From Berryella intestinalis (lineage in GTDB: Bacteria; Actinomycetota; Coriobacteriia; Coriobacteriales; Eggerthellaceae): a stretch of DNA of 64,000 nt. A program made the position numbers and the translations under genes. Of the stretch, positions 1 to 64,000 are shown piece by piece (positions within the stretch are counted from its first letter, which is position 1; each line of letters starts with the position of its first letter). The notes under the pieces were generated by a model that saw only the letters and a program-made list of their open reading frames with translations, had not been told where the DNA came from and ran no database searches. The stretch is taken from assembly GCF_000814825.1 (NCBI RefSeq), contig NZ_CP009302.1, positions 1,798,001 to 1,862,000 of the forward strand. The letters run 5' to 3'.

Positions 1-1150
1 TCGATGCGGATACCTGGGACAGGTCGAGCTCGATGATCTCGGAGTACACGCGCTCGACCCGATCGTCGTGCCAGAGGCCCTGCGCCTTGGCGTACGCCTC
101 GACCAACGCCACCTGCTGCTCGGAACGGCCCGTCATGCGGAGGAAGTCGAGCGTGCGCCCGTCGACGGGAAACAGCGTGCAGGTGCTGCCGTACTCGGGG
201 GTCATGTTTGAGATGCAGGTCCGCTGGGTGGCGCTCAGGCTGTCGAGGCCCGGGCCGAAGCACTCGACGAAGCACCCGACTACGCCGCGCGACCTCAGCA
301 TCTGGGCGAACCGAAGCGCCACATCCATGGCGGACACGCTGCCCGAAAGCCTTCCGACAAGCCTGATGCCCACCACGCGCGGAACAAGCGTGGTGATGGG
401 CTGCCCCAGAGCGGCCGCTTCGGCTTCGATGCCGCCGACGCCCCAGCCGAGCACGCCGATGCCGTTCGCCGTAGGGGTGTGGCTGTCCGTTCCCACCAGC
501 GTGTCGAAATAGGCGAGGGGCCTGCCCTCCGCATCGCGTCCGCACGCGTCGGATGCGTCGCACACGCGCCCCTCTACATCGCGCACCATCGCAACCTGGG
601 CGAACTTCTCGATGTTCAGCTGGTGGCAGATACCCGATCCGGGAGGCACGATCCTCACGTTCTGAAACGAGTCCTGAGCCCACTTCAGGAAGCGGTAGCG
701 CTCGGCATTGCGCGCGAACTCGAGCTCCATGTTCCTATCGAGCGCCGATTCGCTGCCCGCTTCGTCGGCGATAACCGAGTGGTCGATAACCAGATCGCAC
801 GGGATCTGGGGGTTGATGCTGGCCGGATCTCCCCCGATTTGAGCGCAAGCCTCCCTCATCACGGCGAAGTCGACGAAGACGGGCACGCCGGTGAAGTCCT
901 GGAACAGCACGCGCGACGGGGAGAACTCTATCTCCTCGCCGGGAGCGCCCGCCAAGCCGGCATCGACGATCCGCTGGGCGCACTCGAGCGCGGCGGACTC
1001 GCCCTCGACGCAGCGCAATGCGTTTTCCACTAGGACCGTCAGAGCGTAGGGAAGCTTTTCGGCGCCCGGAACCCGAGAGACCGGATAGTAATCGAACCCG
1101 ATCCCCTCGACATCGAGCACCTGCTTGAACGATTCGTTGCACCCCGTCAT
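1..1150 (-). CDS. acnA: Aconitate hydratase (AcnA type), C-terminal part cut by window edge
   Basis: Cytosolic TCA-cycle enzyme that interconverts citrate and isocitrate with a 4Fe-4S cluster. About 383 residues are visible, roughly the first 40% of the usual ~900. Seen directly: IVPPGSGICHQLNIEKFA, then GTDSHTPTANGIGVLGWG with GGIEAEAAALGQP, then GVVGCFVECFGPG and SNMTPEYGSTCTLFPVD. All are AcnA/IRP-type signatures and not AcnB. The cluster cysteines lie further on and outside the window. The ATG at 1148-1150 is preceded by a GAGGGG ribosome site. It lies 100 bp downstream of icd on the same strand, so the two probably form one operon supplying 2-oxoglutarate. The open frame runs off the left end. 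Confidence 0.95.
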   Translation of the reverse strand, partial: MTGCNESFKQVLDVEGIGFDYYPVSRVPGAEKLPYALTVLVENALRCVEGESAALECAQRIVDAGLAGAPGEEIEFSPSRVLFQDFTGVPVFVDFAVMREACAQIGGDPASINPQIPCDLVIDHSVIADEAGSESALDRNMELEFARNAERYRFLKWAQDSFQNVRIVPPGSGICHQLNIEKFAQVAMVRDVEGRVCDASDACGRDAEGRPLAYFDTLVGTDSHTPTANGIGVLGWGVGGIEAEAAALGQPITTLVPRVVGIRLVGRLSGSVSAMDVALRFAQMLRSRGVVGCFVECFGPGLDSLSATQRTCISNMTPEYGSTCTLFPVDGRTLDFLRMTGRSEQQVALVEAYAKAQGLWHDDRVERVYSEIIELDLSQVSAS

Positions 1151-1250
1151 TGCCACCCCTCACTTAAACCTTACGCCATCAAACGGAAAACGCCTCATCG
1201 CCAGCGCCCGCTCCCTGTACCAACCGGCTTTCCGATGCAGCGGAACAACT

Positions 1251-2345
1251 CTACAGCGTCCGCATAACCTCGATCAGGTTATCCGTAAACGCCGTGCAGG
1301 AAGCAGCGGGTTCCTTCGATCCGGTCGCCCAGCGAATGTCGCCCGTCAAGCACGAACCGTCGGCGTACACGCGCCGCACCGCTTCCCGGATCCTGGATGC
1401 GGCTCCCTGTTCTCCCAGATGGTCGAGCATCATAGCAGCCGACAGGATCTCCGCGGTCGGATTCGCCTTGTCCTGGCCCGCGATATCGGGCGCCGAGCCA
1501 TGCACGGCCTCGAACACCGCGCAGTCGTCCCCGATGTTGGCTCCCGGAGCGATGCCCAGACCGCCCACCAGCCCTGCCGCCAGATCGCTTGCGATGTCCC
1601 CGTACAGGTTCGGAAACACAACCACGTCGAACTGACCGGGCTCGATGACCAGATTCATGCAGAACGCGTCAACGATCCGCTCGTCGAACGCGATGCGTCC
1701 CTCGTATTCTGCGGCGACCTCGCGCGCAACCGTCAGGAACAACCCGTCGGAATGCTTCATGATATTGGCCTTGTGAACGGCGGTCACCTTGCGTCGACCC
1801 TGGGCAAGCGCGTATTCGAACGCTGCGCGGACGATGCGGCGGGACCCCGCGACCGAAATCGGTTTGATGGATATGCCCGAGTCGCGGCGAATCGAACCGG
1901 CTCCGAGCGACTCGCACAGATCGATGATGCTGCCAGCGCCTTCGCTTCCCTGCTCGAACTCGATTCCCGCGTACAGGTCTTCGGAGTTCTCCCGAACGAT
2001 GACCAGGTCCACATCCTCATAGCGACCTCCCGCACCGGGAAGCGATCTCACCGGGCGAAGGCAGTTGTACAGATCGAGCGCTTTCCTCAAAGCGACGTTG
2101 ACGCTGCGAAAGCCCCCCGCGACCGGGGTTGCGATCGGACCCTTGATGGCAACGCCGTTTTTGCGTATGGACTCAAGGGTTGATTCGGGCAACGGCGTTC
2201 CCTCGGACTCGATGCACTCGGCACCCGCAGGAGCGACCTCCCACTCGATGTCGGCGCCGCTCGCATCCACTACGCGCTGCATAGCCGCAGAGGTTTCGAC
2301 TCCGATTCCATCCCCGGGAATAAGGGTGACAACATGTCGGGTCAT
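1251..2345 (-). CDS. icd: Isocitrate dehydrogenase, NAD-type
   Basis: 364-residue member of the isocitrate/isopropylmalate dehydrogenase family, catalysing oxidative decarboxylation of isocitrate to 2-oxoglutarate. Visible motifs are [13 protein letters not shown] (substrate binding), [31 protein letters not shown] with the metal-binding aspartates, and [18 protein letters not shown]. In the last motif Asp-Ile occupies the coenzyme-selecting position where NADP enzymes have Lys-Tyr, so I infer NAD dependence. An isopropylmalate dehydrogenase is less likely because the next gene is aconitase. The ATG at 2343-2345 has an AGGAG site. The open frame extends upstream to 2579, but that part has no similarity to the family and lacks a good ribosome site. 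Confidence 0.92.
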
Positions 2346-2546
2346 AGCGCTCCTATCTCGAAATCCCTTGGTTCTCACGCAACCAGCGCCCCTTGCAGGC
2401 GATCGGATCGTCGGATGCCGACCGAGCTGTCGGGGCGGCCGATCGATCCGCCGGGCGCCGCCGTCTTCCGAAAGCTCGACTCGCATTCGGTGGCGATGGG
2501 CGTGCAAGCCGTTCAATCGTAACGGTCTTTCCCCAGTTGCAGGGGC

Positions 2547-2582
2547 AGAAAAAGGCGAATGCGCAGCATTGCTGCGCATTCG
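2547..2582 (-). terminator. Rho-independent terminator after the HEAT-like gene
   Basis: A 12-bp perfect inverted repeat (2557-2568 with 2570-2581) is followed, in the minus direction, by a run of five T at 2549-2553. It begins 8 bp after the stop of the HEAT-like gene. The rest of 2346-2546, upstream of icd, shows no gene; a 77-codon frame there overlaps this hairpin and looks accidental. Confidence 0.85.
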
Positions 2583-2588
2583 GCAAGG

Positions 2589-3200
2589 TTATTGTGCGGC
2601 TTGCGCGCTTTCGATGATCTGGACGGCCTTCTTCTTCGCAAGTCCTTTGCCGTTCGTCGCATCGAACGACATCCTATCGATTAAAGCCTGACGCACCTCG
2701 GCGGATATCGGTCCTACGGCGAACTCGGAAACAGCGCCCAGCATCTCGGAGAATTCCAGGTCGCCGTGATAGCATTGGATGGCCTCGTCTATGAGGGGCC
2801 AAACCCGCCCGGACGCATCGGGACCCGTTGCTCCGAATTTGCACAGGAACCGAACGGACGAAAGGCGCACAGGACCATTCGATTCATCGAACAAAGCCGA
2901 TTCGACATCGTCCAGAGCCGCTGCGCATGCTTCCGAGGCGAAGGGCACCAGCAACGTAAGCGCATCGATGCACTCCCATCGTGTCTGGGCTTCCGGACGG
3001 TTCAGGCCGTCCATCAACCCTCCGATGTGGGGGACGAGCAATTCAGGGTTCTCGCGCGCCACTATGGCGAGAGCCGACGCCGAAGCCTGGCGGGATCGCC
3101 GGGAAGCACCCTCGAGGCTTTCCACCAACTCGATCAGGGCATCCTCGTTCGACAGGGCTTTGGCTGCGAGTTGATTAGAATCGGAAGAGAATTCGGACAC
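2589..3200 (-). CDS. HEAT-repeat-like hypothetical protein
   Basis: 203 residues, rich in Ala, Leu and Glu, with alternating amphipathic helices that resemble HEAT/ARM repeats, for example the stretches around SRRSRQASASALAIVAREN, QTRWECIDALTLLVPFAS and PVRLSSVRFLCKFGATG. Such proteins usually serve as interaction scaffolds. No catalytic motif, signal peptide or membrane segment is visible, so it is probably cytosolic. The start is GTG at 3198-3200 with an AAAGGGGAG site 6-8 nt upstream. A TATAAT-like box lies at 3247-3252. It is a single-gene unit closed by the terminator at 2547-2582. I do not recognise a specific function. The repeat assignment is by eye. Confidence 0.75.
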   Translation of the reverse strand: MSEFSSDSNQLAAKALSNEDALIELVESLEGASRRSRQASASALAIVARENPELLVPHIGGLMDGLNRPEAQTRWECIDALTLLVPFASEACAAALDDVESALFDESNGPVRLSSVRFLCKFGATGPDASGRVWPLIDEAIQCYHGDLEFSEMLGAVSEFAVGPISAEVRQALIDRMSFDATNGKGLAKKKAVQIIESAQAAQ

Positions 3201-3246
3201 AGGTCACTCCCCTTTACAGGAAAAAGGACGCAAAATGAATATTCCC

Positions 3247-3252
3247 ATTATA
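3247..3252 (-). promoter_or_regulatory. Candidate -10 box for the HEAT-like gene
   Basis: The minus strand reads TATAAT, about 47 bp before the GTG start, in a locally AT-rich stretch. No convincing -35 box is seen, so this is tentative. Confidence 0.4.
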
Positions 3253-3365
3253 TAAGCGGAAGAAAAGACCTGCTTCTGAACAGCGTGAATTTACACGCTT
3301 ATTACCTTATTGAAAGATTCGCCCGGCCTGGGGGCTTCTCAGGACGCCTCGCAAAGCGCCTTTAA

Positions 3366-3397
3366 AAGAAAAAGGAGGGGCCCTCACGGGCCCCTCC
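3366..3397 (-). terminator. rRNA operon terminator
   Basis: A perfect 10-bp GC-rich stem (3374-3383 with 3388-3397) with a 4-nt loop, followed in the minus direction by TTTTTCTTTT. It lies about 27 bp beyond the 3' end of 5S rRNA, where an rRNA operon should end. Confidence 0.9.
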
Positions 3398-3423
3398 CCG
3401 GCGCACCTCCCGGTGCGCCCTGC

Positions 3424-3542
3424 GCGAGCGCGGCTCCCTATCCTCCCGCAGCCTGGCGCTGCAGTACTTTCGGCGACGGCGGGCTTAACTGCCGAGTTCG
3501 GAACGGGATCGGGTGATCCCCGCCTCCATGGCCGCGCTCGCG
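3424..3542 (-). rRNA. rrf: 5S ribosomal RNA
   Basis: The minus strand contains GGCCATGGAGGCGGGGAUCACC-type 5' features, the conserved CCGATCCCGTTCCGAACTCG and the GTTAAGCCCG loop. Ends are set by the terminal helix GCGCGAGCGC pairing with GCGCTCGCGC. Boundaries are accurate to a few bases. It is the last gene of the operon; the 23S-5S spacer is about 97 bp and holds nothing else visible. Confidence 0.93.
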
Positions 3543-3639
3543 CAGGGCGCGGGCGGTTCGGTGCCGGAGAGCACCCTGGCGGCTGCACAGCGCCCATCGG
3601 GAGCGACCGCGGCGCGGCATGCGCGGCGGGACGTTGGTG

Positions 3640-8466
<4,827 letters not shown>

Positions 8467-8648
8467 GTAAGCTCTAAACTAAAGTAACCGCCCCTCCCCC
8501 TGCGGGGGACGGGCTGACGTGGTCCGTCTGATCCATCGGAATCTTTCTCGATTCGATCTTTCCGTATCCAGTATCCGGTTCTCAAGGTTCCGGCCGGGGC
8601 CTCCCGGCCCTGGCCCGCCTCCCGCTCCCGCGTTCGGCGCGGGGAGTG

Positions 8649-8677
8649 ATTCTAGGGCATCCGGCGCGAGCCGTCAA
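8649..8677 (-). promoter_or_regulatory. rRNA promoter P2
   Basis: On the minus strand TTGACG (8672-8677) is followed after exactly 17 bp by TAGAAT (8649-8654). This is a near-consensus housekeeping promoter about 180 bp before 16S. Confidence 0.85.
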
Positions 8678-8749
8678 CCCCTCTCTTCCCCCTCGCCGGG
8701 GCCCTGCGGGCCCCCTCTCGGGGCGCGCCCTCCCCGAGCGCGGGTTGCT

Positions 8750-8778
8750 ACTATACGCCCCCCGCCGCCCGGGCGCAA
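8750..8778 (-). promoter_or_regulatory. rRNA promoter P1
   Basis: On the minus strand TTGCGC (8773-8778), 17 bp, then TATAGT (8750-8755). It lies about 100 bp upstream of P2, giving the tandem promoter arrangement usual for rRNA operons. The spacer is almost pure G/C. Confidence 0.75.
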
Positions 8779-8790
8779 CGGGGTCCCGGC

Positions 8791-8814
8791 GTTTGTGGAG
8801 GCTTCTCCACAAAC
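8791..8814. repeat. Perfect 10-bp inverted repeat upstream of rRNA P1
   Basis: GTTTGTGGAG at 8791-8800 and CTCCACAAAC at 8805-8814 surround a 4-nt loop. It ends 12 bp upstream of the P1 -35 box, where an operator or activator site could sit. There is no T run after it on the minus strand, so it is not an ordinary terminator. The rest of 8467-8963 holds only the promoters and the tyrS terminator. Confidence 0.7.
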
Positions 8815-8870
8815 GGGGGGAGGGAGGGGCGGGTCGAGGAGGGTTCAAGCCTTGGTCGATAGGAGCCTTC

Positions 8871-8906
8871 GCAAAAGTCGAGGGGCGGAATTCCTTCCGC
8901 CCCTCG
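8871..8906 (-). terminator. tyrS terminator
   Basis: A 12-bp perfect stem (8879-8890 with 8895-8906) and a 4-nt loop, followed in the minus direction by ACTTTTGC. It separates tyrS from the rRNA promoters. A TTTT run also follows in the plus direction. Confidence 0.75.
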
Positions 8907-8963
8907 TTTTCGCATATATATGTATAGGCAGCATTTGTTCGCTGGGTGGCTCAACCTCGCCCG

Positions 8964-10175
8964 CTAGACGATCCTCACGAACTTTCGCTTCCCCACCTGT
9001 ACGACTGCACCGGAAAGCTTGGCCGGGTCGACGTTGTAGCACTTCGCGGGAACTGCCTCCCCGTCGATCTTGACCCCTCCCCCGTCGATAAGGCGGCGCG
9101 CTTCCCCAGCGCTGGCCGCAAGCCCCGAGTCGGCGATGATCTTCGCGAGGTACACCGTTCCCTCGTCGTTGGGAGCGAGATCGGCAGCGAAGTCGGCGAT
9201 GTCGTCGGGAAGCGCGTGGTCTTTGAACAGCAGATCGAACGACGCCTCGGCCTCGTTCGCCTCGGGCTCGCTATAGTAGGCGGCCACGATGTTGCGGGCA
9301 AGCGAGCGCTTCACCTTGTTCGGGTGCAGATCGCCGCGGGAAAGCCCCTCGACGATGCGTTCGATCTCGGCTACCTCGACCGTGGACGCGAGCCGGAAGT
9401 ACTTCTCCATCAGCTCGTCGGGGATGGACATGACCTTGCCGAACATATCGGCGGGCGCATCGGTCAGACCAATGTAGTTGCCGTAGCTCTTCGACATCTT
9501 CTGAACGCCGTCGGTTCCCTCGAGCAGCGGAAGGGTCAGGCACACCTGCGGCTCCATGCCCATCTTCTCCATCAGCTCGCGACCCGCCAGCAGGTTGAAC
9601 AGCTGGTCGGACCCTCCGAGTTCGACATCGGCCTTGATGACGACCGAATCGTACGCCTGCATGATGGGGTAGAGGAACTCGTGGACGCTGATGGGCTGGT
9701 TTCCGATATAGCGTTTGTGGAAATCGTCGCGCTCGAGGATGCGGGCCACCGTGAAGAGGCTGGTGAGCTCGAGGATCTTGCGCATATCGATCTCGAAGAG
9801 CCACTCGGAGTTGTACACCAGCGTGGTTTTCTCGGGATCGAGGACCTTGAATGCCTGGTCGACGTAGGTCTGGGCGTTTTCCCGAATCTGCTCGAGGGAC
9901 AGCTGGGGGCGCGTGCTGTTGCGGCCCGAGGGGTCCCCGATCAGCGCGGTGCCGTCGCCGATGATGAGCGTGACCTGATGGCCCAGGTCCTGGAACTGGC
10001 GCAGCTTTCGCAGGGGAACCGCATGCCCCAGATGGATATCGGGGGCGGTGGGGTCGACGCCCAGTTTGATGTTCAGGGGCTTCCCTCGCTTGAGCTTCTC
10101 GACGAGAGCCTGCTCGGGAACCACCTTGTCGGCACCGGAGGAGATGATGCGGATTTGCTCTTCGACAGACTGCAT
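8964..10175 (-). CDS. tyrS: Tyrosyl-tRNA synthetase
   Basis: 403-residue class I synthetase that charges tRNA-Tyr. The HIGH-type motif appears as DIHLGH near residue 45, KMSKS is intact within QKMSKSYGNYIG, and the C-terminal part (ARRLIDGGGVKIDGEAVPA) is an S4 RNA-binding domain. Length and the QFQDLGHQVTLIIGD stretch match the TyrZ-like (type 2) subgroup. The ATG at 10173-10175 was chosen because homology begins at MQSVEEQIRII. The frame extends 17 codons upstream without similarity. GGAAA lies a few bases before the start. It is a single-gene unit closed by the hairpin at 8871-8906. Confidence 0.95.
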   Translation of the reverse strand: MQSVEEQIRIISSGADKVVPEQALVEKLKRGKPLNIKLGVDPTAPDIHLGHAVPLRKLRQFQDLGHQVTLIIGDGTALIGDPSGRNSTRPQLSLEQIRENAQTYVDQAFKVLDPEKTTLVYNSEWLFEIDMRKILELTSLFTVARILERDDFHKRYIGNQPISVHEFLYPIMQAYDSVVIKADVELGGSDQLFNLLAGRELMEKMGMEPQVCLTLPLLEGTDGVQKMSKSYGNYIGLTDAPADMFGKVMSIPDELMEKYFRLASTVEVAEIERIVEGLSRGDLHPNKVKRSLARNIVAAYYSEPEANEAEASFDLLFKDHALPDDIADFAADLAPNDEGTVYLAKIIADSGLAASAGEARRLIDGGGVKIDGEAVPAKCYNVDPAKLSGAVVQVGKRKFVRIV

Positions 10176-10255
10176 AGGTTTCCAATCGACGTTGAGATTC
10201 GGTACAACAAGAAGCGATTCTAGCACGTTATCAGGCCGCGCATCGTTTCGGCGAC

Positions 10256-12838
10256 CTACGATACCCCGCGGAACAGGTGACCCGTGGTGGTCCCCCGGCG
10301 TTTCTCGACCGAACGACCCTCTTCGGAGGCGAGCTTGAGCGCGCGGACAACGCGGGACACCGCAGCATGAGCCTCGTCTTTACCCATAAGGGTGGTGTCC
10401 ACCATGAACGAGGAAACGCCTATGGCCAGCAGATCGGGCAGGCACGGCACGATATCGAGCTCGACTCCGTTGTAGAGGTGGCTGCGCCCCATGGAGTCGG
10501 TGACCACCGGGAAATCGAATCCCTTGCGGTCCTTCAGATGGTGCTCGACGTTGCGGCGGCGGCATGCCGCGCAGTTCTGATCGCAGGGACCCTGGCTCAT
10601 AAGGAGGCAGTGCTCGGTCACCATCAGCTCTTGGGCGCCCGATACCGTCAACCCGAGGGGGATAGACGTCTTCTCCGCAAGATCGGCGATCTGCCCCAGC
10701 GTGAGCTCGGGCGACAGCCACACGCGGGCTACCCCCCACTGCTCCACCAGGCGCAACGCCGCAGCATTCGTCAGGGGAACATGGGGGCCCAGCTCGACGA
10801 GGGCTCCGTAGGCCTGGGCTCGCACGCAGGAAGCCATGCTGTCCGCGAACACGCGCCTGCCCTCGCGCACGTACTCCCACACATCGAAGCCGCAGGCATC
10901 CTCGCGGGTGCCGACGATGGGGTCGTGATCGACGGTGGGAAGCGCCATCACCTTCTGCTTGGGGTAGCCGGCCTGCTCGTTCTCCTCGCGCCGAACGCCG
11001 GCGAGAACCGATTCGCCGCGCTTGTAATTGAGGATGGGGATGTACACCGCGTCGGCTCCGGCGCGCTTCGCGGCGCGCGCGCATGCGGGGTTGGAAGCCC
11101 AGGCGACCACCGAGACCTGGTCGGGGCGCTTGCGCGGAACGCCGATGGCCGGCACGGTGGAGATCGCCTCGAAGTCGACGTTTTGCTCGGAGCGGGCGTT
11201 CAGGTCCTCGACGAGGGCGCGGCGCTTGGCCGCGTACAGCCCGAGCAGCTGCTCTTGCAGGTGATCGAGCGCATCGGATCTCAGATGATGCAGCTGGGAG
11301 AACCCCATGCCCGCGCCTTCGGAAAGCTCGACCTCGAGCGAGGCGAGGACGAAGGGGGTCTGGCCGAGCCGATCGATATGGGACTCCACGTCTTCCCTCG
11401 CAAGGGGCCTGGTGCGCGCAGCTTCGACGACCGGACCCTCGGCAACGCCAGCATATCCGCAGACGGACTGCGCTTCGCCGGCGGAAACGACAGCCGAAGG
11501 CGAAGCGGCCGCCGCGATGCGCCGAGCGCCCCGCCAGCCTTCCGCAAGCGAGAACTCGACGCGCGCGGGTTCGCCCAGCACAAGCCGAACGCGCCCGTCC
11601 ACCGGCACGCGCGGCTCGAGGGCATCGTCGGCGAACTCCGCGGCTGCGTTGCGCACGCGAAACACCCTATCGCCCTTCCCCACCTTCTGATCGGGCGCCA
11701 AACGCACGCGCCCATCCCGCGTGAAGGACGCGGCGGTGAGCGGGCATGCGAAATGGCCGCGCTTGGTCCAGAATTCGATCACGTCTCCGGGGTTGAGGTC
11801 GATCTGGGTCGCAATCTCGACGAAACCGTCCTTGACCTCGGACACACGGCCGGCCAGAACCCCGCGGTTGTTGGGGCGGGCGTAGCTCATGATCTCGTTT
11901 CCGCGATCGCCGGTGAGATACGCGGTTGTGAACCCGCGCGAGAACGCCTCGGACAAAACCCCCCGCTGCCGCTCGGTGGGTTGGGCGTCCTGCCCGGCCA
12001 GCGCCCGATCCAGGATATCCCGGTACACCGACACGACCGAGAACACGTACGTCGCCGACTTCATGCGGCCCTCGATCTTCAACGACGCCGTCCCCGAGGC
12101 CACCATCTGGGGCATCACCTCGGCCGTGCAGAAATCGCGCGGGGAAAGGAGGTGGGCTCCCTCGGCCGGCAGGGGCTTGGAGCGATCGTCGCTTTGCAGC
12201 TCGTAGGGAAGGCGGCACGCCTGAGCGCACGTTCCCCGATTCGCCGAACGCCCCCCGATCAGGGAAGACATAAGGCACTGTCCCGAGTAGCATACGCACA
12301 GGGCCCCGTGGGCGAACGTCTCGACCGTCATGCCGAAACCTTCCGCCACCTCGGCGAGCGAGGCTATCTCGGCAAACGACAGCTCGCGCGCCAGCGTGAC
12401 GCGCGAAGCACCCAGCCGGGCCGCAGCTTCGATGCCCGCCGCGCTATGGGTGTTCAGCTGGGTTGATATATGAAGTTCGACCTGGGGGATCTCGCGGCGG
12501 ATACGCGCGGCGAGGCCGAGATCCTCGACGATCACCGCGTCGGCCCCCGCTTCGACGGCCTGCCTCGCCGTATCGACCGCACGATCGATCTCCGAGGGGA
12601 GGATGGCGATGTTCAGGGCCACGTAGATGGCCACGCCGCGCAGATGCGCGTAATCGCAGGCCTCCGCCAGCGATTCCATCGTGAAGTTGTCGGCTCCGCG
12701 CCGTGCGTTGAAGTCGCCGAGGCCCAGATACACCGCATCGGCCCCCGCCGCGACGGCGGCGTGAAGGCACTCGACGTTGCCCGCGGGCGCCAGCAGCTCG
12801 ACGTTTTTCCCCGTCCTTGATAGATCGAATTCAGTCAT
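10256..12838 (-). CDS. U32-family peptidase / RlhA-like protein with DUF3656
   Basis: 860 residues. The N-terminal half is the U32 domain: LLAPAGNVECLHAAVAAGAD, then AVYLGLGDFNARRGADNF, and the family signature ETFAHGALCVCYSGQCLMSS at about residues 165-184, followed by NRGTCAQACRLPY. The centre fits the DUF3656 insert. The C-terminal part carries a second cysteine set (SQGPCDQNCAACRRRN). Relatives include RlhA, which hydroxylates a cytidine of 23S rRNA, so an RNA-modification role is more likely than proteolysis. The ATG at 12836-12838 has AAGGA upstream. The frame continues to 13810, but that stretch is antisense to the PBP gene and is not coding. It lies 80 bp from tyrS on the same strand and is divergent from the PBP. 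Confidence 0.88.
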   Translation of the reverse strand: MTEFDLSRTGKNVELLAPAGNVECLHAAVAAGADAVYLGLGDFNARRGADNFTMESLAEACDYAHLRGVAIYVALNIAILPSEIDRAVDTARQAVEAGADAVIVEDLGLAARIRREIPQVELHISTQLNTHSAAGIEAAARLGASRVTLARELSFAEIASLAEVAEGFGMTVETFAHGALCVCYSGQCLMSSLIGGRSANRGTCAQACRLPYELQSDDRSKPLPAEGAHLLSPRDFCTAEVMPQMVASGTASLKIEGRMKSATYVFSVVSVYRDILDRALAGQDAQPTERQRGVLSEAFSRGFTTAYLTGDRGNEIMSYARPNNRGVLAGRVSEVKDGFVEIATQIDLNPGDVIEFWTKRGHFACPLTAASFTRDGRVRLAPDQKVGKGDRVFRVRNAAAEFADDALEPRVPVDGRVRLVLGEPARVEFSLAEGWRGARRIAAAASPSAVVSAGEAQSVCGYAGVAEGPVVEAARTRPLAREDVESHIDRLGQTPFVLASLEVELSEGAGMGFSQLHHLRSDALDHLQEQLLGLYAAKRRALVEDLNARSEQNVDFEAISTVPAIGVPRKRPDQVSVVAWASNPACARAAKRAGADAVYIPILNYKRGESVLAGVRREENEQAGYPKQKVMALPTVDHDPIVGTREDACGFDVWEYVREGRRVFADSMASCVRAQAYGALVELGPHVPLTNAAALRLVEQWGVARVWLSPELTLGQIADLAEKTSIPLGLTVSGAQELMVTEHCLLMSQGPCDQNCAACRRRNVEHHLKDRKGFDFPVVTDSMGRSHLYNGVELDIVPCLPDLLAIGVSSFMVDTTLMGKDEAHAAVSRVVRALKLASEEGRSVEKRRGTTTGHLFRGVS

Positions 12839-12946
12839 AATTGTCCTTGGTAGTAACGGCCCCGATGCGCACGATGCGCGCCTCTCGTATATAGTTGTAC
12901 CCGTATCAGACGAAAAGCCAGCCCAAACACAGTACAGGTGCCCTCT

Positions 12947-15112
12947 ATGAAAGCTCGCCGCAAATTCCGCCACGCGAAAACCCACGCCGTAGGATGGTCC
13001 CTCGTCGTTGCGTCCGCAATCGCCGTGACGCTCGCAATAGGAGCCTGCATCGGAGTCTGGAACGCCATCGGCAAATGGACCCAGAACCTGCCCAGCCTGA
13101 ACAACACGGATACGTTCAATTTCGCACAGCAATCCTATATGTACGCCGCCGACGGTACAACGCTGTTGGCTGAATTCCAATTGGAAAAGCGCGACCCCGT
13201 TGAGAAATCGGATATTTCCCGCTACGTGCTGGAGGGCACGGTAGCCACCGAGGACCTGCGCTTCTACGAGCACAACGGCGTCGATCCCTGGGGCATCGCG
13301 CGCGCCCTGTACTCCAACCTGGCCGGACGGCAGCTCGAAGGCGCCTCGACCATCACCCAGCAGCTGGTGCGCAACACCGTCTTGTCGGAAGAGGCCAACA
13401 ACATCACGATCGAGAGGAAGGTCCGGGAAGCCGCCCTCGCCCTGGAGATGGAGAAGAAGTACTCCAAAGACGAGATCCTCAACCTGTACCTGAACGTCAT
13501 CAACTACGGCGACGGATGCTACGGCATCGAGGCCGCCGCGCAGAACTACTTCCAAACCTCTGCCGCCGACCTGAGCATCACCCAGGCGGCGACGCTGGTG
13601 GGCATCCCCCAGTCGCCCAACCAGCTGAACCCCAAAGAGCATCCCGACGAGTGCCTCGCGCGCAGGAACGTCGTGCTCTCGCGCATGCTGAAGGCGGGCG
13701 TCATCACCGACGACGAATACAAGAGCGCCCTGAGCGAAGACCTCGGCCTGAATCCGAAGGCCGCGGCGCCCTTCCAGGGGATCTACGCCTACCCCTACTT
13801 CACCAGCCACGTGCGCAACCAGCTGCTGGCGGAGGGCAACCAGTACGATTGCTCGTATGCGGACCTGTTCGAAGGCGGCCTGACCATCTACACCACCCTC
13901 GACACCACCTTACAGGACAAGGCCGATGAAGCCTGCGCCCAGCAGTACGCCTCCATGAGCAGCGATCTTGACGCCTCGCTTGTGGCGATGGACCCGAAGA
14001 ACGGACACGTTCTAGCTATGGTGGGCGGGAAGGACTACTACACCGACCAGTGGAACATCGCAACGCAGGGAGGTCGTCCGGCGGGTTCGTCGTTCAAGGT
14101 GTTCACCCTGATAGGCGCTTTGCAAGCGGGCATCAGCCCCTCGACCGTCATCGACTGCACCGATCCCTACACCCTGCCGAACGGGGACAAGCTGCACAAC
14201 TTCGACAGCATCAACTACGGCAAGCGCTCGATATCCAGCGCGACCGCGGTGTCGTCGAACACGGGGTACTACCGCCTCATCGAGAAGGTGGGAACCGACA
14301 AAGTGATAGACATCGCGCACTCGATGGGTGTCAATCAGGACCTCCCCTCCTATCCCATCATCACGCTGGGAACCGAGAACGTCACGCCGCTTGAAATGGC
14401 CACCGCCTACAACACGCTGGCCGCTCAGGGGGTCAAGCGCGATCCGGTGATCATCACCAAGATCGTGAACAGCGAAGGCAAGGTGATCTACGAGGCGAAG
14501 GACAAGGGCGAGCGCGTGCTGAGCGAGGAGATCGCCGGCGCGACCACCAAGGTGCTGCGCGGCGTGTTCGAGACCCGGGAGGGAACCGCGTACGGCTACT
14601 CCCCCGCCAACGGGCAGAAGGTCGCCGGGAAAACCGGTACCGGCACCGAGTTCAGAGATCACTGGCTGGTGGGGTACTGCCCCACGCTGACCTGCTCGGT
14701 ATGGATCGGCAACCGCGATTACTCGACCACCAGCCCGTCGCTGACCGCGTCGCCTTTGTGGAAGAACTTCATGTCGAAGGCCCTGGAAGGACAGCCCGTC
14801 GTCCCCTTCCCCACCGTCGCCGATCCCCCGTACGCGAACACGCCCAAGCCGACCGACCAGAAGTCCTCTGAATCGAAGACGGATTCCGAAAAGGAAAGCG
14901 AAGACAACAAGGACATCGACGAGTCCATCCAGGGAGCCGATCCCGCAACCGCACCCAGCGTGGTGGGCATGAACCTCTCGGACGCCCTGTCGTCGCTGAG
15001 CAGCTACTGGATCGTGTATACCCAGGTTAAGTCGAGCGAACCGGCTGGAAAGGTGATATCGCAGTCGATCGACGGGAAGGCGGTGTCGCTGGTGGTTTCG
15101 GCGGGATCGTAG
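12947..15112 (+). CDS. Class A penicillin-binding protein with PASTA-like C-terminus
   Basis: 721 residues, a bifunctional peptidoglycan glycosyltransferase/transpeptidase. There is a short cytoplasmic N-terminus and one membrane segment (about residues 15-40). The GT51 glycosyltransferase domain has ATEDLRFYEHNGVD with its catalytic Glu and EGASTITQQLVRN. The transpeptidase has SSFK in GRPAGSSFKVFTL, SSN in AVSSNTGYYRL and KTGTG. An acidic/Ser linker is followed by a PASTA-like unit (APSVVGMNLSDALSSL). ATG 12947 is preferred over GTG 12938 because AGGTG sits 6 nt before it. It is divergent from the U32 gene and related to the PBP at 15830-18079. Confidence 0.93.
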   Translation: MKARRKFRHAKTHAVGWSLVVASAIAVTLAIGACIGVWNAIGKWTQNLPSLNNTDTFNFAQQSYMYAADGTTLLAEFQLEKRDPVEKSDISRYVLEGTVATEDLRFYEHNGVDPWGIARALYSNLAGRQLEGASTITQQLVRNTVLSEEANNITIERKVREAALALEMEKKYSKDEILNLYLNVINYGDGCYGIEAAAQNYFQTSAADLSITQAATLVGIPQSPNQLNPKEHPDECLARRNVVLSRMLKAGVITDDEYKSALSEDLGLNPKAAAPFQGIYAYPYFTSHVRNQLLAEGNQYDCSYADLFEGGLTIYTTLDTTLQDKADEACAQQYASMSSDLDASLVAMDPKNGHVLAMVGGKDYYTDQWNIATQGGRPAGSSFKVFTLIGALQAGISPSTVIDCTDPYTLPNGDKLHNFDSINYGKRSISSATAVSSNTGYYRLIEKVGTDKVIDIAHSMGVNQDLPSYPIITLGTENVTPLEMATAYNTLAAQGVKRDPVIITKIVNSEGKVIYEAKDKGERVLSEEIAGATTKVLRGVFETREGTAYGYSPANGQKVAGKTGTGTEFRDHWLVGYCPTLTCSVWIGNRDYSTTSPSLTASPLWKNFMSKALEGQPVVPFPTVADPPYANTPKPTDQKSSESKTDSEKESEDNKDIDESIQGADPATAPSVVGMNLSDALSSLSSYWIVYTQVKSSEPAGKVISQSIDGKAVSLVVSAGS

Positions 15113-15149
15113 CGCCGAGCACCGCATGGGCAGCCGAGCCGCCCCTGAA

Positions 15150-15200
15150 AAACGAAAGCCGGCCGAGGTCCCGTTACGGTTCCTCGGCCGGCTTTTTCGT
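15150..15200. terminator. Bidirectional terminator between PBP and lipoprotein
   Basis: Stem AAAGCCGGCCGAGG (15155-15168) pairs with 15182-15195. It is followed by TTTTT in the plus direction and by a T-rich run on the minus strand, so it serves both convergent genes. Confidence 0.88.
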
Positions 15201-15227
15201 CTGCGAACCCGCGCCGCGGGCGGATCG

Positions 15228-15737
15228 CTACTGCAGGGCAGCGGCCGCTTCGTCGGCCTTCTTCAGGGCCGCCACTCCCTCGTCGTATTTCTGCTGGACA
15301 CCGGCAACGCGCGTGCCGAACGTCGAGAAATCGAACGAACCGGTGCTTTGCGCCGCCTGCATCTCGGTGTAGAGGGCTATGTAGTCGTTCAGCGCCTCTT
15401 GGAGCTTCGTGGCCCCCTCCACGTAATCGTTCTTGATGTCGGCGAGCGCCTCGGGGGCGTCGGTCTCCTTGAGCTTGTCTATCGCCTTGTATGCCCGCTC
15501 GGCCTGCGTCTGCATGGTAACGACATCGTTGCGCGACACGGCGGTCACGAACTCCTCGAGCCCCTTGTCAAGATCGGACATGGTCTCGTTTACCGACGAC
15601 ATGTATGCGCGGTTCGCCGCCTGGGCCTCGTCCTGCGCCTTCGCGGCCGGAGATGCGGGAACGCACCCCGCGATCAGGGACAGGGCGAGCGCCCCCGAAC
15701 AGGCGAGGGCCAAAAAGCTTCGTTTGCTGAGATTCAT
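15228..15737 (-). CDS. Small lipoprotein, unknown function
   Basis: 169 residues. A signal peptide ends in the lipobox LIAGC, so the mature protein starts at Cys25 or so and is lipid-anchored outside the membrane. The remainder is helical and acidic (SSVNETMSDLDKGLEEFVTA, then several Lys/Glu-rich helices ending in KKADEAAAALQ) and probably forms a helical bundle. No known enzymatic motif is seen. The ATG at 15735-15737 has an AAGGAG site. It lies 92 bp downstream of a class A PBP on the same strand, so a cell-wall accessory role is possible, but this is only context. Confidence 0.85.
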   Translation of the reverse strand: MNLSKRSFLALACSGALALSLIAGCVPASPAAKAQDEAQAANRAYMSSVNETMSDLDKGLEEFVTAVSRNDVVTMQTQAERAYKAIDKLKETDAPEALADIKNDYVEGATKLQEALNDYIALYTEMQAAQSTGSFDFSTFGTRVAGVQQKYDEGVAALKKADEAAAALQ

Positions 15738-15829
15738 AGGTCAACTCCTTGGGCGAGCAGGAAAAGCGTTTTCTGGGCGAACTGTACCATCAAAGGCGAG
15801 CCGTCAGCTCAACTGTTTAAAAGAAAGGA

Positions 15830-18079
15830 TCACGGCGTGGCGGCGGTTCCCCCCGACGACCCCGATCCTCCCGAGGTGCCGCCCGAGGAAGTCCCTGAGC
15901 CCGTCGAGGTTCCCGTCTGGCCGCCCGTTGCGGCGCCGCCGTTTCCGGATCCACTCTCCGACGTGCCCGTTCCCGTAGATCCCGAGCCGGTGGTGCCGCC
16001 GGTGCCGTTCCCGCTCGATCCGGACTGATTCGCATCCTCAGCAGTGGTTCCGCTCTGGTTTTGGGAGGAGGAATCCGACGAGGTGCCCGCAGATTCCGAT
16101 CCGCTGCCAGAACCGCTCGAGGTCGAGTAGCCGCCCACTCCGTAGATGTGGTACTTCTCGTCGGAATACGGCTTGTACGTCGGCTCCTTCTGCTTCTTGA
16201 ACGTCTCGGTGGGCTGGCCCTTCAGCGCGATGTTCATGAACGACGCGAACACGTCGGTCACCACCGTTCCGGGGGTAAGCGAGGTCCTGTTCGACGGATC
16301 GCCGCACCAGATACCCACTGCGTACTGGGGGGTTATCCCGTAGAACGACACGTCTTTGTAGTTCTCGGTGGTTCCCGTCTTGCCTGCCACCGTTTGGCCG
16401 TTGCTCAGGCGCGCTGCTGTTCCCGTACCCTCGTACGAGTTCACCACGCCCTCCATGGCCTGCTCGGCGGCATAGGCGACCTCTTCGGATATCACGCGCT
16501 TGCTGCGTTTGGCGATATCGGTGTTGTCGACGACGATGCGCCCGTCGGAATCGGATATGGTCATGATGGCCGTGGGATCCCGATGCATGCCGCCTGCGGC
16601 GATGGTGGCGTACGCCTCGGTCATCTCGAGGGGCGTGACGTTTTCGACGCCCAGCGTGATGGTCTCGCCCGTGGTTTTCACGTCAAGCGTGGAATCGATT
16701 CCCATCTTCGTGGCCGTGTCGGCAACGACCTGCGGGCCCATCGACGCGGCAAGCCTCACGAAACCCGTGTTCGCCGAAACGGCCAGCGCACGGGAGATCG
16801 AGCGCGTTCCGTAGTTGATGTTGTCGTAGTTCTGCAGCGTGTAGCCGTCGATGGTGGCCGGAGAGGTGCAATCGACCAGCGTCTGGGGGCTGATACCCTG
16901 TTCAAGGGCCGCGACGAGCGTGAACACCTTGAATGCCGACCCGCAGGGACGGCCCGAGGTTCCCTGGCCGGTCGCGATGTTCACCTGGCTGGTGTAGTAA
17001 TCGGCGCCGCCGACGATGGCCTTGATGTAGCCCGTATCGGGATCGATCACCGTCATGGCGACGTCGAAGTCGCCTCCCACCTTCTGGCGCTTCTGCTGGG
17101 CGGCGTATTCCGCAGCATCCTGCAGTTTCGGATCGAGCGTGGTGACGACCGTCAGCCCGCCTTCCATGATGTCGGACTCCGAAATACCGTACTGGCTGGT
17201 GATGAGGCTGCGCACGTAGGTGGTGAAGAACGGATAGGCTTGGATGTCGTCTGCCGGTTCGCTGGGGTTCAAAGCGAGGGGCTCGGAAGTCGCCTGGTCG
17301 TATTCTTCCTGAGTGATGTCGCCGGCCTTCAGCATGCGCGAAAGCACGAGGTTGCGCCGGGCGACCGCGTTGTCGGGATACTGAAGGGGGTTGTTGTAGG
17401 TAGGCGACTGCGGGACCCCCACCAACAACGCCGCCTCCGCAAGCGTGAGGTCGTTCGCCGATTTGGAGAAGTAGCGCTGCGACGCCGCCTCGATGCCGTA
17501 AGCGCCCGACCCGTAGTTGATGGTGTTCAGGTACATGACGAGGATCTGGCCTTTGGTGTAGAGCCGCTCCATCTGCAGGGACAGGGCCGCTTCGCGCACC
17601 TTTCGCTTGATGGAGATATCGTTCATCTCGTCGGCGATGACGGTGTTGCGCACCAGCTGCTGGGTGATGGTGGACGCACCCTCGAGCTCGCCGCCGGTAA
17701 GGTTGTTCACCATGGCGCGGGCGATGCCGGCCATATCGATGCCGTTGTGCTGGTAGAAGCGCTCGTCCTCGGTGTCGACCGTCCCGTTCAGCACGTACTT
17801 GCTGATCCGCGCGGCATCGACGGGCGTGCGGTTCTCAAGCTGGAAACGAGCGAGCTGGGTAGTGCCGTCGCTCGCATAGACCACGGTGGGCTTGGATGCC
17901 TGGATATCCTCCAAACCGGAACAATCCGGCAAGTCGGACGTCCACGTGGATATGAGGGCGAACCCCGCCAGGGCGCCCGCGACCAGCAGTGCGAACAAGA
18001 TGCCGAAAACGTAGAGGAACCCGACGAACGGGCGCCGTTTCTTCACTGCCGGCCTATTCTTAATGGAACGAGAGCCCAC
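15830..18079 (-). CDS. Class A penicillin-binding protein with Gly/Ser/Thr-rich tail
   Basis: 749 residues with one N-terminal membrane segment, a GT51 domain (DTEDERFYQHNGID, EGASTITQQLVRN) and a transpeptidase with GSAFK (SxxK), SAN in AVSANTGFVRL and KTGTTE. From about residue 640 to the end the protein is a low-complexity tail of Gly, Ser and Thr, instead of the PASTA unit seen in the paralogue at 12947-15112. Such tails usually span the wall. GTG at 18077-18079 was chosen because GGAGG sits 5 nt before it; GTG 18085 is in frame but overlaps that site. It is on the same strand as the lipoprotein downstream. Confidence 0.92.
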   Translation of the reverse strand: MGSRSIKNRPAVKKRRPFVGFLYVFGILFALLVAGALAGFALISTWTSDLPDCSGLEDIQASKPTVVYASDGTTQLARFQLENRTPVDAARISKYVLNGTVDTEDERFYQHNGIDMAGIARAMVNNLTGGELEGASTITQQLVRNTVIADEMNDISIKRKVREAALSLQMERLYTKGQILVMYLNTINYGSGAYGIEAASQRYFSKSANDLTLAEAALLVGVPQSPTYNNPLQYPDNAVARRNLVLSRMLKAGDITQEEYDQATSEPLALNPSEPADDIQAYPFFTTYVRSLITSQYGISESDIMEGGLTVVTTLDPKLQDAAEYAAQQKRQKVGGDFDVAMTVIDPDTGYIKAIVGGADYYTSQVNIATGQGTSGRPCGSAFKVFTLVAALEQGISPQTLVDCTSPATIDGYTLQNYDNINYGTRSISRALAVSANTGFVRLAASMGPQVVADTATKMGIDSTLDVKTTGETITLGVENVTPLEMTEAYATIAAGGMHRDPTAIMTISDSDGRIVVDNTDIAKRSKRVISEEVAYAAEQAMEGVVNSYEGTGTAARLSNGQTVAGKTGTTENYKDVSFYGITPQYAVGIWCGDPSNRTSLTPGTVVTDVFASFMNIALKGQPTETFKKQKEPTYKPYSDEKYHIYGVGGYSTSSGSGSGSESAGTSSDSSSQNQSGTTAEDANQSGSSGNGTGGTTGSGSTGTGTSESGSGNGGAATGGQTGTSTGSGTSSGGTSGGSGSSGGTAATP

Positions 18080-18102
18080 GTTCACCTCCAGCGATATAAA
18101 GG

Positions 18103-18131
18103 AAGGCCCCGAAATGGAGAAACGGGGCCTT
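18103..18131 (-). terminator. Candidate terminator of the arg operon
   Basis: AAGGCCCCG (18103-18111) pairs with CGGGGCCTT (18123-18131). On the minus strand it is followed by CCTTTATA, on the plus strand by CAGATTTT. The T tract is short, so strength is uncertain. Nothing else is seen in 18080-18263. Confidence 0.5.
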
Positions 18132-18263
18132 CAGATTTTACCATCGGGAACCGGCGACCAGGCATATTACACAGCCTGCGCGTGAGCCGAACACATTATG
18201 CACCGCGCCCCCTTGGGCGAAGGACCCTCGAAGCCCCTCATGCGGCTCCGAAGACACCCGATG

Positions 18264-19493
18264 CTATCGATTCGCCAACAGGACGGACAGCTTCTCGATA
18301 AGCGCGTCGACGTCGGAGACGGAACATGTCAGCGGCGGAAGGAAGCGAAGCGTGGAAGGGCCGGTGTAGTTCAAGACCAGTCCCGCGCCCAGCCCGTCGA
18401 GAACCACGCCCGGCGCGTCGATTCCTTCAGCAAGCTCGGCGGCAAGCATGAGACCCCGGCCACGGACCTCGACGACCTGCGGAAGAGCTTCGAGACGGGA
18501 CCTTAGGTAAGCCCCGACGACCTGGACGTTTCGAGCAAGATCCTCGTCTTCGATGATCGAAAGGGTCTCGTACGCCGAAACGATAGCCAGGTTGCTTCCG
18601 CCGAAGGTGGTGCCGTGGTCGCCCGGCTGGAAAGAATCGGCAACCGATGCGCGTGCCGCGCAGGCGCCCATGGGGAAACCGCCCGCTATTCCCTTGGCCA
18701 TGCTGACGACATCGGGCTGCACGCCGAGATGCTGGAAACCGAAGGGGTGCTCGCCGCAACGGAATATGCCGCACTGGACCTCGTCGCACATAAGCAGGGC
18801 ACCGCGCTCGCTGGTAAGGCGCCGCGCGGCAGCCATGAACTCGGCAGTGCAGGGGTGCACACCGCTTTCCCCCTGGATAGGTTCGAGCAGGATGGCGCAG
18901 ATCTCGTCGCCCCGCTTCGCGAACAGGTCCTCGAGCGCCGCGACGTCGTTGAGGGGCGTCGCGACGAACCCGTCGGGCAGCGGCTGGAACAATTCCTGCT
19001 TGGCTGGCTGGGCGGTCGCCGCCAAAGACGCGAGCGTCCTTCCGTGGAAACTGCGCTCGAGCGTCACGATGACGCGGGGAGCCGGCTTCCCCTCGGCTTC
19101 GGCCCGACGCTTCGCGTGAACGCGTGCGAGCTTGATGGCGCACTCGTTCGATTCCGCACCGGAATTCGAGAAGAACACCTTCCAGCCCTCGTCTTCGGGG
19201 CAGGTCGCCCTCAGCATGCGGGACAGCTTCCGGGCGACTTCCCCCCGCTTCTCTATGTAGTAGTAGTTGCTGACGTGCATGAGGGTTTCGGCTTGCTTTT
19301 GCAGGGCGGCCGTCAGACGCGGATGGCAATGGCCCACGCTGATGACGCCGATGCCCGCTACGAAGTCGAGGTACTCGTTGCCCTCGTCGTCGAACAGCCG
19401 GACGCCTTCCCCGCGCACGAATTGAACCGGCTTCCGGGCAAACGTGCCCATCACGTATTCCCGCTCGAGCCCTTCTTGGGTGGATAGCGACAT
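18264..19493 (-). CDS. argD: Acetylornithine aminotransferase
   Basis: 409-residue PLP-dependent class III aminotransferase that makes N-acetylornithine in arginine synthesis. Seen: FVAGIGVISVGHCHPRL, the NSGAESNECAIKLARVHAK segment, ERSFHGRTLASLAATAQ, DEVQCGIFRCGE and the PLP lysine in VSMAKGIAGGFPMGA. The ATG at 19491-19493 has an AAGGAGG site. It lies 38 bp after argJ in the same direction and is the last gene of argC-argJ-argD. The ornithine and GABA aminotransferases are related, but the arg context supports ArgD. The upstream frame extension to 20054 is antisense-like noise over argJ. Confidence 0.93.
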   Translation of the reverse strand: MSLSTQEGLEREYVMGTFARKPVQFVRGEGVRLFDDEGNEYLDFVAGIGVISVGHCHPRLTAALQKQAETLMHVSNYYYIEKRGEVARKLSRMLRATCPEDEGWKVFFSNSGAESNECAIKLARVHAKRRAEAEGKPAPRVIVTLERSFHGRTLASLAATAQPAKQELFQPLPDGFVATPLNDVAALEDLFAKRGDEICAILLEPIQGESGVHPCTAEFMAAARRLTSERGALLMCDEVQCGIFRCGEHPFGFQHLGVQPDVVSMAKGIAGGFPMGACAARASVADSFQPGDHGTTFGGSNLAIVSAYETLSIIEDEDLARNVQVVGAYLRSRLEALPQVVEVRGRGLMLAAELAEGIDAPGVVLDGLGAGLVLNYTGPSTLRFLPPLTCSVSDVDALIEKLSVLLANR

Positions 19494-19531
19494 AACAACC
19501 TCCTTGAAATCGACGCGCCGCAAAGGCGGCG

Positions 19532-20845
19532 CTACGACCGATAGCTTCCGTTGATGGTCACGTAGTCGTGAGAAAAGTCGCACGACCACATCATGGCGCA
19601 GTCCGAGCCGGATCCCAGATCGATGTCGATGGCGATTTCGGGACTCTCGAACCTGCGAAGCGCCTCGTCCTCGTCGAAGGCCACGGTGAGCCCCTTGCGG
19701 CAGACGGGAATGCCCATGATGTCTATATCCACCGCCCCCTGATCGAACCGGGCGCCCGAGCGCCCGAGCGCGGCGGCGATGCGACCCCAGTTCGCGTCGT
19801 TGCCGTACACGGCCGTCTTCACCAAAGGGGAGTTTGCGACCGTGCGCGCCGCCCGATCGGCGTCGGAGGCGCTGGCCGCTCCGACCACCTGGACGGTGAC
19901 AAGGCGCGTAGCCCCCTCCCCGTCCGCGGCCATCGCGCGCGCGTTCGTCCGGCACACGAATGCAAGCGCGCGCTCGAACAGGTCGAAGGCGGGGGTGCCG
20001 GGAACGAACGGCCCGCCCTCCGAAACGGCCCTGCCGTTTGCGAAAGCGAAGCACGAATCGTTGGTGGACGTGTCCGAATCGACGGTGACGCGGTTGAAGC
20101 TCTGCTCGACCGCATCGGCCAAAGCGCTTCTGAGATCATGCGGCAAAACGGGGGCGTCGGTAGTGATGACCGAGATCATCGTGGCCATATTGGGCATGAT
20201 CATGCCCGCGCCCTTCGCCATGCCGCCCACGGTGAAAACGGTCCCCGGATACCCTATGGCATCGCCCGAAAACGAAACGGCGCATTCCTTCGGGCGCGTA
20301 TCGGTGGTCATGATGGCCCGGGCGGCCACGCTGCCGCCCTCGGCGCTTGCCGCCTCCAAAGCCGCAGGGATCCCGGTTCTGAACGGATCGAGCGGCAGAT
20401 GGGCGCCGATCACGCCGGTCGAGGCGAGGACCACTTCGGACGGCTCGCACCCTAGAAAACCTGCGGCTATTTCGGCCGACTCGCGCGCAGTGAGCATCCC
20501 CCGGTCGCCCGTCGCGGCGTTTGCGATGCCGGAGTTGATCACAGCGGCCTTGGCGGTGCCGTAAGAGACGCCCCCCAGATGATCGCGCGACACCTGAACG
20601 GGCGCCGCACAGAAGACGTTCTGGGTGAACGTAGCGGCGCACGCACAGGGCTCATCGGCGATAACCAGGGCGAGATCGAGGCTGTCCGCGGCCTTCTTGA
20701 ACCCCGCATGCACGCCGGACGCCCGAAAGCCCTTGGCGCTCGAGACCCCGCCCCCGTCGATCGCCCAAAGATCGGTTCCGTCGATACGAGCCAGGTCAAG
20801 CCCTAAAGGCTCGATGCTTTCCGCTGTCGAAGAGCTGTCGAACAT
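19532..20845 (-). CDS. argJ: Glutamate N-acetyltransferase / ornithine acetyltransferase
   Basis: 437 residues. It transfers acetyl from acetylornithine to glutamate and thus recycles the acetyl group. The self-cleavage site is seen as MIMPNMATMISV, where cleavage before Thr gives the alpha and beta chains. Other family motifs are KAAVINSGIANAATG, VLASTGVIGAHLP and GNDANWGRI. The ATG at 20843-20845 has AAAGG upstream. It sits between argC (28 bp gap) and argD (38 bp gap). Whether it is mono- or bifunctional cannot be told from sequence by eye. Confidence 0.95.
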   Translation of the reverse strand: MFDSSSTAESIEPLGLDLARIDGTDLWAIDGGGVSSAKGFRASGVHAGFKKAADSLDLALVIADEPCACAATFTQNVFCAAPVQVSRDHLGGVSYGTAKAAVINSGIANAATGDRGMLTARESAEIAAGFLGCEPSEVVLASTGVIGAHLPLDPFRTGIPAALEAASAEGGSVAARAIMTTDTRPKECAVSFSGDAIGYPGTVFTVGGMAKGAGMIMPNMATMISVITTDAPVLPHDLRSALADAVEQSFNRVTVDSDTSTNDSCFAFANGRAVSEGGPFVPGTPAFDLFERALAFVCRTNARAMAADGEGATRLVTVQVVGAASASDADRAARTVANSPLVKTAVYGNDANWGRIAAALGRSGARFDQGAVDIDIMGIPVCRKGLTVAFDEDEALRRFESPEIAIDIDLGSGSDCAMMWSCDFSHDYVTINGSYRS

Positions 20846-20873
20846 AGTCTGCCTTTCTGCACGGGAACGGACA

Positions 20874-21932
20874 CTACACGGGAGTGGACACAAGCTCGAG
20901 CCCCGCCGCCTCGGGAAGCCCGCACACGATGTTCGCGCATTGAACGGCCTGGCCAGCAGCGCCTTTGCCGATGTTATCTATCGCGCAGGTGGCGATGATC
21001 GTATTCGTCCTCGGGTCGTACACGGCGCTTACCTGCGCGGCGTTGGTCCCCGTCACAGACGCCGTCGACGGCTGGACCGACCCACCCAAGAAGCGCACGA
21101 ACCGGCTGCCTTCGTAGAAATCGGAATAGATGGCTTCGAGGGATTCCTGATCGACGTCCCGAGGCCCCGCCTCGAACGTCACCGTGGAAAGAAGGCCCCT
21201 GCTGTACGGCGCAAGGTGGGGCGTGAACACAAGGCGTCCTTCTATCCCCAGTATCTGCTCGATCTCGGGAATGTGCCGGTGGTTTCCCACCCCGTACGCC
21301 GACGCCCCCTCGTGCGCGAAGCAGAAGTGCGTTTTGTCGGTTGCCTTGCGCCCCGCGCCGCTCACTCCCGAGATGGCATCCACCACCACGATTCCGCCCG
21401 CGCCCAGACCGGCGCGCAGGGCCGGGGCGGCGGCGAGCGACGTTGCCGTCGGATAGCATCCCGCGCAGCCCACCAGCACGCCCGCGCCCGTCGCCCGAAC
21501 GCCGGCCAGCGCCTCGAGGTCGGCCCTGAACAGCTCGGGTAGGCCGAATGCGCGCTTTTCGAGCAGATCAGGCCGGGTGTGGGGAACTTTGTACCACGCC
21601 TCGTACACCTGCGGATCGTTCAAGCGGAAGTCGGCCGAAAGGTCGATGACGGCGCATCCCCTTTCCACCAAAGACGGCGCGCTGGCAAGCGCCGCCGTGT
21701 GCGGAACCGCCAGAAACACCACGTCGCATTCGTCGATCGACTCGTCATCATGGGGGACGAACGCCAGATCGGTCCAGCCGTCGAGCGCCGGGTAAGCCGA
21801 AGAAAGCGACCGACCGGACAGCTCTGACGACGTAGCTGCGACAAGTTCGAATCGGGGATGGCGCAACACCAGGCGAACGATCTCGATCCCGGCAAAGCCC
21901 GACGCCCCGACAACGCCAACCTTGACAGACAT
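20874..21932 (-). CDS. argC: N-acetyl-gamma-glutamyl-phosphate reductase
   Basis: 352-residue NADPH-dependent reductase of the arginine pathway. The nucleotide-binding start VGVVGASGFAGIEIVRL, the active-site Cys in GCAGCYPTATSLA and HRHIPEIEQ are visible. The ATG at 21930-21932 follows a strong GGAGGAG site. It is the first gene of the argCJD unit. A small hairpin (GAACCC with GGGTTC, 21952-21967) lies just upstream, but no clear arginine-repressor box is recognised. The frame extends to 22124 without similarity. Confidence 0.94.
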   Translation of the reverse strand: MSVKVGVVGASGFAGIEIVRLVLRHPRFELVAATSSELSGRSLSSAYPALDGWTDLAFVPHDDESIDECDVVFLAVPHTAALASAPSLVERGCAVIDLSADFRLNDPQVYEAWYKVPHTRPDLLEKRAFGLPELFRADLEALAGVRATGAGVLVGCAGCYPTATSLAAAPALRAGLGAGGIVVVDAISGVSGAGRKATDKTHFCFAHEGASAYGVGNHRHIPEIEQILGIEGRLVFTPHLAPYSRGLLSTVTFEAGPRDVDQESLEAIYSDFYEGSRFVRFLGGSVQPSTASVTGTNAAQVSAVYDPRTNTIIATCAIDNIGKGAAGQAVQCANIVCGLPEAAGLELVSTPV

Positions 21933-22093
21933 GACGCTCCTCCAAACCCGCGAACCCCGCAGGGTTCCTCGATCCAAGAAACCGTTACCCGCAAAGGCGG
22001 CGGCACGCGCCGCCAGCATCCACCAGCATACCCCTAAATCGCGCAAGCGGCCCGTCGTTTCGGGATCGAAACAACAGATCGCCCGGAAGCCCT

Positions 22094-22291
22094 TCAGGAA
22101 CGGCTCCACCCTCCCTGGTCGCAATTGAGGATGCTGGTGTCGAACAGCAGACGCTCCAGCACGGATGGCGACATGGCGACCAGAGCCTCTCGGCCCCGAG
22201 CGTCGATCACCACGAACGGTTCGGACGAGGATCCGACGGCTTGGACCAGGCTTTCCACACCATCCAGTCGTTCGAGATCAAGCGTGTTCAT
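22094..22291 (-). CDS. Small antitoxin-like protein (Phd/YefM-like), no toxin nearby
   Basis: 65 residues. The segment EPFVVIDARGREALVAMSP looks like the N-terminal fold of Phd/YefM antitoxins, where a beta strand with VVxDxxGxxxxVxMS precedes a helix. The ATG at 22289-22291 has an AAAGGGGAT site. It lies between panF and argC, all on the minus strand. No toxin-sized frame adjoins it, so it may be an orphan regulator. The assignment is from pattern only; it is too short to be certain, but the ribosome site and codon use support a real gene. Confidence 0.6.
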   Translation of the reverse strand: MNTLDLERLDGVESLVQAVGSSSEPFVVIDARGREALVAMSPSVLERLLFDTSILNCDQGGWSRS

Positions 22292-22348
22292 AAGGCTATC
22301 CCCTTTCGCGATGCGAGCGAACGACGAAGGAGGGCGTCGAAACGGCTC

Positions 22349-22391
22349 AAAAAAGGGGCCGCCTCGCCGAACGCATCGGAGAAGCGGCCCG
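22349..22391 (-). terminator. Terminator hairpin after panF
   Basis: GGGGCCGCCTC (22355-22365) pairs with GAAGCGGCCC (22381-22390). On the minus strand it is followed by CTTTTTT. It lies 49 bp past the panF stop and about 58 bp before the antitoxin-like start. Confidence 0.8.
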
Positions 22392-22406
22392 GTTCCTGTT
22401 CGCTTG

Positions 22407-22434
22407 AGTATAGCATAAAAACGAACGTTTGTTT
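22407..22434 (-). promoter_or_regulatory. Candidate -10 box and palindrome between panF and the antitoxin-like gene
   Basis: The minus strand carries TATACT (22407-22412). Just upstream is AAACGAACGTTTGTTT (22419-22434), a 16-bp palindrome with one mismatched pair. The arrangement resembles an autoregulated promoter, but transcription from it would first meet the hairpin at 22349-22391. Confidence 0.4.
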
Positions 22435-22439
22435 GTGTT

Positions 22440-23936
22440 TTAAGGTTCGCTGCGCGGGGAATCTCCGAAGAAAACGGGGAGATGACCGGACTCGCGATCC
22501 CTGAACGCCAGGGATCCGACCACCATCAGCAGCAGGGAAACCGCCAGCCCGATGGTGATCTGATGCAGGCCCATGAACTTGATTCCCAAGGCCATGCACA
22601 CGCAATACGCCGCCGTTCCCCCGACCATCGACAGCAGGGCGCCGTACCTATTGGCCCGCCGCCAGAACAGCGCCCCCAGGAACACCCAGCAAAACGCGGT
22701 TTCCAGCCCTCCGAACGCGAACATGTTGATCTGCCAGATAACCGCGGGCGGAGTGACGGCGAGCACGAACACGATAAGGCCGATCCCCAGGGTAACGCCT
22801 TGGCTCGACACCTCGATGGCGCGGTCGGAAGCGGTTTTCCCCGCGCGCTGCCCGTAGTGGATCCAGATGTCTTTGATGATCGCGGAGGACGCCGCGATCA
22901 GGAGGGAAGACACCGTGGAGATGGATGCGGCGATGGGGCCGATGATGGCGATGCCGGCAAGCCAGGGAGGCAGCGTCGAGACGATCGCCGTGGGGATGAT
23001 GTTGTCGATGCTGCCCCCGTACGCCGCGATGTCGTCGGTGAGCACACCGGCCGACATGGTCCCAAGCGCCGTGCAGCCGATGAGCATCGCCCCGATTATG
23101 ACGGTTCCGAGCACCATGGCATGGCGAAGCGACTTCGCATCCTTGAAGCCCATGGTGCGCACGGCGGACTGGGGAAGGCAGAACGTAAAGATGCCGACGA
23201 TAAGCCACTGGGTGAAGTAGAGGCCGTAGGGCATGTGCCCTCCCGACAGGGGCTCCATCATCTCGGGATGGTTCCGCTCGATGGTGGCCATGAGGTTGTC
23301 CCAGCCGCCGCCCGCGTGCAGGATGCCCCCGGCCAGCACGAAGATCCCCACCAGCATCGCGATGCCGCACAGCGCGTCGGTCACGGCGACGCCCCTGAAG
23401 CCGCCGATGGTCGTGAAGATGATCACCGCCAGGCCGAACAGTACCAAGCCGGTGAGGTAGGAATACCCGGTAACCGCCGCGAACAGCTTGGCTCCGCCGA
23501 CGAACTGAGCGATCATGGTCGTTCCGAAAAACACTACGATCACCAGCGCCGCGATGATCGCCAGCGCGTCGGAGCGATACCGGGCGCGCAGCACGTCGAT
23601 CACCGTCACCGCGTTCAGCTTGCGCGAGACCAGCGCCATCTTCTTGCCCATGATGCCGTACAGCAAGAACAGGGCCGTCACCTGGACGGCGGCCATATAC
23701 ACCCATCCCCAGCCGATGGTCCAGGCCTGACCCGGCCCTCCCACAAACGAGCTCACCGACCCGTAGGTGGCGATGGTCGTCATAGCCAAAACGAACGCTC
23801 CGAGGCTGCGGTTGCCGATGAAGTAGTCGTTCACGAAACCCGCGCCCGAGCGCGACCGACGTCGGGCGAAGATGCTGAGCGCCAGGGCAACCAGCAGAAA
23901 CAGGATGACGGGGACAAGCCCGGCGATGTTACCCAC
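22440..23936 (-). CDS. panF: Sodium/pantothenate symporter
   Basis: 498-residue member of the solute:sodium symporter family, with about 13 membrane segments. Compared from memory with E. coli PanF it shares NDYFIGNRSLGAFVLAM, SSFVGGPGQAW, LNAVTVIDVLRARY and MFAFGGLETAFCW in the same order. It imports pantothenate with Na+. GTG at 23934-23936 is chosen: AGGAGGGG precedes it and homology starts there. The upstream extension to 24008 only overlaps the preceding gene. The start overlaps the YhdT-like stop by 8 bp, implying translational coupling. Confidence 0.88.
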   Translation of the reverse strand: MGNIAGLVPVILFLLVALALSIFARRRSRSGAGFVNDYFIGNRSLGAFVLAMTTIATYGSVSSFVGGPGQAWTIGWGWVYMAAVQVTALFLLYGIMGKKMALVSRKLNAVTVIDVLRARYRSDALAIIAALVIVVFFGTTMIAQFVGGAKLFAAVTGYSYLTGLVLFGLAVIIFTTIGGFRGVAVTDALCGIAMLVGIFVLAGGILHAGGGWDNLMATIERNHPEMMEPLSGGHMPYGLYFTQWLIVGIFTFCLPQSAVRTMGFKDAKSLRHAMVLGTVIIGAMLIGCTALGTMSAGVLTDDIAAYGGSIDNIIPTAIVSTLPPWLAGIAIIGPIAASISTVSSLLIAASSAIIKDIWIHYGQRAGKTASDRAIEVSSQGVTLGIGLIVFVLAVTPPAVIWQINMFAFGGLETAFCWVFLGALFWRRANRYGALLSMVGGTAAYCVCMALGIKFMGLHQITIGLAVSLLLMVVGSLAFRDRESGHLPVFFGDSPRSEP

Positions 23937-24252
23937 GGTTCTTCCCCTCCTCGTCGGAAACCTCGATGCCGCCGTCGGGCCCGGATGCGCGGCAACCGTC
24001 CTCGTCATCCAGGCTGAAATCGACGAACACCCGCTTGTCCAGGTAGACTGCGCATGCGATTGCGCATATCCACGCCCCGACCGTTCCGCATATCACCCAC
24101 AGCGGCGTATGGGCCACCTTGATGTCGAGTCCGGCCAGACCGAAGCCGCCCACCGCCCACACGACGATGGTCACAGCCAAGGCGACGACGGTGGCACGCG
24201 CCTCCCGGTCGGCCTGCTTCAGCTTATCGCGATACGTGACGCGATCCTCCAT
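23929..24252 (-). CDS. YhdT-like DUF997 membrane protein
   Basis: 107 residues with two membrane segments (about residues 22-42 and 52-75): VVALAVTIVVWAVGGFGL and LWVICGTVGAWICAIACA. The layout matches the DUF997/YhdT family, which commonly sits immediately before panF, as it does here. It may be an accessory subunit of the symporter. The C-terminus is acidic and hydrophilic. The ATG at 24250-24252 has a GGGAGGG site. The open frame continues upstream to 24462 without family similarity. Confidence 0.82.
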   Translation of the reverse strand: MEDRVTYRDKLKQADREARATVVALAVTIVVWAVGGFGLAGLDIKVAHTPLWVICGTVGAWICAIACAVYLDKRVFVDFSLDDEDGCRASGPDGGIEVSDEEGKNRG

Positions 24253-24268
24253 GTTGCCCTCCCTTTGC

Positions 24269-24295
24269 AACAAGGGCCGGCGCTTCAGCCGGCCC
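24269..24295 (-). terminator. Candidate terminator after map
   Basis: An 8-bp perfect stem (GGGCCGGC 24274-24281 with GCCGGCCC 24288-24295) is followed on the minus strand by TTGTTGC. The T tract is weak. Confidence 0.5.
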
Positions 24296-24302
24296 CTCGC
24301 GA

Positions 24303-25187
24303 TTACCAGGAAATCAGTTCGAACCCTGATTCCGTCACTACCACCTGCACCTCCCACTGGGCGCTCGGCAAACCGTCGGCAGTGCGGACCGTCCACCCGT
24401 TCGGGTCGGTCATGTCGATGTCCGCCTTGCCCATGTTCACCATTGGCTCGATAGTAAAGCACATACCCGGAACCAGAATCGGCCCGGTTCCGGCCATTTC
24501 AACGAAACTGACGAACGGATCCTCGTGGAATTCGATCCCGCAGCCGTGACCGCCGAACTCGCGCACGACGCTGAAACCGGCGTCGGTCGCCACTTTGTTC
24601 ACCGCCGCGCTGACATCTCCCAGGTGAGCCCAAGGCCGCACCGCCTCCATACCCGCCTCGACCGAGCGTTTCGTCACCTCCACCAGGCGCCTCCACTCCG
24701 GATCGACCTGCCCGATGCAGAACATGCGCGAGGAGTCGGAGAAGTAGCCTCCCAGGATCGTGGACATGTCGACGTTGACGATATCGCCGTCGCGCAGCAC
24801 CTCGTCCTCGGACGGGATCCCGTGGCACACCACCTCGTTGATCGAGGTGCAGACGCTTTTCGGGAAGCCCTCGTAGTTCAGGTCGGCGGGAACCGCCCCC
24901 CGCTCGATGCAGTAGTCGTGGACCCATCGGTCGATATCGGCCGTGGTGACGCCCGCTTCGATATGCGCCTCGACGTAGTCGAGGGCGCCCACGTTCACCT
25001 CGGCGCTGCGCTTGATCCCCTCGATATCGGCGGGGGTCTTCAGCAGGCTGCGCGGAAGAACCTCTTCCCCTTCGTCCCATAGCCGCTGAAGCTTCTCGTC
25101 GAAGTCGCGGTGGCATTTCTTGTACTTCTTCCCCGACCCGCACCAGCACTCGTCGTTGCGACCGGGGCTTTCGATCCCATCGTACAT
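24303..25187 (-). CDS. map: Methionine aminopeptidase type I with N-terminal SEC-C motif
   Basis: 294 residues. Removes the initiator Met from new proteins. Residues 1-27 carry the zinc-binding SEC-C motif CWCGSGKKYKKCH, an extension thought to help ribosome or zinc binding. The pita-bread catalytic domain follows, with the metal ligands in GDIVNVDMSTILGGYFSD (two Asp), GHGCGIEFHEDP (His), FTIEPMV (Glu) and the final QWEVQVVVTE (Glu). ATG at 25185-25187 with GAGGTAG upstream. It lies about 85 bp after pheT on the same strand, with a GCGGCAGC/GCTGCCGC inverted repeat between them. Confidence 0.95.
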   Translation of the reverse strand: MYDGIESPGRNDECWCGSGKKYKKCHRDFDEKLQRLWDEGEEVLPRSLLKTPADIEGIKRSAEVNVGALDYVEAHIEAGVTTADIDRWVHDYCIERGAVPADLNYEGFPKSVCTSINEVVCHGIPSEDEVLRDGDIVNVDMSTILGGYFSDSSRMFCIGQVDPEWRRLVEVTKRSVEAGMEAVRPWAHLGDVSAAVNKVATDAGFSVVREFGGHGCGIEFHEDPFVSFVEMAGTGPILVPGMCFTIEPMVNMGKADIDMTDPNGWTVRTADGLPSAQWEVQVVVTESGFELISW

Positions 25188-25271
25188 GGCTACCTCGCAT
25201 ATCCAAGCGGCAGCCCCCTAAAGGAGCTGCCGCACATCCAGGCTGTTCCGTTAAAGTAAACCACGGTTCAT

Positions 25272-27734
25272 CTAGCCGCGAACCTCTGCCCCGGTCGCTC
25301 CACAAACCTTCTTGACCAGACGCTCGTGGGCGCGCTCCACCTCTTCGCCGGTAAGCGTTCGGTCGGCTGCGCGGTAGGAAAGCGCGTAAGCCATGGACTT
25401 CTTGTTCGCCCCCAGGCGGTCTTCGTCGCGATACACGTCGAACAGGCGGGCGCTTTCCAGCAGCTTGCCGCCCGCAGACGACATGCACTGCATCAGCCGT
25501 TCGTGCGTGACGTCCTCGTTCACCACGAAGGCGACGTCGACCGACACCTCGGGCAGCGTCGGCACGTCCACGTAGTCGCGCGCAGGACGGCTCGATTTGC
25601 CCAGGGCCTGAACGTCCAGCTCGAACGCGACGACGGCCGGAGTCGCGTCGAACGCCTCGACGGCGAGGGGGTGGATCTCGCCGACCCAGCCCAGGATGGT
25701 GCCCCCGCTCAGCACCTCGGCCGCACGACCGGGCTGCAGGTGGGGAGCCGCGTCGGCCTCCAGGGCGCGCCAACGGACCTTGGGAACCGCCAGCTCGCGC
25801 AGCAGGCTCTCGACTGCGCCCTTCCCGTCGAAGAAGTCGAACGGACGCGCCTCGGCGTTCCAAGCCGCCTCGGCCATCGCACCGGCGAGAACGCCGGCGA
25901 CCTTCTGCCGCTCCTTGGGCTTTTTGGCCCCTTCGCGCGCAGAGAACACCGTTCCGCGCTCGTAGAGCTGGATGTTCTTCACACCATGGTTCTGGTTGTA
26001 GGCGACGCTGCGCAAAAGGCCGGGAACGATGCTCTGACGCATCACCGACTGGTCGGCGTTCATGGGATTCAGCAGCTCGACGGCATCCCCCAAGCTGACA
26101 GGGTCCATGCGCAAGCGCTCGATGTCGGTCGGATCGGCGAACGAATAGGTCATGGTCTCGTTCAGCCCGCTCGCGCGCAGGGTTGCGTCGATGAGCGCGA
26201 AAAGCTTCTGGTCATCGGTGCGGTGCCCGACGCGTCCCGGGCTCGCGGGAAGCGTGGGCTTCACCCGATCCATCCCCCACAGACGCAGCACCTCTTCGTA
26301 CAGATCGATCTCGCGTGCGAGGTCGGGACGGAACGTAGGCGCGACCACGGACAGCGCATCGGGATCCGACGACTGATCGACCTCGCAGCCCAGGCGCTCG
26401 AGAATATCCGCGATGTCTTCGACGGGAACCTCGATCCCCATCATCTGCGTGAAGCGGGGGACGCGCAAAGTCAGGCTGCACGGCTGCGTGCGCTCCTCCC
26501 ACACATCAACCAGGCCGGGAGCCACGGAACCGCCCGTCACCTCGGCGATGAGCGCCGCAGCCATCGCCGCGTAGTCGGCTACGGGGTTGTCGTCCACCGT
26601 GCGCTCGTAGCGCAAAGACGACTCGCTGATCAGGCCGAGGCTGCGGCTGGTGCGGCTGGTGTGCGAACGGTCGAACGTCGCGGCCTCGAGCAGAACCTTG
26701 GTGGTCGACTCCGAGATCTCGGTATCGAGCCCTCCCATGACGCCCGCCAGGGCGACCGGGCCGAACTCGTTGGCGATGACGGTCATATCCGCAGACAACT
26801 CGCGCTCTTCCCCGTCGAGCGTCGTCAGCTTCTCGCCCTCGGCCGCCGGGCGCACCTGGATGCGCGCCTTGCCGTCCTTCGACACCACCTTGTCGAAATC
26901 GAAGGCGTGAAGGGGCTGTCCGAACAGGAACAGGATGTAGTTCGTGACGTCCACCACGTTGTTCACGGGACGGGCGCCCGCTGCAGCGATGCGCTCGACC
27001 AGCCAATCGGGGCTGGGGCCTATCTTGACGCCCTCGATCACGCGCGCCGTGTAGCGCTTGCTGCGGGCAGGGTCGGCGATCGCCACCTCGACCTGTTCGG
27101 AGGCAGAAACGAGCGACCCGTCCTCCTCCAGCTCGTAGAGGGGGTAGGTCACCGGGACGCGGTACATGGCCCCCACTTCGCGCGCCATCCCCGCCACGGA
27201 CAGGCAGTCGGGGCGGTTCGGCGTGATCTCGAGGTCCAGCACCGTATCGGAAAGCCCCAGGTAATCCGCATAGGGAACCCCGATGGGAGCATCCTCGGGA
27301 AGGATGATGATGCCGTCGGCGTCGCTGCCAAGCCCCAGCTCGGCAGACGAGCAGTTCATGCCATAGCTCACCACGCCGCGCTTCTTCGACTTCTTGATCT
27401 TGAAGTCGCCGGGAAGCACCGCGCCCTCGAGGGCGGTAACGATATGGTCGCCCGCATTGAAATTCTGGGCGCCGCAGACGATCTGGAGCGGCGCGGGATT
27501 CCCGTCCTCCCCGAGGTTCCACGGACCGACGTCCACCGTCGTAACGAACATGTGGTCGGAGTCGGGATGCTCGACCTTGGTGAGCACCTGGGCGGTAACC
27601 ACTTTGTCGAAGGTCTGGCCCTGGACCTCGACGCCCTCGACGCCGGTTCCGGTCAGGTCGAGCCGATCGCAGAAGGCCTTGAGGTCGGCGGGCACGTCGA
27701 CGTACTCGCCCAGCCATTTGAGAGAAACTTTCAT
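25272..27734 (-). CDS. pheT: Phenylalanyl-tRNA synthetase beta subunit
   Basis: 820 residues, full family length. Domain order: N-terminal B1/OB-fold tRNA-binding region (residues about 40-150, with GAQNFNAGDHIVTA), the B3/B4 editing domain with YILFLFGQPLHAFDFDK, the B5 domain, the class II-like core (DLYEEVLRLWGMDRVKP), and a C-terminal ferredoxin-fold anticodon-binding domain. Works as an alpha2-beta2 tetramer with PheS. ATG at 27732-27734. The gene begins 19 bp after pheS, so they form one T-box-controlled transcript. Confidence 0.97.
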   Translation of the reverse strand: MKVSLKWLGEYVDVPADLKAFCDRLDLTGTGVEGVEVQGQTFDKVVTAQVLTKVEHPDSDHMFVTTVDVGPWNLGEDGNPAPLQIVCGAQNFNAGDHIVTALEGAVLPGDFKIKKSKKRGVVSYGMNCSSAELGLGSDADGIIILPEDAPIGVPYADYLGLSDTVLDLEITPNRPDCLSVAGMAREVGAMYRVPVTYPLYELEEDGSLVSASEQVEVAIADPARSKRYTARVIEGVKIGPSPDWLVERIAAAGARPVNNVVDVTNYILFLFGQPLHAFDFDKVVSKDGKARIQVRPAAEGEKLTTLDGEERELSADMTVIANEFGPVALAGVMGGLDTEISESTTKVLLEAATFDRSHTSRTSRSLGLISESSLRYERTVDDNPVADYAAMAAALIAEVTGGSVAPGLVDVWEERTQPCSLTLRVPRFTQMMGIEVPVEDIADILERLGCEVDQSSDPDALSVVAPTFRPDLAREIDLYEEVLRLWGMDRVKPTLPASPGRVGHRTDDQKLFALIDATLRASGLNETMTYSFADPTDIERLRMDPVSLGDAVELLNPMNADQSVMRQSIVPGLLRSVAYNQNHGVKNIQLYERGTVFSAREGAKKPKERQKVAGVLAGAMAEAAWNAEARPFDFFDGKGAVESLLRELAVPKVRWRALEADAAPHLQPGRAAEVLSGGTILGWVGEIHPLAVEAFDATPAVVAFELDVQALGKSSRPARDYVDVPTLPEVSVDVAFVVNEDVTHERLMQCMSSAGGKLLESARLFDVYRDEDRLGANKKSMAYALSYRAADRTLTGEEVERAHERLVKKVCGATGAEVRG

Positions 27735-27753
27735 AAGTCCACTTCTTCCTGAA

Positions 27754-28815
27754 CTAGAACTGACGAAGGAAGCGCATATCGCCTTGGAGCAGCAGCCTGA
27801 GGTCGGGGATGTCGTACTTCAGCGCCGCAACGCGCTCGACGCCCACGCCGAACGCGAACCCCGAGTACCGCTCGGGATCGATCCCCGAGCACTCGAGCAC
27901 CGCCGGATCGACCATGCCGCAGCCCAGGATCTCGAGCCAGCCGGTACCCTTGCAGAACCGGCATCCCTCCCCGTGGCAGATGCCGCAGCTCACATCGACC
28001 TCCGCCGACGGCTCGGTGAACGGGAAGTAATGCGCCCTGAAGCGCGTCTCGCGATCCGGGCCGAACATCGCCTTGCAGAAGTAGTCGAGCGTGCCCTTCA
28101 GGTCTCCGAAACTGATGTTCTCGTCGATGACCAGGCCCTCGATTTGGGTGAACTGGGGAAGGTGCGACGGATCGGCCACGTCGCGGCGATACACCTTGCC
28201 CGGTGCGACGATGTAGATGGGGGGCTTTTGGGTCTCCATCACGTGAACCTGAACGCCGGAGGTCTGGGTGCGCAGCAAGACGTCGGACTCGCCGCGAACC
28301 GCAGCGGCGTCGCCCGACCGATCCCGCACGTAGAACGTGTCCTGCATGCTGCGGCTGGGATGGTCGGCCGGAGCGTTCAGCGCCGTGAAGTTGTAGTAGT
28401 CGGTTTCCACCTCGGGGCCGGTTGCAACCGTGTAACCCAGCCCGAGGAACACGTCGCAGATCTCGTCGGAGATGCGGTTGATGAGGTGGCGCGAGCCCAG
28501 CTGCTGGGCGCGCCCCGGAAGCGTCACGTCGACGGCCGAGCTTTCGATGGACGCCGCCAGCTCATCGGCCGCAAGAGCGCTCTTGCGCGCGTCGAGCGCT
28601 TCCTCGACCACGGCCCGGACGGCGTTCACCGCCTTGCCCACCTCTGCGCGCTCCTCTTTGGCGATCTGCCCCATCTGGCGCAGGTACTTGGTAAGCTCGC
28701 CCGACTTCCCCATAACCTGGACGCGCACCTCGTCAAGCGCGGACGTTCCCTGCGCGGCTTCGATGGCGGATAGGGTCCTCGACCTCAGTTCCGCCAGCTC
28801 GTCGATCACCGACAT
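27754..28815 (-). CDS. pheS: Phenylalanyl-tRNA synthetase alpha subunit
   Basis: 353-residue catalytic subunit of class II PheRS. An N-terminal coiled coil for tRNA binding is followed by the catalytic core: motif 1 near LINRISDEICDVFLGLGY, the substrate region HPSRSMQDTFYV, motif 2 with YRRDVADPSHLPQFTQIEG, and motif 3 FGVGVERVAALKYDIPDLR. A small Cys cluster (CGICHGEGCRFCKG) is present, as in many PheS proteins of this type. The ATG at 28813-28815 has AAAGGCG. Expression is controlled by the T-box leader immediately upstream. Confidence 0.97.
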   Translation of the reverse strand: MSVIDELAELRSRTLSAIEAAQGTSALDEVRVQVMGKSGELTKYLRQMGQIAKEERAEVGKAVNAVRAVVEEALDARKSALAADELAASIESSAVDVTLPGRAQQLGSRHLINRISDEICDVFLGLGYTVATGPEVETDYYNFTALNAPADHPSRSMQDTFYVRDRSGDAAAVRGESDVLLRTQTSGVQVHVMETQKPPIYIVAPGKVYRRDVADPSHLPQFTQIEGLVIDENISFGDLKGTLDYFCKAMFGPDRETRFRAHYFPFTEPSAEVDVSCGICHGEGCRFCKGTGWLEILGCGMVDPAVLECSGIDPERYSGFAFGVGVERVAALKYDIPDLRLLLQGDMRFLRQF

Positions 28816-28841
28816 CTTGCTTCGCCTTTCTCTCGCTCTCG

Positions 28842-29125
28842 AAAAAAGAGCCCTCTTTCGTCCTTGGCGACGCCCGGGTTCGCGCTCGGGGCGTCTGGTT
28901 CAAGGACGAGAGAGGGCTCTCGCGGTACCACCTTGATTGGCCGTCGGCTCGAACGCCGCGACCCGCTTCGTTTCCCCGATGACGGAGGGCCACCGCCTTC
29001 CCCTATGAACGCCTGGCAAGCCTTCGCTTTCGGGGAAGATGCTCGGAAGGGAACGGCCCCGGCACCCGTTGACGCTTTTCCAGCCAAAGAAGCGCCTCTC
29101 TGAGAACGGGCAGCGCCGAAGCTTA
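28842..29125 (-). promoter_or_regulatory. Phe T-box leader (pheST)
   Basis: The minus strand contains the T-box AAGGTGGTACCGCG at 28921-28934. It is followed by a terminator stem (28901-28920 pairing with 28847-28866) ending in TTTTTT (28842-28847). Upstream, a Stem I base can be drawn between GCC..TTCTC and GGGAAGGC. A TTC triplet (plus strand 29007-29009) followed by A sits in the specifier position, three bases before that stem. The T-box reads TGGT, whose last base can pair with discriminator A73 of tRNA-Phe. Both agree with Phe sensing. The Stem I model is by hand. Confidence 0.9.
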
Positions 29126-29149
29126 TCTTCGTCGTCGCATGTGCACGTC

Positions 29150-29155
29150 AGTATA
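29150..29155 (-). promoter_or_regulatory. Candidate -10 box for the pheST T-box transcript
   Basis: TATACT on the minus strand, about 25-50 bp before the start of the leader fold. The -35 is not clear. Confidence 0.45.
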
Positions 29156-29194
29156 GCGCATGGATGCGGAGGGTTTGGCACGAGCCACCATCAG

Positions 29195-30484
29195 CTACAC
29201 ACTTCTCTTGCTAGGCTTTATTTGACGAACTGATGCGTTCCTTTCTGTGATGGTGACTTTTCTTCCTGCCAATCCAGCATCAGTCAGCGACGAAACGAAC
29301 CAGGAGTCGTCGGACGAAAGAACCTTTCCGAACAGCAACAAAAAACTGCAGTACGCAATCATGCAAAGCTGAGGATCAACGATGCTATGAATTGCGAAAA
29401 CCAAAAAGATGAAACCGAAGACGTAATCTCCACCCGTTACCGCTTTTCTCACAAGCGCAACGAACAGCACCAGAAAAACAGCCGAGACCAACACCCCGTT
29501 TCTGATAAGGATATTCAAATAAGAGCAATCGACGTAATTATTGGCTCCAGATGCAACCTTACCCGACATCACCGCAATGGGGGTAACCCACTCTATCCTG
29601 TTCCCAAAAATAGAAACATCATATTGGGAAAATGCGAGTTGGGTTTGCGCCAACCTGTTCGAAAACACCCTGTTCAATTGATGACCCAAATCGCTATCCA
29701 CCGGTACGCCGAGGAACACAATCGCAGAAAGGACGGCGCAAATGGGAACCGACGCAATAAACGCCAGCTCGAATACCTTGTTCCTGCGAAGCTTGCTTCC
29801 CCATCGTTTGTACGCCGCCATCGCCCCCAGAACAAGAAGCGACAAAGCAAACGAGTTTCTCGAATCGGAAAGCAGGAACACAACAACATTGAACGCAAGC
29901 AGGACCACAATGACGAACCAGCTAGCCTTTTCCCTCTTTAAATAGAAATAGACAAGGATAAGGCTAAGCAAAAAATGGCTCGCGTAGGTATACCACTCGA
30001 ATCCAAGTGCGTGCCGTATCCTATCCGGGTTTTCACTAACCCATGGCGGGGTAGGCATCACGCCCACCACGCCAAGAAGCACTATGGTAAGTAAAACAAT
30101 CAACTGCACGATAAAGATCCATGTCAACACTTCTTTAGCATTCAGGTTCCTCATGAAAAATGCTGCGAGCAATACAGTCCAGAGATAGTTTTCACCTGCG
30201 AAGACACACGCCACAACTACCAATGAGACCCCTGATAAAAAAACAAGGTCGCGCTTCGTTACTCTTCCGTACACGAGTTCGTTAACAAAGAGGCCAGCCT
30301 GACATAAGCGTCTGACGATGCGGGTTAGGCCATCGACTTCCAGATAAGTTGCATCGACCATAATAGATGCAATCCAAATACAGATAAAGATTATGAATAG
30401 GCCTTGATGCAGACTAAAATACCGATCCGCAATCTCAGTTCGCCAGCGAAGCGCCCACGTGACCTTCTGCGACAGAACATTCAT
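29195..30484 (-). CDS. Wzy-like polysaccharide polymerase (multi-pass membrane protein)
   Basis: 429 residues with about ten hydrophobic segments and a large periplasmic-side loop between about residues 240 and 330, the layout of O-antigen/capsule polymerases. Sequence conservation in this family is low, so the call rests on topology and on position as last gene after a Wzx flippase. It would join lipid-linked repeat units outside the membrane. The ATG at 30482-30484 overlaps nothing and lies 54 bp after wzx. Codon use is AT-richer than in the flanking genes. O-antigen ligase is the alternative. Confidence 0.72.
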   Translation of the reverse strand: MNVLSQKVTWALRWRTEIADRYFSLHQGLFIIFICIWIASIMVDATYLEVDGLTRIVRRLCQAGLFVNELVYGRVTKRDLVFLSGVSLVVVACVFAGENYLWTVLLAAFFMRNLNAKEVLTWIFIVQLIVLLTIVLLGVVGVMPTPPWVSENPDRIRHALGFEWYTYASHFLLSLILVYFYLKREKASWFVIVVLLAFNVVVFLLSDSRNSFALSLLVLGAMAAYKRWGSKLRRNKVFELAFIASVPICAVLSAIVFLGVPVDSDLGHQLNRVFSNRLAQTQLAFSQYDVSIFGNRIEWVTPIAVMSGKVASGANNYVDCSYLNILIRNGVLVSAVFLVLFVALVRKAVTGGDYVFGFIFLVFAIHSIVDPQLCMIAYCSFLLLFGKVLSSDDSWFVSSLTDAGLAGRKVTITERNASVRQIKPSKRSV

Positions 30485-30538
30485 TCATGCACCCTTAATT
30501 TAACAACCGCATAGAACCAACAACCAGTGGACGACGAC

Positions 30539-31972
30539 TCATCGAAAGCGCGAGGGCAGAAGATGCTTTATCCTTCCGTCATGCGTTTTTTTCATCCACA
30601 CAATCGAGGCCAACAGAAAGAAAGATCCGCCTACCACGATCTCCAACACCAGGCGAGCCACCCCATCAACAGGTAAAAAAACGCCCATCCGGATTACACC
30701 ATACATTGCCGCTCCGATAAACAAGTACGGCAACACATCTTTTAAGTAGCGCCTGAAAGGAAGTTCGCTCCTCAGGTAATAAACCTGAACAAGCATTACC
30801 GCGAACTCCGCAATCACTGTCGCAACCGAAGAGCCGACTCCCTGCCACAACGGAATCATAACAAGGTTCAGCGCCACGTTCACCGCAGCCCCTACACTGA
30901 CGGAAGCGAGAAACATCACATCTTTTCCATGGGGGATAAGATACTGAACACCCAAAACATTACTCCATGCCACTATCGGAATTATCATTCCGATAATTGG
31001 CATCATAGTTGCAACGGGCTCGAACCCTTCTCCGAAAAAAATCGGGACGAATTCCGGCGATATAGCGGCAATTCCAAAAGATAGCCCCAAAGCCAAAGCT
31101 GTCGAAAACCATATAGATATTCCGATATGACCTCGAACCGATTCGCCTTCTCCCGATGATACGAGCTTACTCATCCGTGGAAGCATAGCGGTGCCGAGCG
31201 ATTGTATTATCGCCAGCGGAATTAATGTTATTTTTTCAGCATTGTCGTAGAACCCCAGCTGCGACATGGATGCAAGCACCCCAAGTAATACTTTATCGAT
31301 CTGCGTGTAAAACGATATCGCAATGACAGGGGCAAAAAGAACCAGGTTGGGTTTGATATGAGGGATAATTTCTTTCAATTTCGGTAAGGCAAACCGAACC
31401 TTACCAGCCAACATCGGCCACAATACCAACGCCGAAACAAAGTTCCCCATCGCCTGTATCAAGCAGTACACCCAAAGATCTTCTTGATCATGAACGAACA
31501 GGAAGATGCCAGCAACGACCAAAAACCTGATAATCACGTTTCGAATGGTTATAGCCTTGAACTCTTCGAGACCAAAGAAAAGCCAACCCACATCGAATAT
31601 CTCGGCCCCAACCCATATGCACCATATGAGGGAAAACCGAATAATATCGGGCGACGACAGGGCTACATACCCCAGATAAACGGTCGTTACAGCGGCTCCC
31701 GCTAAAAACTGCATTGCAAAGATGGAGCAGAATGTCTTCGACAGAATCTGCCTATCTTCGCGAACTTTCGCTATTGCACGAACGCCGTACTGGTTAAGTC
31801 CCAGCAGGATGAAGAAAATGAAGTAATTCGCAATCGTATACGTGAAGGCATACACTCCCAGTTGAGAACTTCCAAGCACTCTCGAAAGATACGGAAGCGT
31901 GACAAGAGGCACGATGATTCGAACCACCTGATAAGCGGCATTCCAAAGAAAGTTCGCCCGAACAGATGCCAT
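30539..31972 (-). CDS. Wzx-type flippase (MOP superfamily)
   Basis: 477 residues with 12-14 predicted membrane segments. N-terminal FLWNAAYQVVRIIVPLVTLPYLSRVLG is the typical polysaccharide-transporter (RfbX-like) opening, and FIFFILLGLNQYGVRAIA and SMSQLGFYDNAEKITLIP are also characteristic. It flips undecaprenyl-linked repeat units across the membrane. The ATG at 31970-31972 overlaps the stop of the preceding glycosyltransferase by one base (TAATG), so it is translationally coupled. Confidence 0.92.
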   Translation of the reverse strand: MASVRANFLWNAAYQVVRIIVPLVTLPYLSRVLGSSQLGVYAFTYTIANYFIFFILLGLNQYGVRAIAKVREDRQILSKTFCSIFAMQFLAGAAVTTVYLGYVALSSPDIIRFSLIWCIWVGAEIFDVGWLFFGLEEFKAITIRNVIIRFLVVAGIFLFVHDQEDLWVYCLIQAMGNFVSALVLWPMLAGKVRFALPKLKEIIPHIKPNLVLFAPVIAISFYTQIDKVLLGVLASMSQLGFYDNAEKITLIPLAIIQSLGTAMLPRMSKLVSSGEGESVRGHIGISIWFSTALALGLSFGIAAISPEFVPIFFGEGFEPVATMMPIIGMIIPIVAWSNVLGVQYLIPHGKDVMFLASVSVGAAVNVALNLVMIPLWQGVGSSVATVIAEFAVMLVQVYYLRSELPFRRYLKDVLPYLFIGAAMYGVIRMGVFLPVDGVARLVLEIVVGGSFFLLASIVWMKKTHDGRIKHLLPSRFR

Positions 31973-32979
31973 TATTTTTTCCTGAGCTCCCGGGACGAAA
32001 GCCAGCCAAATAAACTAAATCGGCTTAACCTTAATAAGCGCACCTTTTTGCTTGCAATCGACGATTCGCGATAGAGGCCAGAAAAGCCTTTCAGCTGACG
32101 ATTGAATTTCAACGCATCCTGCTTAGAAGCATCAGACCCCACCAAAAGCAGATACGAATACGTTGCGATAATCTCTTTCACCATGGAATCTCGGATGTAG
32201 GAAACGGGCACAATATCAGGATGAATGCCACCATCGGGAAAAAACTCACTCAGCATCCTCATGCGAACTTTCAGAATATCCTTGTAATGCGATCTGATGC
32301 CTTCGACGCTGATCGATTGACCATTGCGCCCAATACGATATCTATAGAGCGGACAATCCGAAACGTAAATGCTATTCGCAAAAGCAAACGGAATGTAGCA
32401 GAATTCAAGATCGGTGTAGAAGCATTGTTCGGTCATATGGAACGATATTTCCCTGAGATAAAGCGTTCGATACGCAAGGGAACACGCAGCCAACGGGCGA
32501 TGTATCTTCAGATCAGAAAGATAGTAAACTCCTTCACCATCAACTCTCAAGTCGCGTATCAACTCCGAACTGCCGTCAGATTCGTATACACGCACATAGG
32601 GGCTGTACACAACATCTGAATCATTTCGGGACAAGATGGCTAAGTAAGCTTCGAGCTCGCCCGCATCAAACCAATCATCGCCATCAAGGTACCTGAAATA
32701 CTTGCCACGTGCGACCTTGAGGCTCGCATTAAACGTTGAGCCGTAACCTCCGTTTTCTTTTTTGATCAGAACAAAGGTGCCTGGATAGCGATTGACAAAC
32801 TCACGGGCAACTTCACTCGTTTTGTCCTCGCTACCATCATCGACAATGATAACTTCGAGCGCATCCATGTTTGCAACAACACACGACCTCAAAGCTTCAT
32901 CGAGATACTTTTCGACGTTATATGCAGCAACAGACACTGTGAGCAGTTTACCAACTCCAGCAGTCATCAAGTTTTCCAA
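31972..32979 (-). CDS. Family 2 glycosyltransferase
   Basis: 335 residues. A GT-A fold starts with LLTVSVAAYNVEKYLDEALRS, followed by EVIIVDDGSEDKTSEVARE and ENGGYGSTFNASLKVARG, then FRYLDGDDWFD, the DxD-type metal site. It should add one sugar of the repeat unit at the inner membrane face. The donor cannot be told. Start is TTG at 32977-32979 after AAAGGGA; ATG at 32965-32967 is possible. Its stop overlaps wzx by one base. Confidence 0.9.
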   Translation of the reverse strand: MENLMTAGVGKLLTVSVAAYNVEKYLDEALRSCVVANMDALEVIIVDDGSEDKTSEVAREFVNRYPGTFVLIKKENGGYGSTFNASLKVARGKYFRYLDGDDWFDAGELEAYLAILSRNDSDVVYSPYVRVYESDGSSELIRDLRVDGEGVYYLSDLKIHRPLAACSLAYRTLYLREISFHMTEQCFYTDLEFCYIPFAFANSIYVSDCPLYRYRIGRNGQSISVEGIRSHYKDILKVRMRMLSEFFPDGGIHPDIVPVSYIRDSMVKEIIATYSYLLLVGSDASKQDALKFNRQLKGFSGLYRESSIASKKVRLLRLSRFSLFGWLSSRELRKK

Positions 32980-33010
32980 TCTGATTCCCTTTTTTCGGTT
33001 TTCTGAAAGA

Positions 33011-34153
33011 TTAATCCTGAAGAATGGCTTCGACTATGCTATCGATATCGGTCGCCTTATAAAACCTCGTTGCGTTAGCAGACATAGACCGATGGTTTTC
33101 GTCTATAGCCCTTATTCTCTCCGCTATTTCATCCGGATCCGGGCTGGAAGTCAACCCCATACCAGCCCCCTCCAGCAAGTGCTTTAAGCCAGGGACATCC
33201 GAGCCCAGCATAGGAACCCCAACACGCGAATACTCCCAGACTTTGTTTGGAGCACAATAGAGGGCGTTCAAACTTGAAAAGCGCGTCTTGTCCGACCTGG
33301 GCGAGTAAGGAAGCAGGCCAATATACCCATATGAGCTGAAAGCAAGATGGCCAGGCGATGGAACAAAGCCCATAAAATATACGTCTTCTGAAATCGACGA
33401 AAGCTTATTGCGCCACGCTCTCTCATCTTCAGCCGAAAAAACGCCTTTCCCCATCAAACAAAGGCAGAATTCCCCTTCGAGCAACTCTAAGCTTTTCGCA
33501 TAAGGAACGATATCTCGGTCGGAAGCAAATACACCCTGATATAGCAGGATCTTTTTGCCGAGAGTCTCAAAGCGCTGCGCAAGAGCCTCGTCAACCTCTT
33601 TGGGGGTAGACAAATCATCTGGCTGAGGTTTATTCGGCAACACGGTGGGCACAACGGGAAGATTCCACCAAACTTGCTGAATACAGGCTCGATTATATTC
33701 AGGTACGACCACTTTATGCGCCTTGCGAGCAAGGTCGATTGCTTTACCACTTTTGAAGGGCATCGATCGAGCGCCGATGCGTGGAACGTATTCTACTAGC
33801 TCGGGAAGTTGCATTACATGCTTGAACTCAGCTAGTTCATCCGCAATATCACGAGCAGAAATATCGGTTGTAGTCCAGACAAAATCGATAGATCCCCTAT
33901 TTGCCTTCAGAAAACCCCCTATCGTTTTCCGAATACTGTAATTATTCAAACCTCTAGAACACAAACCGCCCTGCCGACTTCCGAGGTCTATCATCTCAAC
34001 ACGAGAATCATCCTTGAAGCTTAGTTGCCGACATTCGTCGATATCATTCGCAAACAAAGTAACCCGATGCCCCAAACGAAGCAGCGACTCAACAAGATTA
34101 ATGGCGGGAGGAAATTGACCCAGCGGACCTATGCGGACTACCACAACATGCAT
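33011..34153 (-). CDS. GT-B (family 4-like) glycosyltransferase
   Basis: 380 residues. N-terminal Rossmann domain (MHVVVVRIGPLGQFPPAINLVESL, then GHRVTLF) and C-terminal donor domain with KKILLYQGVF, VYFMGFVP, GYIGLLPYSP and the conserved EYSRVGVPMLGSDVPGLKHLLE, where the family usually has an EALAxGxPVI segment. Transfers a sugar from a nucleotide donor to the lipid-linked acceptor. ATG at 34151-34153. It lies 22 bp from the SDR gene and 31 bp from the GT2 gene. Confidence 0.88.
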   Translation of the reverse strand: MHVVVVRIGPLGQFPPAINLVESLLRLGHRVTLFANDIDECRQLSFKDDSRVEMIDLGSRQGGLCSRGLNNYSIRKTIGGFLKANRGSIDFVWTTTDISARDIADELAEFKHVMQLPELVEYVPRIGARSMPFKSGKAIDLARKAHKVVVPEYNRACIQQVWWNLPVVPTVLPNKPQPDDLSTPKEVDEALAQRFETLGKKILLYQGVFASDRDIVPYAKSLELLEGEFCLCLMGKGVFSAEDERAWRNKLSSISEDVYFMGFVPSPGHLAFSSYGYIGLLPYSPRSDKTRFSSLNALYCAPNKVWEYSRVGVPMLGSDVPGLKHLLEGAGMGLTSSPDPDEIAERIRAIDENHRSMSANATRFYKATDIDSIVEAILQD

Positions 34154-34175
34154 ATACTCACAGCTCCAAAATCAT

Positions 34176-35198
34176 TTAAATGAACGACTCGTACGTCCAT
34201 TTAAACATCTGATCCAAACCGACCTTCGGCTCCCATCCCAAAGTCCTAATCTTACTCGAATCTTCGATTGCAAGCTCAAACTGGAGGTATGGCAGTGAGC
34301 TAGGCACGCCACCGAATCGAACCTCTGTCCTCCCCTCGAGATCCAAGCCAGCGATAAGCTCAGCAAGCTCTCGTATGCTGATGACGTTAGATTCGTTTAC
34401 TACGTTATAAAAACCGTCCTGGCCCTTCTGCATAACCAAGAACATAGCATTCACCGCATCGGGAATATAAGTGTACGTCCTAAGCGCGCGCCCCTCAGAT
34501 AAAAGGACGATATCTTTCCCCTCCAGCGTGCATTTAAGGAATTCGGCAAACGCCCTACCGTCTTCGAGATCGATACCCGGGCCGAGCGTATGACTCATCC
34601 TCACTCCACAGTAGCTCAGCCCATACTGAGTTCGGTAGACTTCGAGCATAGTCTCGCACAACCGCTTAGCTTCAGGGTAACAAGACCGAACGTTTAGGTG
34701 CTGAAGCGGCCCCATATCCTCTTCGGTCACAGGACGATCATCGGTCCACTCCCCATAAACCTCAACAGTTGAAACATAAAAAACCCGCTGAACATGATGA
34801 GAGCGACAAAACTCGAGAACATTGCGCGTTCCAGCAACATGCGCCCAAAGAGTTCCTGCCGCGCTTGCTTTATAGTCGGCGGGCGCGGCCGGTCCTGCTG
34901 TATGAAAGACGTAATCTACACGTTCATCCAAATCAAGAGGATGGACGATGTCCTGTTCGATAAAACCCACATTAGGAAAATGGAGTTCATCCCCGAAAAC
35001 TTCTCTGGCCTTTGCAAGCGATCTCACTTGACCGAATAGCCTCATATTCAAATTATAGGTGACATCAGCATATACGAGCGCATCGAAGATATATCGACCT
35101 AATCGCCCCGTCGCCCCAGTAACGAGCACGGATTTATCTCGATACATCATCCAGTCGATTGATCCGTTATTAATGATATCCAAATCACGTTTTTCCAC
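34176..35198 (-). CDS. Extended SDR: NAD-dependent epimerase/dehydratase
   Basis: 340 residues. The Rossmann glycine motif is VLVTGATGRLGRYI near residue 25, the active-site pair appears as CYPEAKRLCE (YxxxK), and there is a Ser-Thr-Val region VFYVSTVEVYGEW. This is the sugar-nucleotide epimerase/dehydratase type. Its substrate is not evident. GTG at 35196-35198 is chosen since GGGGGAG lies 4 nt upstream. The frame extends to a TTG at 35225. Its start overlaps the end of the cytidylyltransferase by 16 nt. Confidence 0.87.
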   Translation of the reverse strand: MEKRDLDIINNGSIDWMMYRDKSVLVTGATGRLGRYIFDALVYADVTYNLNMRLFGQVRSLAKAREVFGDELHFPNVGFIEQDIVHPLDLDERVDYVFHTAGPAAPADYKASAAGTLWAHVAGTRNVLEFCRSHHVQRVFYVSTVEVYGEWTDDRPVTEEDMGPLQHLNVRSCYPEAKRLCETMLEVYRTQYGLSYCGVRMSHTLGPGIDLEDGRAFAEFLKCTLEGKDIVLLSEGRALRTYTYIPDAVNAMFLVMQKGQDGFYNVVNESNVISIRELAELIAGLDLEGRTEVRFGGVPSSLPYLQFELAIEDSSKIRTLGWEPKVGLDQMFKWTYESFI

Positions 35199-35214
35199 GT
35201 CGCTCCCCCGTTCG

Positions 35215-35943
35215 CTAGAGTCCAAATGCGGACTTGGTCTCTTCGTACTCGACCATCGCTTTGAAAATATAGAAATCCTCAGGGGTCGTGATCTTCAGGT
35301 TCGGGCTCGCATCCTTGACCATATGCACCTCCGAACCCAAATATGAGCAGCCCATTGCAGCATCCAGAACCGTTTCTGGTAAAACTCCATCCGCATATTT
35401 CGAATAAATGTCGGTGAGTACTCCCAGCCTAAATGTCTGTGGGGATGTCAATGTGTACGTATTGTCTCGCACCTTGAAATCCGCGAAGCTGACGACATCG
35501 CCCTCCGTAATGCATGCCGACTCAATAGCCGGACGCACCGTCATAGCTCCGCCAAATCTATGAGCAACTCGGATATTCTCGGAAATAACCGCTGTCTCGA
35601 CCAGCGGCCTCACACTATCGTGTACAAGAACGATGTCATCATCCGTCCCGCCCAATTGCCTGATTTGCCTGATTCCATTAGCAATACTCGCCTGCCTGTT
35701 TTTCCCTCCCGGAACCACGGTCACATTCTTCTCAAGAGAAAACTTAAAAAGCAAGTTGCTCATATGGTCTATCCATGCCGCATTGCAGGCAACAATCACT
35801 TTATCAACATCGGGACAGGCCTCGAACTTCTCGAGGGTATATATAACGATGGGCTTACCGAACACCTCTAAAAACTGCTTCGGCGTTCCCGACGTCCTCA
35901 TCCTTTGTCCTACGCCACCAGCAAGTATAATCGAATAATTCAT
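35215..35943 (-). CDS. IspD/TarI-family cytidylyltransferase
   Basis: 242 residues. Begins YSIILAGGVGQRM, then PKQFLEVFGKPIVIYTLEKFE, PGGKNRQASIANGI, DDDIVLVHDSVRPLV and KITTPEDF, all of the IspD/TarI fold that makes CDP-linked polyols. Similarity to D-ribitol-5-phosphate cytidylyltransferase (TarI) looks closer than to MEP-pathway IspD, and the LicD neighbour fits CDP-ribitol or a similar CDP-alditol. IspD cannot be excluded. The ATG at 35941-35943 has AAGGAG. It begins 10 bp after licD. Confidence 0.87.
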   Translation of the reverse strand: MNYSIILAGGVGQRMRTSGTPKQFLEVFGKPIVIYTLEKFEACPDVDKVIVACNAAWIDHMSNLLFKFSLEKNVTVVPGGKNRQASIANGIRQIRQLGGTDDDIVLVHDSVRPLVETAVISENIRVAHRFGGAMTVRPAIESACITEGDVVSFADFKVRDNTYTLTSPQTFRLGVLTDIYSKYADGVLPETVLDAAMGCSYLGSEVHMVKDASPNLKITTPEDFYIFKAMVEYEETKSAFGL

Positions 35944-35953
35944 CGGCCGCTCC

Positions 35954-36901
35954 TTACCGCCCGTTCGATCCCGACAGCAAAGTCGAGCCAGCCTCACCTA
36001 AATCGAATTCAAGACATGCATGATGTTCCCTTTTTTCTTCAGGGGGAAGTTCCATGTAGTTAGGACCGTAATGCTTCATAAGATAACCTTCGGCATCAAT
36101 ATGAACATTGACCAATCTACCAGCAAATTCTTCCTTTCGCGTTGGAATATACATCTGTCTCTCGTACATCTCGCCAAAGAAATGGTACTGTCCGGAGGGA
36201 GCCGAGACAAATTTTGTATCTGGATTTTTGCAGCACGAATACCAACGATCCACCCTAAGCGCCCACTGTGCAACCGAGTTGAAACTCAGCAACTTTCCGA
36301 TGAGACATTTAAGCCTGATACTCCGAACGGCTTCCCTATCACCCTCCACATAGGAAAGGTAATGATCCCTATCCCTATAGATTCTTCTACTTGAAAGAAA
36401 AAGCCCTCCTGCTAGGCTGCGCACACCCTGGAACATCTTTAGGACCGGATGATCGTAAACATTCTCAATCGGGAAAATATCAACGCAAATGCCAAGTTCA
36501 CTTTCAGGAAGCGAAGCAGACTCGACGGTCTTGATCTTCGTCCCATTCAGCCTTACGCGGCAAATGGGAAGGCCAACCTCTGGAGTGGTCTTGGGCGATT
36601 GAACCGTATACTTCCCTGGATGTTGGGCGGCAAACCCCACAACGAACCGCTCGTAATCAGCGCGAGGCATGTCTAAATCAATATCATCATCCCAAGGAAT
36701 AAAGCCCTTGTGACGAATCGCCCCAAGGCACGATCCACCGCCAAGAGAATACGAGATACCATTTGCTTCGCAATAATCGATGATATCCCACAAAATACCC
36801 AGCAGCTTTTGCTGAAGCAGCTGCAGATCGAGGTCCGAGAACTGAATTAAATTGCTTTTTCCTCTCATCTGCTTGAGCTGAGACGCCGTTGAAAGATTCA
36901 A
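35954..36901 (-). CDS. LicD-family phosphotransferase
   Basis: 315 residues. The defining motif is SLGGGSCLGAIRHKGFIPW followed by DDDIDLDMPRADYERF at about residues 52-85. LicD proteins transfer phosphocholine, phosphoribitol or similar groups from CDP donors to glycans. The adjacent cytidylyltransferase would supply the CDP donor. No choline kinase or CTP:phosphocholine transferase gene is present, so an alditol phosphate is more likely. TTG start at 36899-36901 follows AAGGGG. It lies one base from the preceding gene. The ATG in MRGKSNLIQ is an alternative. Confidence 0.9.
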   Translation of the reverse strand: MNLSTASQLKQMRGKSNLIQFSDLDLQLLQQKLLGILWDIIDYCEANGISYSLGGGSCLGAIRHKGFIPWDDDIDLDMPRADYERFVVGFAAQHPGKYTVQSPKTTPEVGLPICRVRLNGTKIKTVESASLPESELGICVDIFPIENVYDHPVLKMFQGVRSLAGGLFLSSRRIYRDRDHYLSYVEGDREAVRSIRLKCLIGKLLSFNSVAQWALRVDRWYSCCKNPDTKFVSAPSGQYHFFGEMYERQMYIPTRKEEFAGRLVNVHIDAEGYLMKHYGPNYMELPPEEKREHHACLEFDLGEAGSTLLSGSNGR

Positions 36902-36902
36902 A

Positions 36903-38192
36903 TTAACCCCTTGCCTCTTTGAGTTTTTCTATCTCTCGACCCCACTCTTCCTTGAATGCCTCAAAGTCAGGGTTGTCTTTCGATGAGGGCAAGCTAAGCA
37001 AGCAGTTCCTATAAAGCCAAAAGTCGACACTCATGGTCTTTTCAGATGGAGGGAATACATTCAGAGCCGCAGTTTTAACCTCACTTGAAGGAAACTTCGA
37101 CCGAATCAAAGATACAGCAGCGGCCATCGAAGCACCGCTATCAACCGAATCGTCAACTATCAGAATACTTCGATAGTCACCCTTTGGCTCGCTTAGAAAA
37201 CATAGACTGGCTTCCTGAGAATCATTCTTAGACCCTCTGGAAGTTCTCAGCAGCAGTTCGGTTCTGCGCAACCCGCTCTTAATGAATCGTGGTAAGCGGG
37301 AAAGGACGCTCGATGCGCTCTTCTTCAGCCCCTCTCCACTCCGGTGAGAGCTCAACGCAAAAACAGGTACGTCAAAAAGCCTCCCGATTTCCTCGCCAAT
37401 CAGGAACCCCCCTTTTGCAAGGTAGACAATGCAATCAGGCTCATACTCGTCACTTACAAGTTTTTGCAGCATTTCGGAAGCTATTTTCACATCCTCGAAC
37501 CGCATCTCGATAAACTCTTTTGGCTGCGGATGCCAGAGCTTTTTCCCAACACGAACAAATTTCGTTACTGTATGAGAAAACTTGATGCAAGGGCTAGAGT
37601 TCAGTTTTGCCGAAGCAAGCACGTCGCCGAAGTTCTCCGCCTCAAAGCATTCATCGGTCTCGCAAGCGTTCCTTCCAACTTCAAAAAACACATGCGAGTC
37701 CCCTCCAACGATAGCAGGCAAACAGTACCGCTCCGAAATCTCTTTCTGCTTTTTATCAAAATCAAGACTAATGTTACGCCCGTTATGAATTTCAATGCAG
37801 TCTACCTGCGACGATACACGAGAAAGAGCTTCCGACTTCAAAATCGTCTTATATCGCTTTTCGTCGTAGGGGTGCGGAACATAAACCACGCCTCCCTGTC
37901 TACGGATTTCGGCAACAGTTTGCTCAATCGACAGACCGGCAGCGATGCGTTTATACAAAAAGAGACCGATGACCTCGCCCTCTTTTGTAAACACCTCTTC
38001 TCCCACGATAACCTTGATTCCTCGTTGTCTAAAAAATGAAAACCAATTCAGTGCAGCTTGAACCTCGTTATGATCGGTAATGGCTATACAATTAAGCCCC
38101 TTCAGCTTGCACATCATCAACAGGGCAAACTTCCCCATACAGGAGTCTTTTGAGTATTTCGTATGCAGATGAAATTCAGTTTTATATCCCAT
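36903..38192 (-). CDS. PHP-domain and phosphoribosyltransferase-domain fusion protein
   Basis: 429 residues with two domains. Residues about 1-200 are a PHP metallo-hydrolase fold: FHLHTKYS (H8, H10), AITDHNEV (D40, H41), GEEVFT (E65/E66), YVPHPYDE (H107), CIEIHNGR (H136) and GGDSHVFF (D165, H167). Residues about 230-429 are a type I phosphoribosyltransferase-like domain with the PRPP loop SILIVDDSVDSGAS (342-355). PHP proteins are phosphatases/phosphodiesterases; PRTases use PRPP. The substrate is unknown. The position between the priming transferase (7 bp gap) and licD (1 bp gap) places it in the polysaccharide operon. ATG at 38190-38192. The fusion is unusual. Confidence 0.85.
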   Translation of the reverse strand: MGYKTEFHLHTKYSKDSCMGKFALLMMCKLKGLNCIAITDHNEVQAALNWFSFFRQRGIKVIVGEEVFTKEGEVIGLFLYKRIAAGLSIEQTVAEIRRQGGVVYVPHPYDEKRYKTILKSEALSRVSSQVDCIEIHNGRNISLDFDKKQKEISERYCLPAIVGGDSHVFFEVGRNACETDECFEAENFGDVLASAKLNSSPCIKFSHTVTKFVRVGKKLWHPQPKEFIEMRFEDVKIASEMLQKLVSDEYEPDCIVYLAKGGFLIGEEIGRLFDVPVFALSSHRSGEGLKKSASSVLSRLPRFIKSGLRRTELLLRTSRGSKNDSQEASLCFLSEPKGDYRSILIVDDSVDSGASMAAAVSLIRSKFPSSEVKTAALNVFPPSEKTMSVDFWLYRNCLLSLPSSKDNPDFEAFKEEWGREIEKLKEARG

Positions 38193-38199
38193 AGTTTTT

Positions 38200-39633
38200 C
38201 TAGCTAATCTTCTCTGAATTCAAAAAACCGCCAAAGAGTGTCTTGAAGAAAATCTTCACATCCAACCAAAAGCTCCAGTTTTCGATATACCAAAGATCAT
38301 GTTCGATTCTGCCTTCGATGGAGGTGTCTCCCCGAAAACCGTTGACCTGAGCCCAGCCAGTAATTCCCGGACGGACCTGGTGCCTTAACATGTAACGAGG
38401 AATAGTCTCTCTGAACTTCTCAACGTAGTGAGGAATTTCAGGACGAGGTCCGACGATGCTCATATCTCCTTTGAGCACCGAAAGAAACTGAGGGAGTTCA
38501 TCAATGCTGCATTTGCGAATGAAACTACCAAACCTAGTTTTCCGCGGATCTTCATCCGTGCTCCAAGCACTATTCGACTCGATATTCACGCGCATACTTC
38601 GAAACTTGAGCATGTTGAATGGACGATTATTAAGGCCAATCCGCTCTTGTTTGAACAGAATAGGGCCCGGGCTGCTTAATCTGACTCCAATCGCTGTAAT
38701 CACCATAAGCCAAGAGACTAAGATGAGCACGAATACGCTCACCACAATGTCGGCAGCCCTCTTCATCGTTGAATTAAAAATACTAGAGAGCGGCATGCTG
38801 CGCAGATTGACTAATTTGACGTCATCTACGCAGTCTATCTTAGGACTTTGTGGAACAATCTCGTTGTAGAATGGAACCAACGTGAGCGCAGCACCATACT
38901 TATCCGCAAAACTGCTTATTTTTCTTATATCGTCGTATTCATTAACTTCAAGAGCGATAACTATCTCATCGATTTTGGTCGACGAGAGAAGTTCGTCCAA
39001 ATCGTCAACAGTACCGAGACGACGTTTCAAAAGAGGGCACTTACTCAAAACCTCCTCTTCATCCTCAGAGCACGAAGAGGAGGCTACGTAACCTACGACG
39101 GATTCGAAACGAGAAGAATCAACGCCAATGACATTTGCATAGTGCTTTGCTATCTCTCCACACCCTGCGACTAAAACGAACCTAAGAGCTTTTTTATTTT
39201 TCCGCAAACGATAGAAATAACGGACTGTCAGCCATCCTTTTAATATAACTAAAAAAGTCGATATCAAATAAAACAGGAGCAGGGTCATCCTACTCACATT
39301 TTCAAGATGCGTAACATAGAGTAGCGCCGAAAACAAAACCAGCCCTACTGTGTTCACTTGAGCTATTCGCCTCGCCATGCCTCTAATCTTGCCAAGATAG
39401 ATGCAGCCATACACGCGAAAGAAACCATAAGCAGCAACCAGAATTAAGGAATATAGAACCAAGATCCCAAAACCCAGATCAGGATAAAAGGGCGCTCGCA
39501 ATTGAGATAAGCCCCCGAGCGTTTTCATTGTCCCAATATAGAGCCAGGAAGCAGCCAGGTAGCTTAAAACGATAATCAAAGCGTCAAACAGGGCAAGAAC
39601 GCAATACAAAGCATGCCGTCTAGCACTATCCAC
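38200..39633 (-). CDS. Polyprenyl-phosphate sugar-1-phosphate transferase (priming enzyme, WbaP/CpsE type)
   Basis: 477 residues. Four or five N-terminal membrane segments, a Rossmann-like middle domain (FVLVAGCGEIAKHY), one further membrane segment (VVSVFVLILVSWLMVITAI) and the catalytic C-terminal domain with SSPGPILFKQERIG, FNMLKFRSMR, CSIDELPQFLSVLKGDMSIVG and PGITGWAQVNGFRG. It transfers a sugar phosphate onto undecaprenyl phosphate and starts repeat-unit synthesis. GTG at 39631-39633 is preferred, with AAAGGAG 6 nt upstream; TTG 39636 is possible. Confidence 0.93.
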   Translation of the reverse strand: MDSARRHALYCVLALFDALIIVLSYLAASWLYIGTMKTLGGLSQLRAPFYPDLGFGILVLYSLILVAAYGFFRVYGCIYLGKIRGMARRIAQVNTVGLVLFSALLYVTHLENVSRMTLLLFYLISTFLVILKGWLTVRYFYRLRKNKKALRFVLVAGCGEIAKHYANVIGVDSSRFESVVGYVASSSCSEDEEEVLSKCPLLKRRLGTVDDLDELLSSTKIDEIVIALEVNEYDDIRKISSFADKYGAALTLVPFYNEIVPQSPKIDCVDDVKLVNLRSMPLSSIFNSTMKRAADIVVSVFVLILVSWLMVITAIGVRLSSPGPILFKQERIGLNNRPFNMLKFRSMRVNIESNSAWSTDEDPRKTRFGSFIRKCSIDELPQFLSVLKGDMSIVGPRPEIPHYVEKFRETIPRYMLRHQVRPGITGWAQVNGFRGDTSIEGRIEHDLWYIENWSFWLDVKIFFKTLFGGFLNSEKIS

Positions 39634-39677
39634 CAACTACTCCTTTCCCTATCGAACGCAGAGTATCTCGACAAAAA

Positions 39678-40817
39678 CTAGTTCACCTGAGGGTTATCCC
39701 CATTGTCCACCCTACTCATCATGGCATTCCATTCAGCCTGGTCGGAGATCACATAGCTCACACCGTCGATAGTTGCCGTCGACGAAGGCGCCATGGCCGA
39801 ATAGATCGTCATATCGCCGCCTTGGAACTTCGAAGCAAGCGAGATGATATCGGTGGCAGACATATCGGTGGTCACTGTGCTGGCAAGATCCTGAACTGCA
39901 CCGGGCAGCTCGGCGGCAGGCTTTGAAAGCACCTGCTTCATAATGGCCGCAGCCACCAAGCGTTGATTGTCGGAGCGTTGGAAATCGCCCCGGACGTAAC
40001 CGTAACGCTCTCGGGAGAGAGCCAAAGCCTGAGAGCCGTTAAGCAGCTGGTATCCGGAGCTCAGCCGGGTTCCGGTGTTGCTGGCTCCCGTTTCGTCATT
40101 TGAAACGGGTACGTCGACCCATACGCCTCCAAGCTTATCAACCAGGTCTTCGAGCTCTTTGAAGTGAATCTCCGCATAATGGGTGATAGGTACACCGGCA
40201 AAGCTCGATACGGCTTCGATTGCGCCGGACGCCCCTCCGAAAGCGTACGCAGCATTGATTTTCTGGGTTCCATGGCCGGGGATCTCGACTTTGGTATCAC
40301 GAGGGATGGATACCATAGTCACCTTCTTCTCGCCCGGGACGATGCGGGCGAGGATGATCACATCCGAACGAGAGGCCTCGGTCATATCGCGCGCGTCAGA
40401 ACCGAGGATCAACGTATAAAACGCATCCTTTTCGTTTGCGTTCGGAGATTCCTTAGGCGCTTGAAGCGCCTCTCTCACTTCCTGAGCTTCGACCGCATCC
40501 TTGTTAGATATAGCTCCGTTGATACTGTTCAGATACAAGGCGACGGCGATACCCAACCCGATGAGCATCACTAGGATCGCCACGAGGACGATCAGCAGAG
40601 CGACCTTCGCTTTCGACCTCTTCTTTTTGGGTGGCATCAACGGGTACGTCGGATGGTAACCGTCCCGAACATGGTCGACGACTCGGCTTTTTTCGGATCC
40701 CATGGGCTGATCGGCAAAAACGCCCCCAACACCCGAAGGTTGCGCCTGAGCTTGAGGCCTCTTCGCATGTTTCCCTCGAGGGCGAGAATAATCATCCTGC
40801 GCCACTTCAAACCCCAT
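39678..40817 (-). CDS. LytR-CpsA-Psr (LCP) family wall glycopolymer ligase
   Basis: 379 residues. A basic, Pro-rich cytoplasmic N-terminus (about 65 residues) precedes one membrane segment (KVALLIVLVAILVMLIGLGI). The extracellular LCP domain has RSDVIILARIVPGEKKVTMV, IPRDTKVEIPGHGTQKIN, AYAFGGASGAIEAV and ALSRERYGYVRGDFQRSDNQ. LCP enzymes transfer glycopolymers from lipid carriers to peptidoglycan. It is the first gene of the polysaccharide cluster. The 247-bp gap upstream (40818-41064) is AT-rich around 40895-40940 and probably holds the promoter, but I cannot place the boxes confidently. Confidence 0.92.
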   Translation of the reverse strand: MGFEVAQDDYSRPRGKHAKRPQAQAQPSGVGGVFADQPMGSEKSRVVDHVRDGYHPTYPLMPPKKKRSKAKVALLIVLVAILVMLIGLGIAVALYLNSINGAISNKDAVEAQEVREALQAPKESPNANEKDAFYTLILGSDARDMTEASRSDVIILARIVPGEKKVTMVSIPRDTKVEIPGHGTQKINAAYAFGGASGAIEAVSSFAGVPITHYAEIHFKELEDLVDKLGGVWVDVPVSNDETGASNTGTRLSSGYQLLNGSQALALSRERYGYVRGDFQRSDNQRLVAAAIMKQVLSKPAAELPGAVQDLASTVTTDMSATDIISLASKFQGGDMTIYSAMAPSSTATIDGVSYVISDQAEWNAMMSRVDNGDNPQVN

Positions 40818-41064
40818 TTCTCATCCGCACGCGAACGCAAACCGCGCGCCATGCGGCCGTCTCTCTCAGACCTATGTACTAAACATCCCTTGCAGTAGAT
40901 TATTTTAACCTATATCCGACTGTTCCGTATAAAACATATGCCCAAGCAGAACCATCAGCGGTTTTTCGCCGAGTGCGTCCCGCGCTGAACTATCCGGAAA
41001 AGGGATCGGTTCTATGGGAGATACAGGCCATTTGGTCGAAAAAGGGGACTCTGATAAATGACCG

Positions 41065-41898
41065 TCACTGCGAAAAAGAACGCAGCAGCGCGATCTCTGC
41101 GGCGTACCCGTCCAGGCTGTCCTGGGGCGTCTCCAGATACAGGGGCAGCTTCCGCAAAACCGGGTGAGTCACGACGGCCTCGAATGCACCGATGCCGATG
41201 AAGCCCTCGCCCAGCCGCTCGTGGCGATCCTTATGGGCCCCAAGCGGGTTCTTGCTGTCGTTCAGATGCAGCGCCCTCAACCGGTCGATCCCCAGCACCT
41301 GGTCGAAGCGATCCAGAACCCTCTCCAGATCGCCCGCAATATCGTAGCCTCCGTCCCACACGTGGCACGTGTCCAGGCACACGCCCATGCGATCGCCCAG
41401 GTCGACGCGGTCGATAATGGCCGCCAGCTCCTCGAACGTGCAGCCGACCTCGGTCCCCTTGCCGGCCATGGTCTCCAAAAGCACCGTCGTGGTCTGGCCG
41501 GGACGAAGCACCTGGTTCAAAGCCTCCGCTATGAGCTCGATCCCGCGCTCCGATCCCTGGCCCACATGGGCGCCGGGGTGGAAGTTGTACATCTGGCCGG
41601 GCGTGTTCTCCATACGGGCCAGATCCTCCGCCAAAGTGACCAGCGCGAACTCGCGCGTCTGGGGGTTCGACGACGCGGGGTTCAGCGTATAGGGGGCATG
41701 GGCCAGGATGCGCTCGATTCCCGCCTCCGCGCACTCCGCGTGAAAACGCTCGAGATCGGCCGGATCGATCGCCTTGGCCTTTCCCCCGCGCGGGTTGCGC
41801 GTGAAGAACTGGAACGTGTTCGCCCCGATGCGGCGGGCATCGCGGGCAGCAGCGGCAAAGCCCTTCGCAATGGAAAGGTGGCACCCAAGCGTAAGCAT
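41065..41898 (-). CDS. nfo: Endonuclease IV
   Basis: 277-residue AP endonuclease of base-excision repair, an alpha/beta TIM barrel with three Zn sites. Seen: GCHLSIAKG, ARRIGANTFQFFTRNPRG, FHPGAHVGQG, LLETMAGKGTEVGCTFEEL, GVCLDTCHVWDGGYDI and ALHLNDSKNPLGAHKDRHE. Every family ligand block is present. The ATG at 41896-41898 has GGGAG upstream. It lies 48 bp after ecfT in the same direction, so it may be co-transcribed with the ECF operon. Confidence 0.96.
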   Translation of the reverse strand: MLTLGCHLSIAKGFAAAARDARRIGANTFQFFTRNPRGGKAKAIDPADLERFHAECAEAGIERILAHAPYTLNPASSNPQTREFALVTLAEDLARMENTPGQMYNFHPGAHVGQGSERGIELIAEALNQVLRPGQTTTVLLETMAGKGTEVGCTFEELAAIIDRVDLGDRMGVCLDTCHVWDGGYDIAGDLERVLDRFDQVLGIDRLRALHLNDSKNPLGAHKDRHERLGEGFIGIGAFEAVVTHPVLRKLPLYLETPQDSLDGYAAEIALLRSFSQ

Positions 41899-41946
41899 GG
41901 AAAAACTCCCGTCTCGAATGGTCGGGCGGATATCGCCCGTTCGATC

Positions 41947-42702
41947 TTACCAGGCGATGGCAATCGCCAACAGCGCGAGGACGACCGCGGCCGCCACGGC
42001 GTCGCCTGCGCCCAACGGGTACGACTTGTAGCCGCTCTCGCGCGTGCGGAGGTTGAACCCGCGCACCTCCGCCGCGATTGCGGCACTGTTGGTCTTCCTC
42101 ACCGACGACACGAGCAGGGGCACGGCCAAAGGGGCCATAAGCCGCAGGCGCCGTATGGGACCCGCAGCGTCGAAGCGGACGCCGCGCGCGGTTTGGGCCT
42201 CCACGATCCCCCGCATGTCGTCCATGAACACGGGAACGAACCGAATGGCCGACGAGAACGTGAACGCATACCGGTAGGGAACGCGCAGCACCTTGACGGC
42301 GGCGTTCGACAGGTCGTTCGGATCGGTCGCCGAAAGCGCCACGTACAAAGGCACGGACGCGGCAACCAGGCGCGCAACCGTCGATGCGGCGGCCCGCACG
42401 CTGCCGACGCCGATGTAGCCCCAGGGCAATCCCACCAAAAGCGCCCCTTCGGGAGTCGTGAGCAGCTGCACGACGGCCAACAGCGCCGAAAACGCCGCCA
42501 CGGAAAGCGCTGCGAACGCGCTTTTGCGCAGCATCCCGGCCGCCGCCGCGAACGCGAACCCCGCAGCAAGCAGCGCCCCCAGCGCCGCAGGGGTCTCGGC
42601 GCAGAAGCAGGCCGCCGCGAACACGAGGGCGCCCAGGAATCGCGTGACCGGGTTCAGCCTGTTCATCAGCGTACTTTCCACACGATCGAACGATCCGCTC
42701 AT
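41947..42702 (-). CDS. ecfT: ECF transporter transmembrane component (EcfT)
   Basis: 251 residues with five or so membrane segments. The two coupling-helix motifs that dock the ATPases are IVEAQTARGVRFD and AAIAAEVRGFNLR (usual form Ala-Arg-Gly). It is the membrane scaffold linking ATP hydrolysis to the S component. ATG at 42700-42702 overlaps the stop of the upstream ATPase (ATGA), so translation is coupled. The dedicated arrangement of S, A, A' and T together suggests a group I ECF system. Confidence 0.92.
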   Translation of the reverse strand: MSGSFDRVESTLMNRLNPVTRFLGALVFAAACFCAETPAALGALLAAGFAFAAAAGMLRKSAFAALSVAAFSALLAVVQLLTTPEGALLVGLPWGYIGVGSVRAAASTVARLVAASVPLYVALSATDPNDLSNAAVKVLRVPYRYAFTFSSAIRFVPVFMDDMRGIVEAQTARGVRFDAAGPIRRLRLMAPLAVPLLVSSVRKTNSAAIAAEVRGFNLRTRESGYKSYPLGAGDAVAAAVVLALLAIAIAW

Positions 42703-43532
42703 CGCGCATCACCCCTTACCGCCGCCTCGAGGGCATCAGCCATCCGCCCTACCGTGCTCGCCGTCGCAACGCCGGGGACGGCGCGCGAACCTTGCCGGGC
42801 CAAACCCAAAGACACCCCTATGATCTGCGGAGGCAGAAGCGACGCCGCTTCGAGGGCGGCTTCGTTGCGCAGCACCTCGAACACGGGCCCGTCATCGACG
42901 ACGCGGCCGGCGTCCATCACGATCGCCCGCTCGGCGAAGTCCGCAACCACCTCCATGTCGTGGCAAACCATCAGCACGGCGGCCCCCTCCTCACTCAGGC
43001 GGCGCACCGCCCCCATGACGGCCATGCATTCGCGGAAATCCAACCCGCACGTCGGCTCGTCGAGCACCAAGAGGGCGGGCTCGAGAACGACGACGGACGC
43101 GAGGGCCACCATCTGACGGGTTCCGCGGTTCAGCAGGTACGGCTGCGCATCGAGGTCGAGTCCGAACTCCGCCGAAACGCGCTCGACGCGGCCCCGCGCC
43201 TCGTCCTCGTCAACCTCCAGGGCGCGCAATCCGAACATCAGCTCGTCGAACACCGTCGCGCAGCAGATCTGGCGATCGGGGTTTTGAAACAGGAACCCCA
43301 CGCTTCGCGCGATCTCGCTCACAGGCAGGTCACGCGTGGGGACGCCGCCGACCAGCACTTCGCCGCTTCGAGGCTTCAGCAAGCCGTTCGCCATCCGCAA
43401 AGCCGTCGATTTTCCCGCCCCGTTCGTCCCGATCAGAGCCGTGATGCTCCCGGGCGCCACCGAGAACGAGACGTCGCGCAAAACCTGTTCGCCCGTAGCG
43501 TAGCCTCCGCTCACTCTCCTGAATTCGAGCAT
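42699..43532 (-). CDS. ECF transporter ATPase, second subunit (degenerate signature)
   Basis: 277-residue ABC ATPase. Walker A GTNGAGKST (35-43), Q-loop FQNPDRQ (Gln83), Walker B LLVLDE (154-159) and switch His191 in VCHDME are intact. The ABC signature is LNRGT (134-138) where LSGGQ is expected: Ser, Gly and Gln are replaced by Asn, Arg and Thr. ATG at 43530-43532. Its start lies inside the end of the other ATPase gene (22-nt overlap), and its stop overlaps ecfT. It probably pairs as a heterodimer with the ATPase at 43511-44368. Confidence 0.92.
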   Translation of the reverse strand: MLEFRRVSGGYATGEQVLRDVSFSVAPGSITALIGTNGAGKSTALRMANGLLKPRSGEVLVGGVPTRDLPVSEIARSVGFLFQNPDRQICCATVFDELMFGLRALEVDEDEARGRVERVSAEFGLDLDAQPYLLNRGTRQMVALASVVVLEPALLVLDEPTCGLDFRECMAVMGAVRRLSEEGAAVLMVCHDMEVVADFAERAIVMDAGRVVDDGPVFEVLRNEAALEAASLLPPQIIGVSLGLARQGSRAVPGVATASTVGRMADALEAAVRGDAR

Positions 43533-44368
43533 GCCAGCACCTCCCTCGCCGCACGAACGGCCTCCTCGACGCTGCGGCAGACCGGCCCCTCGTACAAACC
43601 CCTCCGCGTCAGCTCGTTTGAAAGCTCGGTGGATCGAGGAACGTTCACCCCCAGATCGAAAAGCCGGTCGGGGCGCTTCAGCAAATCGGTCGGGGCCCCG
43701 TGAAGCGCCACGCGCCCCTCATCCATCACCACCATGTCGTCGGCGAACTCCGCCAGAAGCCCGATCTTCTGCTCGACCGCCACCACGCATGCGCGGTTCT
43801 CGGCCGCATAGCTTTTCAGGAAGGAGAACACGGCGCGGGAACTCACCGGATCAAGCTCGGACGTCGGCTCGTCCAGCACCAGGACCCGCGGACGCAGAGC
43901 CAGGATCGACGCCAGCGCCACCTTCTGCTTCTGACCCCCCGATAGCGTAGATATAGCGCGGTGGCGCAGGTCGGCGATGCCCACGGACAACAGCGCCTCG
44001 GACAGGCGGCCTTCGATCTCGGACGGTTCGATCCCGAAGTTCTCGAGACCGAACAAAACCTCGTCCTCCACAACCGCGGTCACCATCTGGCTCTCTATGT
44101 CCTGGCACACGCTCCCCACGATTCGGGACAGATCGGTGAGCCTCGTTTCGCACGTATCGTTTCCGTCCACCGCCACGGATCCGTAGAAATCGCCGGGATA
44201 ACAATGGGGAACGACGCCGTTCAACGCATAGGTAAGCGTCGACTTCCCCGAGCCGGCCGCGCCCGTGATCCCAAGGAACGTCCCCGCCGCAACACTCAGA
44301 TCCACATCGCTGACAGCGAAATCGGAGCGCCCCCGGTACCGGAACGAAAACCCCTTCATTTCGATCAT
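43511..44368 (-). CDS. ECF transporter ATPase, first subunit (switch His replaced)
   Basis: 285-residue ABC ATPase. Walker A GAAGSGKST (36-44), Gln89 of the Q-loop, canonical signature LSGGQ (142-146) and Walker B VLVLDE (162-167) are present. The switch histidine region reads VAVEQKIG, so Gln200 stands where His is expected. The C-terminal ~50 residues form the extra domain typical of EcfA proteins. ATG at 44366-44368 with GAGGAG is chosen; the frame extends to 44428. It lies 82 bp after the S component. Confidence 0.92.
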   Translation of the reverse strand: MIEMKGFSFRYRGRSDFAVSDVDLSVAAGTFLGITGAAGSGKSTLTYALNGVVPHCYPGDFYGSVAVDGNDTCETRLTDLSRIVGSVCQDIESQMVTAVVEDEVLFGLENFGIEPSEIEGRLSEALLSVGIADLRHRAISTLSGGQKQKVALASILALRPRVLVLDEPTSELDPVSSRAVFSFLKSYAAENRACVVAVEQKIGLLAEFADDMVVMDEGRVALHGAPTDLLKRPDRLFDLGVNVPRSTELSNELTRRGLYEGPVCRSVEEAVRAAREVLACSNSGE

Positions 44369-44450
44369 CGCAGCTCCTCGCAACGAACGGCTGCCGCCGG
44401 CCTCGACGGCAGCCCCCAACGCAGGCAATCGATGGCAAACGGCGCGGCCA

Positions 44451-45017
44451 TCAGCGCTTCAGAACCGCACGCAGCGGCACCACCAGGATCTGAGCGAGAA
44501 TCGCGTTGAACACCGCCGTTCCCACCACCATCACGCTGTAGGCGGCAAGCGCGGCCGGAAGCGCGATGCCGTTTGCCACCGAGAGGAACGCGACGAACGC
44601 ATATCCCGACGCGATCGTGGTGACGAAGGTGGTTGCGAACGGATTCGCATCGACTTTGCCGAACCTCAGCGGAACGAGGATCGCAAGACCGCACACCAAC
44701 CCTCCGACGGTTTCCGAGAAGATGTTGGCCAGCGGGGTCGCCGCCAGGAGGGGCAGCTGGCACATAAGGCCCGCAATGAGGCCGATGACCAGCGCCTGGG
44801 GGATGCGCGGACGCGTGAGGATGATGGCCAGGGCGTACATTGCGATGATGAAGTTGGGCTTCATGCCGCCGAACGTGAGAAACGACGCGACGGTGAGCTT
44901 CAAGACGGCTCCCGCCGCCAGCAGGACGGCGACCAGTATGAGGTCGCGCGTCGACAGGCCGCCCGACGGCGAATCCACGGAAACGGTCCTCTTCTCTGCG
45001 GTGGTGATCTCGGCCAT
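44451..45017 (-). CDS. trpP: TrpP-type S component, predicted tryptophan transporter
   Basis: 188 residues with six likely membrane segments. The stretch FGGMKPNFIIAMYALAI, followed by ALVIGLIAGL and then the TPLANIFSETVGG region, matches the pattern I recall for B. subtilis TrpP (GGMKPD..., VLVIGIVTGI). An upstream T-box with a Trp specifier and an ECF A-A'-T module downstream support tryptophan uptake through an ECF complex. ATG at 45015-45017 with a GGAGC-type site. Substrate is inferred, not shown. Confidence 0.82.
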   Translation of the reverse strand: MAEITTAEKRTVSVDSPSGGLSTRDLILVAVLLAAGAVLKLTVASFLTFGGMKPNFIIAMYALAIILTRPRIPQALVIGLIAGLMCQLPLLAATPLANIFSETVGGLVCGLAILVPLRFGKVDANPFATTFVTTIASGYAFVAFLSVANGIALPAALAAYSVMVVGTAVFNAILAQILVVPLRAVLKR

Positions 45018-45170
45018 GATCGGCTCCTTCCGGGCGGCATCGCGCCCCTTCGCTGCGTCCCGACCGATCGGGACTACCCAGATGCCGGCTTTTCGGAGCT
45101 AGCCGAAACCGACCGAGCGGGGGTGTTCCGTCTTACCGCGCTCGCGCGCCTTACTGCGTATCGCGATACG

Positions 45171-45440
45171 AAAAAAGCCTGCCCTTCGAGACCCTTGCGG
45201 GTTTCAAAGGACAGGCTTATACGTACCTGCGGTGCCACCTTTGCTTGGTTCGGTGATCGAACCCTCTCACGAACATGCCAACACATGTCCTGCCTCTGAC
45301 GCGGGCTCACGGTCCAGATACTCGGCCCGGAAGGCCTTTCCCCTTTCCCTCGGCGAACCATTTGCCGTCCAGCTGCTGCGGGAATCTCAGCTGCGCCCGC
45401 TCTCTGTGAGTGCCTCGAACGACGTTACCTTCGCCTCATA
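45171..45440 (-). promoter_or_regulatory. Trp T-box leader (trpP-ecf operon)
   Basis: The T-box AAAGGTGGCACCGCAGG lies at 45226-45242 on the minus strand. It is followed by a terminator stem (AAGCCTG...CAGGCTT) ending in TTTTTT (45171-45176). In Stem I, CTCAC pairs with GTGAG. TGG (plus 45314-45316) sits in the specifier position followed by A and three bases before that helix, so the codon is Trp. The bulge reads TGGC, whose C can pair with G73, the discriminator of bacterial tRNA-Trp. The stem model is drawn by hand. The 130-bp stretch between the terminator and trpP shows nothing else. Confidence 0.9.
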
Positions 45441-45468
45441 GGTTTCGAGATATTCGGTTGTAGCGGTC

Positions 45469-45496
45469 ATTCTAGCGAAGAGGGGCCGTCCGTCAA
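45469..45496 (-). promoter_or_regulatory. Promoter of the Trp T-box transcript
   Basis: TTGACG (45491-45496), 16 bp spacer, TAGAAT (45469-45474) on the minus strand, located just before the leader fold. Confidence 0.75.
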
Positions 45497-45522
45497 CGGT
45501 GAACCGCGCCCGACACACGCTC

Positions 45523-45560
45523 GAAACAAAAACGGCGGCGCACCCCGATCGGCGCCGTCG
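45523..45560 (-). terminator. recN terminator
   Basis: A GC-rich stem (ACGGCGGCGC near 45531-45540 with GGCGCCGT near 45551-45558) is followed on the minus strand by TTTTTGTTT. It begins about 15 bp past the recN stop. Confidence 0.8.
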
Positions 45561-45573
45561 CCTCGCGGGTCCG

Positions 45574-47253
45574 TCAGGCAGACGCGTTTTCCAGCATCTC
45601 GCGCGCGTGAGCCACGGAGGCGTCGGTTGAATTGCCCGAGAGCATCCGCGCGACCTCCCGGACCCGGTCCTCCCCCGAAATCTCTCCGATCACCGTGGAC
45701 ACCCCGTCTGGGCCCTCGACCTTCGACACCACGTAGTGGCGCTGCGCATGGACCGCCACCTGGGCGAGGTGGGTAACGACGATCACCTGGTGGGTGCGCG
45801 CCAAATCGGCGACGACCTCGGCCAGGGCGTTGGCCACCGACCCGCCAACACCTGCGTCCACCTCGTCGAATACCAGCGTATCGACCGTATCCCGCTTCCC
45901 GAGGGCGACCTTGGTGGCCAGCATGACGCGGCTGACCTCGCCTCCCGACGCGATGCGGGCGAGGGGCCGCGCCTGCATGCCGGCGCCGGGACGATACATG
46001 AACTCGATCGACGACGGACCCTGGGCCGACCACGACGAGCGGTCCAGCCGCTCGATCGAACAGACCAGCTCCGCCGAACCCATCTCCAGGCGCTCGAGCA
46101 CCCGGTTCGCCTCGAGTTCGAAGCCGGGAGCCGCAGCGCGGCGGGCCTCGTCGAGCTCGTCGGCCGCCTCGGACAAGGCCGCCTCGGCCCGCTCGACCTC
46201 GCGCACGGCGGCCGCCTCGCGCAGCTCCGCATCGTCCACGAGCGACACTTCGTCGGCCGCCTCGTCGCGCCGCGCCAGCACGTCGTCCATACGGGGGCCG
46301 TATTCCCTCATCAGCCCTTGGAGGTGCGCGATGCGCTCCTGTTGGAGCGCCATCGTCTCCGCATCGAATTCAACCCCTTCGCGGTAGTCGCGCGCCTGGG
46401 CCGCAACGTCTTCCAGCACATACCCCGCCTCGCGCAGCGATTGGGCCAGCTCACCCAGACCGGAGTCGTATCGCGCGCACGACTCCAGCGCCGATGCCGC
46501 CGCGTTCAGCGCATCGAGCGCGCCGCCATCCGCCGACAGGGCCTCGTGAGCCGTTGCCGTCGCCCTCACCAGCGCTTCAGCATTTTCCGCCACCGAAAGG
46601 TCGTGGACTAGCTGCTCGTATTCGCCGGGCTGGGGGCCGATTTCGTCGATGCGCCTCAGGACGAACCGCGCCTCGTCGAGCCGCGCCGACGAGCTTTTCC
46701 GGGCCTCCCTCACGCGATCGAGCTCGGAGTGCGCCGCGCGGGCCTCGGACAGACGGGTCCGATAAGCCTCGAGCCGGTCGCGCACCTCCTCGCCCGCCCA
46801 GGCGTCGAGGATGCCCGCATGGTTCGCGGGCTTCATGAGCTGCTGATGCTCGAACTGCCCGCACAGATCGACGCTGGCGGCCACCGTGTCCGCCAGCTCG
46901 CGCGCACTGGCAAGCGACCCGTTCACGGAAACACGGGAACGGCCGTCGGAGCCCACGCGGCGCACGACCACCGCCTCCTCGGATGTCGCGGCCCCATCGG
47001 AAAACCCGTCTGGGTCCCCTAAGGCCCCGGCCGTTGCGGGTATCCCGAAGAACCGCCCTTCGACCTGCAAAGACGATGCGCCTTCTCGCACCATCGCCTT
47101 GTCCGACCGACCCCCCATAAGCAGCTTGAGGGCGGAAAGCAGGGCCGACTTGCCGGCTCCGGTCTCTCCGGTGAGGACGGTGAGGCCGTCGGCGGGCGCA
47201 AGCGAGGCCGAGCGGATGAGAGCGAGGTCGCTCACCTGTATTTCATCGATCAT
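45574..47253 (-). CDS. recN: DNA repair protein RecN
   Basis: 559-residue SMC-like ATPase that acts in double-strand break repair. N-terminal Walker A GETGAGKSALL, two coiled-coil arms (residues about 170-350) rich in Glu, Ala and Arg, and a C-terminal half with signature-like ASGGEVSRVMLATKVAL and Walker B LVFDEVDAGVGG, then VIVVTHLAQVAVHA. ATG at 47251-47253 with GGGAG is chosen since the family starts with IDEIQVSDLALIR; the frame extends to 47319. It is divergent from dtd. Confidence 0.95.
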   Translation of the reverse strand: MIDEIQVSDLALIRSASLAPADGLTVLTGETGAGKSALLSALKLLMGGRSDKAMVREGASSLQVEGRFFGIPATAGALGDPDGFSDGAATSEEAVVVRRVGSDGRSRVSVNGSLASARELADTVAASVDLCGQFEHQQLMKPANHAGILDAWAGEEVRDRLEAYRTRLSEARAAHSELDRVREARKSSSARLDEARFVLRRIDEIGPQPGEYEQLVHDLSVAENAEALVRATATAHEALSADGGALDALNAAASALESCARYDSGLGELAQSLREAGYVLEDVAAQARDYREGVEFDAETMALQQERIAHLQGLMREYGPRMDDVLARRDEAADEVSLVDDAELREAAAVREVERAEAALSEAADELDEARRAAAPGFELEANRVLERLEMGSAELVCSIERLDRSSWSAQGPSSIEFMYRPGAGMQARPLARIASGGEVSRVMLATKVALGKRDTVDTLVFDEVDAGVGGSVANALAEVVADLARTHQVIVVTHLAQVAVHAQRHYVVSKVEGPDGVSTVIGEISGEDRVREVARMLSGNSTDASVAHAREMLENASA

Positions 47254-47444
47254 GGGCGTCTCCCGATACCTGGTCACCTCGAACCCCCAGTATAGCAAGC
47301 GAACCCACCCGAAACCCAACCGCCATCCAACCTATGCGCCGATTCCCGTCGATGGATATTCTCCGAAACTTCGTCCCAGGGATCCGAAGCCCCTTCCGCG
47401 CCCCCAGCATCAAGTACACTGAGGATCGGGTGAAAGGAAGGCTC

Positions 47445-47897
47445 ATGCGCGCGGTTATACAACGGGTCAAACAGGCGAGCGTCAGCGTCGAAGGAGCCGT
47501 CGTCGGCTCGTGCGGGCGCGGCTACCTCGTCTTGCTGGGCGTAGGCGCCGGCGACACCCGAAAAGAAGCCGAGCGGCTGTGGTCGAAGGTCCTCAACCTG
47601 CGCATCTGCGCCGACGATGAAGGGAAAACGAACAGGTCGATCGGGGAGATCTCGGGGGAGCTGCTGGTCGTCTCCCAGTTCACCCTCTACGCCGACTGCC
47701 GTCGGGGGAGGAGGCCCTCGTTCACCGGCGCCGCCGATCCCGAAACGGCGCAGCGCCTCTACGAGGAATTCGTCTCACTCGCCCGCCAGGACATCGCCCG
47801 CGTCGAGACGGGCGTCTTCGGTGCCGACATGGACGTGTCCCTGGTCAACGACGGACCTTTCACCATCGTATTGGACACCGACGAGATGGCGGGATGA
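47445..47897 (+). CDS. dtd: D-aminoacyl-tRNA deacylase
   Basis: 150 residues, full length. Hydrolyses D-aminoacyl-tRNA (D-Tyr and others) and glycyl-tRNA-Ala errors. The two family motifs are SQFTLYADCRRGRRPSF and NDGPFTIVLDT (the Gly-cisPro loop). ATG at 47445 with AAAGGAAGG upstream and homology starting at MRAVIQRVKQA. The frame opens earlier at 47334, but that part has no similarity and covers the promoter region. The stop is one base before the next ATG, so the pair is coupled. Confidence 0.96.
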   Translation: MRAVIQRVKQASVSVEGAVVGSCGRGYLVLLGVGAGDTRKEAERLWSKVLNLRICADDEGKTNRSIGEISGELLVVSQFTLYADCRRGRRPSFTGAADPETAQRLYEEFVSLARQDIARVETGVFGADMDVSLVNDGPFTIVLDTDEMAG

Positions 47898-47898
47898 C

Positions 47899-48231
47899 AT
47901 GAGCGAGTTTTCCGAGACGGTGTACGCGGCGGTACGGCGCATCCCGCGCGGATGCGTGGCGACCTATGGGCAGGTGGCAGAAGCCATAGGGCGCCCGCGC
48001 GCAGCGCGCTACGTCGGCTTCGCGCTGCATAACAACCCGCATCCCGGCATGGACGAGGACGCCACGCCCTGCCACCGCGTCGTGTTCAAGGACGGGTCGC
48101 TCGCACCCGGCTTCGGCTTCGGGGGACCCGCGGCGCAGCGGCGCATGCTGGAGGCAGAAGGCGTGCGGTTCGTCGACGAATCCCATGTCGATCTGGAAAA
48201 GCACCGGGTAAGCACCCTCTTGGAACAATAG
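47899..48231 (+). CDS. Short MGMT-family protein with Cys retained
   Basis: 110 residues, only the C-terminal DNA-binding domain of O6-alkylguanine alkyltransferase: VATYGQVAEAIGRPRAARYVG and TPCHRVVFKDGSLAPGFGF. The motif is PCHRV with Cys58 in the alkyl-acceptor position. Proteins of this length are usually alkyltransferase-like (ATL) proteins with Trp or Ala there, so this one may keep transferase ability. Located one base after dtd. Start ATG 47899-47901. It probably acts in alkylation damage recognition. Confidence 0.88.
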   Translation: MSEFSETVYAAVRRIPRGCVATYGQVAEAIGRPRAARYVGFALHNNPHPGMDEDATPCHRVVFKDGSLAPGFGFGGPAAQRRMLEAEGVRFVDESHVDLEKHRVSTLLEQ

Positions 48232-48292
48232 CGCGGGCAGCGCGGCAGCTTGGTTTGCGCAGCTCGTCGGCTTGGAAAGGACAGAGAAGCAC

Positions 48293-48607
48293 ATGGCGTG
48301 GCTCATGCTCGCAGGGTCGGTGATCCTCGAAACGTTCGCCGACACCTCGATGAAGCTGTCGGACGGCTTCCGTAAGAAGGGATGGATCGCGGGCATCGCG
48401 ATCGGATACGTCTTGTCGTTCTACCTGATGTCGCACGTGCTGGCCGAGCTCCCCCTCGGCATCACCTACGCCATCTGGAGCGGCTCTTCCATCGCGCTCA
48501 CCTGCGTCGTCGGGCGCGCCGTATGGGGCGAGCTGTTCACCTGGAAAAAAGTGGTGGGAATCGCCCTCGTCATCGCCGGCATAGTCCTGTTGAAGCTGGG
48601 GGTGTGA
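48293..48607 (+). CDS. Small multidrug resistance (SMR) transporter subunit A
   Basis: 104 residues, four membrane helices. The conserved membrane Glu is in AGSVILETFADTS, and LPLGITYAIWSGSSIALT is the typical loop-helix segment. SMR pairs form antiparallel dimers that export cationic compounds with protons. ATG at 48293-48295 is chosen as the natural start of helix 1; a TTG in frame at 48272 is less likely. It is followed 3 bp later by a second SMR gene. Confidence 0.9.
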   Translation: MAWLMLAGSVILETFADTSMKLSDGFRKKGWIAGIAIGYVLSFYLMSHVLAELPLGITYAIWSGSSIALTCVVGRAVWGELFTWKKVVGIALVIAGIVLLKLGV

Positions 48608-48610
48608 TCC

Positions 48611-48952
48611 ATGTCTGCCATCACGCGCAGCTGGGCGCTCCTGGGCGCGGCGATCGTCTGCGAGCTGTTCGGAACCACCTTCATCAAGCTGTCGAACGGA
48701 TTCACCGAGCCCGCGTTCGTCGTCGGGGTGGCCATCAGCTACCTCGCCAGCTTCTCGCTGTTCTCCTTCGCCCTGAAACGCCTCCCTTTGGGGCTGTCGT
48801 ACGGGGTATGGGGCGGAATCGGCACGATCGGCACCGCCGTCATCGGGGCGCTGGTGTTCGGCGAGCCCGTCACCGTTCTCATGGGGCTGGGAATCGCGCT
48901 TATCATCGCCGGGGTCGCCTTCATGAACGCCGGAACCGACACGGAAGCCTAG
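48611..48952 (+). CDS. Small multidrug resistance (SMR) transporter subunit B
   Basis: 113 residues, four helices. The Glu is in AAIVCELFGTTFIKLSNG; LPLGLSYGVWGGIGTIGTAVIG is the SMR signature region. Together with the preceding gene it fits a paired SMR system such as EbrAB or YkkCD, in which neither subunit works alone. Substrate is unknown. It converges on uvrB with a 9-bp gap. Confidence 0.9.
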   Translation: MSAITRSWALLGAAIVCELFGTTFIKLSNGFTEPAFVVGVAISYLASFSLFSFALKRLPLGLSYGVWGGIGTIGTAVIGALVFGEPVTVLMGLGIALIIAGVAFMNAGTDTEA

Positions 48953-48961
48953 TGGCGCAGC

Positions 48962-51112
48962 CTACTGACTGCGGCTCGAGCCGTAGGCTGCGTGCTTGCG
49001 GTTTCCGTAGGCGCTTCCCTTGCGGGCCGTCTTCTTCAAACCGGCAAGCGCCGCCTCTTCGGTGGTGCCCTCGAACTGCGCGCGGAACTTGACGATCTGG
49101 TCGCGCAGATGGGCCGCGGCCTCGAAATCCATGTTCCGAGACGCTTCCGCCATCTCGTCTTCCATGCTGGAAACGATGCGCAGCACCTCTTCGCGCGACA
49201 GTTCGGCCAGCTCGCGGTTGATGTCCTCGGCGCTGACGTCGCCCACCTCGTCGGTGACGTAGCTCATGATGTCGTTCACCGCCTTGCGCACGGTCTGCGG
49301 CTCGATGCCGTGATCCTCGTTGAACTTCATCTGGATGGCGCGGCGTCGGCGCGTCTCGTCGATGGCCAGCCTCATGGAGTCGGTGACCTTGTCCGCGTAC
49401 ATGATCACCTCGCCCGACACGTTGCGGGCGGCGCGCCCGATGGTCTGGATGAGCGAGCGGTGGTTGCGCAGGAAACCCTCCTTGTCGGCGTCCAAGATGG
49501 CGACCAGGGAGACTTCGGGCAGGTCGAGCCCCTCGCGCAGCAGGTTGATGCCCACCAGCACGTCGAACTTGCCCAGCCGCAGATCGCGCAGGATCTCGAC
49601 GCGCTCGAGCGTCGCGATGTCGGAATGCATGTAACGCGTGTTGATCCCCTGGTCGAGCAGGTGGTCGGTAAGGTCCTCGGCCATCTTCTTCGTCAGCGTA
49701 GTGACGAGCACGCGCTCGTTGCGCTCGACGCGCGCCCGAGCCTCGTCGATGATGTCGTCGATCTGGGAGGCCACCGGGCGCACGACGATCTCGGGATCGA
49801 GCAGGCCCGTCGGGCGGATGATCTGCTCGACGCGCGCCTGGCTGACGCGGTTCTCGTAATCGCCGGGCGTAGCCGAAACGTACACGAACTGGGGCACCCG
49901 CTCTTCGAACTCGTCGAAGCGCAAGGGGCGGTTGTCAAGGCAGCTCGGAAGCCGGAACCCGTGCTCGGTCAGCGTGATCTTGCGCGAACGGTCGCCCTCG
50001 TGCATCCCGCGGATCTGCGGAACGGTCACGTGGCTCTCGTCGATGATGCACAGGAAGTCTTTGGGGAAGTAGTCGATCAGCGTGTAGGGCGGCTCGCCGG
50101 GATTTCGCCCGTCCAGGTGACGCGAGTAGTTCTCGATCCCCGAGCAGAACCCCATCGTCTCCAGCATCTCCAGGTCGTAACCCACGCGCATCTCCAAGCG
50201 CTCGGCCTCGAGCAGCTTGCCGCCCTCGCGGAACTGGGTCAGGCGCTCGCGCAGCTCCTCGCGGATGGTGCCCAGCGCCTTCTCCATCTTCGGCCGAGCC
50301 GTCACGTAGTGGGAGGCCGGCCACACGGGAAGCGCCTCGTAGGTGTTCAGCACCTCCCCCGTCAGACCGTCCACTTCCGAAATACTTTCGATCTCGTCGC
50401 CCCAGAACTCGACGCGGACGGGGTTGTCGGCATAGGGGGGAAACACGTCTAAGCTGTCCCCGCGCACGCGAAACGTCCCGCGCGACAGCTCGTAGTCGTT
50501 GCGGTCGTACTGGATCTCGATGAGCTCGCGGATGATGTCGTCGCGGTCCGCCTCCTTCTCTTTGTCCAGGAAAACCGCCATGCCCGCGTAATCCATGGGG
50601 CTGCCGATGCCGTAGATGCACGACACGCTGGCCACCACGATGCAGTCGCGACGGGACAACAGGGCCGACGTCGCCGCATGGCGCAGCTTCTCGACCTCTT
50701 CGTTGATCGACGCGTCCTTCTCGATGAAGGTGTCCGACGAGGGAACGTAGGCTTCGGGCTGGTAGTAATCGTAATACGAGACGAAATACACCACCGAGTT
50801 ATCGGGGAAGAACTCCTTCAGCTCGGCCGCCAGCTGGGCCGCGAGCGTCTTGTTGGGAGCAAGCACCAACGTGGGCTTCTGCACGGCCTCGATGGTCTTG
50901 GCCATGGTGAACGTTTTCCCCGATCCCGTCACTCCCAAAAGCGTCTGGTAGCGCAGGCCCTGCTCGATGTTGCGCGCGAGCGCTGCGATGGCCTCGGGCT
51001 GATCGCCCGCCGGCTCGTAGGGCGACACCACCCGAAGCGGGGTCGAGGACAGGCGCACCTCGGGAAGCTTTCCCTGCATTTCGACCCCTTCGAGGTTCGT
51101 CAGATGTGACAC
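48962..51112 (-). CDS. uvrB: Excinuclease ABC subunit B
   Basis: 716 residues, the damage-verifying helicase-like subunit of nucleotide excision repair. Walker [14 protein letters not shown], the Tyr-rich beta hairpin [30 protein letters not shown], the domain with [29 protein letters not shown] and a C-terminal UVR domain ([14 protein letters not shown]). GTG at 51110-51112 is chosen with AAAGGGAG 5 nt upstream; ATG at MQGKLPEV is possible and the frame opens at 51142. The convergent gap with the SMR gene contains a CAGCCTAC/GTAGGCTG inverted repeat (48958-48990). Confidence 0.95.
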
Positions 51113-51171
51113 GGATGCTCCCTTTCCGAAACGCGCGGCCAACCGGCCCGCTTGACTTGGCTCCGATGCGC

Positions 51172-51195
51172 AAAAGGCCGCCCCGAAGGGCGGCC
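51172..51195 (-). terminator. coaE terminator
   Basis: GGCCGCCC and GGGCGGCC form an 8-bp stem with loop CGAA (51176-51195), followed on the minus strand by TTTT. It lies 17 bp after the coaE stop and 60 bp before the uvrB start. Confidence 0.7.
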
Positions 51196-51211
51196 CCGAA
51201 CGAACCGGCGG

Positions 51212-51817
51212 CTAGATGCCTTCCTGCTCGCAGTAGTCCCGCCACCAGGCGACCACCCGATCGCGCAGGTCTTCGGGCGTGCCGTCGTTGTTGAACACGA
51301 CGTCGGCCTCCTCGATGCGCTCGGCGTCGGTGATCTGCTGGGCGATGCGGCGGCGAACGTCGAGCTCGTCCCAGCCCGACTGCACCGCGCGGGCCACGCG
51401 GGTCTCGATGGGCGCGAGCACCGCGATCACCACGTCGGCGTTGTACGCCATGGACAGGCTGCGGGTCTTGTACACCGAATTCTCCACCACGACGGCCTCG
51501 TGGCCCTCGGACTCGAGCGCGTCCAGCATGCTGGTGAACGCGTCTTCGATGCGGGGAAGCGTGATGCGGTTCAGCTTGCGCGTAAGGGCCGGGGACACGA
51601 ACGCCTTCTGGGCGAGTGCCGCGCGCACCACCTCGCCGTCTTCTCCCAGGATATCCGCGCCGAACGCATCGACCAGGTCGGATTTGACGACGTCCCACGT
51701 CAGAACCTCATGGCCCACCTTATCGAGGTCGATATAAGCCAGACCCTGCTCGACCAGAGCTTTCCGGGCGGTTGACTTGCCGGCACCCATGCCGCCGATG
51801 ACGAAGATCTGCCTCAT
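51212..51817 (-). CDS. coaE: Dephospho-CoA kinase
   Basis: 201 residues. Last step of coenzyme A synthesis, phosphorylating the 3'-OH of dephospho-CoA. P-loop GGMGAGKSTARKAL, DLDKVGHEVL, LNRITLPRIED and VFNNDGTPEDLRDRV. These fit CoaE, although the usual GHxVL and HP segments are slightly divergent. ATG at 51815-51817 with AAGGAGG. It is divergent from the OatA-like gene. Confidence 0.88.
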   Translation of the reverse strand: MRQIFVIGGMGAGKSTARKALVEQGLAYIDLDKVGHEVLTWDVVKSDLVDAFGADILGEDGEVVRAALAQKAFVSPALTRKLNRITLPRIEDAFTSMLDALESEGHEAVVVENSVYKTRSLSMAYNADVVIAVLAPIETRVARAVQSGWDELDVRRRIAQQITDAERIEEADVVFNNDGTPEDLRDRVVAWWRDYCEQEGI

Positions 51818-51953
51818 TTCGCGCCTCCTTTGCACCTTGAAAAACGGTCGGTTCCATCATACACATCTTGGATGGCCCGCGGCGCGCGCAGCGGCGCTTC
51901 TCCTGAAGCGATTCGGGTCATTTCGTGATGGACCGAACATTCTAAACACCCCG

Positions 51954-51981
51954 TTCAATTACCGATTTTATCCAGTAGACT
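51954..51981 (+). promoter_or_regulatory. Candidate promoter of the OatA-like gene
   Basis: TTCAAT (51954-51959), 16 bp, TAGACT (51976-51981), 35 bp before the start codon. Confidence 0.5.
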
Positions 51982-52016
51982 AAGCGACGACAGAAAAGTT
52001 TCGCAAAGGAAGCCCC

Positions 52017-53915
52017 ATGCCCCGCCCAAAGTCCCGTTACGTCCCGTCCCTCGACGGGCTCCGCGCGTTCGCGGTCCTCGCCGTAATCGCCTACCACATG
52101 CATCTCGGTTTCGCCCCCGGAGGGCTTCTGGGCGTCACCATGTTCTTCGTGCTTTCGGGCTACCTCATCACCGGCCTGCTGATATCCGAGATCGAAACCA
52201 CCGGAACCGTCGATCTCAAGGCGTTCTGGGTCCGCCGCATCAAGCGCATCGTCCCCGCCGTGCTGTTCGCCATCGTGGGGACGGCCGCCCTGTGCACGCT
52301 GCTGAACCATGCGCTGCTCACGAAGATGCGGCCCGACATCCTGCCCACCGTGTTCTTCTTCAACAACTGGTGGCAGATCATCCACAACGTGTCGTACTTC
52401 GACGCCCTGGGAGCCCCCTCGCCCCTCGCCCATACCTGGTCGCTTGCCATCGAAGAGCAGTTCTACCTGGTCTGGCCCGTGATTCTCATGCTCATCGTCC
52501 ATCGGGGCGCCAAAAAGGGCACGATCGCCAAGGGATGCGCCATCGCCGCGCTCGTCTCGGTCGTCCTGATGGCCGTGATGTTCAATCCCGCAGAAGACCC
52601 CTCACGCGTCTATTACGGAACCGACACGCGCGCGTTCTCGCTGCTGATCGGAGCCATCCTGGCGTTCATCTGGCCCTATCAGAAGCTGGCCGACGACGCC
52701 GGCTCGGCTATGACCGACCGGGCGCGCCTGGGACTCGACGTAGTGGGGGGCCTGGCCCTTCTGGGGCTCGTGCTCCTCGTGGCGTTCAGCAACGGGTTCT
52801 CGCCCTTCATCTACCGCGGCGGCCTGCTGCTGTGCTCGCTGCTCACGGCGCTGTTCATCGCCTGCATCGTGCACCCGGGAAGCCTCATCGGGCGCGTGTT
52901 CGCCCTGAAACCCCTCGTGTGGGTCGGCCAGCGCAGCTACTCGATGTACCTGTGGCACTTCCCCATCCTGCTGCTGCTCGAGCCGCCTCACGTGAACGAG
53001 GGCACCCCGATCTACCTGATGGCGATCGAGCTGGCGGCCATCTTCGCCTTCGCCCACTTCTCGTACGAGTACGTGGAGAACCCCCTGCGCCGCGGAGCCG
53101 CCGAGAAACTCTTCTCCCAGCTGAGAAGCGGAGCGACCTCGGTCGTCGATTGGGGCCGAAGCCACGTCAAGACGGTTTCGGCGAGCGCGGCGACCCTGCT
53201 GATCGCAGCAGCCGGCCTCGCTTTCGTCCCCGACACGAACGCGCTGGAGGGAGGGTCGCTGCTCAAGCTGGCCGAAGACCAGGGCGGCGTCGTTGCGGGG
53301 GGAACCCTTGAAAGCCAGGCCGATTCCGATAGCGGCGCAGCCACCAGCCAAGCGGCCGAAAACAACTCCGGGTTCTACGTCGCACCGGTCGACGATTCGA
53401 AGTACGACATCCTCATGATCGGGGACTCGGTGTCGGTGCGGGCCATCCCCTACTTCCAGGACGCCTTCCCGCACGGGCTGATCGACGCGGCCGTCAACCG
53501 CCAGTTCTACAACGCCAGCAGCTATTACGACCTCTACCGCGATGCCGGCACGGTGGGCAGCATCGTGGTGATCGCCCTGGGGACGAACGGCTACGTAACC
53601 GACGACCAGATCGCGGGCCTCATGAACGATGTGGGCACCGACAAGATGGTATGGCTGGTGAACTCGCGGTCGAACACCGATTGGATGGCCAGCAGCAACA
53701 AGGCGCTCGCCGACGCCGCTCGAAAGTACCCCAACGTCCAGATGATCGACTGGTACGCGGCAAGCGCCGATCACGGGGACTACTTCGACGGAGACGGCAC
53801 CCACCTGTCCGAGAAGGGCTCGGCCGCCTATATCGAGCTGATCCGCTCCGCTGTGGCAGACTACCTGCCCCGGCGCGACGCCGCCGAGGAGAGCGCTTCG
53901 TCGCAAACGGCCTAG
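52017..53915 (+). CDS. OatA-like acyltransferase with SGNH domain
   Basis: 632 residues. The N-terminal part (about 1-370) is an acyltransferase-3 membrane domain with ten or so helices: SLDGLRAFAVLAVIAYHM, GVTMFFVLSGYLITGLL, RRIKRIVPA and HTWSLAIEEQFYLVWPV. The C-terminal extracellular SGNH-like domain has DILMIGDSVSVRA, ALGTNGYV and FDGDGTHLSEKG (Asp/His pair). Such proteins O-acetylate peptidoglycan muramic acid (OatA, giving lysozyme resistance) or wall glycans. Exact acceptor is not certain. ATG at 52017. A linker between the domains is low-complexity. Confidence 0.9.
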   Translation: MPRPKSRYVPSLDGLRAFAVLAVIAYHMHLGFAPGGLLGVTMFFVLSGYLITGLLISEIETTGTVDLKAFWVRRIKRIVPAVLFAIVGTAALCTLLNHALLTKMRPDILPTVFFFNNWWQIIHNVSYFDALGAPSPLAHTWSLAIEEQFYLVWPVILMLIVHRGAKKGTIAKGCAIAALVSVVLMAVMFNPAEDPSRVYYGTDTRAFSLLIGAILAFIWPYQKLADDAGSAMTDRARLGLDVVGGLALLGLVLLVAFSNGFSPFIYRGGLLLCSLLTALFIACIVHPGSLIGRVFALKPLVWVGQRSYSMYLWHFPILLLLEPPHVNEGTPIYLMAIELAAIFAFAHFSYEYVENPLRRGAAEKLFSQLRSGATSVVDWGRSHVKTVSASAATLLIAAAGLAFVPDTNALEGGSLLKLAEDQGGVVAGGTLESQADSDSGAATSQAAENNSGFYVAPVDDSKYDILMIGDSVSVRAIPYFQDAFPHGLIDAAVNRQFYNASSYYDLYRDAGTVGSIVVIALGTNGYVTDDQIAGLMNDVGTDKMVWLVNSRSNTDWMASSNKALADAARKYPNVQMIDWYAASADHGDYFDGDGTHLSEKGSAAYIELIRSAVADYLPRRDAAEESASSQTA

Positions 53916-53944
53916 GGCCGGCTTGCCGAAAACCAGCCGAAACG

Positions 53945-53971
53945 GATGCCTCGCCCGCAAAGCGAGGCATC
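53945..53971. terminator. Candidate terminator between OatA-like and LuxR genes
   Basis: GATGCCTCG (53945-53953) pairs with CGAGGCATC (53963-53971), between convergent genes. T tracts are weak on both sides. Confidence 0.45.
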
Positions 53972-54042
53972 GCCTTGTCGATCGGCGGAAAGGGCCGAAG
54001 CGGCCCCTCGCATCGGCTATCGGTGGGAAAGACCGCCCGACC

Positions 54043-55644
54043 TCACACCTGCATATCGTTGACCATACGCATCAGCTCCTGCTGGCTGTGAACGTTGGTC
54101 TTCGCGTAGATGTGCCGGATGTGGGTTTTCGCCGTGCCCTCGGAAATGTAGAGTTTCTCCTGCAGATATGCTGCGTTGAACCCGCGGGCCAAATAGAACA
54201 GCACCTCGTTTTCGCGAGCCGACAACAGGTACTGGTTTGCCACGCACTCGCACTTCTTGCGGAACAGGCCTTTTCTCTGATCGCTCGACCGGTCGGCCTC
54301 TTGCCCGCTCTGGCAATCGGACACCCCGGTCGCCACCGCATTCTCGCAGTCAGGGCCTTCGGCCTCGGCAGCGCTTCGGAACTTCTTGTTAATTTCTTCC
54401 ACCACCTGATTGTTCTGGGAAGAAACCGTCTTGATGGCCCGCCGGATATCGTGTTCATGGGGAAGCATGGCCAGACCCGCGATGAGGCACACCAGGCAGA
54501 TCACCACCATCTCGGCACCGCCGAACAGGCTGATGGAACCGTCCGCATACAGCTGATGCATGATGAAAACCGAGCCGAGGGATCCGAGGGCGATCGAGCC
54601 GCGGCCCACGCCGAAGACCATGACGGGAGACAGGCGGTATTTCTGGGCGAACACCGCCATCACCATCCACAGGGCGCTTTCCAGCACGAAATGCCCCGTA
54701 AGGATCACAACGCCCGCCACCCAAACGTCGAGGAAGCTCGTAGCCGACAGCAATCCGATCGCAACGGCTGAAATGGGAAGCAGCGGCCTCACCAGGTCGT
54801 CAACCCGATCGCTTTGCATGAGCTTCAAGCAGACCAGCACCGCCGCAACCGCAGCGAACCCAGCGCCGAGCGTCGCCACCAGCTGGGTCGCCACATCGAA
54901 GTGGACGAACAGGTAGCGAACGCTGCGCTCGCGCACGAATCCGAGCGAAAAGCCGAACAACAGCATGGGAAGAGCGAACATGATGGCGAAGCGAGCCCGG
55001 TTCACGGGAAGCGTGACGAAGATGGGCAGCATCCTGCGCTCTGTGTAAGGTTGCGGCGTATTCTTCCAGACCAAGATGCATTCCAACCAAGGAAGCGCCG
55101 TCACGAACAAACCCGACAGGGGAAACGGGACGAGCAGGAGCAGAAACGCATACACGAGCGCCGACAATCCCGCCCCCAGCGACGTGTTCACGGCGATGGT
55201 CAGGACGTCTTTGCGCGCGAACGCAGTGCCCCAGAATATGATGAACACCGCCGAGCCGACGCCGGTGCAAACGCCCGCGGGAACCAGCAGCGGCGCAGGG
55301 CACATATCGAGGCCGCACAGCAAGACGAGCAGCGTCCCTACCGACTCGATCGCAGCCGCCAAAAGGCACGTCTTCTTGTTGACCACGAATCTGAGCAGGC
55401 GGAAATCGAAGAACCCGAATGCGAACAACGTCGCCAGGTTCGAGATGATGGAGCTGATGAACAGGGGCGAGGACCACAAGCCCCCCGATGCCGCTTCCAG
55501 CCCGAAAATAGAGGAGCAGCTGAACAGCGTCGCGAAAATCCACGCCTGGTGAACCCCGTAGCCCACCGCGAGCGAGCTCACCTCGCCCGTGTGCTCTTCC
55601 CCTCCGAAGTCGGTGTGGATCGAAAAACGCGGCACGTATCCCAT
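54043..55644 (-). CDS. Membrane-embedded LuxR-family regulator (MFS-like N-terminus)
   Basis: 533 residues. About twelve hydrophobic segments in residues 20-400 resemble an MFS-type fold. A hydrophilic linker follows, and a C-terminal LuxR helix-turn-helix reads YLLSARENEVLFYLARGF, then YISEGTAKTHIRHIYAKTNV (the recognition helix) and SQQELMRMV. The type is common in Eggerthellaceae next to transporters or reductases. It may sense a small molecule in the membrane part. ATG at 55642-55644 after a GGGGG stretch is chosen; TTG 55659 is possible. A GATCGGC/GCCGATC hairpin lies at 55677-55695, just upstream. Confidence 0.88.
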   Translation of the reverse strand: MGYVPRFSIHTDFGGEEHTGEVSSLAVGYGVHQAWIFATLFSCSSIFGLEAASGGLWSSPLFISSIISNLATLFAFGFFDFRLLRFVVNKKTCLLAAAIESVGTLLVLLCGLDMCPAPLLVPAGVCTGVGSAVFIIFWGTAFARKDVLTIAVNTSLGAGLSALVYAFLLLLVPFPLSGLFVTALPWLECILVWKNTPQPYTERRMLPIFVTLPVNRARFAIMFALPMLLFGFSLGFVRERSVRYLFVHFDVATQLVATLGAGFAAVAAVLVCLKLMQSDRVDDLVRPLLPISAVAIGLLSATSFLDVWVAGVVILTGHFVLESALWMVMAVFAQKYRLSPVMVFGVGRGSIALGSLGSVFIMHQLYADGSISLFGGAEMVVICLVCLIAGLAMLPHEHDIRRAIKTVSSQNNQVVEEINKKFRSAAEAEGPDCENAVATGVSDCQSGQEADRSSDQRKGLFRKKCECVANQYLLSARENEVLFYLARGFNAAYLQEKLYISEGTAKTHIRHIYAKTNVHSQQELMRMVNDMQV

Positions 55645-55826
55645 AAGCCCCCGCAACAACCGCTTTCCCCTCGCAGGATCGGCACCGCGCCGATCCCCCT
55701 CTTTGCCAGCATAGCAAAACAGAGCCGCCGAACCGAACGCCGTTTCCCGCACCGAAGAAACGCTAAGGGCCCATGATGAGGGGAAACGCAAAAATCATCC
55801 GCTCGGCATGATTCGAGAAACGCGCC

Positions 55827-55852
55827 GGGGGCGCCCCGAAACGAGGCGCCCC
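55827..55852 (-). terminator. Candidate terminator of the small secreted protein gene
   Basis: GGGGCGCC pairs with GGCGCCCC (55827-55834 and 55845-55852). It is followed on the minus strand by only a short T run. It lies 31 bp past the stop. Confidence 0.4.
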
Positions 55853-55883
55853 CGCGGTGGTCGGCCGTCCGATCGGCGCCCGC

Positions 55884-56366
55884 TTACGAAGCGGTGAGCA
55901 CCACCTGATCGAAGCGCTGCAGCTCGGCTCCGGCAAGATCGCTTACAACCTTGCCCGATCCGTCCTGGGCGGTGTGGGTGCCGGCTTTGCGGTCCGCAGC
56001 GGAATACACCGTGCAGGTCCACTTCCCATTCGCGACGTAATCCTTCACCGACTGGTAGTCGTAGTTATGGATCGCCGCCACGCCGTTTTGCGAGTTGCTG
56101 GACACAATGGCCTGCTCCACGGCAGCCGCGGGCGTGCTCTCGCTTGCAGGGACGCAAACGAGCTGGGTCCACGAGCTTTTTCCCTGAGCCGAACCGTCGA
56201 TCGTCACAACCACCTCCACAGCACCGTTGACGCCGCTGCCAGCGTCATAGGCGTTGCCGTGCACGTAGTAAAAAGCATAGGCGGGAACGACCGCCAGCAT
56301 CACAGCCGCCGCAACGCCTGCGACAGCCGCAGCGAGCCTCTTTCTGCTAATCGCCACGTTCACCAT
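55884..56366 (-). CDS. Small secreted protein, unknown function
   Basis: 160 residues. The N-terminus has basic residues then a hydrophobic helix ending AVVPAYA, a likely signal peptidase site, so it is probably exported. The mature part is mixed beta/coil, with DGSAQGKSSWTQLVCVPAS and GKWTCTVYSAADRKAGTH containing two Cys that could form a disulfide. No domain is recognised. ATG at 56364-56366 with AAGGAGG. It lies 240 bp upstream of, and on the same strand as, the LuxR gene, so it could be a ligand-related or target gene, but nothing shows this. Confidence 0.8.
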   Translation of the reverse strand: MVNVAISRKRLAAAVAGVAAAVMLAVVPAYAFYYVHGNAYDAGSGVNGAVEVVVTIDGSAQGKSSWTQLVCVPASESTPAAAVEQAIVSSNSQNGVAAIHNYDYQSVKDYVANGKWTCTVYSAADRKAGTHTAQDGSGKVVSDLAGAELQRFDQVVLTAS

Positions 56367-56530
56367 AAGAGCCTCCTTCCAAGAACCTGAAAGTCCCCGC
56401 TCTGCGCAACGTGGGAACACCCTACCAGCAATGCGTCGTCGCGCCATCGTTCGCTGAGGATGAAACGGCTTCGGGCAAAGCCTGCGCCCTTTTCATCCAA
56501 GCAGGATGATGGCACATCCGAGGGCCTTCC

Positions 56531-56536
56531 TATAAT
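56531..56536 (+). promoter_or_regulatory. Promoter -10 box for the orf-torD pair
   Basis: TATAAT, 48 bp before the ATG. ATGGCA lies 16 bp upstream as a weak -35. Confidence 0.55.
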
Positions 56537-56583
56537 CGATGCAGAGAAAACGGCTCCGGCGTTCCGAAAAACGAGGAGGGGAA

Positions 56584-57384
56584 ATGCCCGAGAACATCTT
56601 TTCACCCGCCGACGGCCTCGAAGACGACTTCGATCCCTTCGCGGTGGACGACAGCGTCATCGACCAGCAGGATATGGAAGACGACAATCCGCTCGATACC
56701 GTCGACTACCCGACGATGCGCAACATGCCCCAGCACATGCGGCACGGGGCCATCTATACCCCCGAGAAGCAAGGTGGCGTGCGGGCGGCCCTCGAGTCGC
56801 TGTTCGACCACAACCCCGCACGGAGGCCCGTGCTGCTGTCCATCATCGAGCTGTGCGAGGGCGGCTGCGCTTCGAGCGAGATCATCAAGCGCGTCGACGA
56901 GGCGCAGACCGACAACCAGTCCGTCTACGCACCGCTCACGCTGTGCCGCATGCTCGAACGGGCGGGAGGCCTCGAACTGGAGCGGATCGAAGCTAGCGAA
57001 GCGCGCGAAGATATCGAAGGCGGTGTCGAATACCTCGAGATCAAAGAGACGCCCGATCCTGTTTGGACCGCGACCCCCGAAGCCCTCGAGCTTGCCCGCG
57101 AAGCGCGCGAGGGGCGCGAGTTCCGCGACATTGTCCTGAACCGAGACAAACGATACCTGGAAGTGTATCGGGGCGTGCTCGGGTTACTGGAGGGCGCTCC
57201 CCGGGTGCGCACCGACATCGAAGAGCTGGTCGATTCGTACGACGAGGTCCAACAGCCCCGTCGGTTCGGCGGGCACTTCATCGACATGCTGGAAAAAACC
57301 GGGGCCATCACGTGGGCCGATCACAAATGGACCATCACCGATCTGGGACGCGCCATGCTGGCAGAGCTTCCCGAGGCCGTTTAG
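56584..57384 (+). CDS. Unknown protein paired with TorD
   Basis: 266 residues, acidic, no membrane segment. Residues 75-150 and 195-265 look like two winged-helix-like repeats (for example PVLLSIIELCEGGCASSEIIKRV and RFGGHFIDMLEKTGAITWAD with KWTITDLGRAML, whose strand-turn pattern resembles a DNA-binding wing). I do not recognise the family. The ATG at 56584 has GAGGAGGGG. The stop is 11 bp from torD, so they are co-transcribed. A role in regulating or maturing the respiratory enzyme is likely from context only. Confidence 0.82.
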   Translation: MPENIFSPADGLEDDFDPFAVDDSVIDQQDMEDDNPLDTVDYPTMRNMPQHMRHGAIYTPEKQGGVRAALESLFDHNPARRPVLLSIIELCEGGCASSEIIKRVDEAQTDNQSVYAPLTLCRMLERAGGLELERIEASEAREDIEGGVEYLEIKETPDPVWTATPEALELAREAREGREFRDIVLNRDKRYLEVYRGVLGLLEGAPRVRTDIEELVDSYDEVQQPRRFGGHFIDMLEKTGAITWADHKWTITDLGRAMLAELPEAV

Positions 57385-57395
57385 GAGGTACGAAC

Positions 57396-58079
57396 ATGTC
57401 GGAAGAAACCATCGACCTGGGAAAGCTCATGGACGAGCGCGCCTCCACCTACGGGCTGCTGTCCCGCCTGTTCCGCACCGAGGTGGACAGGGAGGCGCTT
57501 AAAGAGCTGCAGGGCATGCGCTTTCCGGTCGCAACGGGAAACTCCCTGATCGACAAGGGGTTTCGCCAGATGTACGACTACCTGAGGACCTCGTGGGACG
57601 ATTCGGTGACCGAGCTGGCCATCGATTACGTCCGATGCTTCATCGGACATGGGGTGAACGGCTACTCGGCCGCCTACCCTTTCGAAAGCGTCTACACCAG
57701 CGAACGGCGCCTCCTCATGCAGGAGGCGCGCGCAGAGGTTCTCCAGATCCTGCGCGATAACAACCTGAAACGCGGAAGCTGGAACGAAGGGGAAGATCAC
57801 ATCGCGCTCGAATTCGAATTCATGCAGCGCCTGTCCGATCGCACGGCACGCTGCCTGCGCGAGAACGACGAGGATCGGGCGATCGAGAACCTGAAGACGC
57901 AAGCCGAGTTCCTCGACGATCACATCCTGAACTGGCTTCCCATGCTCGTGTCCGATATGGGCCAGTTCGCTCAAACCTCGTTCTACCTCGGACTGGGCGA
58001 TCTTGCCCTGGGCTACTCCCAAGAAGACGCCGCTTTGCTGGACGAGCTTCTGGAAAATGCGGGAGAAACAGCCGCGTAA
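57396..58079 (+). CDS. TorD/DmsD-family molybdoenzyme chaperone
   Basis: 227 residues, all helical. TorD-type motifs: DYVRCFIGHGVNGYSAAYPFES with the family's Y-x-x-x-F-x-G core, EDHIALEFEFMQRL and QAEFLDDHILNWLPML. It binds the twin-arginine signal of a molybdenum reductase and supports cofactor insertion. ATG at 57396 with TAGGAGG. It converges on the reductase cluster, whose catalytic subunit is its likely client, and is followed by a strong terminator. Confidence 0.9.
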   Translation: MSEETIDLGKLMDERASTYGLLSRLFRTEVDREALKELQGMRFPVATGNSLIDKGFRQMYDYLRTSWDDSVTELAIDYVRCFIGHGVNGYSAAYPFESVYTSERRLLMQEARAEVLQILRDNNLKRGSWNEGEDHIALEFEFMQRLSDRTARCLRENDEDRAIENLKTQAEFLDDHILNWLPMLVSDMGQFAQTSFYLGLGDLALGYSQEDAALLDELLENAGETAA

Positions 58080-58103
58080 AGCAGACGCCCCGATCGAAAA
58101 CGC

Positions 58104-58132
58104 AAGGCGCGCGGAACACCGCGCGCCTTTTT
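58104..58132 (+). terminator. torD terminator
   Basis: AAGGCGCGCGG and CCGCGCGCCTT form an 11-bp stem with loop AACA, followed by a T run. It also has TTTTCG on the minus side, so it may serve both convergent operons. Confidence 0.85.
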
Positions 58133-58192
58133 CCTTCCCCCGGAACCCGCCCTGCGCGACACGCAAAGGCATCGGTCGCTCAGACCATCCGC

Positions 58193-59389
58193 CTACCGCT
58201 CGAACACGTCGCCGTCTATCGCAAGCTTCATCGTGTTCAGGATCTGGTGCTCGTCGTTCAAAGCGACTGCGCGCCGCCTCATGGCGTAACGATGGACCGA
58301 ACCTTCCAAAATGTACGCCGCCCGCGTATGCGGCAGGATGGTGATCGCCTGATCGGGGCAGATGCTCTTGCAGCTTTCGCAGTTAACGCAGCTTCCAGGG
58401 AAATGGAGGACCCCGAACGACCCGTCCTCGTCGTCGAACTTCTCGAGCGCGCCCGTCGGGCAGAACGTCGTGCACATCCGACAGCTCGAGCACTTCGCGC
58501 CGTCGATGACAACGCATCCCCAAAGACCGGTTTCGATCGTTCCCTCGGGTTCGCTGCCGGCCAGGGCGAGAGCGGTAAGGAGTTTCTCTCGCCGTTGCGG
58601 AAGAAAATGGGGGAGGGTTCCGTCTTTCATGACCTTGAGCACCGAGGAGTCCTCAGGGATGCGGCAATCGGTTCGCGCAAAGCGAGCTTTATCCGCCCGC
58701 TGCGCCAAAGGAGGGTTCGAAGCCCCGGCGGAGAAGTGCTCCGCATACGAGCGTTCGGCCCGAAGCTGTGCTTTGGGATCGGCGAGCAGATCCAGGCGAA
58801 CCCCTTCGACAACCTGGACGTCGAGGTCGATGTCCCAGGCTTCGCACAACGACCGAACGTTGGAGACGACCGTCCGAGCGCAGGAGAGGCCTTGTTTCTG
58901 TTCGCACGAATCGCAGGCTCCGCACGCAAGCTCGATCCTGTTCACCCGCCTCTCGGCAAGCTGGACGAGCAGCGACTCGTCAACCCGCCCCAGGCACACC
59001 ACCTCGGAACACGCCGACGCGCGCATAAACGGACCGATGGATTCGATCAGAGGGCGGCAGGCGATGGTAACGCGGTCCCCCTCGCGCGAAGCGAGGGTGT
59101 CGCGCAACAGCTGGGCGTCGGTGGGGTTGAGCGATTCAAGGGCACACGTCGGGCATACCGTCGCGCATGTCCCGCACCCCACGCACTTGTCCGCATCGAC
59201 GTGCAAGGACCCGTCGACGAGGGATATGCACCCCGACGTGCAGGCCCCGGCGCACCTCATGCAGTTCGCGTTGCGGTTCCTCACCTGCGTGCAGCGGAAC
59301 TGGTGAACCGCGATAGCCTCGCTTCGCACGCCCTCGAAAACGCCTGCGGCGTTGGGCGGGCCTATAACGCGACGGGCCACGTCACTCAC
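58193..59389 (-). CDS. Multi-iron-sulfur protein with MvhD-like middle domain
   Basis: 398 residues. N-terminal Cys-rich segment (FRCTQVRNRNANCMRCAGAC, then SGC) and ferredoxin CVGCGTCATVCPTC at about residues 69-83. A middle domain has CLGRVDESLLVQLAERRV and CGACDSCEQKQGLSC, resembling the delta subunit of methyl-viologen-reducing hydrogenase (MvhD/FlpD). The C-terminal pair is CSSCRMCTTFCPTG and CVNCESCKSICPDQ. It likely moves electrons among several 4Fe-4S clusters. GTG at 59387-59389 overlaps the preceding stop by 8 nt. The exact partner is unknown. Confidence 0.82.
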   Translation of the reverse strand: MSDVARRVIGPPNAAGVFEGVRSEAIAVHQFRCTQVRNRNANCMRCAGACTSGCISLVDGSLHVDADKCVGCGTCATVCPTCALESLNPTDAQLLRDTLASREGDRVTIACRPLIESIGPFMRASACSEVVCLGRVDESLLVQLAERRVNRIELACGACDSCEQKQGLSCARTVVSNVRSLCEAWDIDLDVQVVEGVRLDLLADPKAQLRAERSYAEHFSAGASNPPLAQRADKARFARTDCRIPEDSSVLKVMKDGTLPHFLPQRREKLLTALALAGSEPEGTIETGLWGCVVIDGAKCSSCRMCTTFCPTGALEKFDDEDGSFGVLHFPGSCVNCESCKSICPDQAITILPHTRAAYILEGSVHRYAMRRRAVALNDEHQILNTMKLAIDGDVFER

Positions 59390-60341
59390 CAGCCGGCTTC
59401 GACGCGAGCACCGAGGGATCGACGTTGTCCTCGATGGTCACAGGGCCCTCCTGCACTCCCCTGCCGCTTCTCAGCGGAAGCGACAGAGCCCCAGCCGGAC
59501 AGGCTTCGACGCATGCGCGGCAGCGCGTGCAATCGTCCAGGGTCCGTTCCCCGAATTCCGGGTGACGGACGTTGATCTCGGCCTCGCACACCATCGAGCA
59601 GCGCGAACAAGGGCGCCCCGAAACCGATTCGATGCATTTCGACTCGTCGATAACAGGGCGAAACGTCCGGTTGAACCGGCCGATCAGGTTCATGAACGCC
59701 GCCAGGGGGCAGAAGCGCGCGCACCACTTGCGCAGCAGCGTGGCCTCGAGCACCAGCAGCGCGGGAACCGCAACCACCAGGATGGACACGTCTCCGTTTG
59801 CGAACAGGCGCCATACCAGCAGCACCGTGGCGAACGCCAACCCTATGGGGCACACGATGCAGAACACGGGAAAACCGAACGCAACCGTGGACAGCAGGGC
59901 GCCTCCCAGCACCACGTGACGGGAGTCGAGCTTCGCGCGCCGCTGCTTGCAAGACGCGCATTCCGAGCACTCCGTCCCGCAGCTAAGCTGGTGGCGGGCG
60001 ATGTCGAGCATCCGTTCTCTGCGCTCGTCCTGCTCGACTTTGCGCCTGTTCGCGCTTTTGAAGAACCCGCTGATCCGCTTTCCGAGGGGCACGGGGCACA
60101 CCCATCCGCAAAACGCCCGACCGAACACGGCGATGAACGCCACCATCAAGACCAGCGACACCACGCCACGGGGAACAACCAGATGGGCGGCGATCATGGA
60201 GGTAACGGCGCCGAACGGGCACAGCAGCGAGAACGCATCCCATCCGAAACCCGACAGGGTTCCCGTGCTCAAGCCAGCAACGATGCCGATCGAAAGAAGG
60301 GCGAACAAACCACCCGAAACCGCAATGCGCAGCTTATCCAT
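59382..60341 (-). CDS. NapH-like membrane polyferredoxin
   Basis: 319 residues, about five membrane segments with Cys motifs between them: CGWVCPVPLGK, CSECASC, CIVCPIG, CARFCPLAAF, then C-terminal ferredoxin CTRCRACVEACPAGAL and CSRCSMVCE. NapH and NosR-like proteins pass electrons from quinol across the membrane. ATG at 60339-60341 with GGGGGAA upstream. It is followed 7-8 nt overlapped by the multi-iron-sulfur gene and preceded 9 bp by the NapG-like gene. Confidence 0.88.
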   Translation of the reverse strand: MDKLRIAVSGGLFALLSIGIVAGLSTGTLSGFGWDAFSLLCPFGAVTSMIAAHLVVPRGVVSLVLMVAFIAVFGRAFCGWVCPVPLGKRISGFFKSANRRKVEQDERRERMLDIARHQLSCGTECSECASCKQRRAKLDSRHVVLGGALLSTVAFGFPVFCIVCPIGLAFATVLLVWRLFANGDVSILVVAVPALLVLEATLLRKWCARFCPLAAFMNLIGRFNRTFRPVIDESKCIESVSGRPCSRCSMVCEAEINVRHPEFGERTLDDCTRCRACVEACPAGALSLPLRSGRGVQEGPVTIEDNVDPSVLASKPAGE

Positions 60342-60350
60342 CAGTTCCCC

Positions 60351-61013
60351 CTAGGCTTTCTCGATCGGACGGATAACCACCGCGCGCTCCGACGCCGACG
60401 AGGCGAGGGCTCCGGCGGTAAGGCTCACGCAGACGCTTTCGCACGCACCGCATCCGTTGCATCGATCCTCGATGATGTAGGGCCGCGGGTTGGTCCCGTC
60501 GTCGGTACGCAGCTCGATCGCATCGTAGGGGCACGCATCGTAGCAGTAACGGCACCCGGTGTCGCGAAACGCGAGGCAGGTTTTCTGGTCGATCTTCGCC
60601 ATGCCGATGATCGTCTTCTCCGCAGTCGCCTCGGGCGGAAGATGCAAGGCCTCCGTAGGGCATGCGCTCACGCACAGCGGTACGCCGCCGTTTTCTTCGG
60701 CGCACCAGTCGCAGTACGAGTCGTCGAATGAAAGGACCGGGGTGCGCACGCTCAGCACGCCGCTTTCGAGCTTCGCCGGCACGATGATCCGGCGGGGACA
60801 CGCCCCGAAGCATTTCTGGCACCGAATGCACGCGGCCATCAGCCGCTCTTCGTCCTGCCCTCCCGGCGGCCTGAGCTGCGCGGGCGTTCCCGCGTACTTC
60901 AAAGCACCCAGCCCCATAAGCGCGACCGAGCAGCCGGCGGCGGCCATCAGCGTGCGGCGGGACACCGCCGCCGCATCGACCGCCGGCCTTGCGCCCTTCT
61001 TCCCGTCTTCCAT
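60351..61013 (-). CDS. NapG-like ferredoxin with Tat-like N-terminus
   Basis: 220 residues. The N-terminus SRRTLMAAAGCSVALMGLG looks like a Tat signal/anchor. Four 4Fe-4S sets follow: CIRCQKCFGACP, CDWC...CVSACPTE, CRYCYDACPYD and CNGCGACESVC. NapG-type proteins connect a quinol oxidase (NapH) to a periplasmic reductase. ATG at 61011-61013 is chosen because GGGGG sits 6 nt before it; an upstream ATG at 61017-61019 leaves no room for the site. Confidence 0.88.
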   Translation of the reverse strand: MEDGKKGARPAVDAAAVSRRTLMAAAGCSVALMGLGALKYAGTPAQLRPPGGQDEERLMAACIRCQKCFGACPRRIIVPAKLESGVLSVRTPVLSFDDSYCDWCAEENGGVPLCVSACPTEALHLPPEATAEKTIIGMAKIDQKTCLAFRDTGCRYCYDACPYDAIELRTDDGTNPRPYIIEDRCNGCGACESVCVSLTAGALASSASERAVVIRPIEKA

Positions 61014-61060
61014 ACTCATCCCCCAAACTAACCAAGGTGACCTGCGAAAAGCTCATATCA

Positions 61061-61109
61061 GACGGGGCTCGGTTGCGACGAGCGGGGAACACGAATCGAG
61101 AGCCCCGTC
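61061..61109. repeat. Long-range inverted repeat upstream of the NapG-like gene
   Basis: GACGGGGCTC (61061-61070) and GAGCCCCGTC (61100-61109), 10 bp perfect, 29 bp apart. A second 8-bp repeat, CCTCGCCA/TGGCGAGG, is at 61126-61133 and 61147-61154 just after dmsC. Neither has a T run next to it, so they may be processing or stabilising stems in the 158-bp gap. Function unknown. Confidence 0.6.
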
Positions 61110-61171
61110 AGTATGCGCTTTCCGCCCTCGCCACGGTGACCGGCCCTGGCGAGGACGCTACGTTGAAACGC

Positions 61172-62068
61172 CTAGAAGATCGCGAACACGCTGAGTGCGA
61201 CGACGTACAGAATGCCGCGCCAGCACAGGGTTCCCACGACCACCGATGCCAATCCGATGCCCGCCAGCGAAAGCACGCGTCCGGACTCGGCCGCCCTCTT
61301 CGCGAGGAAGGCGGCGACAGCGGGGATGCAGCAACCTAGGAGGATGCTTCCGCCCCAGAACGCCAGCGCCATGTCGCCCGTGAACATCTGAAAGAAGACG
61401 GCGGACGGAACCGTGACCGCGACGTCGGGCAGCGTGGGATCGAAGTACATCCCCGGTTGGGCATAGCTGCCGGCGGAGTTGGCGATGACCGCCGCATAGA
61501 TCGCCACGGCTGCAAGCTGGGCGAGAGCTGCGATGAAAGCGACCTGGGAAAGCGTTCCGAACGCTGCGGAAGCCTTCTTGACCGCGGCGATGATCAGGAC
61601 GCTCAGAGCGCCGAGGCACGCCGCGTTGGCCAGATAGAACACCTCGAGCATCGGGGTGTTCCATGAGGGAAGGGCCGGCATGTTGTAGCTGTGCCCGGTC
61701 ACGAACACCATGAGAGCCGGCACGACCATCGCGGCAACGGAGACGCCGGCGGGAACCGATCCGTCTTCAGAGCGGCGCATCATCAGGAAGAACAGGACGA
61801 TAACAACGCCCATAAGGACGACCCCAATAAGCTCCTGGGTGATGCCGGACGTGATGTGCCCGAACCCGTTGAAGATGCGCTCCCAGTGCTCGAGGTGCAT
61901 GAACACGGCAACGCCGCCGACCGCCAGCGATGCTGCGGACGCAACCAGGCTGGCAAGCTGCAGCTCGCGCGCCTTGCCGAGAAAGGACAGCAGGCCCTGA
62001 ACGAACAGGATTCCGCTGCTCAGGCACACGAAGAACGTGAACAGGATGAGTGGCCATTGAAGCTCCAT
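61172..62068 (-). CDS. DmsC-like membrane anchor subunit
   Basis: 298 residues with about eight hydrophobic helices, typical of the DmsC/PsrC family that anchors molybdoenzyme complexes and oxidises menaquinol. FMHLEHWERIFNGFGH and VFVTGHSYNMPALPSWNTPM have the usual conserved His/Trp region. ATG at 62066-62068. It follows the ferredoxin subunit by 3 bp and precedes the NapG-like gene by 158 bp. Confidence 0.9.
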   Translation of the reverse strand: MELQWPLILFTFFVCLSSGILFVQGLLSFLGKARELQLASLVASAASLAVGGVAVFMHLEHWERIFNGFGHITSGITQELIGVVLMGVVIVLFFLMMRRSEDGSVPAGVSVAAMVVPALMVFVTGHSYNMPALPSWNTPMLEVFYLANAACLGALSVLIIAAVKKASAAFGTLSQVAFIAALAQLAAVAIYAAVIANSAGSYAQPGMYFDPTLPDVAVTVPSAVFFQMFTGDMALAFWGGSILLGCCIPAVAAFLAKRAAESGRVLSLAGIGLASVVVGTLCWRGILYVVALSVFAIF

Positions 62069-62071
62069 CGT

Positions 62072-62728
62072 CTACCCCCTCCACTTTCGTCCGGAACGAA
62101 GCAGGTACATCAGCCGGGGGTCGTTGCCCGCGTCCGTCAGATGGTGGATCTCGTCGGGCGTGTACGCCTCGACGTAGTCCTTCAGCTTCACCCTCGTCTT
62201 CGTCATCTCGTCGTACTGGCAACCGGGCTCGTCGGGATGGACCGGCGCCTCGAAGTTGTCCACGCCTTCGTCCAGATCCCCGAAGAAACGGGCGCGAGCG
62301 CCGCACTGGGACACGCATTGGGGAAGCTCTCCTTGGGAAATACGCTGTTCGCACAGGGTGCACTTCTCGACGACGCGCTCTTCCTCATTGAGGTAGCGAA
62401 CGCCGTAAGGGCACGCCATGGCGCAGAACTGGCATCCGATGCACTTGGATTTATCCACCTGCACCGTGCCGTCCTCGCGGATGTGCGAAGCCTCGGTCGG
62501 GCAGACCTTGACGCACTCGGGGTTATCGCAGTGCTGGCACTGCACCGGGAGGAAGTACATTTCCACGTCGGGGAACTGCGCGCCCTCGAACTTCGGGTTG
62601 GGGCCGATGCGCAGCGTTTTGATCCAGAACGCTCCGATTTCGACGCCGTTGATGGCCTTGCAGGCAACGGTGCAGGCAAGGCAGCCCGTGCACCGATTCA
62701 GATCGGTGACGATTGCATAGTGAGCCAT
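62072..62728 (-). CDS. DmsB-like four-cluster ferredoxin subunit
   Basis: 218 residues. Four 4Fe-4S motifs: CTGCLACTVACKAIN, CQHCDNPECVKVCPTEA, CIGCQFCAMACPYG and CTLCEQR...CVSQCGARA. Electron-transfer subunit of the CISM complex. No signal peptide; it travels with the catalytic subunit. ATG at 62726-62728, 18 bp after the catalytic gene. Confidence 0.93.
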   Translation of the reverse strand: MAHYAIVTDLNRCTGCLACTVACKAINGVEIGAFWIKTLRIGPNPKFEGAQFPDVEMYFLPVQCQHCDNPECVKVCPTEASHIREDGTVQVDKSKCIGCQFCAMACPYGVRYLNEEERVVEKCTLCEQRISQGELPQCVSQCGARARFFGDLDEGVDNFEAPVHPDEPGCQYDEMTKTRVKLKDYVEAYTPDEIHHLTDAGNDPRLMYLLRSGRKWRG

Positions 62729-62746
62729 GCTCGAATCCTCCTCTCC

Positions 62747-64000
62747 CTATTCCTTGACGACAGTGATATGGTTCATACCCTTCGCCGCAGGGTTCGCGAA
62801 CGTCAGCGCGACCTTGGCGTCGTCGAGGCGCGGGTCGTTGGCCATCCATTCCTTCAGGCGCGGGTCGTTGGCGTTGGCGATGACGGCGTTGCCCTGCGGA
62901 TCGCACGGAACGGGGTTGCCAAACGGCGAGTTCTCCGGCGTCGCAGGGTAGATGACCACGGGCAAGCCGCGCAGCTGGGAAGCTCCGCAGATCCAGCATT
63001 GGGCGTACTTGTCCATGAGGCAGTTCACGTTGACCAGTTCGAACCCGTGGCTCGCCGTGTCGATCTCGGGATACCACCATGCATGGTTCGCGTTGACCGT
63101 GCCCTCCTTGATGCCGTAGTACAGGTCGACCACTTCGCGGATGGCGCCCCAGGGACTGCGAATCCACACCCACTGCCCCTGCTCGAGGCCAAGGCGCGCG
63201 GCATCGTTCGGGTTGATCTCGAAACGCGGGGAGGGCCACAGCTCGCGGCACCACGGGAGCTGGCGATGCTCGGAGTGGAAGTACACCGGCTGACGGGAGC
63301 CCGTCGTGGCGATGAATGCGTTGTCGGGGTACTTCTTCAGCGCCTCGCGGTACTCTTCGACCAGATGGTCTCCGTGGTAGTTGTCGTTGATGTAGGCCGC
63401 CGTGGTGGAAATCTTGTCCGCCAAAGACGCGTCGTAGTACTCGGGGTTGGAGATCTTCGAGTTCTTGGGCTCCACCCAATGGGGGAACTTGTCGATATCG
63501 GGGATCTTCGGGTCGATCACGTTCGTGCTCGCAAACGTTGCGGTTCCGTCGGGGATGTAGGATTCGGCGATCGTGGACCAGATCTCCACCTTGCCCGTCG
63601 GGGTCATGAACGCGCACTTCTCGTCGATGGCAGAGTACAGGTTGTAGCCGCCCTGCTGACGACGATAGCCCATCTCCCAGCGACGGTAGGTACCCCAGCG
63701 CTCGGGATGCCATTTGCGGCAGTCGAACCAGCCCTCTTCCTGGAACTTCTTGGCATACTGCGGGAAGTCGGGCCCCTTCGGGAACTCCTCGGTGTGCCAC
63801 CAGTCAACCGCATCCTTCAAAACGCGGTACTCCTGCTCCTCATAGCCAACCGTTCCGCCCATCTGGACGAAATTGCGGTAATCGAGGTTGTTCCATTCGT
63901 CGTACTCGGGGTCGCGGTTGTTCCACACCACGCCCATGGCCTTGTACAGGCAGATCACGGCGACAGGATCGAAGATGCAGTCTCCCATGGGCTCCACCGC
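62747..64000 (-). CDS. Molybdopterin oxidoreductase catalytic subunit (DMSO reductase family), C-terminal part
   Basis: At least 417 residues are visible, the C-terminal portion; the gene continues past the window end. Seen: WHTEEFPKGPDFPQYAKKF, GKVEIWST, TTGSRQPVYFHSEHRQLPW, NPNDAARLGLEQGQWVWI and the C-terminal MGD-binding region with GTVNANHAWWYP. These fit the PsrA/PhsA/DmsA-type catalytic family, which reduces sulfur, nitrogen or aromatic compounds. Substrate cannot be set here because the active-site ligand and N-terminal signal lie outside. Confidence 0.9.
   Translation of the reverse strand, partial: AVEPMGDCIFDPVAVICLYKAMGVVWNNRDPEYDEWNNLDYRNFVQMGGTVGYEEQEYRVLKDAVDWWHTEEFPKGPDFPQYAKKFQEEGWFDCRKWHPERWGTYRRWEMGYRRQQGGYNLYSAIDEKCAFMTPTGKVEIWSTIAESYIPDGTATFASTNVIDPKIPDIDKFPHWVEPKNSKISNPEYYDASLADKISTTAAYINDNYHGDHLVEEYREALKKYPDNAFIATTGSRQPVYFHSEHRQLPWCRELWPSPRFEINPNDAARLGLEQGQWVWIRSPWGAIREVVDLYYGIKEGTVNANHAWWYPEIDTASHGFELVNVNCLMDKYAQCWICGASQLRGLPVVIYPATPENSPFGNPVPCDPQGNAVIANANDPRLKEWMANDPRLDDAKVALTFANPAAKGMNHITVVKE

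Follow-up and report, generated by a model that had tools for sequence, protein, structure and literature searches.

Can an ECF importer run on only one of its two ATP sites? The question is raised by a minus-strand operon of Berryella intestinalis, located in the 64,000-nt stretch of DNA analysed here (the window), where two adjacent ATPase genes each carry an altered motif. The genome is a single contig of 1.97 Mb, and the closest named relatives found were Adlercreutzia, Eggerthella and Enteroscipio. The four genes, all on the minus strand, follow the order S-A1-A2-T: the S component (188 aa, 44451..45017), probably of the TrpP family, given the PF17099 matches of its homologues; the ATPase A1, which is EcfA1-like (285 aa, 43511..44368); the ATPase A2, which is EcfA2-like (277 aa, 42699..43532); and a T component of the CbiQ family (251 aa, 41947..42702; PF02361, 2.8e-22). 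There is a 22-base overlap between the A1 and A2 genes and one of 4 bases between A2 and T. By the look of their sequences, the neighbours are a RecN-like protein upstream (45574-47319, minus strand) and an endonuclease IV-like protein downstream (41065-41898, minus strand). The best family matches of the ATPases were TIGR04520 for A1 (218.9 bits, below the equivalog cut-off of 315) and TIGR04521 for A2 (198 bits, below the cut-off of 330). The sequence of the T component contains two X-Arg-X motifs, ARG and VRG. The features of an ECF transporter are thus present, i.e. two EcfA-type ATPases, a CbiQ-family T component and an S-component fold; S is moreover encoded together with its own A-A-T module, as in group I (dedicated) systems. 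The operon specifies a dedicated ECF importer, the substrate of which is most likely tryptophan (see below).

The motifs of A1 are a Walker A (GAAGSGKST, residues 36-44), the LSGGQ signature (142-146), a Walker B (VLVLDE, with E167) and the segment VAVEQKI, where Q200 stands in place of the switch His. The codons of E199-Q200-K201 are found at 43766..43774 (minus strand, counted from the A1 start at 44368), and the three residues align without any gap on the T/S-H-D/N switch of solved EcfA1 and EcfA2 chains (4huq_B, 9kym_A, 4mki_B). An earlier note on this DNA had described A1 as having LSGGQ yet Gln200 for the switch His; both the motif reading and the alignment bear this out, and the position that it assigned to the His was right. 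A2 possesses a Walker A (GTNGAGKST), E159 and H191, and shows LNRGT (134-138; codons at 43119..43133, minus strand, counted from the A2 start at 43532) where LSGGQ is expected. This too had been noticed, but the lesion is larger than was said, since the signature is changed threefold (Asn for Ser, Arg for Gly, Thr for Gln). If the two subunits pair head to tail, their defects would come together in the composite site made of the A1 Walker side and the A2 signature (site I), and the other site (site II), which combines the Walker A/B and His191 of A2 with the LSGGQ of A1, would be consensus.

The same arrangement characterizes a clade of 151 non-redundant ATPase pairs from Coriobacteriia, Clostridia, Treponema, Synergistetes and others. 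Within the Eggerthellaceae, a search with A2 as the query gave relatives in 93 out of 138 genomes, and about 88 operons were read. The S-A1-A2-T order is kept in nearly all of the complete loci; E-Q-K is present in every readable A1, LSGGQ in every A1, and the Glu and the His in every A2. Beyond this family the pair, often as one fused chain, was found in Collinsella, Atopobium and relatives, Gardnerella, Butyrivibrio and other Clostridia, and further in Treponema, a synergistete, Oligosphaera and Moorella. Over the whole clade, the A1 switch His is lost in 151 pairs out of 151 (Glu-Gln in 150, Glu-Lys in 1) and the A2 signature is altered in all 151 (NRGT in 54, SRGQ in 45, SRGE in 24, NRGA in 21, others in 7). 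Site II is consensus in 151/151; the Walker A Lys of A1 is kept in 150/151 and its catalytic Glu in 151/151. Every pair of the clade therefore agrees with the proposal, made from the window alone, of two defects in one composite site and a consensus motif set in the other. The outer members have Gly to Arg as their sole signature change; the Ser is missing almost exclusively in the Eggerthellaceae, window pair included. Since many outgroups already have a Glu before the His (EHR, EHE, EHK), it is the step from His to Gln that is specific. Wherever the upstream DNA that was read extended far enough, the His-less pairs were accompanied by the S family; one locus outside the clade, L198, is without it.

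The rule extends to ECF pairs at large. We scored 250 non-redundant pairs, counting as Walker-side lesions any change of the Walker A Lys, the catalytic Glu or the switch His, and as signature lesions any change of the Ser, the first Gly or the second Gly. Double lesions fell in the same composite site in 161 pairs and in opposite sites in 0: the two kinds of lesion are always in partner subunits, hence in one composite site. Fitch parsimony gave 10 changes of the same-site state and 0 of the opposite-site one, on a tree with low deep support; taking into account how often each of the two subunits has its signature changed in the data, the probability of ten such lineages is roughly 0.004. Same-site doubles that arose independently combine Glu to Asp with LSRGE (L189) or Glu to Gln with LSMGQ (L196). 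In L275, LTGDE goes with Walker A Lys to Arg plus His to Ser; in L298, MPGGQ with Glu to Ser plus His to Asn; and in L361, LPYSL with His to Arg. Two loci, L253 and L264, are mirror images: there the second gene is without the His (and, in L253, has also changed its Glu to Asp) and the signature of the first gene is altered, so that the lesions again share one composite site. The EcfA1/EcfA2 pairs of the group II, shared type were intact in 16 cases out of 16.

Lesions of a single kind were also met. In site I, the second-gene signature alone is changed in 45 pairs and the first-gene Walker side alone in 3 (L183, L184 and L198); the first-gene signature alone is changed in 2 pairs and both signatures are in 4. 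In L183 and L184, which are fused Bacillales relatives, the first half has its Glu replaced (LDNAT, FDQAT) and its His lost, and both signatures are consensus. The earlier note had taken independent occurrence of the two changes as an argument against its reading. They never occur separately in the 151 pairs of the clade, but they do in 48 pairs outside it; since the lesions of these 48 pairs still lie in the site formed by the A1 Walker side and the A2 signature, it is a strict coupling that is refuted, not a one-sided motor. Strict coevolution of Gln200-type and signature changes was rejected for that reason, each being found alone outside the clade. There is thus no strict coupling between the two residues, yet the side is strongly biased. 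The presence of this one-sided pattern in 151 operons and in unrelated ECF transporters suggests motors that run on one working ATP site.

We estimate at roughly 0.72 the probability that the operon encodes a tryptophan ECF importer with one hydrolytic site and one degenerate site that holds ATP. The value is not set higher because a Gln may replace the His, as in MRP1, because the first Gly of LSGGQ varies in single-gene ECF ATPases and because A1 keeps its Glu. What remains goes mostly to a different reading, in which both sites hydrolyse ATP, Gln200 substituting for the His and the signature variant being tolerated, so that the asymmetry would be cosmetic or would merely tune the rate. One argument for it comes from the working site of MRP1, where mutation of the switch His to Gln or Asn leaves transport wild-type-like (PMC7756269). 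In addition, LSFGE or LSFGQ is found in single-gene ECF ATPases encoded beside T components (L252, L256, L257, L262, L265, L266, L269 and others); these are presumably homodimers in which both sites would be changed, which means that a change of the first Gly need not inactivate and that Gly to Arg alone is weak evidence. The idea that every signature change is inactivating was rejected on this ground. The invariance of the A1 catalytic Glu points in the same direction. However, neutral tolerance would scatter the lesions over both sites, contrary to the distribution of the doubles (161 against 0), and lineages exist where that site is without its catalytic Glu (replaced by N, Q, D or S) or its Walker A Lys, which makes hydrolysis at both sites rather unlikely.

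Much less probable is a situation where each of the two ATPases homodimerises in a complex of its own, so that their defects never share a site. Homodimeric A subunits do exist (BioM, PMC3246461), but the operon has a single T component, overlapping genes and a conserved gene order, and an A2-A2 dimer would be without any consensus signature. Besides, 42 of the 151 clade members have A1 and A2 as a natural fusion. The model of one fused protein, from Collinsella aerofaciens (pLDDT 90, pTM 0.85), can be superimposed on the double NBD of ATP-bound DppD (479 residues, 2.7 Å) and on ABCB1 in its outward-facing state (458 residues, 2.9 Å); the best fold matches of its halves include CbiO, EcfA1 and EcfA2. 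The head-to-tail dimer on which the note's argument was built is thus supported by a homologue that matches closed dimers over both NBDs, and we infer that A1 and A2 of B. intestinalis dimerise likewise.

It is just as improbable that the one-sidedness is a sampling artefact due to an A1 query. One collection scan did use the pattern LSGGQKQK, which favours intact A1 signatures, but opposite-site doubles were also 0 in the Eggerthellaceae set obtained with A2 and in a set of 42 pairs from regions chosen via the T component, independently of any ATPase motif (22 intact pairs and 8 same-site doubles). The mirror arrangement, seen in two lineages, does not fit with such an artefact either. Finally, decay of the operon, of which the two motif changes would be an early sign, is already contradicted by the open frames, by the conserved operon and leader, and by the recurrence of the same two single-residue changes across phyla. 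Other ECF modules of the same genome were also read; two T components (L242, C1:1567229-1567834; L243, C1:1795649-1796278) have no ECF ATPase genes within about 3.5 kb.

If one hydrolytic site is the right reading, the following scheme can be proposed. A1 and A2 would pair head to tail in a single heterodimer whose two ATP sites are not equivalent. The ATPase work would be done by site II; site I, where the Walker A, E167 and Gln200 of A1 face the LNRGT of A2, would keep its ATP bound and hydrolyse it slowly or not at all. It would thereby act as a hinge or latch, and about one ATP would be spent for each reset of the S component. The Walker A Lys and the catalytic Glu kept by A1 are consistent with ATP binding at site I, which is probably retained; because this Glu is still there, we can only infer that hydrolysis is lost. 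A relevant observation was made on the ECF-FolT2 transporter of L. delbrueckii: in its Mg-ATP structure, ATP is kept on EcfA and ADP is found on EcfA', and the ATP on EcfA touches the C-terminal Arg of the S component (PMC10368641). Taking the EcfA of that paper as EcfA1, i.e. the first gene of its operon, and given that A1 is EcfA1-like and A2 EcfA2-like, the degenerate site of the window pair corresponds to the side where ECF-FolT2 retains its ATP. In the L. delbrueckii ECF transporter either single Glu-to-Gln mutation abolishes both ATPase activity and transport (PMC10368641); both Glu being essential there, known ECF transporters do not, as a rule, work with a single site. A broader and quite speculative proposal, which we hold to be doubtful, is that one-site motors with a bias to one side have arisen repeatedly among dedicated (group I) transporters. 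The ATP on the EcfA1 side would be a fixed ligand that keeps S near the module, and that on the EcfA2 side would alone be spent; shared (group II) transporters, which must release S, would keep both sites. In that case, having a degenerate site would be what sets dedicated systems apart from shared ones in mechanism.

Degenerate ATP sites are textbook matter for several exporters. TAP1/TAP2, CFTR, MRP1 and Pdr5 resemble the present pair in having one consensus and one degenerate site, the latter being where the lesions of both NBDs meet; in TAP1, the switch position is also a Gln. The consensus site of TAP is made of the TAP2 Walker A/B and the TAP1 signature (PMC12422388), and the commonest lesion in human proteins is a change of the NBD2 signature (PMC7756269). 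Transport is reported to become uncoupled, slowed or inhibited once the degenerate site of TAP or Pdr5 is given consensus residues (PMC7756269). There are two differences: these proteins, in which TMD and NBD are fused in one chain, act as exporters or channels, whereas the window encodes an ECF importer with an S component, and their degenerate site is usually without the catalytic Glu, whereas site I keeps the Glu and loses the His. The earlier note's comparison with asymmetric ABC exporters is accordingly valid for the design, one active and one degenerate site, but not as an exporter-only feature: the ribose and nucleoside importers RbsA and NupO, with fused NBDs, are also predicted to have one degenerate site (PMC11466899). 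They are of another transporter type, and it is the second Walker A Lys that is missing there. ECF transporters were left out of that survey of degenerate sites (PMC11466899).

Among ECF transporters, the group II systems (L. delbrueckii ECF-FolT2, L. brevis ECF-FolT/PanT) are similar in having an EcfA/EcfA' heterodimer, a T and an S component, and ECF-FolT2 has the asymmetric ATP/ADP occupancy mentioned above, with ATP on EcfA (PMC10368641). They differ in that both sites are consensus, both Glu are needed and the S components are shared. YkoEDC, a group I HMP/thiamine transporter with a fused ATPase (YkoD), has a dedicated S component and tandem ATPases, and in the parts of its description that we consulted no remark on asymmetry was found (PMC5037267). 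The fused Bacillales relatives L183 and L184, which may not be YkoD, are without the Glu and the His in the first half and have a consensus signature in the second. The note's impression that the design is unfamiliar for ECF transporters is in keeping with the fact that no description of a degenerate site in these transporters was found among the open-access papers that were searched. The mechanism of ECF transport is now studied on group II systems, which have two intact sites with each catalytic Glu reported essential. A widespread branch that seems to work with one site amounts to a natural single-site mutant; it makes it possible to test which ATP drives expulsion of S, which drives its reset and what number of ATP each cycle consumes, and also whether dedicated and shared transporters differ in mechanism. 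The lesion pattern itself provides a defining sequence mark by which the tryptophan ECF importer can be recognized in gut Coriobacteriia and Clostridia.

The assignment of tryptophan comes partly from the S component. The window protein alone gave no match to PF17099 (TrpP), whereas 29 of 42 homologues did (best E-value 6.9e-13); NCBIfam has no named family for it. A search of PDB sequences with the S profile returned no match, and a fold comparison was therefore used. The AlphaFold model (pLDDT 92) had as its 14 best PDB matches only ECF S components (FolT, PanT, RibU, ThiT, BioY and the like), with TM values of 0.46-0.64 by query, weak E-values (at least 0.016) and a high Foldseek probability.

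The other indication is a T-box leader ahead of the operon (45204..45448, minus strand; Rfam RF00230, E 9.9e-12). Its score of 56.8 bits does not reach the gathering score of 93, and at the gathering threshold Rfam missed the T-box in the window and in 20 relatives; it was found by a permissive search of the window and by a pattern search in the relatives. The antiterminator core, AAGGTGGCACCGCAGG, with C as its variable base, is at 45226..45241 (minus strand) and a terminator hairpin followed by a T run, read from the sequence and aligned in the leaders of the relatives, is at 45171..45218 (minus strand). A T-box antiterminator core precedes A1 at 83 clade loci, some of which are from Clostridia and Synergistetes. 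Core motifs, terminator and conservation in relatives together support a divergent T-box. The register of the covariance model proposes UGG (Trp), at 45358..45360 on the minus strand, as the specifier codon; it is contained in the AAATGG of the specifier loop, the AATGG part of which does not vary among the 21 leaders that were aligned. The overlapping AUG (Met) was rejected: the antiterminator C fits the G73 that precedes CCA in the tRNA-Trp of the same genome, and not the A73 of the two tRNA-Met that were read. Codon register and discriminator bases thus favour UGG over AUG, without making it certain. Taken with the TrpP matches, the leader and the discriminator bases make tryptophan the likely substrate, and uncharged tRNA-Trp would switch the operon on through the T-box. 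Near the ECF locus of one relative, a match to the azaaromatic (yjdF) riboswitch was also observed (L080:5215-5315, minus strand, 61.9 bits).
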